Shown piece after piece: positions 1 through 64,000 of a stretch of DNA of 64,000 bases (within the stretch, counting starts at the first letter, position 1; each line of letters begins with the position of its first letter). This DNA comes from Paraburkholderia sprentiae WSM5005. GTDB lineage: Bacteria > Pseudomonadota > Gammaproteobacteria > Burkholderiales > Burkholderiaceae. The stretch spans positions 62,001 through 126,000 of the forward strand of contig NZ_CP017563.2 in NCBI RefSeq assembly GCF_001865575.2, in the 5' to 3' direction. A program made the position numbers and the translations under genes. The notes below the pieces were generated by a model that had not been told where the DNA came from, searched no databases, and worked only from the letters and a program-made list of their open reading frames with translations.

Positions 1-1545
1 GCGCGGACTCACCTGGCTGGCACTGACGTACTCGTCCATCTTGTCGAAGCGCAGGCCGTAGTTGACCGTCAGCTTGCTGGTGACCTTCCACTCGTCCTGC
101 ACATAGGCGCTATACAGATAACCGGTCTTGCTGCTCGAGTCAGGAATGCTGATCGGCTGGTCGGAGGACTGATTGCCATTTTCGTCGACCGGAAAGACAG
201 AGAGGTTGTTGTCAAAGACAGCGTGTTCCTGCTGGACGAAGATGCCCGAGCGGATCGTATGCCGATCGTTGAGCCGGTAGGTGGTGTCCAGTTGTACCCC
301 ATTCGCCGTGTCACTATGGAAATCCTGTGACGCGACGCCGTTAAACAGCAGATCTCCGATAGTATCCGGATTGAACTGCGTGCGCGAATACCGGGTCACG
401 AAAGCCAGTTGATAGTCGAGCGCCCCGCCGTTCGTTCCCTGCAGGGTCACCGCCGCAAACTGGTTCAGCTCCGACTGCGTTTCGTTGAGCTGGCTCGAAT
501 CAAAGCTGGAGCTACCATTCAGCGTGAACGCGGGGGTGAGTCCCGGTGTATTGGGAATCTCGAACTGGTTGCTGGTCGTGCCAAACATCAGGCTCACGCG
601 CGTGAGCGGATTGATGATGTACGACATGTAACCGAACGCGTTCCCCTGACGCGTGTGATCGTGTAGCGCGTTGGCGCCCGACGTCGGGTTTTCGATGCCC
701 AGATTGTTCTCGCCGATCGACCCGCTGAAGTAATAGCTGAATGGGCCTTTGCTGCCAAAGACGTCACCGCTCGTGCGGATCGTCTGGCGACTGCCGCCGA
801 ACACATCGATCGAGCCACCGCTGCCGTCATCGCCCGATTTGGTGCGGATGTCGACGATACCCGCGGTCCGGTACCCATACTGCGCAGGCAGGGCGCCGGT
901 GAGAAAATTCATCTGGTCAATGATTCGCGTGTCCAGCGATTGCCCGAAACCGCTGATCGGTTCGGGGATGATGATGCCGTTGATGCGGTACTGTAGATTG
1001 GCGTGATCGCCCCGTACATGCAACTGGCCGTACGAGTCACTCGCGACACCGGGCGCCTGCAACAGGACCTGGTTAAGCGGGGTGTTCTGGCCAGCTGGCA
1101 GGTTGTTGATGTCACTCTGGCTGAAGCGATACACGCTGCTGCCCGTATCGGGCAGCAGGTCGTTGCGCGCCCGGTTCAGACGCTGAGCGTTGACCTGTAC
1201 ATCGAGCGCGTCACTCTTTGCGAGTGCGATTGACACCGAGCTTTCCTGCCCCGGTGTGGTTGTCGCGACGCTGCTGCCGCTGGCAAAACCGGGGGCTGTG
1301 ACGACAATCGCATAGGTACCTGGCGTGACGTGGTCGAGCGTGAAATGACCATTGGCATCGGTTTGCGCCGCCCCTACGGCTTTGCCACTCGCGTCCTGAA
1401 GGGTGACGGTCGCTTTGCCGACGGCCTTGCCTGAACTGTCAGCGATTGCACCGGTTATCGAACTGTCGGCCGGCGCCGCGTATGCGCGAGCCGCAAAAGC
1501 GAACAGCAGCAGCGCAGCCTGTGTGAGGTGATGGCGATTTCTCAT
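1..1545 (-). CDS. TonB-dependent outer-membrane receptor, probably zinc-related (C-terminus cut by window edge)
   Basis: The reverse strand reads open for 515 codons from an ATG at 1545 and leaves the window without a stop, so the C-terminal barrel is missing. Residues 1-23 form a signal peptide with a likely cut after AYA. Residues of about 28-105 look like a carboxypeptidase-regulatory-like (CarboxypepD_reg) domain, followed by a plug domain (QAPGVASDSYGQLHVRG, NGIIIPEPISGFGQ) and the first barrel strands. Family knowledge: such receptors import metal chelates or metals with TonB energy. It lies downstream of zur on the same strand and has its own Zur-like dyad at 1705-1722, which suggests zinc uptake. 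The exact ligand is not visible. Family confidence is high, substrate is inference. Confidence 0.9.
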   Translation of the reverse strand, partial: MRNRHHLTQAALLLFAFAARAYAAPADSSITGAIADSSGKAVGKATVTLQDASGKAVGAAQTDANGHFTLDHVTPGTYAIVVTAPGFASGSSVATTTPGQESSVSIALAKSDALDVQVNAQRLNRARNDLLPDTGSSVYRFSQSDINNLPAGQNTPLNQVLLQAPGVASDSYGQLHVRGDHANLQYRINGIIIPEPISGFGQSLDTRIIDQMNFLTGALPAQYGYRTAGIVDIRTKSGDDGSGGSIDVFGGSRQTIRTSGDVFGSKGPFSYYFSGSIGENNLGIENPTSGANALHDHTRQGNAFGYMSYIINPLTRVSLMFGTTSNQFEIPNTPGLTPAFTLNGSSSFDSSQLNETQSELNQFAAVTLQGTNGGALDYQLAFVTRYSRTQFNPDTIGDLLFNGVASQDFHSDTANGVQLDTTYRLNDRHTIRSGIFVQQEHAVFDNNLSVFPVDENGNQSSDQPISIPDSSSKTGYLYSAYVQDEWKVTSKLTVNYGLRFDKMDEYVSASQVSPR

Positions 1546-1704
1546 TTTGTCAGTTATTTGTTAGGTATGCGAATGATGAGTTCACCACCTGGTGCAGAAT
1601 TTTGTATGAGGGCGATTTCATGCTGGCGTAAAGCGGCAACTGCCCCTATTGCCGTTGCGACAATGCACGGAGGTGTCGTCCGGGGCCGAGTTTGTCAAGC
1701 GACA

Positions 1705-1722
1705 GCAATGTTATATCATTGC
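1705..1722 (-). promoter_or_regulatory. Zur-box-like operator before the TonB receptor
   Basis: The dyad GCAATGTTATATCATTGC has perfect 6-bp arms around an AT-rich centre, and its ATGTTAT core resembles the proteobacterial Zur-box consensus. It lies 160 bp upstream of the receptor start and just beyond the zur stop codon. Binding by the neighbouring Zur is inferred from motif and context. Confidence 0.65.
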
Positions 1723-1743
1723 ACTGAAGAATAAAACCGGTTG

Positions 1744-2205
1744 TTATTTTTTTATTGCCGAAGGTTTCGTCAAGGTGAGCTGGTTGCAGTCCTCACAGAT
1801 GCCCTTGATCTCGGTTTGCTGTCCCTGCACCTCGAAGTGAGCGGTCAGTGCCGTGTCGAGTAGCGCCTGCTGCAGCTCGATATTGTGCAACGGGCGAACG
1901 GAATGGCAGTGCATACAGACCGCGAAGATTTCGTGTTGGCCTTGATTCTCCTCGGTCAGGCGGAACGTGCTCGTTGTCGAGACGTGCCGGACAAGGCCTT
2001 CACGAATCAGAAACTGCAACGCGCGGTAGATGGTGGGTGGCCCGGCATGAGGAGACTGTCTGTTGAGGTCCTCGAGCAACTGATAAGCCGTGGCCGATCC
2101 GCCACGCGCAACGAGCAGGCCGAGTACGCGTCGACGCAGTGGCGTGAACCGTCGGGTTCCCGCCGCAGGCGTCTCGTCGCCTGGCGGTGATTGCGGATTC
2201 GGCAT
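1744..2205 (-). CDS. zur: Fur-family zinc uptake regulator (Zur)
   Basis: A 153-residue protein with an N-terminal winged helix (FTPLRRRVLGLL, PPTIYRALQFL) and a C-terminal dimerisation domain. Two CxxC pairs, CMHC and CEDC, match the structural zinc site of Fur/Zur proteins. The ATG at 2205 is chosen over the GTG at 2217 because GGTGGAG sits 7 bases before it. Zur represses zinc-import genes when zinc is plentiful. The setting supports Zur rather than Fur: it is divergent from COG0523 GTPases and a ZnuABC-type importer, next to a TonB receptor, with Zur-like dyads on both sides. The dyad at 2250-2267 could also give autoregulation. Confidence 0.88.
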   Translation of the reverse strand: MPNPQSPPGDETPAAGTRRFTPLRRRVLGLLVARGGSATAYQLLEDLNRQSPHAGPPTIYRALQFLIREGLVRHVSTTSTFRLTEENQGQHEIFAVCMHCHSVRPLHNIELQQALLDTALTAHFEVQGQQTEIKGICEDCNQLTLTKPSAIKK

Positions 2206-2249
2206 TGAATGCTCCACCTGAAGTGCTAAAAATCCAACCTGCTATGCGA

Positions 2250-2267
2250 GTAATAATATAACATAAC
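2250..2267 (+). promoter_or_regulatory. Zur-box-like operator between zur and the zinc operon
   Basis: The 18-bp sequence GTAATAATATAACATAAC is an imperfect dyad with the same length and AT-rich core as the site at 1705-1722. It lies 26 bp before the first GTPase start and 45 bp before the zur start, so it could control both divergent genes. Assignment rests on motif and context. Confidence 0.6.
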
Positions 2268-2292
2268 ACTCAAGGTAACAGCCTGAGTAATC

Positions 2293-3519
2293 ATGAACAA
2301 GCTTCCAGTCACCGTCCTTTCGGGATTCCTTGGCGCAGGCAAGACGACGCTGCTGAATCACGTGCTCAATAACCGCGAGGGCAGACGCGTGGCCGTCATC
2401 GTCAACGACATGTCCGAGGTGAACATCGATGCGCGCCTGATACGCGAGGGCGGTGCGCAGCTGTCGCGCTCCGAGGAGCGGCTGGTCGAAATGAGCAACG
2501 GCTGCATTTGCTGCACCCTGCGGGAGGATCTGCTGGTCGAGATACGGAAACTGGCCGGTGAAGGGCGGTTCGACTATCTGCTGATTGAGTCGACGGGTAT
2601 ATCGGAACCGCTTCCGGTTGCCGAGACGTTCACGTTCCGCGATGAGACGGGCCTGAGCCTGTCCGACGTGGCGCGGCTGGACACCATGGTAACCGTCGTG
2701 GACGCGTACAACTTCGTGCGTGACTACAGTTCACACGACCGCCTGCATGAGCGCGGCGAAACGATGGGAGAGGAAGACGGCCGTACCGTCGTGGATCTCA
2801 TCACCGAACAGATCGAATTCGCCGACGTGATCCTCCTCAACAAGACCGATCTCGTCAAGCCGGACGAATTGACGCAACTGAAGGGCGTACTGCGTAGCCT
2901 TAATAGTCGGGCGGAAATCGTGACCTCGTCCTTCGGGCGCGTGCCGCTCGAGAGGGTGATGGGCACAGGGCGCTTTGACTTCGAAGCCGCTTCCCAGGCT
3001 CCGGGGTGGCTCAGGGAAATGCGCGGCGAACGGATTCCCGAAAGCGATGAATACGGCATCACGAGTTTCGCGTATCGGGCGCGCAGACCGTTCCATCCGG
3101 AGCGGTTCTGGAACTGGATACAGGCGGAATGGCCCGGCGTCGTGCGGTCAAAAGGTTATTTCTGGCTCGCTTCGCGCCATGACCTCGTCGGCAACTGGTC
3201 GCAGGCGGGAGCGATTTCGCGGCACGCTCTGGCTGGCAGATGGTGGGCCGCGGTACCTCGAAGCCGCTGGCCGCAGGATGCCGAAAGCCAGGCAATGATC
3301 GCGCAGCGCTGGTCCGCACGGTTCGGTGATCGCCAGCAGGAACTGGTGCTCATCGGCACCGGCATCGACGAAGCTGCATTGCGTGCGGGGTTTGATGCCT
3401 GTCTTCTGACGAACGCTGAGATGGGCTCGGGCCCGGCAGTCTGGGAACACTACGTGGATCCGTTTCCCGCGTGGTCAATGGAAGGTTCGATCGAAACCAG
3501 CCAGGTGGACGGTGAGTGA
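2293..3519 (+). CDS. CobW/COG0523 GTPase, ZigA-like zinc metallochaperone
   Basis: A 408-residue G3E-class P-loop GTPase. Visible motifs are Walker A GFLGAGKT (residues 11-18), the metal-binding CICC (71-74) that defines COG0523 proteins, and the guanine-specificity motif NKTD (183-186). The C-terminal CobW_C domain follows, and the length of about 400 residues fits the ZigA/YciC branch. These proteins are thought to deliver zinc to client enzymes in zinc starvation using GTP. It is the first gene of the zinc operon, directly behind a Zur-like dyad, with AAGG upstream of the ATG. The client protein cannot be read from the sequence. Confidence 0.88.
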
Positions 3520-3689
3520 TCCGCAGACCGTCCTTGACGCGACGTCTCCGAGCGGGAGTGCGAAGCTTGAGCCGCACACGCTGCATTCTCGAGGTCGCCA
3601 TCGCCTGACGGCGACGCTGTCCATACATGCCTGAACGTCCTGGTTTTCACAACAGGCACACTCTCTACCCTTTTCGGAAAGACACGATC

Positions 3690-4712
<1,023 letters not shown>

Positions 4713-4887
4713 GCTTTCAAAATCGTTCATTTTCGAAGCCGCTCATACGCAATGCCCGATCGGATCGAGTGCGCGGCGGTTGTCCGAACCGTGGCCGGCC
4801 CGCAGACCCATCGGCTGAAAGGGCGAGACGGGCGAAATTTATAGAAGGCCTCTCTTCTGTCTTCAATTACCGCGACAGGTTATTCAA

Positions 4888-5904
4888 ATGTCAAATTTCG
4901 ACGTGTTGCCTCGCAACCCGATTAACGTGCGCTCGCGATCCACTGCACGACGGTACGCATCCTTGCCCCGGCCAGTCGGGCGTGGCGCCTGGCTTGCCCT
5001 TTTCGCGACGTTCGCACTGACGGCCTTGCCCTGTGGGAACGCCGTTGCGGCATCGTCGGCATCGGGCGTCATCAACGCGATCGGTATCGAAAACGAATAT
5101 GCCGATGTGATCTCGCAGATTGGCGGCAAGTATGTTCAGGTCACGGCAATCGAAACCGATCCGAATACCGACCCGCATACGTTCGAGGCCAACCCCAAGG
5201 TCGCATCGCAGATCGCCTCAGCCGATCTGATCGTCAAGAATGGCGTTGGTTATGACGCCTGGGCCGACAAGATCATTGCGGCCTCGCCGAACGGCAAACG
5301 CAAGATCATCGACGTGCAACATCTGCTCGGCTTGCCGGACAGCACACGAAATCCGCACCTTTGGTACGACCCGAAGACCATGCCGGCCGTGGCGAAAGCG
5401 ATTGCCGCTGAGCTGGCCGCGCTGCAACCCACGCAGGGCGATTATTTCCAGAACAATGCGAAGAAGTTTGACGCGTCGCTGAAGCCCTGGTTGAAGGAGA
5501 TCGAGTCGTTCAAGGCACATTACGGCAAGACGTCCGTCGCGGTCACCGAGCCGGTGGGAGACTACATGCTTCAGGCAGCCGGCACGGACATCGCGACGCC
5601 CTTTAGCCTCGAGGCCGCAATCATGAACGGCACGGACCCGTCGCCGCAGGATGTGAGCACGCAGAACAAACTGTTCACGGACCACAGGGTCAAGGTATTC
5701 GTCTACAACCAGCAGGTCACGGACGCGCTTACGCAGTCGTTCCTCAAGCTCGCCAGGGAGAATGGCATCCCGGTCGTAGGCGTCTACGAAACGATGCCGA
5801 CCCCAGGCTTCAACTACCAGTCGTGGATGCTGGCCGAGCTCACCGCCTTGCGCGGTGCAGTAGCCGACAAGACCTCGACCGAAACGCTGCATGCTGGGAA
5901 ATGA
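4888..5904 (+). CDS. znuA: Zinc/manganese ABC transporter substrate-binding protein (ZnuA-like)
   Basis: A 338-residue periplasmic binding protein of the TroA/ZnuA cluster 9 family. A basic N-terminus is followed by a hydrophobic segment of about residues 34-55 ending GNAVAA, read as a signal peptide. Likely metal ligands are the histidines in DPHTFEA and NPHLWYD, with the acidic ligand near the C-terminus. The long His-rich loop typical of many ZnuA proteins is absent, so manganese cannot be excluded from this protein alone. The Zur context argues for zinc. The stop overlaps the next start (ATGA at 5901). Confidence 0.87.
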   Translation: MSNFDVLPRNPINVRSRSTARRYASLPRPVGRGAWLALFATFALTALPCGNAVAASSASGVINAIGIENEYADVISQIGGKYVQVTAIETDPNTDPHTFEANPKVASQIASADLIVKNGVGYDAWADKIIAASPNGKRKIIDVQHLLGLPDSTRNPHLWYDPKTMPAVAKAIAAELAALQPTQGDYFQNNAKKFDASLKPWLKEIESFKAHYGKTSVAVTEPVGDYMLQAAGTDIATPFSLEAAIMNGTDPSPQDVSTQNKLFTDHRVKVFVYNQQVTDALTQSFLKLARENGIPVVGVYETMPTPGFNYQSWMLAELTALRGAVADKTSTETLHAGK

Positions 5905-6731
5905 GCGGTATGCAAGACCTACGCGAGGTGCTTGCTGTTGACCGGGTAAGTGTCTCGTTTGCGGGACACAGCGTCCTTCGTGACGTCGACTTCAAGCTGC
6001 ACGCGGGCGAGTTCTGCGGGCTGATCGGCGCGAATGGTTCGGGCAAGACGACGTTGCTGCGAACCATCCTGGGTTTTCAGAAAGCCGCGGGGGGCGGTGT
6101 CAGGATCAACGGGCAATCGGGCCTCGGGTCGTTAGGCTACGTGCCGCAGAAAATCATGCTCGACGCGTATCTTCCTCTGCGTGGGCGGGACATGGTCGCC
6201 CTGGGGCTTGACGGCCACAGGCTGGGGCTGCCCATGCCGTCGAAAAAGCGCCGGGCGTCGGTCGACGAAATGCTCGAGGCGGTGGATGCAGAACACTTCG
6301 CGGACCGGCGGATCGGTGAGCTTTCCGGTGGCCAGCAACAGCGGATCCTGATCGCGCATGCCTTGATCCGGCGGCCCAGATTGCTGCTGCTCGATGAGCC
6401 GCTTGCGAATCTCGACATCGGCAGCGTTGCCAGCATTGTCACCCTGCTGCGACGTCTGTCGATCGAACAAGGAATCACGATACTGCTGTCCGCACACGAC
6501 ATGAATCCCTTGCTGCCCGTGATGGATAGCATTGTCTATCTCGCTCATGGGCGCGCCGTGAGCGGTCCTGCGGACGAAGTCGTGCGAAGCAAAGTCCTGA
6601 CCCAACTGTATGGCTACCACATCGACGTCATCCGCGTTCATGGAAGGGTCCTCGTGATCGCCGCGGACAGCGCGGACGAGATACGTGCGGCGCGTGAGCG
6701 GGAACCCGCTCACGCGGTGCAGGTTCCCTAA
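5901..6731 (+). CDS. znuC: Metal ABC transporter ATP-binding protein (ZnuC-like)
   Basis: A 276-residue ABC ATPase with Walker A GANGSGKT (residues 43-50), signature LSGGQQQR (from 141) and Walker B LLLLDEP (161-167). The start is the ATG at 5901, which overlaps the znuA stop and has GGGAA before it; a longer in-frame reading from 5823 lies inside znuA. It powers zinc import together with the binding protein upstream and the two permeases downstream. Confidence 0.88.
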   Translation: MSGMQDLREVLAVDRVSVSFAGHSVLRDVDFKLHAGEFCGLIGANGSGKTTLLRTILGFQKAAGGGVRINGQSGLGSLGYVPQKIMLDAYLPLRGRDMVALGLDGHRLGLPMPSKKRRASVDEMLEAVDAEHFADRRIGELSGGQQQRILIAHALIRRPRLLLLDEPLANLDIGSVASIVTLLRRLSIEQGITILLSAHDMNPLLPVMDSIVYLAHGRAVSGPADEVVRSKVLTQLYGYHIDVIRVHGRVLVIAADSADEIRAAREREPAHAVQVP

Positions 6732-6734
6732 ACC

Positions 6735-7649
6735 ATGATGGATTTTTCGTCTGCAATGATCTTCGCGGCTGGGTTTTTCACGAACGAGCCGGTCCTCACC
6801 GCCTTGATGGTCGGTGGGGGGGCCGCGCTCGTATCTGGCGTAGTCGGCGTGTTCACTGTCATGCGAGGCCAGTCGTTTGCGGGCCACGCGCTCGCCGATG
6901 TTAGTAGCGCGGGGGGTGCAGCCTCTTTTCTGCTGGGGATCAATCCGCTGCTCGGCTTTCTGTTCATGGCTCTCCTCGCCGCAGGCGGAATGGAAATGGT
7001 CGACGTCCGACGCACCCGCGAACGTGACCTTGTGACGGGGGTGGTGCTGGGCGCAGGACTCGGCCTGGCCGCCTTGCTGCTGTACATGGACGTCACGTCG
7101 GGCAGTACGACAGGGGCGGCTATCACAATCATGTTTGGCTCGATGTTCGCCATTCCTGCATCCATCGTTCCTCTTGCTCTTGTGGTCGGCGCCGGTGCAC
7201 TCGTCACGATGGGGATGATTTATCGACCGCTACTCCTCAGTTCACTCGACCCCGACCTCGCTGCGGTGCGAGGGGTGCAGACACGTCTGATCGGACTGCT
7301 GCACCTGCTGGTTCTGGCACTGGCCGTGTCGCTTTCGGCGATTACCGTTGGTGCAATCCTGTCCACGGCGCTGCTGATCGGGCCGGCTGCGATTGCGCTG
7401 CGTCTCGCGAAGCGGCCTGCATGGGCGGTGCTCATTGCGGCGCTGACGGGCGTGGGTGCCACATGGGGCGGGATACTTCTCGCGTATGACAGTTACTACT
7501 GGACACCGGGCCATGGCTGGCCGGTAAGCTTTTTTGTCGTCACACTGATTTTCGTGATGTATGTCGCGACCGGTTGCGCCGGACGTGGCCGCGAAACCGG
7601 TTCGGGCGCTCGCGCATTGATCCGGGACCAACGGCTGGATGAGGTTTGA
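6735..7649 (+). CDS. znuB: Metal ABC transporter permease 1 (ZnuB family)
   Basis: A 304-residue ABC-3 family membrane protein with about eight hydrophobic segments. The motif RGQSFAGHALADVSSAGGA is the loop typical of ZnuB/MntB permeases. It starts 3 bases after the znuC stop. The next gene encodes a second, different ABC-3 permease, so the channel is probably a heterodimer, unlike the single ZnuB of E. coli. Confidence 0.86.
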   Translation: MMDFSSAMIFAAGFFTNEPVLTALMVGGGAALVSGVVGVFTVMRGQSFAGHALADVSSAGGAASFLLGINPLLGFLFMALLAAGGMEMVDVRRTRERDLVTGVVLGAGLGLAALLLYMDVTSGSTTGAAITIMFGSMFAIPASIVPLALVVGAGALVTMGMIYRPLLLSSLDPDLAAVRGVQTRLIGLLHLLVLALAVSLSAITVGAILSTALLIGPAAIALRLAKRPAWAVLIAALTGVGATWGGILLAYDSYYWTPGHGWPVSFFVVTLIFVMYVATGCAGRGRETGSGARALIRDQRLDEV

Positions 7650-7651
7650 CG

Positions 7652-8473
7652 ATGTTCTCCAGTTTCATGATCAACACGTGGATCGTCGCGACCATCGTTG
7701 CAGCCGTTGCCGGTTGTGTCGGCTTCTTTGTCGTCGTTCGGGGGGCAACGTTTGCCGCGCACACATTGCCGCTTGGAGCCTTTCCTGGCGCTGCAGCCGC
7801 AAGCCTTATCGGTGTCAACCCGCTGTTCGGTCTGATCGCCTTCTCCGTCATCGGCGTTATCGGGATCAGCCAGCTCAGCCGCAGGGGGCGGTCCGAGGTT
7901 GCCACGGCACTTTGTCTCGTCACGCTGCTCGGGTTGGGGGTATTGTTCCTGAGCATGACGAGCGAGTACTCACAGGAGGTTTATGCGCTGCTCTTTGGAG
8001 AAGTGCTGGGCGTCAGCAACAGTGATCTCGCCCCGATCGCGATCATGAGCGTTGTGTCGGTCGCGCTTATCGCACTGCTGTTTCGTCCGCTTCTGGTGAC
8101 CGCCGTGTCACCTGAACTCGGGGGGGCCAGGGGCGTATCGAGCAAACGGATTGAGTTGTGGTTTCTGGCGATACTTGCGCTTTCAACATCGGTGGCGTTG
8201 CCCGTGGTGGGGGCGTTGCTGGTGTTCAGTCTGATGGTGGGTCCCGCGTCTGCCGCGCGCTCCCTGAGCGACCGCCCGGTCGTTGCCATGTCCCTGTCGG
8301 TGGGCATTTCGCTGGTCACGGTATGGGCCGCGATTGTTCTCTCGTACGAGTCGAACTGGCCCGTAGGATTTTTCGTCGGCGCGTTCGGTGCGATTTCCTA
8401 TGCGCTGGGGCGACTCGTCGCCGGGGCAGGCGGCCCGCGTGGTCTGCCAAAAGTTGCTGAAGCCAGGCATTAG
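7652..8473 (+). CDS. Metal ABC transporter permease 2 (ABC-3 family)
   Basis: A 273-residue ABC-3 family permease with repeated hydrophobic segments and the family loop RGATFAAHTLPLGAFPGAA. The ATG at 7652 is preferred to the in-frame TTG at 7646 because GAGG stands 7 bases before it. It follows permease 1 with almost no gap. Its sequence differs clearly from permease 1, so the pair is an old duplication or a heterodimer rather than a recent copy. Confidence 0.85.
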   Translation: MFSSFMINTWIVATIVAAVAGCVGFFVVVRGATFAAHTLPLGAFPGAAAASLIGVNPLFGLIAFSVIGVIGISQLSRRGRSEVATALCLVTLLGLGVLFLSMTSEYSQEVYALLFGEVLGVSNSDLAPIAIMSVVSVALIALLFRPLLVTAVSPELGGARGVSSKRIELWFLAILALSTSVALPVVGALLVFSLMVGPASAARSLSDRPVVAMSLSVGISLVTVWAAIVLSYESNWPVGFFVGAFGAISYALGRLVAGAGGPRGLPKVAEARH

Positions 8474-8757
8474 CAACCAGACCCGCTGCAACGGGGTATA
8501 GAAGGTGGCCTTGGATAAGACCCAATCATCGTTCGGACCGTGTACGTTTCAAATGGACGCGGCGAAGTATCGGACCACCCGCCACCTGCCGTATGGCCCC
8601 AGTTGGCCAGAGCCTGGACTGCACCATGACGCACACGAGGCTGCGAGATGAGCGGGCACTGCCATCCCGGTATTCAGTCGCGCGAGGCTGAGGCTGGTCC
8701 CAACGTGTTTGCGTTGGTTTGTGGGCGCACGTCAGGGCATCCAGGTTTCGATTTCGC

Positions 8758-9114
8758 TCAGGGTGACGTCACCTGCTCGACCGGTCCGTGGTCGTCGCAG
8801 TGGTCACCGTGCGGATGATGCAGGTGACCGTCGACAAGATAATCAACGTGATCGCCATGCGGCACCGCTTCGTGGCCGCACCCGGGTCCGTGCACGTGAC
8901 CCGCCTCGTGGCCGCCGCAGTCAGGCGTACATTGATCCGGATTGGTCGCGCTCACTTCGAGCTGATGTTCGTCCACATGATCACCGTGCGGGTGATGCAG
9001 GTGACCGTCGTGCAGATAGTCAACGTGACCGTTATGTCTGATCGCCGTGTGGCCGCATTTTGGACCGTGCTGATGCTCGTGATGGGCATGATGTGGCTCG
9101 TGACAGGTGCTCAT
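8758..9114 (-). CDS. His-rich metal-binding protein with an internal duplication
   Basis: A 118-residue soluble protein with about one third His and acidic residues and no signal peptide. It holds two near-copies of a motif, HVDYLHDGHLHHPHGDH and HVDYLVDGHLHHPHGDH, each preceded by a GPxCGHxA segment. The ATG at 9114 is chosen because AGGAG precedes it at good spacing; the upstream in-frame GTG is too close. The composition suggests cytoplasmic binding or storage of zinc, nickel or cobalt. It is convergent with the zinc importer operon, which fits zinc homeostasis. No enzymatic motif is visible and the exact function is unknown. Confidence 0.75.
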   Translation of the reverse strand: MSTCHEPHHAHHEHQHGPKCGHTAIRHNGHVDYLHDGHLHHPHGDHVDEHQLEVSATNPDQCTPDCGGHEAGHVHGPGCGHEAVPHGDHVDYLVDGHLHHPHGDHCDDHGPVEQVTSP

Positions 9115-9330
9115 GGTCACTCTCCTGACGGTGTGTCAAGGGTCTTCTTTTCCGGGCCCGGCTCTATCGCTGAGCATGCTTTCGAGCAGCGTGCGCGACA
9201 GGCAGGATCATCAAACGCAGGCGCGTCACGGCTCGCGTCAACCATTGAACCTGGTATCCAGGTGGCGGACCGATACCGCTATTAACGCAAGCGCCCAAGA
9301 CTCGTTGAGACTATCTCAGTCGATCATCTC

Positions 9331-9346
9331 TCAATCCATAGATTGA
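9331..9346. promoter_or_regulatory. Perfect 6-bp-arm palindrome
   Basis: TCAATCCATAGATTGA has perfect arms TCAATC/GATTGA around CATA. It lies about 217 bp upstream of the His-rich gene start. It could be an operator, but no known consensus is matched. Confidence 0.3.
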
Positions 9347-9421
9347 TGGAAGTGAATTTGTGGTCGCTTTCAGACACCTGTCGGTGCCCGGGGGCGAACT
9401 GTCAGTTGCGCTCAATGTGCA

Positions 9422-9450
9422 ATGGGATTTAGCGTTTAGCTAAAATCCAT
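9422..9450. promoter_or_regulatory. AT-rich 29-bp dyad of unknown role
   Basis: The arms ATGGGATTTAGC and GCTAAAATCCAT flank GTTTA and pair at 10 of 12 positions. There is no T-tract, so an operator or relic is as likely as a terminator. Confidence 0.3.
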
Positions 9451-9665
9451 TTCAAGCGGCACCCGACAAGAAGCGTGCGTCGTTGAGCCAGCGTCGGTTC
9501 GCCGAATCGGAGAAGCATCGCGCAGCAGCGATGTAAGACGGCTGGGCTCCCGCTGGGCGAGGTTCCACCAGCGCGCGTTGCGGGAGCGCCCCTCGCCAGC
9601 GCCGCACGCGTTCGCTCGAGAGCGTCAGGCTATGCCGTGCTGTCATTGATTGGCTCAGGCGGCGA

Positions 9666-10230
9666 TTATTCTGTCAGAAACCGCCTGACGGCGATGGAGA
9701 CGATATCCGGAAACTCTTCGTGAATCGCGAGCTTGCCCTTCATGACCCATTCAACCTGAACATTTGGCAATTGTCCTAACGCCTCATTTCGACACGCGAT
9801 TTCGGCGGCGTCTGATCGCCGTAGTTCAGCAGGATCGGAAGGTTGGCTCGACGCGCAAGATCAAGGAACGCTGCACGGCTGTCGACGCGGTCAAGCGCAC
9901 CGGTCACAAAGCGTACCGAGCTGTGCCGGGCTCCAGGTGCGCGGGTCACGGCGAGCTTGGCTGCGAGACGATCACCGTCAAGCCAGTCAGGATCGCTGTA
10001 AACGTGCTCTCTCGCCATCATGGTGATGACATGACGGCTGACATTGAGCCGGTAGAGGAGCGGACCAACGACGGGGTGATCGATCGCCGCGCGCACGCGG
10101 GAGAACCAGGCCCGCTGGCCACCCATCATCGTCGGCAACGGGCCGCGCCACGTCGGTGCGACGAGGACCTCCTTCCGCGGATAGTGGGCATCGCGCCCAT
10201 GGCGACCCGCTTGCTGCATGCGGCTACTGT
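9666..10230 (-). pseudogene. Decayed alpha/beta hydrolase (frameshifted, N-terminus lost)
   Basis: The minus strand encodes a stretch with family-like text (VLVAPTWRGPLPTMMGGQ, YGDQTPPKSR) typical of alpha/beta-fold hydrolases. The frame stops at 9776. A one-base shift near 9780 restores EALGQLPNVQVEWVMKGKL and runs to a natural stop at 9666-9668, so a single-base deletion explains the break. Upstream of about 10230 no hydrolase text with an oxyanion-loop or nucleophile motif is found, so the N-terminal half is missing. The gene is therefore dead. Confidence 0.65.
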
Positions 10231-10834
10231 GATCTTCTCGCGGACCACGTCGCCATTCCAACCCTGCACCCATCGCCGCTGGTACTCATCACGCTGGTGA
10301 TGATTGTGGCCGCGCCAGTGCTGTCTACCCGCTTCACGCCGCGGGGCATTTTGCCGACGGGCCCGCCGCGCGCCCCACCTGCTTTCCGTCAAATCAGCCT
10401 GTAAAGAACCGCGACTTCCTTCGGTTGCGAATCGCAATGCCGACGTTTGCGCGTGACGCGGCCCTTTACGACTTGAGGGACGTGTTCAGCAAGCGCGCGC
10501 CGTGTTCGCGCAACGCGGTCTTGCACGAGCGTCGACAAAAGCGAAGTCAATCCCGTCGCGTACGCGGCTTACAGCAGTCGCTCGTCCTGAACGCCTTTGT
10601 GCATGAGAAGTTCGACAAGCACTCTGGGCCGCCGCGCCGACCTTCGACAACCCGAACATCCGCGTGCATCTCCAGTACCACCTATTCGCGCAGCGCACGT
10701 TACATGCGGAATTGAAGCATGACCGCCGGTCGCGAGGCAGTATCGACGTCGCGTGCGCGGCCGGCTTGCTTTTGGGCATCCCATGCCATCGGGCGCGATA
10801 ACCCCGCTGTTCCACTACTCAGGAGAAAACAAGC
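10231..10834. other. Degenerate intergenic DNA
   Basis: About 600 bases between the hydrolase relic and the PCuAC gene. Several overlapping open frames exist on both strands, but none has a good ribosome site or a recognised domain. It probably contains eroded coding sequence; I cannot name the source. Confidence 0.45.
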
Positions 10835-11284
10835 ATGAAGCGAACTTTCCGAACTCTGGTCATGATCCCGTTTTGCATGGCATCGCTCACCGCATTTGCG
10901 GCTCCGTCCGCGTCGGTGAGGGTCTCCGATTGCTGGATTCGTGCCTTGCCGGGTGATCTGCCGTCCGGCGGCTATTTCAAGGTGGTGAACATGAGCGACA
11001 AGCCCGTGGATCTCACGGGTGTTGAGACCAACGCCTTCGGGATGGCCATGCTTCACCAGACCCAGAGCAACGGCAGCACGTCCGCGATGGTGATGGTCGA
11101 CAAGGCGACGGTGCCGGCGAACGGCACACTGACGTTCGCGCCGGGCAACTACCACGTCATGCTCGAACAGCCGAAGAAGCCGCTTAAGGTCGGCACCTCG
11201 ATTTCGCTGGCATTCAATTTCAGCGACGGCGAGAAGGTTACAGCCGCGTGCATGGTCAAGAGCCCCGGCACGGTGGCTGAATAG
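10835..11284 (+). CDS. Periplasmic copper chaperone, PCu(A)C family
   Basis: A 149-residue protein with a signal peptide (residues 1-22, ending AFA) and one PCuAC domain. The copper ligands of the family, an H/M cluster, are visible in MAMLHQT, the following methionine pair and YHVMLEQ. These proteins bind Cu(I) in the periplasm and help load CuA of cytochrome oxidase. AGGAG stands before the ATG. It sits alone in the zinc island, without a Sco or CopC partner, and no Zur-like dyad was seen before it. Family call is firm; the link to zinc genes is only positional. Confidence 0.85.
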   Translation: MKRTFRTLVMIPFCMASLTAFAAPSASVRVSDCWIRALPGDLPSGGYFKVVNMSDKPVDLTGVETNAFGMAMLHQTQSNGSTSAMVMVDKATVPANGTLTFAPGNYHVMLEQPKKPLKVGTSISLAFNFSDGEKVTAACMVKSPGTVAE

Positions 11285-11345
11285 TGGCGTTGCGGGTGGC
11301 CGCAAGGCGGCCCGCTTGCGCGCACTCTCACCCCATTCTGTCCTC

Positions 11346-11555
11346 ATGGAGAAGCCGACGAGTCTGTGTAACCGGATTTTGCGTCACGCCGCGTACTTGA
11401 ATGTCGGAGCGTTGATCGCAGTAGTTCTGTGGGTTATGTGGGTTTTACCGCTTTCCGCGGGATCCGCCTGGGCGGATACGCCCTCAGTGCAAACGCTGCA
11501 TGCCTGTCCATGCGAGATTTCTCGCCAGGCCGTCGTCAATGCGAGTCACATTTAG
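11346..11555 (+). CDS. Small hypothetical membrane or exported peptide
   Basis: A possible 69-residue product with one hydrophobic stretch (GALIAVVLWVMWVLPLSAG) ending SAWADT, similar to a signal peptide, then a short tail with CPC. No clear ribosome-binding site precedes the ATG and no family is recognised. It may be the 5-prime remnant of a longer exported protein. Treat as doubtful. Confidence 0.25.
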   Translation: MEKPTSLCNRILRHAAYLNVGALIAVVLWVMWVLPLSAGSAWADTPSVQTLHACPCEISRQAVVNASHI

Positions 11556-11689
11556 GCAGTATTGCAAAGCGCCGCCTCGTGGCAGGCAGAAGTGCGCCGT
11601 CGCCTGCTCAAGGCCGGCACACATCGTGGCCCCACAAACGCTGGTCCATCAACAGGAGCCGCATTCTCAACGCCCAGCCACGGACCGAA

Positions 11690-11802
11690 CGGAAGGCCTG
11701 CGATCACCACTGGATGATCGGCGAACGCGAGCAGTAGCAGTGCAGCGTGTGAAAGGCGAAGGCGATTGCTCAATTTTGTCGGCATTCTGTTACGTATGCG
11801 AA
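11690..11802 (-). pseudogene. 5-prime relic of a second TonB-dependent receptor
   Basis: The minus strand around 11785 encodes a signal-peptide start, MPTKLSNRLRLSHAALLLLA, that resembles the start of the receptor at 1545 (MRNRHHLTQAALLLFAFA). At DNA level 11727-11802 aligns by eye with 1503-1575, including the shared end GTATGCGAAT. After about 30 codons the similarity is lost, so only the start of the gene remains. Confidence 0.5.
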
Positions 11803-11882
11803 TTGACGTCCGATCCGACAACCTTGAGTTTCCCCACCTGTCGCGTTAAATTGCGCCTCGCAGATCGTGCAAGCCGCGTTCG

Positions 11883-11900
11883 GCGATGTTGTACCTCACC
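11883..11900 (+). promoter_or_regulatory. Candidate Zur-box before the SPFH/P-type ATPase operon
   Basis: GCGATGTTGTACCTCACC matches the proven-looking dyad at 1705-1722 in 9 of the first 11 positions and 11 of 18 overall; the right half is weak. It lies 30 bp before the operon start and in the place expected from the adjacent receptor relic. It is a guess from similarity. Confidence 0.35.
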
Positions 11901-11930
11901 CGGTTTGTAATTGATTGGTAAGGATTGTTG

Positions 11931-13844
11931 ATGTCAACGCGGGAGAGACCTAAAGAAAGTGACGTGCGCGAGCGGTCGGCCGAACGTAACGATACCTTGC
12001 TGCCCGGATGTATGGCTGCGGCATTGGCAGGCTTGCTGGGCGCCTTGAGCCTGTCGAAGAGCGTGTCCATCGATCTGCGCTGGAGCGCGGTGATGGCGAG
12101 TGCATGCCTGAACCTGGTGATCGTCGCGCTCTGGCGCCCGTCGGTAGCGCGCGCACCGGCAGCTCCTGAGAAGGAATCGGTCTGGAAGCGCGGCGTAAGT
12201 TTCGTGAAGCAAGTCGTCTTGCACGACGCCCGAAAGCCGGACTTCAGCAGCCTCGTGCGCACCCTTCGCTGGCAACCCTGGTGCCTCGCCATGTGCGCCG
12301 GTCTGTCCATGTCGATCGCCGCAATGGCGTTCGAGCCCTTGGCCGCTGACGCGCTGATCCACGCGATGGTTGCGCCGTCCCTCACGATCGTCAGCGGCGC
12401 GGCTGCGCTGATTCTGGCATTTCTCACGCTCGTTGCCGAACGGTTTTACGCACACGACGCGCAGCGCTCGCGTGACTCGCTGTCCGCGTCGCTGGCGGGC
12501 CTGCTGCGCGTCCTGCTCCTGTGCGCACTCGGGGCGGCGTTGTCGGCCGGATGGTTGGTCTACGCGCATATGACGGTCGATCTGGTCGTGCACGTTGCCG
12601 CAGTCTTCTGTGCGGCCATTGCCGTCGAAATGCTGGTGCGTGCGCTTCTTGTATGGATCTTCCCGCCGCGCGCCGGTGAACATGCGACGCATGTGCCATC
12701 AAGCCTGCTTGCCGGGCTATTGCATTATCGACGCTCGCCGCTCGCGTCAATCGGTGCCGAATTGCATGACCGCTATGGCATCGATCTGCGCCAGAACTGG
12801 GTGCTGCGCAGTTTCATGCGGCTGTTACCCGCCACGATGGTGGCGATGGCAGTCTGTGCATGGTTGCTGACCTCCGTCGTGGTGCTGGACCCTTCGCAAC
12901 GCGCGGTCTACGAGCGATTCGGCGCGCCGGTGGCCGTGTGGTCGCCCGGGCTGCATATCGGCATGCCCTGGCCGTTCGGCAAGGCTCGCCTTGTCGACAA
13001 CGGCGCGGTGCATCAGATCATCGTCTCGGGTGGCGCAGACGACAGCAGCGTCCCGGCACCCTCCGTCGACGCCGACGGTCCGACGCCCGAGCAGTTGAAC
13101 CGTCTCTGGGACGTCCAGCATCCATGGGAGACGAGCCAGGTGATCGCCGGTGCCACCGGCGATCAGCAGAGCTTTCAGATCGTCAACGCCGATGTGCGGC
13201 TGGATTACCGCGTGGGCTCGAGCGACGCGGCCGCGCGCGCCGCGCTGTACCGGTCGGTCGATCCGGAAAGCACGGTCCGCTCGATCGCCAATCGCGAGGT
13301 GATGCACTATCTCGCCTCGCATACGCTGGAGGCTTTGCTCGAGACAAGCCAGACCGCCATTGCTGAAAACGTGCGCGGCGCGGTTCAGCGGCAACTCGAT
13401 CAGCTCGCGAGCGGCATCGAAGTCGTGGCGGTCGTCATCGAGAGCGTGCACCCGCCAGCGGGCGCTGCCTCGGCTTATCACGACGTGCAGGCCGCGCAGA
13501 TCCGCGCGCAGGCAAGTGTCGCCAGGGCGCATGGCTTCGCGGCGCAATTGCTGGGCAATGCGCAGCAACAGGCGCTCACCGGGGTCGCTCAGGCTTCGGC
13601 GCGAGCGGCGGACACGCTTGCGTCGGCGCATATGCAGCAGATCAATTTTGAAGCCGACACAGTCGCATACCGGCTAGGCGGACCGGCCTTTGCATTCGAG
13701 TACTACCTGGCCCGCTTGCAGCATGGGTTGCAGAACGCACGCATCACGGTGATCGACGACCGGCTGGTCGCCGACCGGCGCGCGACCCTCGATCTGCGTA
13801 CTTTCACAGCCGGCGATCTTGCTGGCTTTCCGCACAGCAACTGA
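11931..13844 (+). CDS. Large SPFH/HflK-like protein with N-terminal multi-helix membrane domain
   Basis: A 637-residue protein. Residues of about 20-300 hold several hydrophobic helices (for example GCMAAALAGLLGALSLS, LTIVSGAAALILAFLTL) and residues of about 300-625 form an HflK-like SPFH/band 7 domain (DPSQRAVYERFGAP, PGLHIGMPWPFG, NADVRLDYRV). An Ala/Gln-rich coiled coil follows. HflK proper has one membrane helix and about 400 residues, so the extra membrane domain is unusual. The ATG at 11931 has AAGGA before it; in-frame TTG codons upstream are rejected. It heads a four-gene operon ending in a metal ATPase, so a role in organising that pump in the membrane is inferred, not shown. Confidence 0.75.
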   Translation: MSTRERPKESDVRERSAERNDTLLPGCMAAALAGLLGALSLSKSVSIDLRWSAVMASACLNLVIVALWRPSVARAPAAPEKESVWKRGVSFVKQVVLHDARKPDFSSLVRTLRWQPWCLAMCAGLSMSIAAMAFEPLAADALIHAMVAPSLTIVSGAAALILAFLTLVAERFYAHDAQRSRDSLSASLAGLLRVLLLCALGAALSAGWLVYAHMTVDLVVHVAAVFCAAIAVEMLVRALLVWIFPPRAGEHATHVPSSLLAGLLHYRRSPLASIGAELHDRYGIDLRQNWVLRSFMRLLPATMVAMAVCAWLLTSVVVLDPSQRAVYERFGAPVAVWSPGLHIGMPWPFGKARLVDNGAVHQIIVSGGADDSSVPAPSVDADGPTPEQLNRLWDVQHPWETSQVIAGATGDQQSFQIVNADVRLDYRVGSSDAAARAALYRSVDPESTVRSIANREVMHYLASHTLEALLETSQTAIAENVRGAVQRQLDQLASGIEVVAVVIESVHPPAGAASAYHDVQAAQIRAQASVARAHGFAAQLLGNAQQQALTGVAQASARAADTLASAHMQQINFEADTVAYRLGGPAFAFEYYLARLQHGLQNARITVIDDRLVADRRATLDLRTFTAGDLAGFPHSN

Positions 13845-13887
13845 TGCGCACGCCACACGCCGGACAGGCGGTTCTCAAGGTGACTTC

Positions 13888-14952
13888 ATGAGTTTGTTCC
13901 ATTTGCATACCGATGGTCACGGGCATCACCAGCACCACCACCACGATCACGGCAACGGCCGGGCCGGCCGCGGCGGTCCGTTCTACGTGCGTGTCCTGCT
14001 TGCCGCGCTGTGCGTCGTCATCGCGTTTGTCGTGGCGAGTTTCATTTCGGTGCGGGCGGGCGAGGCCTCGGTGATCACGCGCTTCGGGCAACCCGTGCGC
14101 GTGCTGCTCGAACCCGGTCTCGCGTGGCGCCTACCCGCGCCGATCGAGGCAGCAGTGCCGGTCGACCTGCGCCTGCATACGACATCGAGCGGCTTGCAGG
14201 ATGTGGGTACGCGTGACGGCTTGCGCATTATCGTGCAGGCCTACGTCGCGTGGAAAGTCGCTGCGGATCCGAACGACGTGCGCCGCTTTGTTCGGGCCGT
14301 GGGCAACCGGCCCGACGAGGCCGCGCAGCAAATCCGCTCGCTGCTCGGTTCGTCGTTGCAAACCACGTCGGCCGGCTTCGAGCTGGCGTCGCTCGTCAAC
14401 ACGGATCCCTCGCGGGTACGCATCTCCGCGTTCGAGGACGCGCTGCGCAGTCAGATCGACGCGCAGCTTTACTCGGCCTACGGCGTGCATGTCGTTCAGG
14501 TGGGACTGGAGCGCCTGACGTTGCCCGCGGTGACACTCGCGGCGACGGTCAGCCGGATGAGCGCGGAGCGCGAGACGGTTGCCGCGCAGCGTACGGCGGA
14601 CGGAAATCGCGAGGCCGCGCAGATCCGCTCGGACGCGGACCGCGACGCCCGTCTGGCGGTTGCCGACGCGAACGTCAAGGCTGCGCAGATCGAAGCGCAG
14701 TCCCGCCGGGACGCCGCCGCGATCTATGGCAACACCTATGCGGGCAATCCGCGCCTCTATACGATGTTGCGCTCGCTCGACACGCTCGACTCTGTGGTCA
14801 GCGCCAATACCAACCTGATCCTGCGCACCGATGCGGCACCGTTCCAGGCGCTGGTGCAGGGGCCCGCCGACCTGGGGACCGAGCCGTCGCGGCAGGCGGG
14901 CGCGGGCGCGGTGTCCGCGTCGGCGTCGAAAAAATCCAGGGCCGCGCGATGA
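13888..14952 (+). CDS. SPFH/HflC-like protein with His-rich N-terminus
   Basis: A 354-residue protein that begins with a His-rich cytoplasmic tail (HLHTDGHGHHQHHHHDHGNG, residues 5-24), then one membrane helix (residues about 34-53) and an SPFH domain (EASVITRFGQPVRVLLEPG). A helical region rich in Ala, Glu and Arg follows, as in HflC and stomatins. AAGGTGA precedes the ATG at 13888. The metal-binding tail is not usual for HflC and fits a metal-handling job. The stop overlaps the next gene (ATGA at 14949). Confidence 0.78.
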   Translation: MSLFHLHTDGHGHHQHHHHDHGNGRAGRGGPFYVRVLLAALCVVIAFVVASFISVRAGEASVITRFGQPVRVLLEPGLAWRLPAPIEAAVPVDLRLHTTSSGLQDVGTRDGLRIIVQAYVAWKVAADPNDVRRFVRAVGNRPDEAAQQIRSLLGSSLQTTSAGFELASLVNTDPSRVRISAFEDALRSQIDAQLYSAYGVHVVQVGLERLTLPAVTLAATVSRMSAERETVAAQRTADGNREAAQIRSDADRDARLAVADANVKAAQIEAQSRRDAAAIYGNTYAGNPRLYTMLRSLDTLDSVVSANTNLILRTDAAPFQALVQGPADLGTEPSRQAGAGAVSASASKKSRAAR

Positions 14953-16124
14953 CCGCGGACACCAGCTTGCCGCCGCTCGGGCCCGGCGCGCAGGCGGTTC
15001 GGGTCTCATTCTGGTTCGTGGTAGCCGTCACTGTTCTTGCCGCATGCGCATGGGCCGGTTCGAACATCCGGCGCATTCCGCCCGACAGCCGCGCGGTCGT
15101 GCTGCGCTTCGGGGCATTCGTGCGCACCCAGGACGCGGGACTACTGATTGCCTGGCCGCGTCCGTTCGAGTCGACCTTGATGGTGCCCGGCAGTGCGCGC
15201 GTGCTCGAACAACGCATTCAGTCGCTCGAACGCGATCCGCGCGCGCGTCACGCGGACGCCCATTCGCCGCAAGTGCCGCCCTTGTCCGACGTGGAGGGCG
15301 TGACAGGGCCGAGTGATTTGCCAGCTGCGCCGGCCGACGGCATGGCCGCCATGCCGAAGCCCGAGGCCGAAGAACTTGAGGCCACGCCGGCAGCCGGCGC
15401 GCTGTTGCCCGATGCGCTCGCCGGCTCGGGTTACCTGCTGACCGGCGACAACGGCGTCTTGCAGTTGCATGCCACGCTGTATTACCGGGTGGTCGATGCC
15501 TACGCCTATGTCCTGCAAAAAGACCGGCTCGATGCCGCGCTCGAGCGGATCGTGTCGGCGTCGGCGGCCGCGGTTGTGGCGCAGCGCAACCTCGATGCGA
15601 TCCTGGTCGCGCGGCCCGAACTGCTGTCGGCAGGTCAGCAACTGGCCGTCAAGCGTGAGCGCTTGCGCGGCGATCTCGCGCAGGAAATCGAGCGGCACCT
15701 GCGGCAGCTCGACGCGCAGCATGCGGGACTCGGCGTCGAAGTGGCGCGAGTCGATGTCGAGGCCGCATTCCCCGCTGCCGCCGTCAGTGCGTTCAATTCG
15801 GTCCTGACCTCGTTGCAGGTGGCCGAGCGCAGCATGGCTGAAGCGCGCACGGCCGCCGAGAAGACCCGGCAGGATGCCCAGCAGGACGCGGACCGGATCG
15901 TGCTGAACGCCCAGGCGAATGCCGTCGAACGCGTCGCCACCGCACGGGCGAAAACCTTGACCATCCAGCAATTGGAAGCGCCATTGCGCGACCATAGCGA
16001 TCCGGGCCTTCTCGCGCGCGTCTATCGGGACCGGGCGCAGTTGGTCCTCTCGAAAGCCGCCAGCGTGACGACCGTCGATCCGAAGAACACATCAAACCTG
16101 ATCCTGCCGGGGAATGCGAGATGA
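14949..16124 (+). CDS. Third SPFH/band 7 protein of the operon
   Basis: A 391-residue protein with an N-terminal membrane helix (VSFWFVVAVTVLAACAWAG), an SPFH start (IPPDSRAVVLRFGAFVRTQ) and a charged, Pro- and Ala-rich insert of about residues 85-155 inside the domain. A long heptad-like coiled-coil region follows (AERSMAEARTAAEKTRQDAQ). The true start is the ATG overlapping the previous stop; the open frame extends far upstream only as a shadow of the HflC-like gene. Its stop overlaps the P-type ATPase start. HflK and HflC normally occur as a pair, so three SPFH proteins in one operon are unusual. Confidence 0.75.
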   Translation: MTADTSLPPLGPGAQAVRVSFWFVVAVTVLAACAWAGSNIRRIPPDSRAVVLRFGAFVRTQDAGLLIAWPRPFESTLMVPGSARVLEQRIQSLERDPRARHADAHSPQVPPLSDVEGVTGPSDLPAAPADGMAAMPKPEAEELEATPAAGALLPDALAGSGYLLTGDNGVLQLHATLYYRVVDAYAYVLQKDRLDAALERIVSASAAAVVAQRNLDAILVARPELLSAGQQLAVKRERLRGDLAQEIERHLRQLDAQHAGLGVEVARVDVEAAFPAAAVSAFNSVLTSLQVAERSMAEARTAAEKTRQDAQQDADRIVLNAQANAVERVATARAKTLTIQQLEAPLRDHSDPGLLARVYRDRAQLVLSKAASVTTVDPKNTSNLILPGNAR

Positions 16125-18076
16125 GCGCGAGGATCGGGCACGCAGGACACACTGACGACCACGCGTCGCACGCGAATCACGCCGACGGCGTCACTCAGGG
16201 CAGGCCGATCGCCTTGTCGGCAACCGAGCAGCGAGTGATGACGCGGCACATCGCGCTTGCGCTGCTGGCCGGCGGCCTGCTGGTGTTGTCGACAGCATGG
16301 CGTGCGCTCGCCCCGGCGGATGTCACGCTGGCGCAGATACTCGCCGGACTTGCGTCGTTGGTCGTGGCCGGGCCGGTGTTCGCCGGCGCGTGGCAAAGCC
16401 TCAAGTCGCCCAGTCTGCACGGCGTGACCGATCGCCTGATCGCGCTCGCGATGCTGGCCGCGTGGGCCGTCGGAGATATGGCCACGGCTGCCTTGTTGCC
16501 GATCGTCATGACGTTCGGCCATGCGCTCGAAGAACGCAGCGTGCTCGGCTCGCAGGAGGCGATCCGGGCTCTCGGCCGGCTGGCTTCGGGCAAGGCGCGG
16601 CGCATCCGGGCAGACGGTTCGATCGAAGACGTGCCCTACGACGCGCTGCTGGCCGGCGACCAGATTGAAGTGGTGGCCGGCGCACGGATTCCCGCCGACG
16701 GCGTCGTCCAGCACGGCCAGTCGAGCGTCGACAATGGACCGATTACGGGTGAGTCTGTGCCGCTCGACGTCGTGCCGGGGACGGCCGTTTTCGGCGGTGC
16801 AATGAATCTCGACGGTCCGCTACGCATCGACGTCACGCACGCGGGCAAACACTCGACGCTCGGCAAGATCATCGAATTGATGCAGCGAGCCGAGCAGGCA
16901 AAGCCACCGATTACGCAGATACTCGAACGCTACATGGGCGCTTATCTGTGTCTCGTCCTGCTGATCGCGGCCATCGTATGGTTCGCGTCGGCGAATGCGT
17001 CGGCGATGCTGGCGGTCATCGTCGCGGCGTGCCCGTGCGCGCTGGTGCTGGCCGCTCCGTCCACGGCCATTGCCGGGATCGCCGCGGGCGCTCGGCACGG
17101 CATCCTGTTCAGGAGCGCTGCGTTTGCCGACAAGTTCGCGCAGATCGATTCGCTGGTGATCGACAAGACCGGCACGCTGACTTACGGCGAATTGCGCGTC
17201 GAGCAAGTGTTGCTGGAACCGGGCGTCGATGCTTCGCAGGTGCTGGAACTGGCGGGGCGCCTTGGTGGAGGCAGCGCGCATCCGGTGAGCCGTGCGCTGG
17301 TGCGCTATGCGGCGGATGCCATCGCGGGCCTCGAAGCGGCGCCGCTTGAACTTGCGCGCGAACTAGGAGGCCTCGGCATCGTCGCGGATACGGCCGAAGG
17401 TGTCGCCGTGCTTGGCCGCCACGGTTTGCTCGCGGACTACGTGCAGGCTTTGCCGCAACCGCCGCGCGAGATCGACGGTCCCTGTGTGGGAGTCGCGTTG
17501 AACGGCCGCTTGCTGGCGTGGTTCGGTTTCGCCGACGCACTGCGCGCGGAGGCGAAGGACGCGCTCGCCGAATTGCGGGAGCTCGGGTTGACGCGGCAGA
17601 CTCTTCTGACCGGCGACCGCGAACCGGTTGCCCGCAAGCTCGCTGCGCAAACGGGGATCGGGATCGTCGTCGCGCAGGCCTTGCCGCATGACAAGCTTGA
17701 CTATGTCGTGCAGGAAATGGCGGCCGGCTATCATCCGCTGATGGTCGGCGACGGCCTGAACGATGTCCTGGCTATCAAGGCGGGGCCTACCAGCGTTGCA
17801 ATGGGCGGGCGCGGCATCGACATTGCGGTGGCCTCGGCCGATGTTGTCCTGCTCCGCGACGATCTGCGACATATTGCGACAGCCGTGCGGCTCGGCCGGC
17901 GCTGCCTGCATACCGCGACCATCAACGCGGCGATCGGTCTGGCCTGGACGGTCGCGGTGATCGTGCTTGCGGCGACGGGCGCGTTGGGCGCCGTCTGGAT
18001 CGCGCTGCTACATAACGTCGGCACGTTCATTGTGATCGCCAACGCGGGACGTCTGCTGCGAATGGACGACAGATAG
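16121..18076 (+). CDS. P1B-type heavy-metal-transporting ATPase
   Basis: A 651-residue P-type ATPase. Visible are TGES (residues 209-212), the membrane metal motif CPC (304-306), the phosphorylation site DKTGT (from D348), the P1B HP dipeptide (H387) and GDGLND (543-548). There is no HMA domain; instead the N-terminus has a short His cluster (GHAGHTDDHASHANH). The last membrane helix reads LLHNVGTF where ZntA-type zinc pumps have a DxG motif, so the metal cannot be assigned to zinc with confidence. It is translationally coupled to three SPFH proteins. The pump would export, or move to the periplasm, a divalent or monovalent metal. Confidence 0.85.
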   Translation: MSARIGHAGHTDDHASHANHADGVTQGRPIALSATEQRVMTRHIALALLAGGLLVLSTAWRALAPADVTLAQILAGLASLVVAGPVFAGAWQSLKSPSLHGVTDRLIALAMLAAWAVGDMATAALLPIVMTFGHALEERSVLGSQEAIRALGRLASGKARRIRADGSIEDVPYDALLAGDQIEVVAGARIPADGVVQHGQSSVDNGPITGESVPLDVVPGTAVFGGAMNLDGPLRIDVTHAGKHSTLGKIIELMQRAEQAKPPITQILERYMGAYLCLVLLIAAIVWFASANASAMLAVIVAACPCALVLAAPSTAIAGIAAGARHGILFRSAAFADKFAQIDSLVIDKTGTLTYGELRVEQVLLEPGVDASQVLELAGRLGGGSAHPVSRALVRYAADAIAGLEAAPLELARELGGLGIVADTAEGVAVLGRHGLLADYVQALPQPPREIDGPCVGVALNGRLLAWFGFADALRAEAKDALAELRELGLTRQTLLTGDREPVARKLAAQTGIGIVVAQALPHDKLDYVVQEMAAGYHPLMVGDGLNDVLAIKAGPTSVAMGGRGIDIAVASADVVLLRDDLRHIATAVRLGRRCLHTATINAAIGLAWTVAVIVLAATGALGAVWIALLHNVGTFIVIANAGRLLRMDDR

Positions 18077-18102
18077 CGATCGAGGCTGTGCGAAAACGCA
18101 AA

Positions 18103-18117
18103 ACCCGGTTTGCGGGT
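18103..18117 (+). terminator. Weak hairpin after the P-type ATPase operon
   Basis: ACCCG and CGGGT are perfect 5-bp arms around GTTTG, 27 bases after the ATPase stop. No T-tract follows, so termination is uncertain. Confidence 0.25.
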
Positions 18118-18184
18118 GTCGCTTGGATCTGCTGCAAATAAGGGCGATCAAAAAGAAAAAGCCGCTGCTTTGCCGTTGCCCTAT

Positions 18185-18300
18185 CAAGCTGAGAGAACTG
18201 CCTTCCAGATGGCGGACGTAGTCCTGCTCAATCACATTGTTGAGGTATTTCGAAAATCGGACTGCGTGTCCTCAGGCAGCAAGCCGTCGACCTTCAGCTC
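18185..18300 (-). pseudogene. Relic of an IS6-family transposase
   Basis: The minus strand at 18218-18253 encodes SKYLNNVIEQDY, close to the KYLNNxxEQDH motif near the third catalytic residue of IS6/IS26 transposases. A stop lies just upstream and the reading is broken downstream, where another frame gives text like the transposase C-terminus (AIWKAVLSA). It is an eroded fragment between two functional blocks. Confidence 0.45.
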
Positions 18301-18407
18301 GCGCTTCGCCCCGGAGCAATCTTCAGACAGGCCTCGTCGACACGCCGCGCGTCATGCGAGGTACCAAACATCCTCATAACCCGACATTCTTCCATTATGG
18401 TGGATAA

Positions 18408-18421
18408 TATGGCATTCCACG
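18408..18421 (+). promoter_or_regulatory. GntR-type operator before the first gntR gene
   Basis: TATGGCATTCCACG fits the pattern TATGGnnnnCCATA with two mismatches at the end. A further half-site, TATGG, occurs at 18396-18400. Similar palindromes lie at 19398, 19442, 36961 and 36976, so this is probably an autoregulatory site. Confidence 0.5.
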
Positions 18422-18473
18422 CTCCCCTCACGCTATGGTGTGGCACGAGCTTTTTCTGTCCACTTTCTTACTT

Positions 18474-19160
18474 ATGTCAGATCTTAAAGTTGTCCGCGAA
18501 ACCAAAACCCTTCGTGAACTGACGCTCGACAAGCTGCGCGACGCAATTGTGCAGGGCTATTTCCAGCCGGGCGCACGCCTCGTCGAACGCACGCTGTGCG
18601 ACGAGTTGGGGGTGAGCCGCACGATTGTGCGCGAGGTATTGCGGCACCTCGAGACCGAGGGGCTGGTGGATGTGATCGCGCGCCAAGGGCCGGTCGTCGC
18701 GCAACTGAATGCCGGCCAGGTTAGCGAAATCTACGAACTGCGCGGGCTACTGGAGGCGAATGCCGCACGCGCGTGTGCCGAACAGTCCACACCCGAACTC
18801 GTGAGGCGACTGCGGGAGATCCGAAAACAGATCGAAGCGGCGTTCAAGGTCAAAGACTTGCCAGCGGTGCTCGCCTACACGGAACACTTCTACGAGGCGT
18901 TGTTCGAGGGCGCGCAACGGACCGTCTCCCTAGCCGTGGTCAAGACGCTCAATGCCCGGATCAATCGATTGCGCGCACTCACGATAGCCACGCCGGGACG
19001 CAGCCAGGAGTCGAATCGCGAGATGAACATGATGCTCGATGCCATCGAACGGCGCGACGGCGATGCCGCGTTTGCCGCCTCGATCGCGCATATCAGGCGC
19101 ACGGCCGAGCTTGCGCTTGCGGCGCTTGCTCAGCGAAGCGAAGGGGTGGGCGAAGCTTGA
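18474..19160 (+). CDS. GntR-family (FadR/FCD) transcriptional regulator 1
   Basis: A 228-residue regulator with an N-terminal winged helix (DELGVSRTIVREVLRHLETE) and a C-terminal helical FCD effector domain (YELRGLLEANAARACAEQ, then the HFYEAL region). The ATG at 18474 is used because the residues upstream from 18435 do not match its paralogue. Its close paralogue at 25476 shares the same DNA-binding text. Palindromes of type TATGGnnnnCCATA occur in front of it and in front of the catabolic genes, which suggests it represses them until a substrate-derived ligand binds. The ligand is unknown. Confidence 0.87.
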   Translation: MSDLKVVRETKTLRELTLDKLRDAIVQGYFQPGARLVERTLCDELGVSRTIVREVLRHLETEGLVDVIARQGPVVAQLNAGQVSEIYELRGLLEANAARACAEQSTPELVRRLREIRKQIEAAFKVKDLPAVLAYTEHFYEALFEGAQRTVSLAVVKTLNARINRLRALTIATPGRSQESNREMNMMLDAIERRDGDAAFAASIAHIRRTAELALAALAQRSEGVGEA

Positions 19161-19397
19161 CGCGAACCGCCTGACGGTTCTCCACCGCTTGTCTGCGGCC
19201 GCGGTTCCGCGGCGCGCTCCACGCGCTCCTTCCGAGCGCCAAATCACTCCCACTTCACACCCATAACGCGCCGTTCCCTCGCGGCGTTGTCTTCGCTCGA
19301 CCCCGGCCGCGAGGCGCTGCCGGTTTTACAGCGCGAGGCTCCGGACCGGCAACTGCGTCTGCCGGCAACGTCCATGCCAGCCGGTTCGGCTCCTAAC
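19161..19397. other. Spacer after gntR with GC-rich hairpins
   Basis: No gene is seen. Two hairpins follow the gntR stop: GAACCG/CGGTTC at 19164-19180 and GCCGCGG/CCGCGGC at 19198-19213. Neither has a T-tract, but together they may end the gntR transcript. Confidence 0.35.
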
Positions 19398-19413
19398 TTA
19401 TGGTATTCCATAA
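19398..19413 (+). promoter_or_regulatory. GntR operator, distal site of a pair
   Basis: TTATGGTATTCCATAA has perfect 6-bp arms. It is centred 43 bp (about four helical turns) from the next copy at 19442-19455, as expected for a cooperatively bound pair. Confidence 0.6.
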
Positions 19414-19441
19414 TATTTTTGACGCGGACACTTTGCTGTAG

Positions 19442-19455
19442 TATGGCATACCATA
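19442..19455 (+). promoter_or_regulatory. GntR operator, proximal site of a pair
   Basis: TATGGCATACCATA has perfect 5-bp arms and ends 21 bp before the hydrolase start codon. It would overlap the promoter or transcription start, which fits repression. Confidence 0.6.
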
Positions 19456-19476
19456 ATCTTGTGGAGCATGAGCCGA

Positions 19477-20370
19477 ATGAATCCTGACCGGACGCCTAGG
19501 CTTGCCGCAGCGCGCGGCGAGATCGCAGGGACGAGCTACAGCGTGCATGCGCCGAAGTCGGGCGAAGCGCTGGCAACGGTTGTCCTGATTCACGGCGTGG
19601 GGATGAATCAGAGCGTATGGTCGTCGCAGATCGATCCGTTGACGGCGGCGAATTACGAAGTCGTGGTCTACGACATGCTCGGTCATGGCGCCAGTGCTCT
19701 GCCTCCGGCCGAGCCGACGCTCGATGATTACGCTGCCCAACTCGCACGCCTGCTTGACGGCCTCGACATCCAGCAGGCGCACCTCGCCGGTCATTCGATG
19801 GGCGCGCTCGTCGCACTCGAGTTCGCGCTGACTCGTGCGCCGCGTACGCTGAGCGTCGCTGCACTGAACGCGGTCTACGACCGCTCGCCTGCACAACGCG
19901 AAGCGGTAATGTCGCGCGCCGCGACGCTCGGCGATACACCGGCCGATACGGGCGCGATTGCGGGCGTCGACGCCACGCTCAAACGCTGGTTCGGTGAGCC
20001 GGTGCCGGCGCATCTGACGCAGGCGGCGCAAGCGGTGCGCCACCTGCTGCTCTCGGTCGATCCGGTCGGCTATGCGCGTGCTTACGGTCTCTTCGCCCGC
20101 TCGGACGACGTTCACGTCGGTCGGCTCACGAGCCTCGCTGTGCCCGCCTTGTTCCTGACCGCCGAGCTGGATCTGAACTCGAGTCCGGAAATGTCGCGAG
20201 CCATGGCAGAGGCCGCGCCGTTCGGTCGGACCGATGTGATTGCGGGTGCGCGTCATATGATGAGCGTTAGCCACCCAGAGGAAGTCACCGCGCGCCTGCT
20301 CGCTTTTTTCGCCGAAGCAGCGCAACGAAACGGGGCAAATGCAACGAACGTGGGGCAAGACCATGTCTGA
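19477..20370 (+). CDS. Alpha/beta-fold hydrolase, left copy
   Basis: A 297-residue alpha/beta hydrolase with the oxyanion motif IHGVGMNQSVW, nucleophile elbow GHSMG and a C-terminal histidine in GARHMMS. The ATG at 19477 is chosen because TGGAG lies 10 bases before it; an ATG at 19468 is too close. A paralogue with the same motifs lies at 35538-36353 in the monooxygenase operon. In that setting a RutD-like role, hydrolysing a carbamate, formamide or ester released by the monooxygenase, is plausible. The substrate is not known. It overlaps the flavin reductase that follows. Confidence 0.8.
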   Translation: MNPDRTPRLAAARGEIAGTSYSVHAPKSGEALATVVLIHGVGMNQSVWSSQIDPLTAANYEVVVYDMLGHGASALPPAEPTLDDYAAQLARLLDGLDIQQAHLAGHSMGALVALEFALTRAPRTLSVAALNAVYDRSPAQREAVMSRAATLGDTPADTGAIAGVDATLKRWFGEPVPAHLTQAAQAVRHLLLSVDPVGYARAYGLFARSDDVHVGRLTSLAVPALFLTAELDLNSSPEMSRAMAEAAPFGRTDVIAGARHMMSVSHPEEVTARLLAFFAEAAQRNGANATNVGQDHV

Positions 20371-21319
20371 GCCCAGCATCGAACAGACTTTCGACGCCCT
20401 CGAATTTCGCCGTGCGCTAGGCGCATTCGTCACCGGCGTGACCGTTGTCACGACGATCCAGCCGGACGGTTCCCCGCGCGGCTTCACGGCCAACTCGTTC
20501 GCCTCGGTCTCGCTCGATCCGCCGCTGATCCTCGTGTGCATCGCGAAGAGCGCGTCGAGCCATGCGGTCTTTGCCACCACGAATCACTTCGCGGTCAGCG
20601 TGCTGGCGGGAGACCAGAAGGCCGTGTCGGGCGTCTTCGCGTCGAAGTCGGTCGACAAGTTCGCGCAGGTCTCATGGCGCGCTCGCGCAACGGGCGCGCC
20701 GGTCGTGGACGGCGCGGCAGCCACGTTCGATTGCAGGACGCACGACGTCGTGGATGCCGGCGATCACATCATTCTGATTGGGCGCGTGGTGGACTTCGTG
20801 CATACGAATTCGTCGCCGTTGGGTTACTGCCGTGGCGCGTACGTGAACTTCAGTCTCTCGCAGGACGCGCTCGCCGCCACCGGCGCGCGCGCCCAGGTGG
20901 GCGCAATTCTCGAACATCGCGACGGCCTGATGCTGCTTGAAACGAAGGACGGTTTGCAGTTGCCGACCGGCGTCAAGCTCGAACCCGAAAGCGATGCGGG
21001 GAGCCTGCGCGGCGTGCTGGCGAAGCTCGGTCTCACCGCGCATCTCGATTTCATTTTTGCCGTTTTCGAATCGGGTAGTGGTCCATCGGCGAGCGTCCAC
21101 GTCTATTACCGGGGGCGCGTGAGCAGCAGCCTTGCGGCCATGATGGACAGCGCGATCCACATCGTCCCGCTGCCGAGGATTCCATGGAACGAACTGCGCG
21201 ACGACGCCGTGCGCTCGATGCTGCAGCGCTATGTGCGCGAGCGCAGCGAAGACGCCTTCGGCATCTACGTCGGCGACACAGAGGCAGGGCAAGTCCAGAC
21301 GCTCGCGACAGCACATTGA
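20363..21319 (+). CDS. Flavin reductase with C-terminal Nudix-like domain, left copy
   Basis: A 318-residue protein. Residues of about 12-165 are a flavin-reductase-like FMN-binding domain (RRALGAFVTGVTVVTT, GFTANSFASVSLDPPL). Residues of about 175-300 look like a Nudix fold (VGAILEHRDGLMLLETKDG), but the Nudix box with its REVxEE-type residues is absent. Stand-alone reductases such as RutF have about 165 residues, so the extension is a fusion. It would supply reduced flavin to an LLM-type monooxygenase; the nearest such enzyme is at 33561-34598 beside a paralogous reductase. The ATG at 20363 has GGGG before it and overlaps the hydrolase stop. Confidence 0.8.
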   Translation: MSEPSIEQTFDALEFRRALGAFVTGVTVVTTIQPDGSPRGFTANSFASVSLDPPLILVCIAKSASSHAVFATTNHFAVSVLAGDQKAVSGVFASKSVDKFAQVSWRARATGAPVVDGAAATFDCRTHDVVDAGDHIILIGRVVDFVHTNSSPLGYCRGAYVNFSLSQDALAATGARAQVGAILEHRDGLMLLETKDGLQLPTGVKLEPESDAGSLRGVLAKLGLTAHLDFIFAVFESGSGPSASVHVYYRGRVSSSLAAMMDSAIHIVPLPRIPWNELRDDAVRSMLQRYVRERSEDAFGIYVGDTEAGQVQTLATAH

Positions 21320-21443
21320 GATGCCAGGTGTCGCACGGCGGCTGCCGTCATCCGGATACGCTCTGCGACGACCGGTTTGTCTTGGGTCAATCCACCAAAA
21401 AGATCCATCAATCTAGCATCGCAGTGCGGAGACAAAGGAAAAG

Positions 21444-21545
21444 ATGGAAAACAGCAACATGAAGCCAGCGCGTTCTTCGCCGTTGGCCGCAGAGAAGACC
21501 GATTCGACGACACGCATTCAATTTAGCGCGACCAAACCGACTTGA
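21444..21545 (+). CDS. Possible 33-residue upstream ORF
   Basis: An ATG at 21444 follows a good AAAGGAAAAG ribosome site and encodes 33 residues ending at 21545. Its stop codon overlaps the GAAGGAT ribosome site of the binding-protein gene at 21557. The peptide has no recognisable domain. It may be a translationally coupled leader. Confidence 0.35.
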   Translation: MENSNMKPARSSPLAAEKTDSTTRIQFSATKPT

Positions 21546-21556
21546 AGGATACCGAT

Positions 21557-22588
21557 ATGACCCGCACCCGCAGTCTGATGATTTCTCCGCTGATCGCGCT
21601 GTGCGCGGCGGCGTTCATGGCGACGCCGGCGCTTGCCGCAGATCCCATCGTGTTCACGAGTTGGGGCGGCACGACGCAATCGTCGCAGCAAAAGGACTGG
21701 GCGCAGCCTTTCACCCAGGCGAGCGGTATCAACGTGCTGATGGATGGCCCGACCGACTACGGCAAGCTCAAGGCGATGGTGGACAGCGGCAATGTTAGCT
21801 GGGACGTCGTCGACGTCGAGGGCGACTTTGCCTATGCCGCGCAAAAGGCAGGGCTGATCGAGCCTATCGACTACACCGTGGTCAAGAAGGGCGAGCTCGA
21901 TCCACGCTTCTCGAGCGCCGATGCGGTGGGCAGCTTCTATTACTCGTTCGTACTCGGCTACAACAAATCGAGCTTCAAGGGCGCGCAGCCGCAGGCGTGG
22001 GCCGATCTGTTCGACACGAAGAAGTTTCCCGGCAAACGAACGTTCTACAAGTGGTCCGCACCCGGCGTGCTCGAAATTGCGTTGCTTGCCGACGGTGTGC
22101 AGCCGGACAAACTCTATCCCCTCGACCTCGACCGCGCATTCAAAAAGCTCGACTCGATCAAGAGCGACATCGTCTGGTGGAGCGGCGGCGCACAGTCGCA
22201 GCAACTGCTCGCATCGGGAGAGGCGCCCGTCGGCATGTTCTGGAACGGCCGTCTGCATGCGCTCGAACAGACGGGCGTGCCGGTCGGCATCTCGTGGAAC
22301 CAGAATCTGACTGCCGCGGACATGCTCGTGATCCCGAAGGGCGCGAAGCACAAGGCCGAAGCGATGAAGTTCCTCGCCGTCGCGACGAGTCCGCAGGCGC
22401 AGGCGAAGTTCGCGCAGGATACGGGCTACGCGCCGATCAACGTGAAGTCGGCGGCGCTGATGCCTGCTGCAGTCGCGAAGACGATGCCGGACCAGTACAA
22501 GACCTCGCAGATCGACCTGGACATGAAGTACTGGGCAGACAATCGCGACGCGATCGCGAAGCGCTGGTACGCGTGGCAATCGAAATAA
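21557..22588 (+). CDS. PotD/PotF-like ABC transporter substrate-binding protein
   Basis: A 343-residue periplasmic binding protein with a signal peptide (residues 1-27, cut after ALA). The mature start, ADPIVFTSWGGTTQSSQ, is typical of the polyamine/iron (PotD, cluster D) binding-protein family. The ATG at 21557 is preferred to the in-frame TTG at 21542. It starts a PotDBCA-like importer with two permeases and an ATPase directly behind it. The importer probably brings in the substrate of the catabolic island, perhaps an amine or N-heterocycle. The actual ligand is unknown. Confidence 0.86.
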   Translation: MTRTRSLMISPLIALCAAAFMATPALAADPIVFTSWGGTTQSSQQKDWAQPFTQASGINVLMDGPTDYGKLKAMVDSGNVSWDVVDVEGDFAYAAQKAGLIEPIDYTVVKKGELDPRFSSADAVGSFYYSFVLGYNKSSFKGAQPQAWADLFDTKKFPGKRTFYKWSAPGVLEIALLADGVQPDKLYPLDLDRAFKKLDSIKSDIVWWSGGAQSQQLLASGEAPVGMFWNGRLHALEQTGVPVGISWNQNLTAADMLVIPKGAKHKAEAMKFLAVATSPQAQAKFAQDTGYAPINVKSAALMPAAVAKTMPDQYKTSQIDLDMKYWADNRDAIAKRWYAWQSK

Positions 22589-22668
22589 GCGTCAGCGAAA
22601 GAGGCGTGCCCCGAAGCGGCGGTCAGGCAGAAGGCGCATAGCAGCAACTGGAGAATGCAGGAGATACC

Positions 22669-23553
22669 ATGCCCAATGTTCTGAGTACCGCGGCGCATCC
22701 GCCGGCAACACCCACGCGTCGGCGTCGCGACTGGCGCAACATCCGCCTGTTGATACCGGGGCTCGTGCTGCTCGTGATCTTCTTCATGCTGCCGGTGCTT
22801 TCGCTCCTGCTGCGCAGCGTGCTGGAGCCGACACCGGGGCTGCACAACTACGAGCAGCTTCTCGGCTCGTCCACCTACCTGCGCGTGTTCGGCAACACGT
22901 TCCTGGTCGCGACCGTGGTGACCGTGGTGACAGTGGCGATCGGGTTCCCGACCGCATGGCTGCTCGCGATTGCGCCGCGCAGACTGAGTTCGCTGCTGTT
23001 TTCGATCATGCTGCTTTCGATGTGGACCAACCTGCTGGCGCGCACGTTTGCCTGGATGGTTCTGCTTCAGTCGACGGGCCCGATCAACCGCATGTTAATG
23101 GCGATCGGCCTCATCCACGAGCCGCTGCCGCTCGTGAACAACCTGATTGGTGTGACGATCGGCATGACGTACATCATGCTGCCATTTCTCGTCATGCCGC
23201 TGCACGCGACGCTGCGCAGCATCGACCCCTCGACACTGCGCGCCGCGGCGGTCTGCGGCGCGAGTCGCTGGCAGGCCTTCTGGCGCGTTCTTGTGCCACT
23301 GGCGATGCCGGGCATCGCATCGGGCGCATTGATGGTATTTGTCATGGCCCTCGGCTACTTCGTGACCCCAGCATTGCTCGGCGGCGCGCAATACATGATG
23401 CTCGCCGAACTGGTGGCGCAGCTCGTGCAGGAGTTGTTGAACTGGGGTCTCGCCGGTGCCGCCGCCTTCGTGCTGCTCGCCGTGACGCTCTCGCTCTACG
23501 CGCTTCAACTGCGGTTCACAGGCGGCGCGCGCGCCACTGCCGGAGGCCTTTGA
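22669..23553 (+). CDS. PotB-like ABC transporter permease
   Basis: A 294-residue inner-membrane permease with about six hydrophobic helices. The binding-protein-dependent permease signature (ECF/EAA loop) appears as LRAAAVCGASRWQAFWRVLV. GGAG stands before the ATG. It ends one base before the next permease and works with it as a heterodimer. Confidence 0.87.
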   Translation: MPNVLSTAAHPPATPTRRRRDWRNIRLLIPGLVLLVIFFMLPVLSLLLRSVLEPTPGLHNYEQLLGSSTYLRVFGNTFLVATVVTVVTVAIGFPTAWLLAIAPRRLSSLLFSIMLLSMWTNLLARTFAWMVLLQSTGPINRMLMAIGLIHEPLPLVNNLIGVTIGMTYIMLPFLVMPLHATLRSIDPSTLRAAAVCGASRWQAFWRVLVPLAMPGIASGALMVFVMALGYFVTPALLGGAQYMMLAELVAQLVQELLNWGLAGAAAFVLLAVTLSLYALQLRFTGGARATAGGL

Positions 23554-23554
23554 C

Positions 23555-24349
23555 ATGTTGCTCGATTTCGACCGTCTAGGTGCGTTGCGCTGGGCGCTGC
23601 TTGCAATCGGCGCTGCCGTTGCACTTTTCCTTCTGTTGCCCATCGTGTTCATCGTCGCCTTGTCGTTCGGCGATTCGCAGTGGCTGATCTTTCCGCCGCC
23701 GGGCTGGACGCTGGAGTGGTACCGCCAGCTTTTCACCGACCCGGGATGGCTCGACTCGTTGCTCACTAGCGCCAAACTTGCGGTGATCGTGACAGTGCTG
23801 TCCGTGCTGATCGGCTTTCTTGCATCGCTTGCGCTCGTTCGCGGCAAGTTTCGCGGACGCAACGCGGTGAAGGCGTTTTTTCTGACGCCGATGGTGCTGC
23901 CCGTGGTGGTGCTGGCTGTGGCGCTCTATGCGTTCTTTCTGCGCATCGGTCTGACCGGCACGATGACCGGCTTCGTGATCGGCCATCTGATCATCGCCTT
24001 GCCGTTTTCGATCATTTCAATCAGCAACTCGCTGTCGAGCTTCGACACCGCACTGGAAGACGCAGCGTTGATCTGCGGGGCATCGCCGCTCGAAGTGAAG
24101 CTGCGCGTGACATTGCCTGCGATCCGGCTTGGCCTGTTCGCCGCGGCGATCTTCGCGTTCCTTGCGTCGTGGGACGAGGTGGTGGTGTCGATCTTCATGT
24201 CGAGTCCGACCTTGCAGACGCTGCCCGTGCGCATCTGGGCGACGCTGCGGCAGGACCTGACTCCCGTCGTCGCGGCAGCATCCTCGCTGCTCGTCGGACT
24301 GACGGCCGTTTTGATGTTGGCGGGCGCAGTGCTGCGCCGCGCCCGATAA
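23555..24349 (+). CDS. PotC-like ABC transporter permease
   Basis: A 264-residue permease with six hydrophobic helices and the EAA loop EDAALICGASPLEVKLRVTL. Its start is 1 base after the PotB-like stop, with GGAGG upstream. It pairs with the preceding permease in the PotDBCA-like importer. Confidence 0.87.
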   Translation: MLLDFDRLGALRWALLAIGAAVALFLLLPIVFIVALSFGDSQWLIFPPPGWTLEWYRQLFTDPGWLDSLLTSAKLAVIVTVLSVLIGFLASLALVRGKFRGRNAVKAFFLTPMVLPVVVLAVALYAFFLRIGLTGTMTGFVIGHLIIALPFSIISISNSLSSFDTALEDAALICGASPLEVKLRVTLPAIRLGLFAAAIFAFLASWDEVVVSIFMSSPTLQTLPVRIWATLRQDLTPVVAAASSLLVGLTAVLMLAGAVLRRAR

Positions 24350-24374
24350 AGCCCGAACAATGAGGTGATTAGCC

Positions 24375-25463
24375 ATGACTTCCGCATTCCTGCAAATCCA
24401 GCGCCTGCGTAAGACCTACGACGACGTCGTTGCCATCGACCAGGTTTCGCTCGATGTGCGTAAGGGCGAGTTCATGACCTTCCTCGGGCCGTCGGGCTCG
24501 GGCAAGAGCACGACGCTCTATATCGTCGCGGGTTTTCAGGAGCCGACTGAGGGTCGCGTGCTGCTCGACGGCAAACCGCTGCTGTCGGTCGCGCCCAATA
24601 AACGCAACATTGGCATGGTGTTTCAGCGCTACACGCTGTTTCCGCATCTCACCGTCGGACAAAACGTGGCTTTCCCCTTGCGGGTGCGCCGCCGCCCCGA
24701 GGCGGAGATCAAGAAGAAGGTCGAGCAGATGCTCGCGCTGCTTCATCTCGCGGAGTTCCGCGATCGCATGCCGGGCCAGCTCTCGGGTGGCCAGCAACAG
24801 CGGGTGGCGATTGCGCGCGCGCTGGCGTACAACCCGCCTGTGCTGCTGATGGACGAACCGTTGTCCGCGCTCGACAAGAAGCTCCGCGAGGAAATCCAGC
24901 TCGAACTGCGCCGCATCCACCAGGAGACCGGCGTGACGATTCTCTACGTGACGCACGACCAGGAAGAGGCATTGCGTCTTTCGGATCGTATCGCTGTATT
25001 CAACAAGGGCTGCATCGAACAATGCGGTACCGGCGAAGAGCTCTATGAAAATCCGGCTTCGCGCTTCGTCGCCAACTTCATTGGCAATTCGAACTTCCTG
25101 CCTGTTCGCATCACCGCGCGCGACGCGGCGCAATCGAGCGCCGTCTTCCCGAGCGGCCATGCAATCGCGGCCACCGGCGATGCCACGCTTTCCGTGGGCG
25201 GCGACGGCACGCTGATGGTTCGCCCCGAGCAGATCCGCATTCGCGCTGCCGGGGCGGAGAAAAACACGGCGGGCTTGCCAGTAACGGTGCGAGACATCAC
25301 CTATCTCGGCGACGCCATGCACTACTCGGTGACGACGCCGTGGGCACAGGACATGTCGGTGCGGATGCCTGCGGGAGATCATCGGGACAGCGGGATCGTC
25401 ATCGGCACGCAGGCCTGGATCGACTGGGACGCGCGCGACACGAGGCTGTTCGCGCAGGCTTGA
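24375..25463 (+). CDS. PotA-like ABC transporter ATP-binding protein
   Basis: A 362-residue ABC ATPase with Walker A GPSGSGKS, signature LSGGQQQRVAIARAL, Walker B LLMDEPLSALD and a C-terminal TOBE domain, the layout of PotA/FbpC. The ATG at 24375 has a GAGG-type ribosome site. It completes the importer and is followed 12 bases later by a GntR regulator, so the five genes are likely one transcript. Confidence 0.88.
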   Translation: MTSAFLQIQRLRKTYDDVVAIDQVSLDVRKGEFMTFLGPSGSGKSTTLYIVAGFQEPTEGRVLLDGKPLLSVAPNKRNIGMVFQRYTLFPHLTVGQNVAFPLRVRRRPEAEIKKKVEQMLALLHLAEFRDRMPGQLSGGQQQRVAIARALAYNPPVLLMDEPLSALDKKLREEIQLELRRIHQETGVTILYVTHDQEEALRLSDRIAVFNKGCIEQCGTGEELYENPASRFVANFIGNSNFLPVRITARDAAQSSAVFPSGHAIAATGDATLSVGGDGTLMVRPEQIRIRAAGAEKNTAGLPVTVRDITYLGDAMHYSVTTPWAQDMSVRMPAGDHRDSGIVIGTQAWIDWDARDTRLFAQA

Positions 25464-25475
25464 TCGGATACAGCA

Positions 25476-26183
25476 ATGCACGAACCGATCTCGTCCCTGA
25501 AAGTCGAGCGCCGAACGACCACGCTCAGAGCGCTTGCGCTCGAGAAAATGCGTAGCGCCATCCTGGACGCGCGTTTTCAGCCGGGCGCCCGGCTGGTCGA
25601 GCGGACCTTGTGTGAAGAGCTGGGCGTGAGCCGCACGGTTGTGCGCGAAGTGCTGCGCCATCTTGAGACGGAGGGGCTCGTCGATACCCTGCCGAATCAG
25701 GGGCCCATCGTTGCCGTGCTCGATCCCAAGACCGCAACGGAGATTTACGAAATTCGCGGCCTGCTGGAGGGCGAAGCGGCGTCCGCCTGTGCGCGGCTTG
25801 CCGACGCACGCACCGTCGACGATCTGGACGCACTCATCGACAGCATTCAGCTCGCTTTCGATGACCGGGACTATCGCGCAGTGCTGGCGTTCACGACGGC
25901 GTTTTACGAGCGCATGTTCACTGCGGGCCACAAACATGTCGCGTGGGAAATCGTGCAGTCGCTGACCGCAAGAATCAACCGTCTGCGAGCGTTGACCATC
26001 GCGTCCGACGATCGCGGCAGCCAGGCGGTTCTGGAAATGCGTCGGATCCTGGCCGCGATACGCGCGGGGGACGCGGTCGCCGCGCGCAGCGCCGCCGTCA
26101 CGCACGTGAGCGGGGTGGCGGAAATCGCCAGAAAGCTGTTGGTTGAAGGGCAGGGGCACTTGCTCCTGAAACGCGCGGGGTAA
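25476..26183 (+). CDS. GntR-family (FadR/FCD) transcriptional regulator 2
   Basis: A 235-residue regulator, close paralogue of the protein at 18474. The winged helix (EELGVSRTVVREVLRHLETE) is almost identical to that of its paralogue, so both may bind the same palindromes. The FCD domain is more diverged (YEIRGLLEGEAASACARL), which suggests a different ligand or a changed affinity. It is co-directional with the importer, 12 bases after the ATPase. Confidence 0.87.
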   Translation: MHEPISSLKVERRTTTLRALALEKMRSAILDARFQPGARLVERTLCEELGVSRTVVREVLRHLETEGLVDTLPNQGPIVAVLDPKTATEIYEIRGLLEGEAASACARLADARTVDDLDALIDSIQLAFDDRDYRAVLAFTTAFYERMFTAGHKHVAWEIVQSLTARINRLRALTIASDDRGSQAVLEMRRILAAIRAGDAVAARSAAVTHVSGVAEIARKLLVEGQGHLLLKRAG

Positions 26184-26337
26184 TCTTCGGGCGCTTTGCT
26201 CCTTGCGCAGAAGCGGCGATAGAAAAGATAAAACGGCTCGGTACGACGAAGCCTTCAGTAGAAAAAAGCACGTACACCCACACGCCCCCACATTTCGTGG
26301 CGGGTTAGCAGCGCATTTGACAAGGAGAGAAGAACGC

Positions 26338-27495
26338 ATGAAACATCATTACAAGAGAAACATTGCGTGGTTATTGGCGGGGAGCGCTTTCGTCGCGTCG
26401 AACGCGCACGCGCAATCGTCCGTCACGCTGTATGGCGTGATCGACGAGGGCATCGACTACCTCAGCAACAGCGGCGGCCATTCGCTTTGGCGCATGCGCG
26501 ACGGTACGTATGACGGCGTCTATGGCAGCCGCTGGGGTTTGAAGGGCAGCGAGGATCTCGGCGGCGGTCTGAGCGCCCTGTTCAAGCTGGAATCGGGTTT
26601 CAGCACGGAAAACGGCCAAAGCCGCCAGGGCGGCCGCCTGTTCGGCCGTCAGGCCTACGTGGGCCTGTCGGATACGCGCCTCGGCACGGTCACGCTTGGA
26701 CGCCAATATGATTCGGTGGTCGACTATCTGCAGCCGCTCACCGCGCCGGGACAACTCGGCGGTCCGCTGGTTCACGCGGGCGACATCGACAACACGGACA
26801 ACTCTTTCCGCGTCGACAATTCGATCAAATACGCGAGTCCGAAGATCGGCGGCCTGACCTTTGGCGGCCTCTATTCGTTTACCAATACGAACGCGCCCGG
26901 CCGTGGAACGACCGGTTTGTGGAGCCTTGGGGCGAATTACGCTTTTGGCGGGTTCGACATCGCGGGCGCTTACCTGTACGCGAAGAATCCCGCGGCCCTT
27001 CTGACCGACGGAAATTACGTGAGCAACACCACCGGCGCGGCGATTGGCGCGAGCGGCCCGTTCAGCTACGTGGGCAATCCGGCCAATGAGCAGATCTTCG
27101 GTGCGGCAATCAATTACGCGCTGGGTTCGGCGACGCTCGGGCTGGATTACACCAACACGAAGTTCAACGACGCCAACGGCACGCAGGGCACGGTGACCTT
27201 TGCGAACTACGAAGCGTGGGGCCGCTACAACCTGACGTCGGCGTGGTACGTGGGCGCGCAGTACGTGTACACGCACGGCAACGTCGGCTACGACCAGTCC
27301 ATTCCGATTTACCACCAGGTGGGGCTCACGACGGCCTATGCCTTGTCGAAGCGCACCTCGCTATACGCGATGGGCGTCTGGCAAAAGGCAGCGGGCGCAG
27401 CGTCGAATGCCGACATCTTCGATGGCGCGGTGGCATCGGCGTCGTCGAACAATCATCAGACCGCGGTGCGTATTGGCATGTATCACCAGTTCTGA
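26338..27495 (+). CDS. Gram-negative trimeric porin (OpcP/Omp32 type)
   Basis: A 385-residue outer-membrane porin with signal peptide (residues 1-25, ending AHA), mature start QSSVTLYGVIDEGI and the C-terminal aromatic RIGMYHQF needed for barrel insertion. The GSRWGLKGSEDLGGGL text is typical of Burkholderiaceae porins. AAGGAG precedes the ATG at 26338; the longer open frame upstream is not used. It probably lets the substrate of the neighbouring ABC importer cross the outer membrane. Confidence 0.9.
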   Translation: MKHHYKRNIAWLLAGSAFVASNAHAQSSVTLYGVIDEGIDYLSNSGGHSLWRMRDGTYDGVYGSRWGLKGSEDLGGGLSALFKLESGFSTENGQSRQGGRLFGRQAYVGLSDTRLGTVTLGRQYDSVVDYLQPLTAPGQLGGPLVHAGDIDNTDNSFRVDNSIKYASPKIGGLTFGGLYSFTNTNAPGRGTTGLWSLGANYAFGGFDIAGAYLYAKNPAALLTDGNYVSNTTGAAIGASGPFSYVGNPANEQIFGAAINYALGSATLGLDYTNTKFNDANGTQGTVTFANYEAWGRYNLTSAWYVGAQYVYTHGNVGYDQSIPIYHQVGLTTAYALSKRTSLYAMGVWQKAAGAASNADIFDGAVASASSNNHQTAVRIGMYHQF

Positions 27496-27608
27496 TAGCA
27501 GCGTTCTCCGTCCCGCCGCGGAGCACGGTTTCGACCCAGCTTGATATCGCGCGCCTTGACCAGCATCGGGGTGCGCGACACTTCTTTGTAACCCCTTTAG
27601 GAATGACC

Positions 27609-29069
27609 ATGGAATTGGGAACCCAGTTGACGGATCCGCTGCTGTTTCGACAACAGGCTTACGTCAGCGGCGAATGGCAAAGCGCCGCGAGCGCAGAAAC
27701 ATTCGAGGTTCGCGATCCCGCAACGGGCGCGATCGTCGGCAACGTTCCTTTGATGGGCGCGAGCGAAACACGTCAGGCGATCGACGCAGCGAACGCGGCC
27801 TGGCCCGCGTGGCGCAAAAAGACCGCGAAAGAACGCGGCGCCATTCTGCGCAAATGGCACGATCTGATGATGGAGAACGCCGATGATCTTGCGCTGATCC
27901 TGTCGACGGAGCAGGGCAAGTCGCTTGCGGAAGCGAAGGGCGAAATCGGCTATGCCGCGTCGTTCTTCGAATGGTTTGCGGAAGAAGGTAAGCGCGTCTA
28001 CGGCGATACGATTCCGACACCGTCGAGCGACAAGCGCATCGTCGTGGTGAAGGAACCGGTGGGTGTGTGCGCCGCGATCACGCCGTGGAATTTCCCGGCC
28101 GCGATGATTACCCGCAAGGTTGGACCCGCGCTCGCAGCCGGTTGCACCATCGTCGTCAAACCCGCCGAAGCGACGCCGTTCTCGGCGCTGGCGCTGGCCG
28201 TGCTGGGCCAGCGTGCAGGCGTGCCGTCCGGTGTGTTCAGCGTGGTGACGGGCGACCCGAAGGCGATTGGTGCGGAGCTGACGTCGAATCCCGTCGTGCG
28301 CAAGCTCTCGTTCACGGGATCGACGCCGGTGGGCCGGCTGTTGATGAGCCAGTGCGCGTCGACGGTCAAGAAAGTGTCGCTCGAACTCGGCGGCAACGCG
28401 CCGTTCATCGTGTTCGACGACGCCGACGTCGATGCGGCCGTCCAGGGTGCTATCGCATCGAAGTATCGCAACAGCGGGCAGACGTGCGTGTGCACGAACC
28501 GCTTCTACGTGCACGACACCGTGTACGACCAGTTCGCGGAAAAGCTCGCCGCAGCGGTCAGCCGCCTGAAGGTCGGACGCGGCACCGAACCCGATGTCGC
28601 GCAAGGCCCGCTCATCAACGAGGCGGCGGTGCAGAAAGTTGAAGCCCATATCGCGGATGCACTTGCAAAGGGCGCGTCTGTTGTCACGGGCGGCAAGCGT
28701 CATGCGCTCGGCCACGGCTTCTTCGAACCGACGGTGCTCCGGGACGTCACCCCGGCGATGCAAGTCGCGAAAGACGAGACCTTCGGCCCACTCGCGCCGC
28801 TCTTCAGATTCAGCAGCGACGACGAGGTAATCCGCTTCGCGAACGACACCGAGTTCGGTCTCGCATCGTACTTTTACAGCCGGGACATCGGCCGCATCTG
28901 GAAAGTCGCGGAAGCGTTGGAGTATGGGATGGTCGGCGTGAACACCGGTCTGATCTCGAACGAAGTGGCACCGTTCGGCGGAGTGAAGCAGTCGGGCACG
29001 GGACGCGAAGGTTCGCACTACGGCATCGACGATTACGTCGTCATCAAATATCTGTGCATGGCCGTCTGA
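27609..29069 (+). CDS. gabD: Succinate-semialdehyde-type aldehyde dehydrogenase (GabD-like)
   Basis: A 486-residue NAD(P)-dependent aldehyde dehydrogenase. It shows the Rossmann and active-site text ITPWNFPAAMITRK, the catalytic glutamate in LELGGNAPF and the catalytic cysteine in NSGQTCVC. The whole sequence follows the GabD pattern. The ATG at 27609 is preferred over 27603 because AGGA lies 6 bases before it. It would oxidise succinic semialdehyde or a similar omega-aldehyde to feed the TCA cycle, a sensible last step for a ring-opened N-heterocycle. Specificity within the family is not certain. Confidence 0.83.
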   Translation: MELGTQLTDPLLFRQQAYVSGEWQSAASAETFEVRDPATGAIVGNVPLMGASETRQAIDAANAAWPAWRKKTAKERGAILRKWHDLMMENADDLALILSTEQGKSLAEAKGEIGYAASFFEWFAEEGKRVYGDTIPTPSSDKRIVVVKEPVGVCAAITPWNFPAAMITRKVGPALAAGCTIVVKPAEATPFSALALAVLGQRAGVPSGVFSVVTGDPKAIGAELTSNPVVRKLSFTGSTPVGRLLMSQCASTVKKVSLELGGNAPFIVFDDADVDAAVQGAIASKYRNSGQTCVCTNRFYVHDTVYDQFAEKLAAAVSRLKVGRGTEPDVAQGPLINEAAVQKVEAHIADALAKGASVVTGGKRHALGHGFFEPTVLRDVTPAMQVAKDETFGPLAPLFRFSSDDEVIRFANDTEFGLASYFYSRDIGRIWKVAEALEYGMVGVNTGLISNEVAPFGGVKQSGTGREGSHYGIDDYVVIKYLCMAV

Positions 29070-29105
29070 TCTGAAAAACGCGCGGTGCAAAGGGGGCGGT
29101 CGAAC

Positions 29106-30485
29106 ATGAATACATGGTCATCGACAAACGATGAAGCGGGCGCGGCCCGTTTGCACGACACTGCGCTCGATCACGCCGAACCCGGCGCGGTCAGCATACC
29201 GTTACCGGTGACGATACGTGTCGTCGCGATTTGTCTGGCGATGATCCTCGCCGAAGGTTACGACGTCGCAATTTACGGCGCCGTGCTGCCCATGCTGACG
29301 CGTGGCACGAACTGGTCGCTCTCGCCATTCCAGTTGGGCGCGATTGCGAGTTGCTCATTAGCGGGCATGATGATCGGCGCGATGTGTGCCGGCACGGTGA
29401 GCGATCTGATCGGCCGGCGCTGGGTATTGCTCGGCAGCGTGGCGCTGTTCTCTGCCATGATGGCTGCGGCGGCGCTGGCGCCCACGCCCACGGTCTTCGT
29501 CGTCGCGCGTGTCGTGGGCGGGTTGGGGCTGGGCGGCGTCGTGCCGACGGCTGCGGCGCTCACCGTCGAATATTCTCCGCCGCACCGCCGCTCGTTTAAC
29601 TACGCATTGATCTACACCGGCTATTCGCTCGGTGGCATTCTCGTCGCGCTGCTCGCGATCGCCTGGTTGCCGACGCATGGTTGGCGATGGCTGTTTGGCC
29701 TGGGCGCGTTGCCTCTACTGCTGGTGCTCGTGGTGGGGCCTTCGTTGCCGGAATCGATCGATTTCCTCATTGCGAGAAAGCGCTTCGCCGAAGCTCGGTC
29801 GCTGGCGCGTGCGTTGCATATCCGGCACGCGTGGCTCGAAAGCGAGCGCGGCGGCGACGCAGTGCGTATCGCTAAAAAAAGCGCCCCCGCGCCAGTGCGT
29901 TCGTTGTTCGATCGCTCCTTCATTCATGCCACGCTGGCGTTCTGGCTCGCGATGTTTATGGGCCTGCTTCTCCTGTACGGCCTGAGCACGTGGCTGCCGC
30001 AACTCATGCGCAAGGCGGGCTATCCGCTCGGGTCGAGCCTCGCATTGCTCATGACGCTCAATCTTGCCGCCGCGCTGGGCTCGCTGTCCGGCGGTGCGTT
30101 GGCCGATCGCATCGGTTCGAAACGCGTGGTCAGCGTGTTGTATCTGCTGGCGGCTGCGAGCCTATGCGCGTTGCCGTTTGCCCATGGCGTGGTGCTCACG
30201 TATGTGCTGGTCAGCATCGCGGGGGTTGGCACGATCGGCAACACCATGCTGCTTGGCGCTTATATCACGCAGTACTACCCGCCTCACAGTCGGGCGACGG
30301 GAATCGGCTGGGCGCTCGGCATAGGACGCTTCGGCGCGATCGCGGGACCATTGATCGGTGGCGTTCTGGCGCAATGGGACGTCGTGCTCGCGTGGAATTT
30401 CTTTGTGTTCGCTGCTGCGGGTCTGCTGGCGGCAATCGCCGTGCTGATGGTACCGGGCAATCGCGCAAGGCCGATACGAGACTGA
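29106..30485 (+). CDS. MFS transporter, AAHS (aromatic acid:H+ symporter) type
   Basis: A 459-residue permease with about 12 membrane helices. The loop motif [11 protein letters not shown] between helices 2 and 3 and [12 protein letters not shown] after helix 4 fit the aromatic-acid/H+ symporter family (BenK/PcaK). The ATG at 29106 has GGGGCGG before it. It is a second uptake route, besides the ABC importer, for an acidic or aromatic substrate of this island. Confidence 0.8.
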
Positions 30486-30502
30486 ACCACAACCACAACC
30501 AC
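30485..30502 (+). repeat. Three tandem copies of AACCAC
   Basis: AACCAC is repeated three times between the MFS gene and the chemoreceptor gene. The copies are perfect. Too short to call functional. Confidence 0.5.
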
Positions 30503-30519
30503 AATTTGCCAGTTGCAAC

Positions 30520-32082
30520 ATGAAAATCATTAAAAACGTCTCCATCTCCAGCAAGATTTTCATCGCGTTTTCAGGCGCGATTTTCGCTTTTATTGTCAGC
30601 GCGTGCGTTTGTCTTTACAGCGTTCGGGCCATCGATCAGAAGCGGAAAGAGATCGAAGCATCGGAACAGATGTTGCGTCTTTTGAAAGACGGGACGGGCG
30701 ACTATCTCAACATCATCTGGGCGGTTCTGGCGAACAACCTCAACGGGAAGGCGTCACACAGGCAATGGATCGTCGATCACCGCTCAGACTTTGGCGAAAA
30801 ATTGACGAAGCTCCGCGCGATGGATCCCACGCCCGAAGGTGCGGCGCTGGTCAACGAAGGTCAGCGGGAATACGACGCGTGGCTAAGAACGGTCGTCGAC
30901 CCGCTCGTGGAGATGCGCAAGAAGGTGGACGCTTTTTCGGTGAACGTGAGCGACCTCTCCACGTTGACCGAGAGTTTCGGCTCATATCTGGGAACCGAAA
31001 AACTGATTGCGACGGTCGGAAAGCTGGAAAGCTATGAGCAGCAGAGCGTGTCCGCGAATCGTGCCCAGCTCGATTCGCTGCGCACCTCGATTTACGCTAG
31101 CGTGCTCTGCTCGTCGTTGATTGCCGTGCTCGCGTCGATTCTCGCCGGACGATGGCTATCGAGCACGATTTCCCGGCCGTTGAACCGGGCCGTATCGGTG
31201 GCGACGTGTGTCGCCGAAGGCGATCTGACGAATCGCATCGAAGCGACGTCGACGGACGAAACCGGACAATTGATGCTGGCCATGAAGGCGATGAACCAGA
31301 GTCTCTCGGGCATCGTGGGCGGAGTTCGCTCCAGCGCCGATCGCATCGCGTCTGCGTCCAGCGAGATTGCCGCTGGCAATCTTGATCTGTCTTCGCGCAC
31401 CGAGGAGCAGGCGAGTTCGCTGGAGGAGACCGCCGCGAGCATGACGCAACTGACCGAAACCGTGCGCCAGAATGCGGACAACGCACGTCAGGCCAGTACA
31501 CTGGCGACGCGCGCATCCAGCATGGCGGACGCCGGCAATGAAGCGGTGCACGGCATGGTTGAGACGATAGGACGCATCAGCGGCAGCTCGGACCAGATTT
31601 CGGAGATCACCGGCCTAATCGAAGGCATCGCTTTCCAGACCAACATCCTGGCCTTGAATGCGGCGGTCGAAGCCGCGCGCGCAGGTGATCAGGGACGGGG
31701 GTTTGCCGTCGTGGCGAACGAGGTGCGTGCGCTCGCCCAGCGCTCCGCAACAGCGGCGCGGGAAATCAAGGAACTGATCGGGTCATCGGTGGAGACGATC
31801 CAGAGCGGAGCGAGGCAGGCGCATAACGCAGGCGGCACGATGACCGAAGTGAAGCTCGCGATCAGGCAGGTGGCCGACATCGTCAGCGAGATCGCGGCAG
31901 CATCCGACGAACAAAGCAGGGGCATCGAGCAGGTGAACCAGGCTGTGAACCTGATGGATAAGGTCACGCAGCAGAATGCGGCGCTCGTCGAGCAGGCTGC
32001 CGCGGCCGCCCAGTCGCTGGAAGACCACGCGATGGATCTGAAAAATGCCGTTGCGGTATTCAATCTCGCGGATCACGTCTAG
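30520..32082 (+). CDS. Methyl-accepting chemotaxis protein
   Basis: A 520-residue chemoreceptor with two membrane helices (residues about 10-32 and 190-212) around a periplasmic four-helix-bundle-type sensor. A HAMP domain and the signalling hairpin tip ([20 protein letters not shown]) follow. The C-terminal methylation helices are Ala-rich, and no pentapeptide for CheR docking is visible at the end (FNLADHV). It lies beside uptake genes for the same unknown substrate, so it may guide cells toward it. Its TAG stop at 32080-32082 overlaps the convergent dehydrogenase stop. Confidence 0.87.
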
Positions 32083-33548
32083 CGCATCACGAACGGGTCG
32101 CTGATCGGGTCGTCCGAGGTGCGAAGCCACACGGACTTCGTCGTCGTGTATTCGAGCGCAGCGGCGAAGCCGCCTTCACGGCCATGCCCCGACAGTCCGA
32201 AACCGCCGAACGGCACGAGCGGCGATACCGCCCGATACGTGTTGATCCAGACGATGCCCGATCGAACGCGCTTCGAAACGCGATGGGCACGCGTGAGATT
32301 GGTGGTAAAGATGCCGGCTGCAAGACCGTAGGCTGTGCTGTTAGCCTTTTCGATTGCTTCCTGTTCGGTGGCGAACGTATCGACCGAAAGCACCGGCCCG
32401 AAGAGTTCCGTCGTGATGCTGTCCGCGTTCGGGACACCCGTGCAGTCCAGAATCGTGGGCGCGTAATAGTAGCCGGCGCGCTCGATAGCCTTGCCCCCCG
32501 TTAGCACCTTGGCGCCCTGGCGCACGGAGCTTGCAACGACCGATTCGATATTACGCAGTTGCCGCTCGGTGCAAAGCGGCCCGTATTCCGTTGCCATGTC
32601 GTTGGGCAAGCCGACGCGAATGCGCGAGACGCGTTCGACCAGCAACGCAAGAAACTCGTCCTTGACGGATGCTTCGATCAACAGACGCGAGCCCGCGACG
32701 CAGCTCTGACCGCTGGCCGCGAAAATGGCCGCGACCTGTGCATTCACGGCGCTTTGAATGTCGGTGTCAGCGAACACGACGAACGGCGATTTGCCGCCCA
32801 GCTCCAGCGAAACCTTGGCGAGGTTATTCGCCGTATTCGCGACAATATGCTTCGCCGTTTCCGGGCCGCCCGTGAAGGCCACCTTGTCCACCTTCGGATG
32901 GCTGCTGAGCACAGCGCCGCATTGCGCGCCAAAGCCGGTGACCACGTTGACCACGCCGGGCGGGAAGCCGGCTTCGTGGACCACGCGGGCGAATTCGAGC
33001 AACGGACCGGGCGCTTCCTCGGAGGCCTTGAGCACCACTGTGCAGCCGGCGGCAAGCGCCGGCCCGAGCTTCACTGCGGAGAGGAACAACTGGCTATTCC
33101 ATGGAACGATCGCGGCCACCACGCCAACGGGTTGGCGGTCGAGCCAGACCTGCATGTCCGGCTTGTCGACGGGAATATGGCTGCCTTCGAGCTTGTCGGC
33201 AATGCCCGCGTAATAGCGGTAGTACTCCGCCACGTACGCGATCTGGCTGGAGGTCTCGCGGATGATCTTGCCGGTATCGGTAGTTTCAATTTCAGCAAGT
33301 CGCGGCGCAGCCTTTTCGAGGAGGTCGGCGAGCCTGTATAGCAGCTTCCCTCTGGCCGACGCCGTGATGCCGGCCCACGCGGGATCGGTCAGCGCGCGGC
33401 TGGCGGCGTCCACGGCCCGGTTGACCTCGCCGGTCCTGGCCTCGGGCATCTGTGCCCACACTTCGCCGGTGGCCGGGTTCACGCTTGCGAACGTTGCGGC
33501 GCCCGGCTCGAACTGGCCGTCTATATAAAGCTGGAAATGAAAACTCAT
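32079..33548 (-). CDS. Aldehyde dehydrogenase of the monooxygenase operon
   Basis: A 489-residue NAD(P)+-dependent aldehyde dehydrogenase with [16 protein letters not shown], the catalytic glutamate in LELGGKSPF and the catalytic cysteine in ASGQSCVAG. It is not closely related to the GabD-like enzyme at 27609. It is the last gene of the minus-strand operon AA_synth, hydrolase, flavin reductase, LLM monooxygenase, dehydrogenase. It probably oxidises the aldehyde that the monooxygenase releases. Its stop overlaps that of the chemoreceptor. Confidence 0.85.
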
Positions 33549-33560
33549 GGAATCACGCCC

Positions 33561-34598
33561 TCACTGAAAGGCAGGCATTACGTCGTTGATCATCCGTTCG
33601 AGCGACGCCTTCTTGCGCTCGAAGCTCATGCCGGTGTCGATCCAGAACGAGTACTCGTCGAAGCCGAGCGCTTCGTATGCCTTCAGGCGCGCGATCACCT
33701 CATCGGGTGTACCGATGACGTTGTTCTTGCGCATGGCTTCCGGCGTGTAGAACGGGTGAGCGGCGATCTCTTCCTTGCTCAGCGACTTGATCATGCCACG
33801 GCTCACCGGACGCTCGTTCTTGAACCATGCGCCGAAGTAGTTATAGAAGACGTTTACTTCGGCGGCAGCCAGTTGCGCGTCGTCCTCGCTGCTCGCGACA
33901 TACGTGTGGCGCAGCAACATGATCTGGGGGCGAGGCATCTCGCTGAATTTCTCGCATGCCGCGCTGAAATGGCCGGCGAGCTTCTCGACTTCTTCGTCGC
34001 CCATATGCAACGGCGTGACCTGCACGTTGCAGCCGTTCGCCACGGCGAACTCGTGGCTGTTCGGGTCGCGGGCGGCTACCCAGAGTGGCGGGTGCGGCTG
34101 CTGGAGCGGCAGCGGAGACGACGTTGTCGAAGGGAATTTCCAGAACTCGCCTTCGTGCGTGTAATCGCCTTCCCACAGCTTTTTCACTGCCGGAATGAGT
34201 TCGCGCATTCTCTGGCCGGCACCCCATGCATCGAGGCCCGGCACCAGACGTTCGTATTCGAACGAATACGCGCCGCGTGCGATGCCCAACTCCAGACGGC
34301 CGTTGGTGATGATGTCGGTCATCGCCGCTTCGCCAGCAAGCTTGATCGGATGCCAGAATGGCGCGATGACCGTGCCGGTGCCCAGCCTGACGTTCTGGGT
34401 CTTGTTGGCCAGATCCACGAGGTTGAGGAACGGATTGGGCGCGATCGTGAAGTCCATGCCGTGGTGCTCGCCGGTCCAGACGGCGTGCATGCCGCCACGG
34501 TCGGCGATCTGGCAAAGCTCGACCATCTCGTCATAAAGCTGCTTTTGACTGGTCTGGTCGGAGACGCGCTCCATATGCACGAAAAGTGAAAAACGCAT
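33561..34598 (-). CDS. LLM-class flavin-dependent monooxygenase
   Basis: A 345-residue bacterial-luciferase-like TIM-barrel enzyme (RFSLFVHMERVSDQ, AVWTGEHHGMDFTIAPNPFL, RLGTGTVIAPFWHP). The family uses reduced FMN from a partner reductase and O2, and includes RutA, PyrA of pyridine degradation and alkanesulfonate monooxygenases. AAAGG precedes the ATG at 34598. The reductase gene is directly upstream in the same operon. The closest functional subtype cannot be assigned by eye. It is likely the ring-attacking enzyme of the island. Confidence 0.86.
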   Translation of the reverse strand: MRFSLFVHMERVSDQTSQKQLYDEMVELCQIADRGGMHAVWTGEHHGMDFTIAPNPFLNLVDLANKTQNVRLGTGTVIAPFWHPIKLAGEAAMTDIITNGRLELGIARGAYSFEYERLVPGLDAWGAGQRMRELIPAVKKLWEGDYTHEGEFWKFPSTTSSPLPLQQPHPPLWVAARDPNSHEFAVANGCNVQVTPLHMGDEEVEKLAGHFSAACEKFSEMPRPQIMLLRHTYVASSEDDAQLAAAEVNVFYNYFGAWFKNERPVSRGMIKSLSKEEIAAHPFYTPEAMRKNNVIGTPDEVIARLKAYEALGFDEYSFWIDTGMSFERKKASLERMINDVMPAFQ

Positions 34599-34609
34599 GG
34601 GATGACCTT

Positions 34610-35536
34610 TCAGGAAAGAAGCGGGCGAACGGTGCCCTGGCTATGGTCGCCGTAGTACATGCCGTAGCTTTTCAACTGGCTTTCCTTGCGGTAGCGTTCG
34701 AGCATGCTGGCGACGGCGGCGTCCTGGAACTGATCCGGCCCGATCTCGTCGAGGCTCACGAATTCGCCCGACACGGCAGCCTCATCGGGCGGCGCGCTGC
34801 AGAGAAACGAGATGTACTGGTAGTGGGTTTCGGTGTTGTTGTACGCCGAATAGATGAAGCTTGCCGATGCGTCCGGCTGGTACTTCGCGAAGATCTCGGC
34901 GAGTGCCTTGTCGGCGCCTTCCTTGCCGATCTCCTTCGAAGGCAGACTCCATTTGTTATCCGCGTTGCGGATGAGGAGCACCTTGTCGTCGCGCGCGATG
35001 ATTGCGCTCACGACGACCTTCTGACCGGTGATGACTTCGGCCGATACCTTGGCGGGCGTGAAATAGCCGCCACGGTAATAGCCGAGGCCGGCGTAGCCCG
35101 CGGAGTGGAACGCCTCGACCTTACCGACGATCAGCGCGTGGTCGCCCGCATCGATCACCGTGTGCGTTATGCAGTCGAACCACGCACTGACGTCACCGAT
35201 GAGCGGGTTGTTGTTCGCGCTCAGACGCCAGCTCACGTCGGCGAAGCGATCGTCGCTGGGCCGCGCGAAGGTATTCGACAGATCCTTCTGGCCTTCCGCG
35301 AGAATGTTAATGGCGAAGTGTCCCGTCGTGGAAAACGTCTGGTAGTTGCTCGACGTCTTTGCGATGCTCACCAGCAGCAACGCCGGGTCCAACGAAACTG
35401 ACGAGAACGAGTTTGCGGTAAAGCCGAGCGGCTTGCCGTCGTCTCCTGCCGTCGTCACGATTGTGACGCCTGTCATGAAGGCGCCGAATGCATCGCGCAG
35501 TTCACGAGGATTGATTCTGGCGGTCTCTTGGCTCAT
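34610..35536 (-). CDS. Flavin reductase with C-terminal Nudix-like domain, right copy
   Basis: A 308-residue protein. The N-terminal flavin-reductase-like domain (RDAFGAFMTGVTIVTT, GFTANSFSSVSLDPAL) matches its left paralogue at 20363. The C-terminal half (VVVSAIIARDDKVLLIRN) has the beta-strand pattern of Nudix proteins, but no Nudix box. The gene lies between the hydrolase and the LLM monooxygenase, with 12 bases to the latter, so it is that enzyme's reduced-flavin supplier. The extra domain may bind a nucleotide-like effector or the partner; this is inference. Confidence 0.83.
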   Translation of the reverse strand: MSQETARINPRELRDAFGAFMTGVTIVTTAGDDGKPLGFTANSFSSVSLDPALLLVSIAKTSSNYQTFSTTGHFAINILAEGQKDLSNTFARPSDDRFADVSWRLSANNNPLIGDVSAWFDCITHTVIDAGDHALIVGKVEAFHSAGYAGLGYYRGGYFTPAKVSAEVITGQKVVVSAIIARDDKVLLIRNADNKWSLPSKEIGKEGADKALAEIFAKYQPDASASFIYSAYNNTETHYQYISFLCSAPPDEAAVSGEFVSLDEIGPDQFQDAAVASMLERYRKESQLKSYGMYYGDHSQGTVRPLLS

Positions 35537-35537
35537 A

Positions 35538-36353
35538 TCACACTTCCGATTTCAACGTTTCGAGATGCTCGGTCTGCAGCCAAGCGCGCAGCGCACGATT
35601 GACTTCGTCGGGGGCGGTCAGGTTCACCATATGGCGCTCGTCGCGGATCACGACGGCACGGCCATTGTGGGCGGCACTGGCCATCTGTTCTGCCATCTCC
35701 GGCGTCGAATTCGGGTCCTCCGAGCCGGTGAGCACGAGAGCGGGGCAGGCAATCCTGCGCCAGCCGTCGGCATAGACTTCGTCGCCACTCGCGAAGGCCG
35801 TATAGGCCGTGGCATATCCCGCGAGATCGACTGACTTCAACCATGACTCGACCTTTCGCGCCGCGATGCGCTGCGCTTCCTCGGCATTGAACCAGCGTTT
35901 GAGCGGTGTTTCGATGTCGATGCTTCCCGATCGCAGTTCGGCCGCGCGTTGCAGCACGGCGTCGCGGGCCTCCGTGGTCCGGCGATACACGCCGTTCAGA
36001 ACGGCTACGCGCCTGACCAGGTCGGGCCGGGTAACGGCCACGCCCGCGGCGATGAGTGAACCCATCGAATGACCCGCGAGATTGACGGGACCCGCGTCCA
36101 GCGCTTCGATGAATTCGATCGCCCAATTCACGAACTGCTCCAATCCGGCATTTGCTTCCAGCGCAGTGCTCGCGCCGTGGCCCGGCATATCGACCGAAAT
36201 GACCCTGAATTCGGCCGACAGATCGTCGATCTGCGGATGCCACGCAAGCGCCTGCATGCCCACCCCGTGAATCAGGACCAGTGGCTCCCCAGTTCCCTGT
36301 TCGAGATAGTGCGCGACGCGATTATTTGACAGATGCAGGATTGCTGAGGTCAT
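35538..36353 (-). CDS. Alpha/beta-fold hydrolase, right copy
   Basis: A 271-residue alpha/beta hydrolase with IHGVGMQALAW, GHSMGS and a C-terminal DERHMVN histidine, paralogous to the protein at 19477. The start at 36353 lies 32 bases inside the upstream gene; the longer open frame up to 36464 lies over that gene and is rejected. Its partner set suggests that it cleaves a carbamate, formamide or enol product, as RutD does in pyrimidine breakdown. The reaction is unproven. Confidence 0.82.
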   Translation of the reverse strand: MTSAILHLSNNRVAHYLEQGTGEPLVLIHGVGMQALAWHPQIDDLSAEFRVISVDMPGHGASTALEANAGLEQFVNWAIEFIEALDAGPVNLAGHSMGSLIAAGVAVTRPDLVRRVAVLNGVYRRTTEARDAVLQRAAELRSGSIDIETPLKRWFNAEEAQRIAARKVESWLKSVDLAGYATAYTAFASGDEVYADGWRRIACPALVLTGSEDPNSTPEMAEQMASAAHNGRAVVIRDERHMVNLTAPDEVNRALRAWLQTEHLETLKSEV

Positions 36354-36924
36354 TTCCGAGTTCTGCCAAATCTTTATAACGATCGCCGATGCGGTGATGG
36401 GGACGGCCGCCGGTCGCACCGCCAATTGCGATAACCAGTTCGTCAGCGGCCGGTGCATCGGCAATCGAGAACTGGAGCGTCAGGTAGTGCGAACGGCGAC
36501 CTTCGTCGTTCTTGTCCATCATCGGGATCAGCAGCGGCGCATTCGCCGGGCCGCGCGTGTTGTTGAAGGCCAGATACGACTTGGCGCCGACAGCCGTGCG
36601 GTAGATGTTGCCGAAGTGCAGCGTGTGGATCAGCGCAGATGCGTGTTCCAGTTCGCCGTCGAGGCCGACGATGGCGCTCTTGCCGAACGCCTCGACCGCT
36701 TCGCCCGAACCGGCCTCGTCGAGGATCAGCTTCGTCAGGTGCTCGCTGAGTTGCGGTGCGATTGCGCGGATGTCCGGCGACAGATCTTCGACATAGCCTC
36801 GCCCTGCCCACGGGTTCTTGATGATGGCCGCTGCGCCGATCATCTTGAGCGGCTTCGCGGCGACTTTGTCGCCGTCCACGAAGACCGTTTCGACATGGAG
36901 AATGGATTTGCGAATCAGGCTCAT
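36322..36924 (-). CDS. AA_synth (DUF1185, PF06684) family protein
   Basis: A 200-residue protein with the family text KMIGAAAIIKNPWAGRGYV and, near the C-terminus, IAIGGATGGRPHHRIGDR. PF06684 proteins are named for amino acid synthesis, but no reaction is established for this group. It is the first gene of the LLM monooxygenase operon, with AGGG before the ATG, and faces the GntR-type operator pair at 36961-36989. Its position suggests a role as a deaminase-like or cyclic-amide-handling partner, but this is inference. Confidence 0.8.
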   Translation of the reverse strand: MSLIRKSILHVETVFVDGDKVAAKPLKMIGAAAIIKNPWAGRGYVEDLSPDIRAIAPQLSEHLTKLILDEAGSGEAVEAFGKSAIVGLDGELEHASALIHTLHFGNIYRTAVGAKSYLAFNNTRGPANAPLLIPMMDKNDEGRRSHYLTLQFSIADAPAADELVIAIGGATGGRPHHRIGDRYKDLAELGNDLSNPASVK

Positions 36925-36960
36925 AGCGAGGCCCTAGGGTCGGTTGTTGATGCGAAGTAT

Positions 36961-36989
36961 TGTGGTATGCCATAGTACGGCGTACCATG
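36961..36989. promoter_or_regulatory. Double GntR operator between divergent catabolic operons
   Basis: Two adjacent palindromes, TGTGGTATGCCATA (36961-36974) and TACGGCGTACCATG (36976-36989), fit TATGGnnnnCCATA with few mismatches. They lie 37 bp before the AA_synth start and 127 bp before the DUF1330 start, so they could control both directions. Confidence 0.55.
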
Positions 36990-37115
36990 AGTGTTAACCC
37001 TATGGAACCGCTAAGGCCGGCAGAGCAGCGCGTTGGAGGGTTGCCGTACGATGGAAAAGGCGGACATATCGGCGGTTATTGGCCGATCAAATTTTTTGAA
37101 GCTGGAGGACGAAAG

Positions 37116-37406
37116 ATGACTGCTTATTGGATCGCTCATGTCACCGTGCTCGACCCGGTGAAATACAAGGATTACACCGACATTGCGCCGTTGGCATTCA
37201 GGAAATTCGGGGCCATTTTTCTGGCGCGTGGAGGTGCGTCGAAAGTGCTCGAAGGGAAGTCCTTCGAGCGTCATGTGGTGATCCAGTTCAGCGACATGCA
37301 AACGGCGCTGGATTGCTACAACTCACCCGAATACCAGTCGGCCAAGCTCAAACGCGACGGACATTGCATCGCGCAGGTGTCGATTGTCGAAGGATTGGAA
37401 GCGTGA
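37116..37406 (+). CDS. DUF1330 family protein
   Basis: A 96-residue protein with the family pattern YWIAHVTVLDPVKYKDY and FSDMQTALDCYNSPEY. These are small dimeric alpha-beta barrel proteins of unknown reaction, often found beside oxygenases. GGAGG lies before the ATG at 37116; the longer frame from 36960 would start inside the operator. It is divergent from the monooxygenase operon, and runs with the CMD-family gene. Confidence 0.82.
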   Translation: MTAYWIAHVTVLDPVKYKDYTDIAPLAFRKFGAIFLARGGASKVLEGKSFERHVVIQFSDMQTALDCYNSPEYQSAKLKRDGHCIAQVSIVEGLEA

Positions 37407-37607
37407 TGGTCCTGCGGCTCCCGTCATGACCCGGGGACTCACGCGCGGCCTGTGTTGACGATCGGATCAGAGACAGCCGTTCGTCGACCGGAAAGATTCG
37501 GGCCGGTCTCCTGGCAGGCGGTTCGCCAGGAAGCCGATAAGGCAATCGATGTGTTGTTGGACGATGGAAAATCAAATACGCCTGTGCGTACACAGAGGAG
37601 TTCGATC

Positions 37608-37997
37608 ATGAAAGATGACGATGCGTTGTTCGAGAAGGGACTGCCGATTCGCCGCGAAGTGCTCGGCGCGGAATATGTCGATGCCGCGATGGAAAAGGCC
37701 GACGCGTTCATGATGTCATTCCAGCGGGCAACCACGGCGTGGGCCTGGGGGTGGGCATGGGGTGATGACACGCTCGACCGCAGGACGCGCAGCCTGCTTA
37801 ACCTCGCGATGCTTACCGCGACGGGCCACACCAACGAACTCAAGCTGCACATTAAAGGCGCGCTGAACAACGGCGTGAGCGTTGACGAAATCAAAGCGGC
37901 GCTCCTGCACGCGACGGCTTATTCGGGTATCCCGAACGGCCTCAGCGCATTCAAGGCGGCGCACGAAGTGCTGGTGGCTGAAGGTGCGCTCAAGTAA
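37608..37997 (+). CDS. Carboxymuconolactone-decarboxylase-like protein
   Basis: A 129-residue helical protein of the CMD/AhpD family (LDRRTRSLLNLAMLTATGH, ELKLHIKGALNNGVS). The redox CxxC of AhpD is absent and a histidine is present, so it is of the decarboxylase-like type rather than a peroxidase. AGAGGAG precedes the ATG at 37608. The open frame also extends upstream to 37452 with no start or known domain, so those 52 residues are left out. It is the second gene of the plus-strand DUF1330 unit. Confidence 0.82.
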   Translation: MKDDDALFEKGLPIRREVLGAEYVDAAMEKADAFMMSFQRATTAWAWGWAWGDDTLDRRTRSLLNLAMLTATGHTNELKLHIKGALNNGVSVDEIKAALLHATAYSGIPNGLSAFKAAHEVLVAEGALK

Positions 37998-38092
37998 GCA
38001 CCGATAGCCGTAACGAACCAGCATGAGCGTGCTTGCGCAGGACGCCAACTCGCTCGTAGCGTTGATCGGGGTGGCGTCGCAGTGAGACGCGG

Positions 38093-39760
38093 TCACATGT
38101 TCGAGTAGTTAGGGCCGCCACCGCCTTCAGGCGTCACCCAGACGATGTTCTGTGTCGGGTCCTTGATATCGCAGGTCTTGCAGTGCACGCAGTTCTGCGC
38201 ATTGATCACGAGCCGCTCGCTGCCATCGTCGTTTTTCACGAACTCGTACACCGCGGCCGGACAATAGCGTGACTCAGGACCGGCATAGGTCTGCCAGTTC
38301 ACATCGACCGGCACCGAGGGATCTTTCAGCGTCAGATGCGCCGGCTGGTTCTCTTCGTGGTTCGTGTTCGAGATGAATACGGAAGAAAGCCGGTCGAACG
38401 TCAGCTTGCCGTCCGGCTTCGGATACGTGATCGGCTTGCACTGCGAAGCCGGCTTCAGCATCTCGTGGTCCCAATGTTGATGATGCAGCGTCCACGGCAC
38501 GTTGCCGCCCAGCAGCTTCTGCTCGATGCCGACCATCAGCGTGCCCAGGTACAGACCCTTGCTCATCCACTGCTTGAAATTGCGCGCGCGGTACAACTCG
38601 GTGTAGAGCCACGACGTCCTGAAGGTTTCCGGGTAAGCGCTCAGCTCGTCTGCCTGGCGGCCGGCCTGCACGGCGTCGAACGCGGCGTCGGCCGCGAGCA
38701 TGCCGGTCTTGATCGCCGCATGCGAACCCTTGATGCGCGACGCGTTCAGGAAGCCCGCGTCGTCGCCGACCAGCGCACCGCCCGGGAACACCAGCTTCGG
38801 CAGCGACATCAGGCCGCCCGCGGTGATCGCCCGCGCGCCGTAGGACACGCGCTTGCCGCCTTCGAGCATCGCGCGGATCGCCGGATGCGTCTTGTAGCGC
38901 TGGAATTCCTCGAACGGCGACAGGTACGGATTCGAATAGCCGAGGCCGACCACGAAGCCCACCACGACCTGGTTGTTGTCCATGTGGTAGAGGAACGAGC
39001 CGCCGTAGGTGTCGTTTTCGAGCGGCCAGCCGGCGGTGTGCATCACCAGACCCGGCTTGTGCTTCGCGGGATCGATCTCCCACAGCTCCTTGATGCCGAT
39101 GCCGTACACCTGCGGATCGACGCCGTCGCGCAGCCTGAACCGGTCGTTCAGCTGACGCCCAAGGTGCCCGCGCGCGCCTTCGCAGAACAGCGTGTACTTC
39201 GCGTGCAGTTCCATGCCGAGCTGGAAGTTTTCGGTCGGCTCACCGTCCTTGCCGATGCCGAGATTGCCGGTCGCGACGCCCTTGACCGAGCCATCGTCGT
39301 TGTACAGGATGTCGGCCGCCGGAAAGCCCGGGAAGATCTCGACGCCGAGCGCCTCGGCCTGCTGACCCAGCCAGCGCGTCACGTTCGCGAGACTGATCAC
39401 GTAGTTGCCGTGGTTCTTGAAATTGTCCGGCAGCGCCCAGACCGGCACGCTCTTCGCGCCGGTTTCGGTGAGGAACAGGAAGCGGTCTTCGGTCACGTCG
39501 ACCGTTAGCGGCGCACCTTTTTCTTTCCAGTCCGGGATCAGTTCGGTCAGCGCGCGGGGGTCCATCACCGCGCCCGAGAGAATATGCGCCCCGATCTCCG
39601 AGCCTTTTTCCAGTACGCACACGCCAAGCTCGACGCCTTGTTCGGCAGCGCGCTGCTTGAGGCGAATCGCCGCCGACAGGCCCGCAGGGCCGCCACCAAC
39701 AACGACGACGTCATACTCCATCGACTCGCGCGGGCCGTATTGTTCTCTCACGTTCTGCAT
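38093..39760 (-). CDS. Electron transfer flavoprotein-ubiquinone oxidoreductase
   Basis: A 555-residue membrane-associated iron-sulphur flavoprotein with an N-terminal FAD site (DVVVVGGGPAGLSAAIRLK) and a C-terminal 4Fe-4S cluster motif (NAQNCVHCKTCDIKDP). It passes electrons from ETF to ubiquinone. The ATG at 39760 is preferred over the GTG at 39784 because the homologous N-terminus (QYGPRESMEYD) begins there. Upstream in the same direction lie hutD, etfA, etfB and an FAD dehydrogenase, so the set is a complete electron path. Confidence 0.92.
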   Translation of the reverse strand: MQNVREQYGPRESMEYDVVVVGGGPAGLSAAIRLKQRAAEQGVELGVCVLEKGSEIGAHILSGAVMDPRALTELIPDWKEKGAPLTVDVTEDRFLFLTETGAKSVPVWALPDNFKNHGNYVISLANVTRWLGQQAEALGVEIFPGFPAADILYNDDGSVKGVATGNLGIGKDGEPTENFQLGMELHAKYTLFCEGARGHLGRQLNDRFRLRDGVDPQVYGIGIKELWEIDPAKHKPGLVMHTAGWPLENDTYGGSFLYHMDNNQVVVGFVVGLGYSNPYLSPFEEFQRYKTHPAIRAMLEGGKRVSYGARAITAGGLMSLPKLVFPGGALVGDDAGFLNASRIKGSHAAIKTGMLAADAAFDAVQAGRQADELSAYPETFRTSWLYTELYRARNFKQWMSKGLYLGTLMVGIEQKLLGGNVPWTLHHQHWDHEMLKPASQCKPITYPKPDGKLTFDRLSSVFISNTNHEENQPAHLTLKDPSVPVDVNWQTYAGPESRYCPAAVYEFVKNDDGSERLVINAQNCVHCKTCDIKDPTQNIVWVTPEGGGGPNYSNM

Positions 39761-39771
39761 GCTTGTATTCT

Positions 39772-40446
39772 CTATTGCACGCACGGCAGGACCATCGGCT
39801 CGATCCCGATCGACACCAGTCTCGCGCCCGGACCGACATGATGCAGATCCAGCTCTTCATTGCGGCGTTCGATCCAGACGCCGTGCATCGGCGACAGCGT
39901 GACGTTCTTGAGCAACGTACTCGACACGCTCCATTCGCCGGAAAGACTGATCAACAGTTGCACGCTCGCCGGTGTGATCCGCAGCGCATTCGTGGCGACG
40001 CTGACTTTCGCACGGCACGCTTCGCGCCGGGCCATCACATTGAGGACCTGGACGGGCTTCGTCGGCAAGCTGACCCATACATGCAGGTCGCCGGAGAACT
40101 GCACGGGCTGCCCCGTTCGTGCGAGCAACTGGCCGTCCTGAGAATGCAGATCGACTGTGCCGTCGTCGATCAGCAGCAGGGTCCGTTCGAAGCCGGGGAA
40201 TTGCGAAAACCGCGCGGCACCTGTGAGGTCCGCGAGACTCACGCGCCAGTCCGCCACCCCTGCCGGATTCCTGCCATGGGCGAGAGTGCGGGTCGTGCCG
40301 GCTCCGTTGGCCCACGGTTCGGGGGCAATCGACGTGCAGTCGATAAAGCGGACCGACGGCACGCTGTCGTCCGCGCGATCCGTCTTCGGATGGCGCAGCG
40401 GCTCGCTGCTGCGGCGAAAGGCAGGGTTGAGAAGATCGTGATCCAT
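39772..40446 (-). CDS. hutD: HutD/Ves family protein
   Basis: A 224-residue protein with the HutD text PEPWANGAGTTRTLAHG, WRVSLADLTGAARFS and LLLIDDGTVDL. HutD is a bicupin-like protein of the histidine utilisation system, with a proposed governor role on hut expression. The start overlaps the etfA stop (TAATG). Here no other hut enzymes than hutG at 44550 are present, so its target pathway is uncertain. Confidence 0.85.
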   Translation of the reverse strand: MDHDLLNPAFRRSSEPLRHPKTDRADDSVPSVRFIDCTSIAPEPWANGAGTTRTLAHGRNPAGVADWRVSLADLTGAARFSQFPGFERTLLLIDDGTVDLHSQDGQLLARTGQPVQFSGDLHVWVSLPTKPVQVLNVMARREACRAKVSVATNALRITPASVQLLISLSGEWSVSSTLLKNVTLSPMHGVWIERRNEELDLHHVGPGARLVSIGIEPMVLPCVQ

Positions 40447-41378
40447 TACGCCGCCTTTGCGCTGACGTGAGCTTCGAGTTCGCCCAACACATCGAACAGA
40501 TCGCCGACGATGCCGTAGTCAGCCACCGAAAAAATCGGCGCATCGGGGTCCTTGTTCACGGCAACGATGACCTTCGAATCCTTCATGCCGGCGAGATGCT
40601 GGATCGCGCCGGAAATGCCGAAAGCGAAGTACACATCGGGTGCGACGGTTTTGCCGGTTTGTCCCACTTGCGCGGCATTCGGTGCATAGCCCGCGTCCAC
40701 AGCGGCGCGCGACGCGCCGAGTGCCGCGCCCACGCGTTCGGCAAGGCCGCCGAGCCGGTCCATGTTGTCTTTCGACGCCAGCCCGCGGCCGCCGGAGACA
40801 ACGACCCGCGCTGTGCTCAGATCGCGTCCGGACTGTCCGGACGCCTGGCGCTCCAGCAGCTTCGTCCTTTCAAACGTGGCGGCGGGGTTCGTCTCGACAA
40901 TAGTTGCAGTGCCGCCCGATGCCTCTGCCGCACCGAAAGACGACGCACGTATCGTCGCAAATGTCGTGCGCGCCGTTACCGACACTTTTGCGATGACGCT
41001 GCCCGCATACAGGCCACGTGTGAAGAGACCTTGCGCGTCGATCCCGGTCACGTCCGCGAGAAACGCGCCGCCGGTCAGCGCGGCGGCGCGCGGCAACGCG
41101 CTGCGGCCGAGACTGCGATGGCTCGCGACGATCAGCGCGTAATCGTCCGAAACGGCCTGAAGCTGCGTGCCGAGCGTTTCGGGGACTGGGGCATGCGCAG
41201 CATCGCCCGCGACGGCAAGCACACGTTCCACACCGGCAATTCCGGCCGCGGCCTGAGCGCCCGCTGGGGGCACCATCATGTCGACCGGCAGGCCGCGTTG
41301 CAGTGCCGCGCTGACGGCACGCCGCGTCGATTCCGCGAGCGCGCCGTGCTCCCATTCACCCACCACAAGGCTTCTCAT
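40446..41378 (-). CDS. etfA: Electron transfer flavoprotein alpha subunit
   Basis: A 310-residue ETF alpha subunit. The FAD-binding C-terminal domain is clear: [17 protein letters not shown], then [16 protein letters not shown] and [19 protein letters not shown]. The ATG at 41378 overlaps the etfB stop (ATGA); the open frame upstream is a shadow of etfB. It takes electrons from a flavin dehydrogenase, most likely the DAO-family enzyme encoded upstream. Confidence 0.92.
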
Positions 41379-42154
41379 GCATTTGCTCCCAGATTGTCGA
41401 ACGGATGATGCGCGGCGAGCGCATCCAGCAGCGCGGCGGTATTCGCGACCTTGATGCCGGCTTCGCGCACAGGCGGGTCGCGCAGTTCGACGATCGTCGT
41501 GCGCGGCGTCAGGTCGACGCCAAGAGACGCACCGTCGATCATGACAAGCGGCTTCTGCTTGGCCTTGACGATGCTCGGCAGCGTGACGCGACGCGGCTCG
41601 GCAAGACGCAGGTCCGCGCTGATCACACCAGGACCGTCGAGCTCCCATGTCGATGTGCCGCCATCGTCGCCGCATGTCACCTGCCAGTGGCCGCTCCGCG
41701 CGGATAGCGCGCTGGCGTTCAGGGCCTGCGGCCAGTCGAGCAAGGCCGCGAGCATGGCGGCGACGCCGCCAATGTCGCTGTCGATCGCCTGTTTGCCGCA
41801 CAGCACGAGGCCGAAGTCGCCCGCCGCCATGTATGCGCGCAGCAAGCGCGCGACGGCCAGCGAGTCCAACGTTGCGCTGGCGGCGCCGGTGTCGATCAGC
41901 ACGGCGTCGTCAGCGCCCATGGCGAGGGCGGTGCGCAACACATCCTGACTCGTGGCGTGGCCGCACGTCAGGACCGTCACCCGGGTTGCCACGCCGGCTT
42001 CCCTGAGTTGCAGCGCCTTTTCGACCGCGCATTCGTCAAAGGGATTGAGCGACATTTTCAAACCACCCGTATCGATTACGCCGCTCGCACTGACCCGCAC
42101 GCGCACGTTGGCATCGACGACCCGTTTGACGGGAACGAGAATTCGAATATTCAT
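41375..42154 (-). CDS. etfB: Electron transfer flavoprotein beta subunit
   Basis: A 259-residue ETF beta subunit (ILVPVKRVVDANVRVRV, MSLNPFDECAVEKALQLRE, the AMP-binding CGKQAIDSDIGGVAAMLA). The ATG at 42154 has GGAG upstream. It forms the heterodimer with EtfA. This pair seems dedicated to the adjacent dehydrogenase rather than to fatty-acid oxidation. Confidence 0.92.
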   Translation of the reverse strand: MNIRILVPVKRVVDANVRVRVSASGVIDTGGLKMSLNPFDECAVEKALQLREAGVATRVTVLTCGHATSQDVLRTALAMGADDAVLIDTGAASATLDSLAVARLLRAYMAAGDFGLVLCGKQAIDSDIGGVAAMLAALLDWPQALNASALSARSGHWQVTCGDDGGTSTWELDGPGVISADLRLAEPRRVTLPSIVKAKQKPLVMIDGASLGVDLTPRTTIVELRDPPVREAGIKVANTAALLDALAAHHPFDNLGANA

Positions 42155-42170
42155 GAGGATAGGCTCCTGA

Positions 42171-43358
42171 TCACGACACGGCGCCCGCGCCGTATTTGCC
42201 GACGAGCAGCGCACCGCTCGCAAACCGGCTCAACGCATAGGGGCCCAGCGAAACGTCAGTGGGCAGTCCAAGCGCATGCTGAGCGAGGATCTTGCCGACC
42301 CCCGGCGACAGCTTGAAACCGTGTCCCGAGAAACCGAATCCCACCACCAGGCCTTCGATATCGCTGACTGAGCCGAGCACCGGATTCCAGTCGGGCGTGA
42401 CGTCGTACACACCCGTCCATGACGAGGCCAGACCTGCCGTCTCATAAGCGGGAAAGCGTTCGGCGACTTGCGCTCCGACTTCGCCGACGTAGTCGAGCGA
42501 GATATCGCCTTGCTCGGTCTCCGGCGCATTCAACGTTTCGCCGACCACGCCTTCGGACACGAGCATCTGGCTGCCGCCATAGCTGCGGTAGTAAAGCATC
42601 CCGGCTGAGCCAAGATCCTTGAACGCGGGCATCTTGAACGAATAGGCGGCTGTGTCGCATTCCAGTGCAAGCACCGTATGACGTTCAGGCTTGACCGGCA
42701 ATTCGACGTCCATCCACGCGGCCATCTCCGGCGTCCAGATGTTCTGCGTGCTGATCAGCGCGCCGCAACTGAACGAGCCCGCCGACGTCTGAACCCCAAC
42801 CACCTTGCGGCCTTCGCGTACCACGCCGGTGACGCTCACGCCCTCCATGATCTTGACGCCTTGCCGGCGCGCCGCGCGAGCGAAGCTGGTCGCAACCAGA
42901 TACGCGTCGGCGAAGCCCGCTTCCGGCTCGTAGCCGATCAACGCGGCGTCGTCGAATTGCGCGATCGGCAGGCGTTCGCGCGCCTCGGTCCGGTCGAGCA
43001 GTTGGACCTCGATACCCATGTCCTGCTGTGCGATCAACGACGCGCGCAGCGGATCGATCTTGCCGCCGTCCGGTGCGGAAATCATGTAGCCGCATTTGAC
43101 CAGACCGCACGACGCTTCGTCGTCGCCAACATATTCGGCGAAATTGTTGAAAGCCCACCACGACGAGCGAGCCAGTTCGACGTTCTGTTTCACCGAATAA
43201 TGGGTGCGTAACAGACCGGACGACTGTGACGTCGTGCCCGCGCCAATGGTGCTGCGTTCAAGCACAAGCACGCTTTTCGCGCCGAGCGCGGCCAGATGAT
43301 GGGCTACCGAGGCTCCGATTACCCCGGCTCCGATCACAACGAAATCGTAATGGCTCAT
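42171..43358 (-). CDS. DAO-family FAD-dependent amine/amino-acid dehydrogenase
   Basis: A 395-residue enzyme of the D-amino-acid-oxidase/sarcosine-oxidase fold. The N-terminal FAD site reads VVIGAGVIGASVAHHLA, and GVYDVTPDWNPVLG and GFGFSGHGFKLSPGVG near the end are typical of sarcosine-oxidase-like enzymes. Because etfB, etfA and an ETF-ubiquinone oxidoreductase gene follow, it probably acts as a dehydrogenase using ETF instead of O2. It would oxidise an N-methylated or secondary amino acid; the substrate is unknown. It is divergent from a LysR regulator. Confidence 0.85.
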   Translation of the reverse strand: MSHYDFVVIGAGVIGASVAHHLAALGAKSVLVLERSTIGAGTTSQSSGLLRTHYSVKQNVELARSSWWAFNNFAEYVGDDEASCGLVKCGYMISAPDGGKIDPLRASLIAQQDMGIEVQLLDRTEARERLPIAQFDDAALIGYEPEAGFADAYLVATSFARAARRQGVKIMEGVSVTGVVREGRKVVGVQTSAGSFSCGALISTQNIWTPEMAAWMDVELPVKPERHTVLALECDTAAYSFKMPAFKDLGSAGMLYYRSYGGSQMLVSEGVVGETLNAPETEQGDISLDYVGEVGAQVAERFPAYETAGLASSWTGVYDVTPDWNPVLGSVSDIEGLVVGFGFSGHGFKLSPGVGKILAQHALGLPTDVSLGPYALSRFASGALLVGKYGAGAVS

Positions 43359-43559
43359 GTGAACCTCTGCGTTGAAGATGGAGCCGATTCTAGGTAGCCG
43401 AACCCCACGGGACTTTTGTATTAGGCAAACTTATGGTGCAGACCGTGGATTGCTCATGGTCGGCAAGTGCCGGCAGAAAAAAAGCATCATGCAGGCTCTT
43501 CCGTAGCAAAAGAGGGCAAGAAGGCGAAGGGCGCCAGACGCGAAACCAGCGGAGTTTTC

Positions 43560-44525
43560 ATGCGACGAACCCAACCTCCCATCGACCTGCGCGCGTTGCA
43601 GGCTTTCATCGCAGTCTGCGAGGCGGGGTCCATGACGGGCGCGGCGAAGCAGTTGGGCGTCAGCCAGAGCGCGATCAGCCAGGCCATTGGTGCGCTGGAG
43701 CGCGATCAAGGCGTCGATCTGTTCGATCGCGAAAGCCGGCCGCCACGCCCCAATATCGCTGGACGCGCATTGCTGGAACTGGCCGGTCCATTGATCGAAC
43801 ATGCGCAGATGGTGAGCGCGCGCGTCGGCGATGCGTCGCATGCAGGCAAGCTGCCGGTGCGGCTCGGTTGCGTGGATTCGTTCGCGGCCACCGTGGGGCC
43901 CGAACTGATCCGGGCGGTATCGGGCTCGGCGCGGCAGATTTCGCTCTGGTCTGGTTTGACGCCGGGCCTCAGCAAGCAGTTGCACGACCGTGAACTGGAC
44001 GTGGCGATCTGCACGCAGACGTTATTGAGCGACGCACGGATTGTCGAAGTCCCGCTGTTTTCGGAAGCCTTCGTGGCCGTCGTGGCGCGACGTTATCCCG
44101 ATCAGCGCAAGAACGTCGACTGGCGCACGCTCGCACTGGAATTGCCGCTGATCCGCTATACGGCGCGCTCCGTGATCGGCCAGCAGGTTGAGCGGTTCGC
44201 GCGGCATCTTGGCATAGAGAGCGCGCGGCGCTATGAATTCGACGCGACCGATCCGCTATTGAGTCTCGTGGCCGCAGGGCTCGGATTTGCCATTTCGACG
44301 CCGCTCTGTTTGTGGCAGGCGCGTCATTATCTCGACGACATTGCCGTATTGCCGCTGCCCGATAGCCGTCTTGGGCGTCGTGATTTTTTTCTGCTGCATC
44401 GTCAGGGTGAATGGGACGATTTCGCGTCGGAGATCATCACACTCACACGTGGCGTGCTCGATCACAGCATCTGGCCGGCGCTGGCCCGCGCATTGCCGCA
44501 TTTGCCCGATGGCGCGCTGCGCTGA
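43560..44525 (+). CDS. LysR-family transcriptional regulator
   Basis: A 321-residue LysR protein with N-terminal helix-turn-helix (FIAVCEAGSMTGAAKQLG, then QSAISQAIGALE) and an effector-binding domain. The ATG at 43560 has GGAG before it; an in-frame GTG at 43467 is rejected. It is divergent from the DAO dehydrogenase-ETF operon and directly upstream of hutG, so it probably controls both. The intergenic stretch 43359-43559 should hold its operator. Confidence 0.87.
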   Translation: MRRTQPPIDLRALQAFIAVCEAGSMTGAAKQLGVSQSAISQAIGALERDQGVDLFDRESRPPRPNIAGRALLELAGPLIEHAQMVSARVGDASHAGKLPVRLGCVDSFAATVGPELIRAVSGSARQISLWSGLTPGLSKQLHDRELDVAICTQTLLSDARIVEVPLFSEAFVAVVARRYPDQRKNVDWRTLALELPLIRYTARSVIGQQVERFARHLGIESARRYEFDATDPLLSLVAAGLGFAISTPLCLWQARHYLDDIAVLPLPDSRLGRRDFFLLHRQGEWDDFASEIITLTRGVLDHSIWPALARALPHLPDGALR

Positions 44526-44549
44526 GAAAAAAATTTAAAGGAGTCAACG

Positions 44550-45344
44550 ATGAGTGAGCTGTACAAGCTGCATATCGGCGATGGGCCGTTGCTGATTTCG
44601 ATTCCGCATCTCGGCACGGAGATTCCGTCGTCGCTGAAGCATGAGTATTCGGAGGTGGCACTGAGTGTGGCGGACACCGACTGGCATCTCGACCGTCTCT
44701 ACGACTTTGCGAAAGCGCTGGGCGCGACTTTGCTGGGCGCGCGCGTTTCCCGCTACGTGATCGATCTGAACCGGCCGCCGAACGACGAGAGTCTATACCC
44801 CGGCCAAACGACGACGGGCCTTTGTCCAACGGAAACGTTTCGGGGCGAAGCGGTTTACCGGCCCGGCCAGGAACCCGACCAGGCGGAGAAGCAACGCCGC
44901 GTGGCGGCCTATTGGCAGCCATACCATACGGCATTGCAAGCGGAGTTGGCGAGGCTGCGCGAGCGTCATCCGAATGTACTGTTATGGGAAGCACATTCGA
45001 TCGCGAGCGTACTGCCGCGCCTGTTCGACGCGAAGTTGCCGGATCTCAATCTTGGGACGCAAGACGGCCGCACTGCAAACGCGCTCGTGCAAAACGCGGC
45101 CGAACGAGCCGCTGCGGACAGCGCCTATACGTGGGTCGCGAACGGCCGCTTCAAGGGTGGTTATATCACGCGTCACTATGGCGAACCCGAGCGCGGTATT
45201 CACGCGGTTCAGCTTGAAATGTGTCAGTGCATCTACATGAATGAAGACGCGCCGTTCTCCTATCACGACGCACGCGCGGCGGTTCTTCAACCCACGCTAC
45301 AGCGCATGGTGGGGGGCGCGCTGAATGCGCTCGAGCACCTGTGA
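44550..45344 (+). CDS. hutG: N-formylglutamate deformylase (HutG type)
   Basis: A 264-residue zinc hydrolase of the FGase family (LISIPHLGTEIPSSLK, DTDWHLDRLYDFA, LNRPPNDESLYPGQ, LWEAHSIASVLPRLFD). Metal-binding His and Glu residues of the family are visible in these stretches. It releases formate from N-formylglutamate, the last step of the five-step histidine pathway. Here hutHUI are absent, so it may use a formylglutamate or related N-formyl amino acid made by another route. AAAGGAG precedes the ATG. Confidence 0.86.
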   Translation: MSELYKLHIGDGPLLISIPHLGTEIPSSLKHEYSEVALSVADTDWHLDRLYDFAKALGATLLGARVSRYVIDLNRPPNDESLYPGQTTTGLCPTETFRGEAVYRPGQEPDQAEKQRRVAAYWQPYHTALQAELARLRERHPNVLLWEAHSIASVLPRLFDAKLPDLNLGTQDGRTANALVQNAAERAAADSAYTWVANGRFKGGYITRHYGEPERGIHAVQLEMCQCIYMNEDAPFSYHDARAAVLQPTLQRMVGGALNALEHL

Positions 45345-45576
45345 TCACTTTTTATAAGTAATGCTGTTGATGTATCTGAACCCGATGTGCCGTTCGTGTG
45401 CGGCGAGGCACCGCGCAGGCCGGTAAACCGCACTGCTTTGACGCGGTGAGGATCCGCGGAAGTCACCCGTTTCATGCCGTCGGTTCGCCCAAAGTGTTTC
45501 CCAGCATGAATCTTATGTTCCCGCGGGTAATCATGGCATGGAGGTTGCGTAAGAAGTAGCGGCGAATGAAGGCGCA

Positions 45577-46179
45577 TTAGTCCCGGTCACCTTCGCCGTA
45601 CACGAAGATGGACAGGAACTGGATCGGCATTTTGATCAGCCGCTCGGGACCGTGGGGCACGTCGGCCTGGAAGGTGAGGGTGTCGCCGGGATGCAGGATG
45701 TAGGTTTGCTGGCCGTGCCGGTACTCGATGACACCCTTGAGCATGTGGATGAACTCGGTGCCTTGGTGTTCGAAGACGGGGAAGGTTTCCGATTCGTCGT
45801 CCATCGTGATCAGGAACGGCTCGAACAGTTTTTTGGGGCCCTGGTCGTAGGCCAGCAGGTGATAGGTGTGGCCGCGTTTGGTGCCTTTACGGACCACCTC
45901 CATGCCTTCGCCCCTCTTCACGAGTTGGGCGCCGCCTTCAGGAACGTCGAAGCGCCGGAACAGGGTGGACATCGACACACCGAGCGCATTGGCGATCCGG
46001 TTGAGCACGTCGAGCCCGGTGGAAGTCTGGGCGTTCTCGATCTTCGAGAGCATGCCGCGGCTGATCCCGGCCTGCTCCGACACCTGGGCGATCGTCAGAC
46101 CGTGGCGCTGGCGAAGTTCGCGGATCGTCGCGCCCAAATAGCGTTCGAGCGGGTTTTTGCTGTCTTCGCCGTTTTGCAT
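45577..46179 (-). CDS. XRE-family regulator with cupin domain
   Basis: A 200-residue protein: N-terminal helix-turn-helix (LTIAQVSEQAGISRGMLSKI) and C-terminal cupin_2 domain (FEHQGTEFIHMLKGVIEYRHG). This architecture is known from regulators such as PuuR of polyamine or amino-acid metabolism. It is divergent from glnT-glxBCD and likely regulates them. The dyad at 46258-46275 is a candidate site. Confidence 0.87.
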   Translation of the reverse strand: MQNGEDSKNPLERYLGATIRELRQRHGLTIAQVSEQAGISRGMLSKIENAQTSTGLDVLNRIANALGVSMSTLFRRFDVPEGGAQLVKRGEGMEVVRKGTKRGHTYHLLAYDQGPKKLFEPFLITMDDESETFPVFEHQGTEFIHMLKGVIEYRHGQQTYILHPGDTLTFQADVPHGPERLIKMPIQFLSIFVYGEGDRD

Positions 46180-46257
46180 GGTTGAACCTCGTTGAAAGGC
46201 AGGAGGTTAGCAGATAAGAAGGGCCGTATTGCGCCCTGAAAGTTTCTCGACGGGAAC

Positions 46258-46275
46258 TATTGTTGCACAGTAATA
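46258..46275 (+). promoter_or_regulatory. Candidate operator of the XRE-cupin regulator
   Basis: TATTGTTGCACAGTAATA is an imperfect dyad (outer arms TATT/AATA, 5 of 7 positions) between the divergent regulator and glnT. No consensus is known to me for this regulator. Confidence 0.3.
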
Positions 46276-46370
46276 AATTCGTATTGATGCTGCGAACATG
46301 GCTCGCAGTGGAGTCGTGCAATGGGGCATGACTCGCCAATCAGCCAGCGATGGTGGTGCAAGGAGTGACG

Positions 46371-47759
46371 ATGAACCTGAACGATGCGAGCAAGCTGCCG
46401 GACAACGAGTTGGGTAGCGTGCCCCGCTTTGGCTCGGCTGAAGAGGCCCAGGACTATCTCACGCAACGCGGCGTGAAATATGTACTGGCGCAATTCGTCG
46501 ACATTCATGGGGTCGCGAAGGCCAAGTCGGTACCGGTCGCGCATCTCAAGGGCGTGTTGAAGGCGGGCGCCGGCTTTGCGGGCTTCGCGATCTGGGGCGT
46601 GGGTATCGAGCCGAATGGTCCCGACTACATGGCTGTAGGCGATCTGTCGACGCTCACGCCGGTGCCCTGGCAGGACGGTCTCGCACGAATCGTCTGCGAT
46701 GGCCACGTCGACGGAGAACCGTGGCCATTCGATTCGCGCGTCACGCTGAAGCAGCAGGTCGCGCGCATGACGCAACGCGGCTGGACGCTGTTCACCGGAC
46801 TGGAGCCGGAGTTCTCCCTGCTCAAGCGTTCGGTGACGGGCGCGATCGAACCGTGCGACCCGAGCGATACGCTCGCCAAGCCGTGCTACGACTACAAGGG
46901 GTTGTCGCGTACGCGAGTCTTCCTGGAAAGGCTCACCGAATCGATGCGCTCGGTCGGCATCGACGTGTATCAGATCGATCACGAAGACGCGAACGGCCAG
47001 TTCGAGATCAACTACACGTATACCGATTGCCTGACTTCGTGCGATCACTACGTGTTCTTCAAGATGGCCGCCTCCGAGATCGCGAACGAGCTGGGCATGA
47101 TCTGCTCGTTCATGCCCAAACCCTTCGCGAACCGTCCGGGTAACGGCATGCACATGCATATGTCGATCGGCGACGGCGAACGCAATCTGTTCTCGGACAA
47201 AAGCGACAAGCTCGGCATGGGGCTATCGACGCTCGGCTATCAGTTCACTGCGGGACTGCTCGCGCATGCGCCGGCACTCGCCGCGCTATGCAATCCGACC
47301 GTCAACTCGTACAAGCGTCTCGTGGTGGGCCGCTCGCTGACGGGCGCGACGTGGGCGCCGGCCTATATCAGCTATGGCGACAACAACCGCTCGACGATGG
47401 TGCGCATGCCAGGCGAGCGCATCGAACTGCGTCTGCCCGACGGCGCGTGCAATCCGTATCTCGCGACGGCCGCCGTGATCGCGGCGGGTCTAGACGGCGT
47501 TGAACGTGAATTGTCGCCGGGTGCACCGGCCAATGAAAACCTCTACGAATGGTCGCCCGCGAAGTTGCGCGAGCATCAAATCGGCATCCTGCCGCAGAAC
47601 CTCGAGCAGGCGCTCGACGCGCTTGAAAGCGATCGCCTGATCTGCGATGCGCTCGGACCTGTCGCCGATGAATTCATCAAGCTCAAACGAATGGAATGGC
47701 TCGAGTACATGCGTCATGTCTCGGACTGGGAAATGAAAAGTTATCTGGAATTCTTCTAA
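46371..47759 (+). CDS. glnT: Glutamine synthetase-like protein (GlnT type)
   Basis: A 462-residue enzyme of the glutamine synthetase superfamily with [25 protein letters not shown] and [15 protein letters not shown], which carry the metal and ATP ligands. The GlnT/GlxBCD arrangement matches the type known from rhizobia and the N-methylglutamate pathway genes of methylotrophs, where related enzymes make gamma-glutamylmethylamide. The ATG at 46371 has AAGGAG; an in-frame ATG at 46350 does not. Substrate (ammonia or an amine) is uncertain. Confidence 0.85.
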
Positions 47760-47770
47760 GGGGTACGACT

Positions 47771-48679
47771 ATGTGTGGAATCGTAGGCCTGCTGGTCAAG
47801 ACGCCGGCATTGCGCGCGCAGCTCGGTCAGTTGATGGTGCCGATGCTGATCGGCATGACCGAGCGCGGACCGGACTCGGCCGGACTCGCGGTGTTCGGCA
47901 GTGCGGTCGGCGACAGCCAGCGCAAGCTGAGCCTGTATGCGGGCTTTACCGAAGCCGGCAACGACTTCGACTGGAACGCGTTGCTCGATGCGCTCAACAG
48001 CGCGATCGACGTGGATGCGAGCGCCGAGTCGAAGGGCAATCATGCGGTGCTGACCGTGAACGGCCATGTCGACACAGTGAAGGCGTGGCTCACCGAGCAT
48101 TTCCCGAAGCTGTTCCTGTTGTCCACCGGACGCTCGATCGATCTGTACAAGGATATCGGCTCGCCTGCCGAGGTTGCGCAACGTTACGACTTCTCGAAGC
48201 TGACCGGCTCGCATCTCGTCGGCCATACGCGGATGGCGACCGAATCGGCGGTCACGCCGGATCGCGCACACCCGTTCACGGCCGGCGAAGACTTCTGTCT
48301 CGTGCATAACGGCTCGCTCTCGAATGCGCATGGCGTGCGCCGCAAGCTGGAGCCGCAAGGTATCCGCTTCGAGACGGACAACGATACCGAAGCCGCGTGC
48401 CGCTTCCTCGAATGGCGGCTGCGTGAAGGCGATGAACTGCCGGTCGCGTTGCAGAAGGGCTTTGAAGAACTCGACGGCTTCTACACGTTCCTGATGGGTA
48501 CCTCGACCGAGCTCGCGCTGATTCGCGATCCGTTCGCGTGCAAACCCGCAGTGGTCGCGGAAAACGACGACTACGTGGCAATCGCTTCCGAGTTCCGTTC
48601 GCTCGCGCACTTGCCGGACATCAAGAACGCCAGGGTATTCGAACCCGCACCCGAGGAGATGTATGTATGGAAAGCATGA
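47771..48679 (+). CDS. glxB: Class II glutamine amidotransferase-like subunit (GlxB)
   Basis: A 302-residue N-terminal-nucleophile amidotransferase beginning MCGIVGLLVKT, so Cys2 is the catalytic residue after Met removal. It shows HTRMATESAV and HNGSLSNAHG of the family. AAGGGG lies before the ATG. It is the glutaminase-like subunit of a split glutamate-synthase-like complex with GlxC and GlxD. In the N-methylglutamate pathway the counterpart is MgsA. Confidence 0.85.
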   Translation: MCGIVGLLVKTPALRAQLGQLMVPMLIGMTERGPDSAGLAVFGSAVGDSQRKLSLYAGFTEAGNDFDWNALLDALNSAIDVDASAESKGNHAVLTVNGHVDTVKAWLTEHFPKLFLLSTGRSIDLYKDIGSPAEVAQRYDFSKLTGSHLVGHTRMATESAVTPDRAHPFTAGEDFCLVHNGSLSNAHGVRRKLEPQGIRFETDNDTEAACRFLEWRLREGDELPVALQKGFEELDGFYTFLMGTSTELALIRDPFACKPAVVAENDDYVAIASEFRSLAHLPDIKNARVFEPAPEEMYVWKA

Positions 48680-49356
48680 AGTTTGACCTTGAGGGGTCGT
48701 CGGTCCGCGAACTGAACCAGTATCTGCATGGCGCGAAAGAAGCGCTCGAAGGCGTGAAGGTGGATATCACGTCGCCGAACGGCGCGCACAACATCGCGGT
48801 GGGCGTCAACGCGCACGTCACGGTAACGGTGCAAGGACACGCCGGTTACTACGTGGGCGGCATGAACCAGCTCGCGACGATCGTCGTCGAAGGCAGCGCC
48901 GGAACCGGCGTCGCGGAAAACATGATGAGCGGCAAGGTCCACGTGAAGGGCTTTGCTTCGAACGGCGCGGGGGCATCCGCGCATGGCGGCCTGCTCGTGA
49001 TCGACGGCGATGCGGGTTTGCGCTGCGGGATTTCGCTCAAGGGCGGGGATATCGTGGTCGGTGGCTCGGTGGGCAGTTTTTCGGCCTTCATGGCGCAAGC
49101 CGGCCGCATGGTGATCTGCGGCGATGCGGGCGACGCACTGGGCGACTCGCTGTATGAAGCCGTACTGTACGTGCGCGGCGAGGTGAAATCGCTCGGCGCG
49201 GATGCGCAGTACGAGCCGATGACCGACGCGGACCTGACGGCGGTCGGCGCACTGCTCGGCGCCGCGGGTCTTGATCACGATCCGCGCTCGTTCAGGCGCA
49301 TTGCCTCGGCCCGCACGCTTTACCACTGGAACGCTGACGCGGACCAGGAATATTGA
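48667..49356 (+). CDS. glxC: Glutamate synthase-like GXGXG subunit (GlxC)
   Basis: A 229-residue beta-helix GXGXG domain protein (VGGMNQLATIVVEGSAGTG, IDGDAGLRCGISLKGGDIV). It corresponds to the third domain of the glutamate synthase large subunit and to MgsB. Its start overlaps the glxB end by 13 bases, which suggests translational coupling. Confidence 0.84.
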   Translation: MESMKFDLEGSSVRELNQYLHGAKEALEGVKVDITSPNGAHNIAVGVNAHVTVTVQGHAGYYVGGMNQLATIVVEGSAGTGVAENMMSGKVHVKGFASNGAGASAHGGLLVIDGDAGLRCGISLKGGDIVVGGSVGSFSAFMAQAGRMVICGDAGDALGDSLYEAVLYVRGEVKSLGADAQYEPMTDADLTAVGALLGAAGLDHDPRSFRRIASARTLYHWNADADQEY

Positions 49357-49376
49357 ACTTCACCGAGAACATTCTC

Positions 49377-50738
49377 ATGGAAGCCAAACCGATCCATTTC
49401 GCCCGCTTGCAGCAGGAAGAGTCGCAAGGCTACGACCGCAAGACGATCGACTACATTCACACCGCCGCGCAGCGCGGTCTCTATGAAATTCGCGGTCTCG
49501 GCGCGAAGCGTCGCGTGCCGCACTTCGACGATCTGCTGTTTCTCGGTGCGTCGCTGTCGCGTTATCCGCTCGAAGGCTATCGCGAGAAGTGCACGACGCA
49601 AACGGTGCTCGGCACGCGCTTCGCGAAGAAGCCTGTCGTGCTCGATATTCCGATCACGATTGCGGGCATGAGCTTCGGCGCGCTGTCGGCGAACGTGAAG
49701 GAAGCGCTCGGCCAGGCAGCCACGGCGATGGGCACGTCCACCACGACCGGCGACGGCGGCATGACGCAGGAAGAGCGCCGCTCGTCGAAGACGCTGGTGT
49801 ATCAGTGCCTGCCGTCGCGTTACGGCTGGAATCCCGACGACGTGCGCCGTGCCGATGCGATCGAAGTCGTGATCGGACAGGGTGCTAAACCGGGTGGCGG
49901 CGGCATGCTGCTCGGGCAGAAGGTGAACCCGCGCGTCGCCTCGATGCGCACCCTGCCCGCGGGCGTTGATCAGCGTTCGGCGAGCCGTCATCCGGACTGG
50001 ACCGGTCCCGACGATCTGGCGATCAAGATTCAGGAATTGCGCGAAATCACCGATTGGGAAAAGCCGATCTACGTGAAAGTCGGCGCCACGCGTACGTTCA
50101 ACGACGTCAAGCTGGCCGTGCACGCCGGGGCGGACGTGGTGGTGATCGACGGCATGCAGGGCGGCACCGCCGCCACCCAGACATGTTTCATCGAGAACGT
50201 GGGTATTCCGACGCTGGCCGCGGTTCGTCAGGCCGTGGATGCGCTCGAAGACCTGAACATGAAGGGCACGGTGCAGTTGATCGTGTCGGGCGGCATTCGC
50301 TCCGGCGCGGACGTGGCCAAGGCGCTTGCCATGGGCGCCGACGCGGTCGCGATCGGGCAGGGCATGTTGATGGCGCTCGGCTGCAATAGCGATACGTACT
50401 TCCAGAACGGCGCGCTGCATCCGGCGACGGCGGACTATGCCGCGCTCGGCACGTCGCCGGGGTTCTGTCATCACTGCCACACCGGCAAATGTCCGGTCGG
50501 CGTGACGACGCAGGACGCCGTGCTCGAACAGCGCGTGCAGGCGGAAGAAGGATCGCGCCGCGTGCGCAACTACCTGAAGACGCTGAACATGGAGTTGACG
50601 ACGATCGCGCGGGCCTGCGGCAAGCAGAACGTACATCACCTGGAGCCCGAGGACCTCGTTGCGTTGACCGTGGAAGCCGCCGCAATGGCGCGTATTCCGC
50701 TGGCGGGTACGTCGTGGATTCCGGGGCAGACGTACTGA
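49377..50738 (+). CDS. glxD: Glutamate synthase-like FMN/Fe-S subunit (GlxD)
   Basis: A 453-residue TIM-barrel FMN-binding domain of the glutamate synthase family (SFGALSANVKEALGQAA, QGAKPGGGGMLLGQKV, GADAVAIGQGMLMALGC) with a Cys cluster (FCHHCHTGKCPVG) for an iron-sulphur centre. It matches MgsC of N-methylglutamate synthase. Either the ATG at 49377 or a TTG at 49353 may be the start; homologous text begins near MEAKPIHFARLQQEE. With GlxB and GlxC it probably makes glutamate or an N-alkylglutamate. Confidence 0.85.
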   Translation: MEAKPIHFARLQQEESQGYDRKTIDYIHTAAQRGLYEIRGLGAKRRVPHFDDLLFLGASLSRYPLEGYREKCTTQTVLGTRFAKKPVVLDIPITIAGMSFGALSANVKEALGQAATAMGTSTTTGDGGMTQEERRSSKTLVYQCLPSRYGWNPDDVRRADAIEVVIGQGAKPGGGGMLLGQKVNPRVASMRTLPAGVDQRSASRHPDWTGPDDLAIKIQELREITDWEKPIYVKVGATRTFNDVKLAVHAGADVVVIDGMQGGTAATQTCFIENVGIPTLAAVRQAVDALEDLNMKGTVQLIVSGGIRSGADVAKALAMGADAVAIGQGMLMALGCNSDTYFQNGALHPATADYAALGTSPGFCHHCHTGKCPVGVTTQDAVLEQRVQAEEGSRRVRNYLKTLNMELTTIARACGKQNVHHLEPEDLVALTVEAAAMARIPLAGTSWIPGQTY

Positions 50739-50741
50739 TCG

Positions 50742-50888
50742 GTGCAGGATTCGACGCCCGATGCGGGGCTCGCCATGCGAGTAACGCCAGGCGTCGGGAC
50801 TGTCGCGGAGGTTGATGCGTTGTGTGCGGCGCTAACGGAGGACCGCGCCGCGGCGCTCGGGTATCGCCGCTGGTTTAGACGAGCGTAG
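50742..50888 (+). CDS. Possible 48-residue hypothetical ORF
   Basis: A GTG-started frame after glxD encodes about 48 residues (TPGVGTVAEVDALCAALTED). It has plausible codon use and follows the operon closely, but no family is recognised. It may be the tail of an eroded gene. Confidence 0.25.
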   Translation: MQDSTPDAGLAMRVTPGVGTVAEVDALCAALTEDRAAALGYRRWFRRA

Positions 50889-50995
50889 CAGGCGCCATTG
50901 GATTCTGTTTTACCCACACTCATCACGGTCACCGCCTGCTCGCGCATGGCCCATCGCGCACGAGCACGCTTCGACGTTTTCCACAGGATCGCGCA

Positions 50996-52390
50996 ATGAA
51001 AAGACTGAACAGGGTTTTTGCGTTACTCATGATGCTGGCGCTCGCTGTGCCGGTGTACGCGCAGAACGCCGCAGCCGCACCAGTGCCGAACAAGGGCGAT
51101 ACCGCCTGGATGATCGTCGCCACGCTGCTCGTCGTGATGATGGCCGCGCCGGGCCTCGGGCTGTTTTACGGCGGCATGGTGCGTGCGAAGAACATGTTGT
51201 CCGTGCTGATGCAGACACTGGTGGTGTTCTGTCTGCTCGGCGTGTTGTGGGCCGTGTATGGCTACAGCATCGCCTTCACCGAGGGCAATGCCTTCTTCGG
51301 CGGCTTGAGCAAGGCGTTTCTCGCCGGCATCACGCCGGACTCGACGGCGTCGACGTTCAGCAAGGGGGTCGTGATTCCGGAGTTCATTTATGTGTCGTTC
51401 CAGTTGACCTTCGCGGCGATCACACCGGCGCTGATCATCGGTGGCATTGCTGAGCGCGCCAAATTTTCTGCGGTGCTGCTCTTCATGGTGCTGTGGTTCA
51501 CGTTCTCGTATCTGCCGATCGCACATATGGTCTGGTACTGGCCTGGCCCCGACGCGTACACGAGCGCGGCTGCGGGCGACAAGGCGACGGCGACCGCGGG
51601 CTTCCTGTTCCAGAAGGGCGCGATCGATTTTGCTGGCGGCACGGTGGTCCACATCAACGCGGGCATCGCGGCGCTGATCGGCGCGGTCATGATCGGCAAG
51701 CGCGTCGGCTTCGGTCGCGAAACGATGGCACCGCACAACCTCACGATGACAATGGTGGGCGGATCGCTGCTGTGGGTCGGCTGGTTCGGTTTTAACGTCG
51801 GCTCGAACCTCGAAGCCAGCGGCGCGGCTACGCTCGCATTCATCACGACCCTGCTCGCCACATGCGCGGCCACCGTATCGTGGACGCTGGTGGAATGGGT
51901 GCTGAAGAAGAAGCCGTCGATGCTCGGCGCGGTGTCTGGCGCGATTGCCGGACTCGTCGTGATCACGCCCGCATGCGGCTACGTCGGGCCGATGGGGGCG
52001 ATCGTGATGGGTTTAATCGCCGGGGGCGTCTGCTACTGGGGCGTGAACGGGCTGAAGCGTCTGCTTGGTGTCGACGACTCGCTCGACGTGTTCGGGGTGC
52101 ACTGTCTCGGGGGAGTGGTCGGCGCACTGCTGACCGGCGTGTTTGCATCGCCGCGACTCGGTGGCACCGGTGTCTACGATTATGTCGCCAACAAGGTCGG
52201 CGTCTACGATATGTTCGGCCAGTTGATTGCGCAGTGTTGGGGCGTGGGTATCTCCCTGGTCTGGTCGGCGGTGGTATCGATCGTCGCGTTCAAGCTGGTC
52301 GACATGACGATCGGACTGCGTATCGAACAGGAGGGTGAGCGCGAAGGGCTCGATGTCAGCTCGCATGGGGAATCGGCTTACCATTCCTGA
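50996..52390 (+). CDS. amtB: Ammonium transporter (Amt/MEP/Rh family)
   Basis: A 464-residue membrane protein with a signal-like N-terminus (residues 1-22, ending VYA) and about 11 membrane helices. The pore twin histidines lie in LPIAHMVWYWP and FGVHCLGGVVG, and GGTVVHINAGIAALIGAV is a family signature. It imports ammonium for assimilation by GlnT/GlxBCD. It has no adjacent glnK; the C-terminal tail is short. Confidence 0.92.
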   Translation: MKRLNRVFALLMMLALAVPVYAQNAAAAPVPNKGDTAWMIVATLLVVMMAAPGLGLFYGGMVRAKNMLSVLMQTLVVFCLLGVLWAVYGYSIAFTEGNAFFGGLSKAFLAGITPDSTASTFSKGVVIPEFIYVSFQLTFAAITPALIIGGIAERAKFSAVLLFMVLWFTFSYLPIAHMVWYWPGPDAYTSAAAGDKATATAGFLFQKGAIDFAGGTVVHINAGIAALIGAVMIGKRVGFGRETMAPHNLTMTMVGGSLLWVGWFGFNVGSNLEASGAATLAFITTLLATCAATVSWTLVEWVLKKKPSMLGAVSGAIAGLVVITPACGYVGPMGAIVMGLIAGGVCYWGVNGLKRLLGVDDSLDVFGVHCLGGVVGALLTGVFASPRLGGTGVYDYVANKVGVYDMFGQLIAQCWGVGISLVWSAVVSIVAFKLVDMTIGLRIEQEGEREGLDVSSHGESAYHS

Positions 52391-52522
52391 CGTTCGGCAG
52401 CGTGAAACAGCTCGACCGCCAATCCGTTCGACCCTCCGTGGGAAAGCTATTTCGGCGAGCGGTTGGGCTTCGCGATGCTGGACTCGCTCAAAGGTTGAAA
52501 GCGTGAAATTCGAATTAACGAA

Positions 52523-52553
52523 GAGGACGGGTTCGAAGAATGTTCCCGTCCTC
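52523..52553. terminator. Bidirectional hairpin between amtB and the OYE gene
   Basis: Perfect 9-bp arms GAGGACGGG and CCCGTCCTC flank a 13-base loop, between convergent genes. No clear T-tract follows. Confidence 0.55.
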
Positions 52554-52563
52554 GAACTCACCG

Positions 52564-53682
52564 TCAGACCAATTCGGCGAGCGCTGCCGCGTCGAACCCT
52601 TTCAGCGCGCCGTATTGGCCGTGTTCAACCTTTTTGACCCAGTTCGGGTCGTTGAGAATGGCCCTGCCAACGGCGATCAGATCGAACTCGTCGCGTTCCA
52701 TTCGCTCGACGAGACGGTCCAGGCTCGCAGGGCTCGATCCCTCCCCGGAAAAGGCGGTGGCGAAATCCTTCTCAAGCCCGACCGATCCGACGCTGATCGT
52801 CGCGGCACCCGTCACCTTCTTGGCCCAGCCGGCAAAATTTAGCCCGTTTTCGCCATCGATCTCAGGAAACTCGGGTTCCCAAAAGCGTCGCTGCGAGCAG
52901 TGCAGGACATCGACGCCGGCTTCAACCAGCGGCAGTAGCCAGTCCTCCATGATCGCCGGGGTCCCGGCGACGCGCACGCTCAAATCCTGCTGCTTCCACT
53001 GACTGAACCGCATGATGATCGGGAAATCCGGACCGACGGCGTCGCGCACGGCAGCGACAATCTCACTTGCGAAGCGGGACCGCTGCTTGACCGTCGGCCC
53101 GCCATAGCGATCGGTCCGCTGGTTGGTCCCCAGCCAAAAAAACTGATCGATCAGATAGCCATGGGCGCCATGGATTTCTACCGCGTCGAAGCCGAGCGCT
53201 TTGGCGTCTCTTGCCGCCTTGGCGAAGGCTGCGACCGTATCCGCGATGTCCTCTTCGCTCATAACTACACCGCGAGGGTCGCCGGGCGCGACTAGCCCGG
53301 ATGGGCTTTCGACCGGCGCATCGGGCTCCCAGTTGTTGATGTAACGGGTCGAACCGGTGTGCCAGATCTGAGGCGCCATATGGCCGCCCGCGTCGTGGAC
53401 GGCATCGATCACATCTTTCCAACCGGCTAACGCGGCCTCGCCATGAAACAACGGAATGCCGCCGTCGTTGCGTGATGCAGGACGGTCAATGACCGTCCCT
53501 TCGGACAGAATAAGCCCGACGTGCCCTTCCGCGCGGCGCCGGTAATAGGCGACGTTCGCGTCGCCAGGCACGCCCTCGGGGGCAAAGAGCCGCGTCATCG
53601 GGGCCATGACGATCCGGTTCTTTAGGTTGAGCGAGCGGATTGAGAAGGGGCGAAACAGGGTGCTGGTATCGGGGTGAGACAT
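52564..53682 (-). CDS. Old yellow enzyme family NADH:flavin oxidoreductase
   Basis: A 372-residue TIM-barrel flavoprotein. It shows FSIRSLNLKNRIVMAPMTR, the active-site His pair region DAVEIHGAHGYLIDQFF and QRTDRYGGPTVKQR of the OYE family. These enzymes reduce activated C=C bonds with NAD(P)H. It is divergent from an HxlR regulator that probably controls it in response to electrophiles or quinones. Confidence 0.88.
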   Translation of the reverse strand: MSHPDTSTLFRPFSIRSLNLKNRIVMAPMTRLFAPEGVPGDANVAYYRRRAEGHVGLILSEGTVIDRPASRNDGGIPLFHGEAALAGWKDVIDAVHDAGGHMAPQIWHTGSTRYINNWEPDAPVESPSGLVAPGDPRGVVMSEEDIADTVAAFAKAARDAKALGFDAVEIHGAHGYLIDQFFWLGTNQRTDRYGGPTVKQRSRFASEIVAAVRDAVGPDFPIIMRFSQWKQQDLSVRVAGTPAIMEDWLLPLVEAGVDVLHCSQRRFWEPEFPEIDGENGLNFAGWAKKVTGAATISVGSVGLEKDFATAFSGEGSSPASLDRLVERMERDEFDLIAVGRAILNDPNWVKKVEHGQYGALKGFDAAALAELV

Positions 53683-53714
53683 TGAACAGGCTCCGTTGCA
53701 AACAAAGGCCTCAT

Positions 53715-53765
53715 GGTATATGTTTGATACCTGACGTCAATTAGGCACCTGAAGTCGCCCAGGTG
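53715..53765. promoter_or_regulatory. Two dyads in the OYE-HxlR intergenic region
   Basis: GGTATATGTTTGATACC (53715-53731) has perfect 5-bp arms. CACCTG (53746-53751) and CAGGTG (53760-53765) form a second inverted repeat. They fit an HxlR-type operator in position only. Confidence 0.4.
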
Positions 53766-53782
53766 TATCGAAGGAAACCACG

Positions 53783-54193
53783 ATGCCCGCGCTTGAACTG
53801 AAATGCTTTTCGTCTGACTGCCCCAGCCGCGTACTCTTCGACCAGATTGCCGACAAGTGGTCGATGATGGTGCTGGCCGTACTGGACGACGGGCCGCAGC
53901 GTTTCAACGCCATCCGACGGCGCCTCGAAGGCGTCACGCAGAAGGCGCTTACCCAGAGTCTTCGCCGGCTCGAGCGCAACGGCCTGATCTCAAGGAGAGT
54001 GGTTTCGCTGTCTCCGGTGGCGGTGCAGTATCAGATCACGCCACTTGGGCGCACGTTGCAGCCGCCATTGCGGGCGCTGCATGAGTGGACGCTCACCAAA
54101 TTTGCCGAGGTCGAGGCCGCGCGTCGGGCATTCGACGCGGCGGCGGGCGGAAGCGCGTTGGCGGAAGGATCAGAACATCGGCAGTTTGCTTGA
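53783..54193 (+). CDS. HxlR-family transcriptional regulator
   Basis: A 136-residue winged-helix protein (DKWSMMVLAVLDDGPQRFN, TQKALTQSLRRLERNGLI). A Cys near the N-terminus (CFSSDC) may sense electrophiles or redox change, as in QorR/YodB-type proteins. GAAGGA precedes the ATG. It is divergent from an old yellow enzyme gene, its likely target. Confidence 0.87.
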   Translation: MPALELKCFSSDCPSRVLFDQIADKWSMMVLAVLDDGPQRFNAIRRRLEGVTQKALTQSLRRLERNGLISRRVVSLSPVAVQYQITPLGRTLQPPLRALHEWTLTKFAEVEAARRAFDAAAGGSALAEGSEHRQFA

Positions 54194-54214
54194 CGCGCGA
54201 CCTGGCGCGGGTAA

Positions 54215-54447
54215 TGCCCCACCGGGCATTCCGATGTCGATCTGGTCTCGTTCATCCGGTCCTTAACTTCATGAACACGTGCGGCGGCGCTGGTAAGGAA
54301 CGTGACGGCGAGCGACTCGTCGGCTGGTGTGACGCTGTCGACTGGGCTACAGCGAACGGTCTCCTCGATTCGGCTGATGGTCGCTTGCTCGAGTGGAATC
54401 GCTCAAAAGCACGACGCCACTACCGTGCGATGAAAGCGATATATTGA
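54215..54447 (+). pseudogene. Fragment of an ABATE-domain stress regulator
   Basis: The frame encodes NFMNTCGGAGKERDGERLVG and then WATANGLLDSADG, which resemble the N-terminus of ABATE-domain (PF07336) transcription factors, but it stops at 54447, before the CGNR zinc finger. It has no intact start. The gene is a stump. Confidence 0.45.
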
Positions 54448-55012
54448 CCGGCTGTCCAAAGGTGTGTGACGGAGCGGGCGGACTCGTCGCCTCAAGCTTG
54501 TCGTGGCCCGGGCCAATGGCCGACCAATGGCCGCTTTGGAGCAAGCCGAGCGATCGCTCCGGGTCGGTTCGAAGGCATCACTGAGCTACCGATGCAGAAA
54601 GAGTCTGCGAGCCGTTCAATTGCTGCTTGGCCAAGCCCGCGTCGAACGCACCGTTAGACATCCAGGTAAATCGACCATGCACTGGAAACGTTCGAACAGG
54701 CCAATGCATGACGTACAAGGTAGCGATCGGCTGAGGAGATCCCTGGCGTAGGGCCAGCTTCGGACGCGGGCCTGCACGTCAAGACGGGCATTCGAACCTC
54801 GGCTTCGCGCCGATCGTGTGGGGAGCCCCGCATCGATACTCGCAAGGTCGCCACGCGGCGTATGTTCGTTGCTCTTACTTAAGCGGTACCGCCGCACGCG
54901 CCTAACGTTCCCGTCGCCTGATCAGGCAATCGTTGGAATGCGCGCGAAGTGCATGGACAAGTAGCGTTACCTCGCCGATCATAGTCTTGGACGGTATGCC
55001 AGAGATCCAGCG
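54448..55012. other. Intergenic region without a recognised gene
   Basis: About 565 bases before the SAM-cyclase gene. Only short overlapping frames without domains are seen. It may contain the eroded rest of the ABATE gene and other relics. No promoter motif could be singled out. Confidence 0.4.
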
Positions 55013-58000
55013 ATGACCGACGACATGACAACGTGGCTGGCGCAGATTGGCCTCGGTGGACACGCTGCGAAGTTCGCCTCGGAAGGGATCGATTGGGATG
55101 TGCTCGGCGACCTTTCCGATGACGAGTTGAAGGAGCTTGGCCTGACGCTCGGTGACCGCAAGCGGCTGGCGAAAGGGCTAGCTGCACTGACCGACGCCCA
55201 CGCGCGATCGCTCGGATACGCGAAGGAACGAGGAGAGCGGCCTTCGGTGTCTACGTCCCCAGCCGTCGAGGCCGAGAGACGGCAGCTCACCGTGATGTTC
55301 GTCGACCTGATTGATTCGACGGGGCTCGCGGAGCGATTCGATCCCGAGGACATGCGGCGCCTGCTAGGTTTCTATCATCAAGCCTGCGCAAGCGCGATCG
55401 AAGCTCATGAAGGTCACATCGCGCTTTACCTCGGTGACGGGCTGCTCGTTTATTTCGGCTATCCAAACGCGCACGAAGACGATGCCGTGCGCGCAGTACT
55501 TTCGGCTCTCGCCGTCGTCGCGGCGCTTCGCGAGGCCAACGATCGCATCGAAATTGAGCACGGCGTACGCCTGCAGTTGCGTATCGGTATCGAGACGGGA
55601 CTTGTCGTCGTCGGGGCAATTGGTGCTGGAGCCACGCTCGATCAACAGGCGATCGTCGGAGAGGCCCCAATCGTCGCCGCAAGGCTGCAGTCGCTCGCCC
55701 CGCCCAACGCAATCGTCGTGGGCCCGGCCACGCAACGCTTGATCGAAGGATCGTTCCTGCTCGAAAACCTCGGTTGGCAAGAACTGAAAGGGATTTCGGG
55801 TCCGGTTCAGGTCCAGCGCGTGCTGGCGCAAACAGATGCGATCGATCGCTTTGGAGTCAGGGCGGGCCACCGCATGACACCGCTGATCGGACGGGCCGCG
55901 GAACTCGAAATGATCCGGCAGCGCTGGAAGCAGAGCGTTGACGGCGAGATGCGCTGCGTGCTGTTGATCGGCGAGCCGGGAATCGGCAAATCCCGCGTGT
56001 TGCGAGCATTCGACGATAGCATCAGTGGAGACACCCATGCGGTCGTTTCGCTCCAATGTTCCTCGTACTATCGCAACAGCCCTTCGTGGCCGGTATTACG
56101 CTGGCTACGGCGCGTCTTTGGCCTGGCACCCGACGCGCACGGCGCTTCGGATGTCGAACGGCTTGAAGCTGGAATCGCAAGCCTCGGAGTCGATGTCGAC
56201 GAAGCGGTTCCCGTACTCACAACGTTGCTGGAAATTCCGGCTACCGCCCGCCATCCGGCGATCGACGCCTCATCGCCTTCCTTTAAACGACGGACGCTGG
56301 ACGTGCTCGTCGCCATCATCGAAAGCTCGACGCGCATTCAGCCGGTGCTCGTCGTTGTAGAGGACGCGCACTGGATCGATCCGTCTTCGCAGGAGTTCGT
56401 TCGGCTGCTGCTCGAGCGACTGGTGGCCGCCCCGCTGTTTGTACTGCTCACCGCGCGGCCCGAGTTCGAACCAGGATGGACTTACCCTCATCAGGTAAAG
56501 GTCAATCTCGATCGGCTTTCGCGCCGTGATTGCGTCGCGATGATCGAACGGCTGACCGATGGAAAGCGGCTTCCGGATCTCGTACTCGATCAGATCGTCT
56601 CCAAAACGGACGGCGTGCCGCTTTTCGTCGAAGAGCTTACGAAGACCGTCCTGCAGGGCGATTTGTTGCAGGATGCTGGCATCAGCTACGAGTTGAAAGG
56701 AACGCTGCAGACAATTGCGATTCCGGACACGCTGCAGGGCTCGTTGCTATCGCAGCTCGACCGGCTGGAGCCAACCGTCAAGGAAACCGCCCAGATCGCA
56801 GCCACAGTGGGGCGGGAGTTCGGCAGAAAGCTGCTTGGCCTGATTACCTCGAAGCGACAGAACGAACTGCAGGAAACGCTTGACTGCCTGGTCGCAGCCG
56901 AAATTATCGTTCCCGCTTCGGGTACGCCAGCGGAGAGAGACGTGTATCTGTTCCGGCACGCGCTGATCCAGGAGATCGCGTACCAGTCCCTGTTGCTTGC
57001 GAGGCGCCGCCAATATCATGCGCTGATCGCCGCCGCTCTGGAAGACCATTATCCGGAAGTCGCGGAGCGGCAACCCGAACTGATTGCTCAGAATTTGACT
57101 GCGGCCGACCTGCCGGATCGTGCAATCGGCTACTGGCAGCGTGCGGGAGAACGGGCGCTTTCGGGCGCGGCCTACGAGGAGGCTATCGCTCACACGCAGC
57201 GTGGGCTTGAACTGATAAACCGATGTTCCTACGGTGATCAGGATCGGGCAGCCCACCAGGTGCCTCTGCTGCTGACAAGAGGCGGAGCGGAGCTCAGGTT
57301 GGCCCGCCGCGAGGCGATAGTGACCTTCCGGCAGGCGGCGCAAATTGCCCGCGAGCAGAAGCTGCCGTCGTTTCTTGTGCAGGCGGCGTTGGGGTTCGAC
57401 ACCGCCGAGACGTTCCTCGAAGGCTCCGGCAAAGCCTCGCTTTCTTTGCTCGAAGAGGCGCTCGCCTTGATCGGCACCGAAGAGTCGGTCGAACGCTGTC
57501 GGCTGTTGAGTCGACTGGTCCGCACCGTTCACATGACCGGTGCACGTCAACAAGCTGACGAACTGGTTCTGGAGGCTGTTGCTCTAGCCAGGCGCCTCAA
57601 CGACCTGCCGAGCTTGTTCGACGCATTGGTGTGCGACATGATGCATATCGGGGCTCGCCCTTTGCCTGCGGACAAGTTCGCGGAGCGTCAAGGCGTGTTG
57701 CAGGAGTTGAGACAGATTGCAGAAGCTCTCGGTGACGCACACACCATAGGTCACGCATGCGCTCGATGTCTCGCCGGCTATCTGGAGATCGGCGAGGTGG
57801 AGCGCTTCGAGAGCGCGCTCGAAAGGTATCGGCAGATTGCCACCAGTGGGCAGCATTTCGTCGACAAGTGGTGTGTGACGGGTGCGCAGGCGATGCGGGC
57901 CATACTCGTCGGGGACTTCGCCGTGGCGGAGCAGAAGGCGCGAGAGTCGTTGCAGATGGCGCAGACCGTCGACGCGACACTGGCAACGGGCGTCTATGGC

Positions 58001-58636
58001 ATGCAGATGTTCACGATACGCCGCGAACAAGGCCGGCTTGCCGAGGTAGCGCCGCTCTTCAAGCGGTTCGTCGACGAGCATCCCGAAAACGCTGCGTGGC
58101 GGCCCGGGCTCATGTTGATCTGCAGCGATCTCGGCTTCGAATCACAGGCCCGCGACAATCTCGATCGACTCGCGGAATCGGAATCCAGCATTCCCGTCGA
58201 TAGTAAGCGGCTCGTTACGTTGACGTATCTGGCGGAAGTTGCTGCGCGACTCCGGGACATTGAGCATGCCGAACAGGTTTATGGACTTCTCCTGCCGTTC
58301 AGGGATCAGGTCGTCACCGTTCCTGTTTTTACGCTGTGCTGCGGATCTGCGGCAAGGTATCTCGGCATGCTCGCACATGCTCTGGGCGATTGGTCCGCCG
58401 CCGAGGAGCATTTCGAACACGGCCTGTGCATGGACGAGCGCTTGCGGGCGTGGCCTTGGCTCGCGCACGGCCGGCACGAATTCGCGCTGATGCTGGCAGC
58501 ACGCAATCGCATCGAAGATAGAGCACGAGCGCAAGACCTGCTCGCCACGGCGGCCACCGCAGCCAACGAACTGAAGATGTTCGGTCTGGTAGAGCGCATC
58601 GGTGGCGCTCAGACAAGCACAGGGCACATAAACTAG
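55013..58636 (+). CDS. SAM-domain class III adenylate/guanylate cyclase with AAA ATPase and TPR-like tail
   Basis: A 1207-residue multidomain protein. Residues of about 5-65 form a SAM domain (WLAQIGLGGHAAKFASEGID). Residues of about 85-260 form a class III cyclase homology domain, with metal-binding Asp residues in VMFVDLIDST and YLGDGLLVYFG. An AAA/STAND-type ATPase follows, with Walker A GEPGIGKS (residues 320-327) and Walker B LVVVEDAHWID. The last 450 residues are helical and TPR-like. Such proteins are typical signal-integrating cyclases, but their regulators are largely unknown. No membrane segment is visible. The nearby DUF4242 gene may be a partner. Confidence 0.85.
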   Translation: MTDDMTTWLAQIGLGGHAAKFASEGIDWDVLGDLSDDELKELGLTLGDRKRLAKGLAALTDAHARSLGYAKERGERPSVSTSPAVEAERRQLTVMFVDLIDSTGLAERFDPEDMRRLLGFYHQACASAIEAHEGHIALYLGDGLLVYFGYPNAHEDDAVRAVLSALAVVAALREANDRIEIEHGVRLQLRIGIETGLVVVGAIGAGATLDQQAIVGEAPIVAARLQSLAPPNAIVVGPATQRLIEGSFLLENLGWQELKGISGPVQVQRVLAQTDAIDRFGVRAGHRMTPLIGRAAELEMIRQRWKQSVDGEMRCVLLIGEPGIGKSRVLRAFDDSISGDTHAVVSLQCSSYYRNSPSWPVLRWLRRVFGLAPDAHGASDVERLEAGIASLGVDVDEAVPVLTTLLEIPATARHPAIDASSPSFKRRTLDVLVAIIESSTRIQPVLVVVEDAHWIDPSSQEFVRLLLERLVAAPLFVLLTARPEFEPGWTYPHQVKVNLDRLSRRDCVAMIERLTDGKRLPDLVLDQIVSKTDGVPLFVEELTKTVLQGDLLQDAGISYELKGTLQTIAIPDTLQGSLLSQLDRLEPTVKETAQIAATVGREFGRKLLGLITSKRQNELQETLDCLVAAEIIVPASGTPAERDVYLFRHALIQEIAYQSLLLARRRQYHALIAAALEDHYPEVAERQPELIAQNLTAADLPDRAIGYWQRAGERALSGAAYEEAIAHTQRGLELINRCSYGDQDRAAHQVPLLLTRGGAELRLARREAIVTFRQAAQIAREQKLPSFLVQAALGFDTAETFLEGSGKASLSLLEEALALIGTEESVERCRLLSRLVRTVHMTGARQQADELVLEAVALARRLNDLPSLFDALVCDMMHIGARPLPADKFAERQGVLQELRQIAEALGDAHTIGHACARCLAGYLEIGEVERFESALERYRQIATSGQHFVDKWCVTGAQAMRAILVGDFAVAEQKARESLQMAQTVDATLATGVYGMQMFTIRREQGRLAEVAPLFKRFVDEHPENAAWRPGLMLICSDLGFESQARDNLDRLAESESSIPVDSKRLVTLTYLAEVAARLRDIEHAEQVYGLLLPFRDQVVTVPVFTLCCGSAARYLGMLAHALGDWSAAEEHFEHGLCMDERLRAWPWLAHGRHEFALMLAARNRIEDRARAQDLLATAATAANELKMFGLVERIGGAQTSTGHIN

Positions 58637-58692
58637 CACACGGTTGCATGTTTCGAAGCGCAGCGATGCAGCCACTACTCAAGGAGGGCCCC

Positions 58693-58950
58693 ATGCCACG
58701 TTTTATGATTGAACGAAACTTTGCGGAACAGCTGGAGGTCACTGGCGAAAGTGCGGGTGCCGTGAAACGGATCAACGACGAGGAGGGCGTCGAGTGGCTC
58801 TTTTCGTTTCTCAGCGCGGACAAGAAGAAGACTTATTGCCTATATGAGGCGCCCAACGCCGAAGCCATCCGCGCGGCGGCACGTCGGGCGAACCTGCCGG
58901 CCGATGTGATCATTGAGGTGAGCGACTTGCGGCCGGAAATGTTCAGTTAG
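58693..58950 (+). CDS. DUF4242 (SCO4226-like) small protein
   Basis: An 85-residue protein with the DUF4242 pattern (MPRFMIERNFAEQL, NDEEGVEWLFSFLSADKKKT). The family includes nickel-binding proteins and small ferredoxin-fold proteins. AAGGAGG lies before the ATG at 58693. It follows the SAM-cyclase gene by 56 bases and often accompanies such cyclase genes. Function unknown. Confidence 0.8.
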   Translation: MPRFMIERNFAEQLEVTGESAGAVKRINDEEGVEWLFSFLSADKKKTYCLYEAPNAEAIRAAARRANLPADVIIEVSDLRPEMFS

Positions 58951-59454
58951 AGGGCTAGGCGCGAATAGCATCGTTGTGTCGCGAGGACGATGCAACGACA
59001 GGAGCGCCGCACGCGTCATCGGGCAACAGCAACAACGCTGGACCGAGTGACCCGGTCCATAACAAGGCAGCCCTGACAATTTGCCTTAATGCCCGAAACC
59101 GCCGAGGTGAGCCGTCGCGGACCAGGCACCGAAGGGCGGAAAACGCCTGGGACATGCCCGCGGTTGTGGAGGCGCGGATGGCCGTTGTACGTTTCGTTTG
59201 GAAGCCGCCCCTGATAAGGAGCTTCGTCCGCTGGCCGAGATGGGTCGCAAGTACGCGTTGGCGACGGGGAAACGCGTCGTTCAAGACCGCTGAGGTGAGA
59301 ACGGCCGGAGAGCGTTGTGAAGCCGACGCATCAAAGCGATCACCTGAACGTCGGCTATGGCCGAATTGCTTCATTGCGCATCCGGCAGGTTCCGAAGTGA
59401 ACCAGCCATTGGAACGACGGCTTTCAGCGTTGCGCGAACGGCAACTATTGGCCC
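58951..59454. other. Intergenic region left of the IS1182 element
   Basis: About 500 bases between DUF4242 and the left inverted repeat. Frames on both strands look translated from repeat or decayed DNA and show no domain. No promoter could be recognised. Confidence 0.4.
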
Positions 59455-61090
59455 AGACCGTGTCAAAACGCGTCGCCGGTGGGAATTTGACGGCACGGTG
59501 TCTCGGTAACAGATTGCGGCTTATCGATTGCGCCACGACAAACGCCAATTCAGCGCTGAACGTATCGCAAGGACCGTGATGGGCGTGTGGGCCTCACACC
59601 CGCATCGCCTTCATAACCGTTTCTGAACCGAGAAGCTTGATAACCCGTTTCATGTTGTAGGCGAGCACGTGCAAGCTCATCTCAGTGCTCACCCGCTCGA
59701 TAGTACGCGTCAGGAAATGAGTCGCGCCCATCCAGGCCTTGATCGTGCCAAAGGGATGCTCGACGGTCTGTCGTCGGGTACGCATCATGTCTGGGGCGAG
59801 ATCAAGCCGGACCTGCATCTCTTCGAGCAATCCTTCGTGCTCCCAGCGTGTCACCCGGCGTTCGGTACCTGGAGTGCATTTGTCTTTCAACGAGCATTGT
59901 TGGCACTGCGAGCTCCAGTAGCGATCTAACTTCAGGCTACGTTCGGTTGTCTTGTAGCGCCATATGAGACGTTCGCCGGCTGGGCATCTATACTCGTTCT
60001 TCTCAGCATCGTAGATAAAATCTTCTTTGCTGAAACGGCCGTCAGCGGTCGCGGCCGAGGTCTTTGTCTTTGGAACAAACACCGTGATGCCAGCCTCGTG
60101 GCATGCGAGTATCTCCTCGCTCTTGTAATAACCTCGGTCAGCAACTGCCGTTAGTTTATCGACGCCGATTTCCGTGCGCGCCAGCTTGGCCATCGACGTG
60201 AGTTGGTCACGATCGATGCCGTTGTTGGTGACTTTGTGCGCGACAATCAGATGGTGCTTTGCATCGACTGCTACCTGCACGTTGTAGCCGACGACTCCGG
60301 TCCCTCGCGTCTTCATCGAACGCGCGTCCGGGTCTGTGAGCGACACTTGCTTGTCCGGTGTTGCGTCGAGTTTAACTTCGACTTGCCTGAGGATTTGCAT
60401 CTGCTCCTTGAGGGCCGCAATCTTGTCTTGCAGCCGATCTGTCTTCGCCTTCGCAATCGTAGGCTCCTGACGATCTGCGGTGTCCATTTCCACCAGATAA
60501 CGGCTGATGCTTGCCTCGATATCCCGCATTCGCCGTTCTAGTTTTGCGCTCGTGAAGTTGCGGTCGCGATGGTTCACCGCCTTGAATTTGCTCCCGTCTA
60601 TCGCAACCAGCGCTTCGGCGAAGAGGTCCAGACGCTGGCATAGCATGACGAACTGACGACAGACGCTGCGGATCGCTTTGCCGTTGTCTTTACGGAACCG
60701 CGCAATGGTCTTGAAGTCTGGCGCCAGGCGGCCCGTGAGCCACATCAGTTCGACGTTGCGCTGAGCCTCGCGCTCAAGGCGTCGACTGGATTGAATTCGG
60801 TTCAGGTAACCGTAGATATAGATCTTAAGCATCACCTCTGGGTGATACGAAGGTCGACCTGTTAGCGCTGGCTCAACACCTTCAAACCCGAGCTTCTGAA
60901 GATCAAGCTCATCTACAAAAACATCGACTACGCGTACGGGATTGGTGTCCGTCACGTAGTCGTCAAGTGTTTCGGGGAGGAGAAAGCTTTGTGAACGACT
61001 GTCGCCCTGAACGAACCGCTTCATCTCGCTCATCCTCCGCTATCGGATGAGAGATTTTAACGCGTCAAAAATGGCGTTTTGACACAGTCT
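59455..61090 (-). mobile_element. IS1182-family insertion sequence
   Basis: The ends match as inverted repeats: GACCGTGTCAAAACGC at 59456 and, reversed, GACTGTGTCAAAACGC at 61089. They bracket one transposase gene on the minus strand. Element length about 1.63 kb fits the family. No target duplication could be confirmed by eye. The transposase is intact, so it may be active. Confidence 0.7.
59594..61033 (-). CDS. IS1182-family transposase
   Basis: A 479-residue DDE transposase with an N-terminal DUF772-like region (PETLDDYVTDTNPVRVVDVF, RPSYHPEVMLKIYIYGYLN). The catalytic core has ALVAIDGSKF with the first Asp, AVADRGYYKSEEI with the second and HPFGTIKAWMG with the Glu region near the end. 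The frame is complete. It copies or moves the surrounding element. Confidence 0.85.
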   Translation of the reverse strand: MSEMKRFVQGDSRSQSFLLPETLDDYVTDTNPVRVVDVFVDELDLQKLGFEGVEPALTGRPSYHPEVMLKIYIYGYLNRIQSSRRLEREAQRNVELMWLTGRLAPDFKTIARFRKDNGKAIRSVCRQFVMLCQRLDLFAEALVAIDGSKFKAVNHRDRNFTSAKLERRMRDIEASISRYLVEMDTADRQEPTIAKAKTDRLQDKIAALKEQMQILRQVEVKLDATPDKQVSLTDPDARSMKTRGTGVVGYNVQVAVDAKHHLIVAHKVTNNGIDRDQLTSMAKLARTEIGVDKLTAVADRGYYKSEEILACHEAGITVFVPKTKTSAATADGRFSKEDFIYDAEKNEYRCPAGERLIWRYKTTERSLKLDRYWSSQCQQCSLKDKCTPGTERRVTRWEHEGLLEEMQVRLDLAPDMMRTRRQTVEHPFGTIKAWMGATHFLTRTIERVSTEMSLHVLAYNMKRVIKLLGSETVMKAMRV

Positions 61091-61106
61091 TATATGGACA
61101 CCGCCC

Positions 61107-61351
61107 GGTTTGCCAAGTTGATCTTGATGTGACGCCGTAACGAGGTATCGGCTGCGGTCTTATATTCGGCTTTCCGCAAGCCGAAGCCGCGAGCCCTGAT
61201 GGAATGCGCCAAGAACGTCCTCATCTGGGCCGCGTGCTACAGGCACAAGGCTGTGTTCAGGTTTGCGTTCTTGCGGTCCGACCTGTTTTGCCATCACATG
61301 GAATCAATCTTAGCAACCTACCAATTTCTCAACGTTCCAAGTCTGATACTG
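61107..61351 (-). ncRNA. Candidate bridge-RNA region of the IS110-family element
   Basis: A 245-base non-coding stretch downstream of the transposase, inside the element, where IS1111-type elements encode the bridge RNA (seekRNA) that guides target choice. I saw no clear stem structure by eye, so only the position supports this. Confidence 0.3.
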
Positions 61352-62374
61352 CTACGCAGCTCTCACACTGACGTGATTCTTTTCGTAACTGCTCTCGTGG
61401 GCTAGTATGGCCCAAGCAATTCGCGCCATCTTATTTGCAAGAGCCACGGCTACTACGTTGTTAGGTCGCCGCTCTTGAATTCCTTTCTGCCAAGCAGTTG
61501 GTACCTTGGCGTGACACAGGACGGAGCGCGCCCCGTGAATCAGCAGCGTGCGCAGGTATGGGTCCCCTCGCTTTGAGATCGAGCCCAATCTAACCTTGCC
61601 GCCCGTACCGTTTTGTCGAGGAACAAGCCCGAGAAATGCAGCGAACTCACGTCCCGACTTGAACGTCTTGGCATCTCCAACTGTTGCGACCAAAGCGGTG
61701 GCGGTGAGTCTGCCGATGCCCGGCACTTCGGAGATTGCGCGACACGCCGCTTCCTGTTTCTGCCAGGCACCGATGCGCTTCTCGAGTTGACTGATATCGT
61801 CCTCAAACGCGTTGATACGTCGTAGCTGATCTTGCAGATTAAGGACGATCGGTCGTGGCAACGTGTCCTCTAACTCTGCCATGCGTTCGCGGATTTCAGT
61901 GAGTCCTGCCAATCGTCCGGCCCGAAACGTCGCGCCGAATTCGTAGAGCAACCCACGTAGCTGATTCACCTGCATCGTCCGAAACTTGACGAGCAACGAG
62001 CGCATGCGGTGCAGGCTCAGCATCGTTTGCTGATCTTCTGTCTTTGCAGCAACCGTGCGCATCCCGGGTTGCTGTACAGCCGTCCAAATCGCCCGAGCGT
62101 CCGCTGCGTCGGTCTTGTTCGTTTGTACGAATGGCCGAATAAATTGTGCATGTAGTAGCACGACCTCGTGCCCCAGCGCCCGAATCTTACGCGCCCACCA
62201 GTGAGCACTTCCGCAAGCCTCAAGCGCCACTCGACCTGCTGGGCGTTGCGCGAAAAACGCGATTAGATCGTCGCGTCCGAACCGGCGATTGGCTATCTCA
62301 CCAGTTTGTGCGTCGACCCAGTACATCTGGAACACCCGCTTTGCAACATCCAGTCCATATGTCGTAGCATTCAT
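61352..62374 (-). CDS. IS110-family transposase
   Basis: A 340-residue protein with the DEDD domain (YGLDVAKRVFQMYWVD, QTNKTDAADARAIWTA) and the C-terminal Transposase_20 domain (SEVPGIGRLTATALVATVGD, GREFAAFLGLVPRQNGTGG) with the catalytic serine region. It is intact, with an ATG at 62374. It is a DEDD/Ser recombinase guided by an RNA. Confidence 0.9.
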   Translation of the reverse strand: MNATTYGLDVAKRVFQMYWVDAQTGEIANRRFGRDDLIAFFAQRPAGRVALEACGSAHWWARKIRALGHEVVLLHAQFIRPFVQTNKTDAADARAIWTAVQQPGMRTVAAKTEDQQTMLSLHRMRSLLVKFRTMQVNQLRGLLYEFGATFRAGRLAGLTEIRERMAELEDTLPRPIVLNLQDQLRRINAFEDDISQLEKRIGAWQKQEAACRAISEVPGIGRLTATALVATVGDAKTFKSGREFAAFLGLVPRQNGTGGKVRLGSISKRGDPYLRTLLIHGARSVLCHAKVPTAWQKGIQERRPNNVVAVALANKMARIAWAILAHESSYEKNHVSVRAA

Positions 62375-62487
62375 TTAGGGCCTCCGTTCCTCAGTGGTTG
62401 TGTCGCAGCTCCACTTTGGCACGTTGATGCCGTTCGGTTCTGGAGGCCCTCAATGTGCCCACCTCCCCGAAGGGAGGGCGGTGTCCA

Positions 62488-62875
62488 TTCCATCTGGGCC
62501 GACTGCAGCCCGATGCGTGGCGTGGCGACGGGGCATCGTCGAGCCGGCCGCGTCGGTCAGAATTCGACCCTGAACCGTCCTTCGAGCCAAGACCATCTCG
62601 AAGTCCGCTTTCGAAGTACAACGGCCGCTCTTTGATCACACAGGACGACAGTTGATCGGCCGTTTCTGCCGTTGGGAAAGTGCGTTTGGCGGTCCGTTCT
62701 AGTCTAGGGAGCGGACGATGGCACAAAAACACCACAACTTGGCCGTTTTAATATGGCATGTACGCCGCTAGCTGGTTCAGCTACTCCGCTCCTGAAGCAG
62801 TGCCCCTATGCGCTGCGCGAGCGGAGATAAGTAAGCACCGGTGCGAAAGACCACACCAATACGTCGATCCACAGC
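62488..62875. other. Intergenic stretch between IS110 and an autotransporter stump
   Basis: About 390 bases with only short frames. No domain, promoter or repeat was recognised. It is probably the flank where the autotransporter gene was broken. Confidence 0.4.
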
Positions 62876-63136
62876 GTTGGCGACGACATGCAGAAATACC
62901 GCCGTCACGCGAACGCCGGTTCGGCGTGCGCACTCGCGATGGCGAACTTGCCGCAAGCTGTGTTGCCTGGCGAGAAGGTTGTAGCACTCGCAGCGGGCAA
63001 CTACGGCGGACAGTCCGCGATGGCTGTGGGTCTGTCGGTCACGACGCAAAAGTGGATGGTCAAAGGCTCGGTCACGACGGGCGTTTCCGGTCACGGTTCC
63101 GTCGGCGCGGGCGCGGGCGTCGGCTACCGCTGGTAA
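62876..63136 (+). pseudogene. C-terminal anchor of a trimeric autotransporter adhesin (truncated)
   Basis: The frame encodes HANAGSACALAMANLPQAVL and KVVALAAGNYGGQSAMAVGL and ends GAGAGVGYRW, which is the YadA-type C-terminal beta-barrel anchor with its terminal aromatic residue. No head, stalk or signal peptide precedes it; upstream text is unrelated. The gene lost its 5-prime part, probably by IS-linked rearrangement next door. Confidence 0.7.
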
Positions 63137-63158
63137 GTAACCCTGGCTGTGTCTCGCT

Positions 63159-63183
63159 GCTGCCGCCGTTGTGCTGCGGCAGC
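63159..63183 (+). terminator. Hairpin after the autotransporter stump
   Basis: Perfect 8-bp arms GCTGCCGC and GCGGCAGC flank a 9-base loop, 22 bases after the stop. There is no T-tract, so it is a possible terminator of the original gene. Confidence 0.45.
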
Positions 63184-64000
63184 GGGCAGGCGAACGGATT
63201 CCTATTCCTCTACATTAACTGTCCTGCATTTTTAATATGCGTTTTGCTACACGAAATCGAGTTAAAAAAATAGAGAAGAAATTGCTGATTCCCTTGTCAG
63301 GAAATCCTGACTCCGCTCTGCGCCAATAAGGTGAATAGCACCTGTTGTTAAATTGCGCAATACCCGGATATCGCCAAAGGCTTTTTGGTAGACAAATGAA
63401 AAGACCTATGAGAAAGTTCCCGCGGGCACTCATCTTTCTTTTTGTTACATGACTCATATAAAGGGCGCCACCGCATTCCATGCGAATAGCTTGGCGGCGT
63501 TCGTCTCATATAGTGCTCAAGATGTTGCGAGAAAGAGAAACGGTGCGTGTAACGGGCGCGAGACTAGTTGCCATGCCACGAACCAAGGAAACGTTGCAAC
63601 AGGCTACGAGGGGGCAGTAACGATGAGTATCTCAGTCGGAACAGCGTCGGGCGCTGCCTCGGCGAAGAAATCATATCAATCTGACCGGCAATTGGCGCTC
63701 CGCCACGCGATCGCCTTTCCTCTGCGTCTGCCCTTCGGACCTTCATAACCCAGACATTCGTCAAACGTCTCAGCGGCCAGCTCGCCGAAAACTGGCTATC
63801 TGACCGACCCTCATTCTTTAATTAGTCGTGCGAATCGCATTGCGGGCATGAGGTATTCGCTCGCGCTCAAGATTCGTGATTGACCGAGGGCGGAAGGAAC
63901 TTGCCGCAGTTCCAACGCTAAAGCAACGTGCGCCGCAACGAGACGGCTTAAACGTAATAAATACGCATCCTGAATAAATTGGGATGCATGCACACGCGTG
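63184..64000. other. Right-end region without a recognised gene
   Basis: About 820 bases, clearly richer in A and T than the rest of the window. Short frames exist on both strands (for example 63215-63481 minus and 63449-63748 plus), but none has a recognised domain or good ribosome site. It looks like accessory DNA. Confidence 0.4.

What the first reader, a model, noticed from the sequence alone, without database searches (positions are those of the whole stretch)
11931..18076. Four-gene operon of three SPFH proteins and a P1B metal ATPase
The genes overlap or nearly touch and so form one unit: a 637-residue HflK-like protein with an extra multi-helix domain, a HflC-like protein with a poly-His tail, a third SPFH protein and a P-type pump with its own His cluster. 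HflK and HflC usually control FtsH; here no protease gene is present. Together this looks like an SPFH scaffold that organises or gates a metal pump. I know of no characterised system of this layout.
Basis: partly seen in the sequence, partly recalled or inferred. Interest (0 to 1): 0.8.

Follow-up and report, generated by a model that had tools for sequence, protein, structure and literature searches.

The report
Metal pump with dedicated SPFH cage
Four genes that travel together encode a metal pump and three membrane scaffold proteins that probably build a cage around it, one of them carrying what looks like a dead zinc-transporter domain; the same cluster is known, but unexplained, in Pseudomonas aeruginosa.

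Summary
In detail: three SPFH genes and a P1B ATPase form one operon-like unit at 11931-18076; the His cluster of the HflC-like protein is N-terminal. The layout is not unknown. It is the Pseudomonas aeruginosa hmtA cluster (PA2439-PA2437, PA2435), whose pump is reported as a Zn/Cu importer and whose genes respond to zinc limitation; no text I read proposes that the SPFH proteins serve the pump. New here: (1) The four genes are one transferable module: in a sample chosen on the pump alone, 11 of 11 genomes carry all three SPFH genes upstream in order, and the 9 plasmid records with the pump all carry the HflC-like gene. (2) The HflK-like protein's extra helices are predicted to fold as a CDF (YiiP/ZnT) transmembrane domain: the 20 best structural matches are all CDF transporters. 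Its metal-site motif is absent in 44 of 44 relatives, and sequence methods see no CDF similarity. (3) A separate SPFH family carries a genuine CDF domain; the one member seen in context lies beside a heavy-metal ATPase. Best reading: a three-subunit SPFH cage dedicated to an HmtA-type pump. Physical association and transport direction are untested.

The parts
11824..11861 (+). Conserved promoter-like element: TTGAGT (11824-11829), 17 nt, TAAATT (11847-11852)
   Evidence: Aligned in window and L001-L005; the pattern drawn from it matches once in the window, 0.00 expected, and, of the loci held, only L001-L006 and the window's own copy L031. Below the 9-of-12 threshold of the promoter scan, so not listed there.
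11931..13844 (+). HflK-like SPFH protein, 637 aa
   Evidence: alignment A1 of 26
11964..12677 (+). Predicted CDF-like six-helix transmembrane domain of the HflK-like protein (residues 12-249), without the CDF metal-site motif
   Evidence: AlphaFold2 of the N-terminal 310 aa, VIA-align rows 1-20 all CDF, motif count 0 of 44
12882..13535 (+). Band_7/SPFH domain of the HflK-like protein (residues 318-535)
   Evidence: Pfam PF01145 E=8.7e-20; structure matches to HflK and stomatin
13888..14952 (+). HflC-like SPFH protein, 354 aa
13900..13950 (+). His-rich N-terminal stretch of the HflC-like protein (residues 5-21)
   Evidence: at least 7 His in the first 60 residues in 42 of 46
14949..16124 (+). 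Third SPFH protein, 391 aa
   Evidence: 4-base overlaps with both neighbours
16121..18076 (+). HmtA-type P1B ATPase, 651 aa: CPC 304-306, DKTGT 348-352, HP 387-388, H631 N632 in the last helix
1744..8473 (.). Neighbouring zinc-uptake island: Zur-like regulator (-), ZigA, CobW-type GTPase, ZnuA, ABC ATPase, two ABC-3 permeases. Context only, not part of the conserved module.
   Evidence: no counterpart seen near the module in the 25 loci (about 7 kb upstream held)

Best explanation
This is a mobile four-gene module: an HmtA-type P1B pump plus a dedicated heteromeric SPFH assembly of three distinct subunits. Shown: near-strict co-inheritance as a unit, orthology to the Pseudomonas hmtA-type cluster, and a separate conserved clade for each of the three SPFH proteins. 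Inferred from the HflK/C and stomatin structures: the SPFH domains form a membrane-anchored periplasmic cage over a membrane patch, and its client is the pump rather than FtsH. The HflK-like subunit adds a predicted CDF-like six-helix bundle without a metal site, which I infer acts as the in-membrane dock for the pump. The His-rich tails, mainly of the HflC-like subunit, would lie in the cytoplasm around the pump and bind the metal it moves, to buffer it or to report it back. Direction: most likely zinc (and perhaps copper) import under metal limitation, carried over from what is reported for HmtA.
For: Pump-first sample: 11 of 398 Pseudomonadota genomes hold the pump at E<=1e-130, and all 11 have HflK-like, HflC-like and third SPFH genes upstream in order (ten, the window; in one, L059, there is room for a small ORF before the pump). 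Five further genomes of a Pseudomonas-type genus read: 5 of 5. Plasmids: the 9 records with the pump at E<=1e-120 are 9 of the 10 with the HflC-like gene at E<=1e-20; the tenth is the Aquibium variant. In the tree the Rhizobium HflK-like rows nest with a Pseudomonas-type row (99/87), as transfer would give. Distance matrices of the four proteins correlate at 0.91-0.98 over 44 loci, uncorrected for shared ancestry. Layout and 45-67% identity to a P. aeruginosa-group genome, L080 (HflK-like over residues 230-630 only), with extra ORFs at the places of PA2436 and PA2434. P. aeruginosa data, from passages: cluster genes up 5.6-14.4 fold in a znuA mutant, Zur binds the PA2439 promoter with zinc, proteins raised on zinc depletion, PA2437-PA2439 induced by N-acetylcysteine among Zur-regulon genes. 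Precedent for an SPFH assembly round a transporter: stomatin with aquaporin-1 and UT-B (PMC12407830, title and abstract). CDF-like domain. The pump keeps the P1B catalytic motifs but has T610 and N632 where ZntA has Lys and Asp in the last two helices.
Against: No interaction evidence. The P. aeruginosa deletion of the three SPFH genes is reported to reduce biofilm and attenuate virulence in a moth model, effects the authors call subtle; the paper's main text does not contain hmtA or ATPase, and its one 'zinc' concerns FtsH. hmtA mRNA did not fall on zinc addition in one study. I found no Zur box upstream of the window's HflK-like gene. L007 keeps the other three genes without the HflK-like one, so that subunit, and with it the dock, is not absolutely needed. 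The CDF-like fold rests on a model with pLDDT 66 and pTM 0.62; sequence profiles see nothing and Foldseek's E-values are 0.28 or worse.
Confidence: 0.6

Rival explanations
1. The three SPFH proteins are zinc-limitation paralogues of HflK/HflC that act on FtsH or quality control; the pump is merely co-transcribed.
For: They are homologues of HflK/HflC; FtsH is a zinc-dependent protease, and two papers read the induction in that light.
Against: No FtsH gene near; another HflK/HflC-type pair exists elsewhere in the genome; the SPFH genes are tied to the pump in all 11 pump-positive genomes of the phylum sample and on plasmids of three genera.
Confidence: 0.15
2. Same complex, but the pump exports metal (zinc, cadmium or copper resistance), the His tails collecting cytosolic metal for it.
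For: Most P1B ATPases export; NCBIfam scores it best as a heavy-metal or cadmium-type P1B ATPase; the module occurs on plasmids, where resistance genes are common (general knowledge). A 2022 review says HmtA import needs confirmation.
Against: Induction under zinc depletion in P. aeruginosa; the window's copy lies 3.5 kb after a zinc-uptake operon; the Lys and Asp of ZntA's last two helices are replaced.
Confidence: 0.2
3. The SPFH proteins form a general microdomain for all zinc-uptake proteins, with no specific partner.
For: SPFH proteins are proposed as microdomain organisers (abstract of PMC13086221); in the window the module neighbours znu genes.
Against: The znu-type genes were not seen near the module in the 25 loci, whereas the pump is there in 25 of 25; the pump-specific linkage fits a specific partner better.
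Confidence: 0.08

Closest known systems
hmtA cluster of Pseudomonas aeruginosa (PA2439-PA2437, PA2435; the SPFH genes are paFlo5-7 in PA14)
   Same: Same gene kinds in the same order; window proteins 58% (pump), 67% (HflC-like), 45% (third SPFH) and 46% (HflK-like, part) identical to a P. aeruginosa-group genome (L080)
   Different: The window lacks the small ORF between third SPFH gene and pump, has no recognisable Zur box, and lies beside a znu operon. In what I read the P. aeruginosa SPFH proteins are characterised only by expression and a deletion screen.
FtsH-HflK/C complex of E. coli
   Same: SPFH folds, one membrane helix before a periplasmic SPFH domain, HflC-like and HflK-like subunits
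   Different: No FtsH gene here; three subunit types; an extra six-helix domain; His tails
Stomatin assemblies round aquaporin-1 and UT-B (PMC12407830, abstract)
   Same: An SPFH assembly enclosing a transporter, the arrangement inferred here
   Different: Human, one SPFH protein, client not co-encoded; I recall that stomatin faces the cytoplasm
CDF-SPFH fusion proteins (Aquibium L045 and its 120 listed relatives)
   Same: CDF domain before the SPFH domain; in L045 beside two more SPFH genes and a heavy-metal P-type ATPase
   Different: CDF domain recognisable by Pfam in L045 and the 120 and metal motif intact in 117 of 120; the SPFH domain groups with HflK of other bacteria, not with the window's
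CDF zinc transporters YiiP and ZnT
   Same: Predicted fold of residues 12-249
   Different: No detectable sequence similarity, no metal-site motif, and the CDF C-terminal domain is replaced by the SPFH part

Membership tests
HmtA-type P1B ATPase | P1B catalytic motifs (CPC, DKTGT, TGE, HP, GDGxND), no N-terminal HMA domain | tested here: met
   Motifs in alignment A3 of 18; no HMA hit
HmtA-type P1B ATPase | Orthology to the Pseudomonas hmtA cluster, with conserved gene order | tested here: met
Naming is by recall: L080's contig length equals that I recall for P. paraeruginosa PA7, and a recalled 16S primer for P. aeruginosa matches it, but also three others of 25. PAO1 itself was not compared.
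HmtA-type P1B ATPase | Zinc/copper import | not testable with these tools
   Reported for HmtA in the reviews read in passages
ZntA-type P1B-2 exporter | Lys and Asp in the last two membrane helices (role recalled) | tested here: not met
   T610 and N632 at these columns in the profile alignment to 4umv; both invariant in A3
HflK / HflC (FtsH modulators) | NCBIfam equivalog score for TIGR01933 or TIGR01932 | tested here: not met
   66.1, 111.1 and 90.5 bits against cut-offs 159.4, 134.4 and 159.4
HflK / HflC (FtsH modulators) | SPFH domain | tested here: met
   PF01145 in all three
HflK / HflC (FtsH modulators) | Binding to FtsH | not testable with these tools
   No co-localised ftsH
CDF / SLC30 transporter | CDF transmembrane fold | tested here: met
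CDF / SLC30 transporter | Recognisable by sequence profile (PF01545) | tested here: not met
   No hit in 26 members at E<=10; hhalign probability 0.1-0.2
CDF / SLC30 transporter | Metal-site motif ([HD]xxxD type) in helices 2 and 5 | tested here: not met
   [DH]xxx[DH] in the helix cores: 0 of 44

The most novel reading that the evidence does not exclude
The module is a pump-in-a-cage machine in which the HflK-like subunit is a CDF zinc transporter that lost its metal site and became a structural or sensing pseudo-transporter, holding a P1B pump inside a three-component SPFH cage. Fusion of SPFH proteins to CDF domains would have happened at least twice, once keeping a live metal site, so that SPFH proteins are a recurrent part of bacterial metal transport rather than only FtsH modulators.
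Probability: 0.35. Interest if true: 0.82.

Novelty: new variant of a known kind. Interest (0 to 1): 0.64.

Why it matters
Clients of many bacterial SPFH assemblies are unknown. This locus names a specific, co-encoded client, and the hypothesis can be tested with gene removals and one pull-down. It would give a function to P. aeruginosa PaFlo5-7, offer a partner-based explanation for the still unconfirmed import by HmtA, and show that assemblies like stomatin-aquaporin exist in bacteria for an ATP-driven pump.

Tried and rejected
Zur box upstream of the HflK-like gene: in the window the best score is 9 of 16 specified positions of a typed consensus, reached by 73% of shuffles. In the 24 other Paraburkholderia/Burkholderia-type regions tested (L001-L024 without L007, plus L042) scores were 7 to 9, the best shuffle share 11% (L014). 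Three others were higher: L041 11 (24%), L043 10 (22%), L046 11 (3.7%), which with about 30 regions tested is no evidence. The zur-cobW gap of the window scores 13 and holds a 1-mismatch site at 2250-2262.

Sequence-level link of the extra domain to CDF: HMM-HMM probability 0.1-0.2 (a control against the pump alignment gave 0.1) and no Pfam hit at E<=10. Only the predicted fold supports it.

Full-length HflK-like model: pLDDT 50, pTM 0.41. It gave the first CDF hint and was followed by the domain-alone model. Foldseek alone was not significant for the domain.

True CDF-SPFH fusions in 299 sampled Pseudomonadota: none at E<=1e-80; the 24 hits match only the SPFH part. On plasmids at E<=1e-40 only Aquibium has one; the Tistrella hit is an ordinary hflK-hflC pair. 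So the second linkage to a metal ATPase rests on a single record, L045.

Class sample with the single pump sequence at E<=1e-100 found only the window's own genome in 274; the phylum sample with a profile gave 11 of 398. The module is rare and patchy.

E. coli genomes: no megablast match to the Klebsiella pump.

FtsH-contact residue test: considered and dropped, because residue numbering in the alignment did not match the number in the paper.

First SPFH tree: four own-genome rows were read in a wrong frame; repeated, where own_L026 is still a long, doubtful branch, L066_hflC fills 42% of columns, and rows came from nine loci only.

In one search start codons were chosen by rule; a few tails (for example L060, L082, L083) are probably mis-started.

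Full report
What is there. Four genes on the + strand at 11931-18076 encode an HflK-like SPFH protein (637 aa), an HflC-like SPFH protein (354 aa), a third SPFH protein (391 aa) and a P1B ATPase (651 aa). The junctions are 43 bp, then two 4-base overlaps. A promoter-like element at 11824-11861 is conserved in the window and L001-L006 and occurs nowhere else in the window. The His-rich run of the HflC-like protein is N-terminal.

Genomic setting. The genome has another HflK/HflC-type pair and FtsH-family genes on other contigs. In the window the module follows a zinc-uptake island: a Fur-family gene nearest to Zur but below that model's cut-off, a GTPase above the ZigA cut-off, a second CobW-type GTPase, a ZnuA-family protein, an ABC ATPase and two ABC-3 permeases, then a PCu(A)C protein. 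In the 25 loci no counterpart of these was found near the module, apart from a 30% ABC-ATPase match in L011. About 7 kb upstream of the HflK-like gene was held, which would reach the znu permeases but not zur or cobW. The neighbourhood is therefore only suggestive.

Conservation. Starting from the HflC-like protein, 25 of 25 loci hold the third SPFH gene and the pump in order, and 24 of 25 the HflK-like gene. Starting from the pump instead, 11 of 398 sampled Pseudomonadota genomes have it at E<=1e-130, and all 11 have the three SPFH genes upstream in order (ten, plus the window). In a Pseudomonas-type genus 13 of 25 genomes have the pump; I read five of the 11 not already in the phylum sample, and all five have the module. 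On plasmids, the 9 records with the pump (Rhizobium 7, Burkholderia 1, Klebsiella 1) all appear among the 10 with the HflC-like gene; I read five of the nine, and all five have the four genes. Of the three of these that carry annotation, two have transposase genes nearby: L041 and L042. Names returned for near relatives of the Klebsiella pump include Salmonella, Citrobacter, Raoultella, Kosakonia and Kluyvera (no context). The four proteins' distance matrices correlate at 0.91-0.98 over 44 loci; shared ancestry alone raises this, so it adds little. Each of the three SPFH proteins forms its own clade, nine loci each, with supports 100/100 or 100/99, and Rhizobium HflK-like rows nest with a Pseudomonas-type row (99/87).

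What it is. The closest known system is the hmtA cluster of P. aeruginosa. L080 has the same order, with one small ORF between third SPFH gene and pump and another after the pump, at the places of PA2436 and PA2434. From passages read: cluster genes rise in a znuA mutant, PA2435 5.6-fold to PA2437 14.4-fold, with a weak Zur site (PMC4542158); Zur with zinc binds the PA2439 promoter, yet hmtA mRNA stayed low and unrepressed (PMC8531726); proteins of the cluster are raised on zinc depletion, significantly for PA2438 and PA2439 by the authors' account, who point to FtsH (PMC11761036); a review says that import by HmtA needs confirmation (PMC10393844). PMC9431628 equates PA2439, PA2438 and PA2437 with PA14_33070, 33080 and 33110, which PMC13086221 calls paFlo5-7. 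That paper deletes the three and reports reduced biofilm and attenuated virulence in a moth model as subtle effects; hmtA and ATPase do not occur in its main text, and its one use of zinc concerns FtsH. My searches for SPFH together with hmtA, P-type ATPase, cation diffusion facilitator or zinc uptake held 747, 59, 31 and 202 papers and listed 20, 15, 12 and 10. By title, abstract start and the passages read, none proposes that these SPFH proteins serve the pump. The library lacks most subscription journals, and I did not see the original HmtA paper.

The pump. It keeps CPC, DKTGT, HP and GDGxND and lacks an HMA domain. In the profile alignment the Lys and Asp of ZntA's last two helices (their role is recalled) are replaced by T610 and N632; the best solved relative is a cadmium-type P-ATPase, 7qbz. 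This sets it apart from ZntA-type exporters but does not prove import.

An independent parallel. An Aquibium plasmid has HflK-HflC-HflK-type SPFH genes, a PPIase, an HMA-containing P-type ATPase, PCu(A)C and SCO genes, and its first SPFH protein carries a true CDF domain (E 4.5e-25). The 120 listed relatives of that protein all have both domains (1693 passed the threshold), and 117 of 120 keep the metal motif. In the tree the four fusions sampled fall with HflK of Tistrella and of the window's genome (94/97) and away from the window's HflK-like clade (100/100), which suggests two separate origins; the deep branches are not strong. Only one such cluster could be read, so the link of fusions to a metal ATPase is a lead.

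Mechanism. HflK/C surrounds FtsH in E. coli (passages of PMC12048511) and stomatin encapsulates aquaporin-1 and UT-B (title and abstract). By analogy, three SPFH subunits form a periplasmic cage on a membrane patch with the pump inside. The HflK-like subunit contributes six extra helices, an even number that keeps the SPFH domain on the periplasmic side, as a dock. His-rich N-terminal tails are found in the HflC-like protein (42 of 46 with at least 7 His in the first 60 residues) and less regularly in the pump (31 of 46 with at least 5 in the first 70). By topology they face the cytoplasm and would hold or report metal. Cage, docking and tail function are inferred.

Verdict. The layout is not new, as it is the hmtA cluster. 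What is new is the demonstration that pump and three SPFH genes are one module across classes and plasmids, the predicted CDF-like domain without a metal site, and the parallel CDF-SPFH fusions with one.

Noticed in passing
L045:7421-8968 (Aquibium oceanicum plasmid, NZ_CP018172.1): CDF cation-efflux domain fused to an SPFH domain, in a cluster with two more SPFH genes, a PPIase, an HMA-type heavy-metal ATPase, PCu(A)C and SCO genes; 120 listed relatives of the fusion share both domains, some named from Chloroflexi and Rhizobium.
   Followed up: partly
window 1744-8473: Zinc-uptake island (Zur-like regulator, ZigA, CobW-type GTPase, ZnuA, ABC ATPase, two ABC-3 permeases) with a Zur-like box at 2250-2262.
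   Followed up: partly
window 8758-9120 (-): Small His-rich repeat protein between the zinc operon and the module, with no Pfam or NCBIfam match at E<=0.001.
   Followed up: no
window 10835-11284: PCu(A)C copper chaperone gene just upstream of the module; not found near the module in the other 25 loci.
   Followed up: partly
L007 (Paraburkholderia piptadeniae): Module without the HflK-like gene; HflC-like, third SPFH and pump genes are present.
   Followed up: partly
L080:8481-8969 and 10977-11522: Two further ORFs in the P. aeruginosa-group cluster with signal-peptide-like starts (by eye), at the places of PA2436 and PA2434.
   Followed up: no
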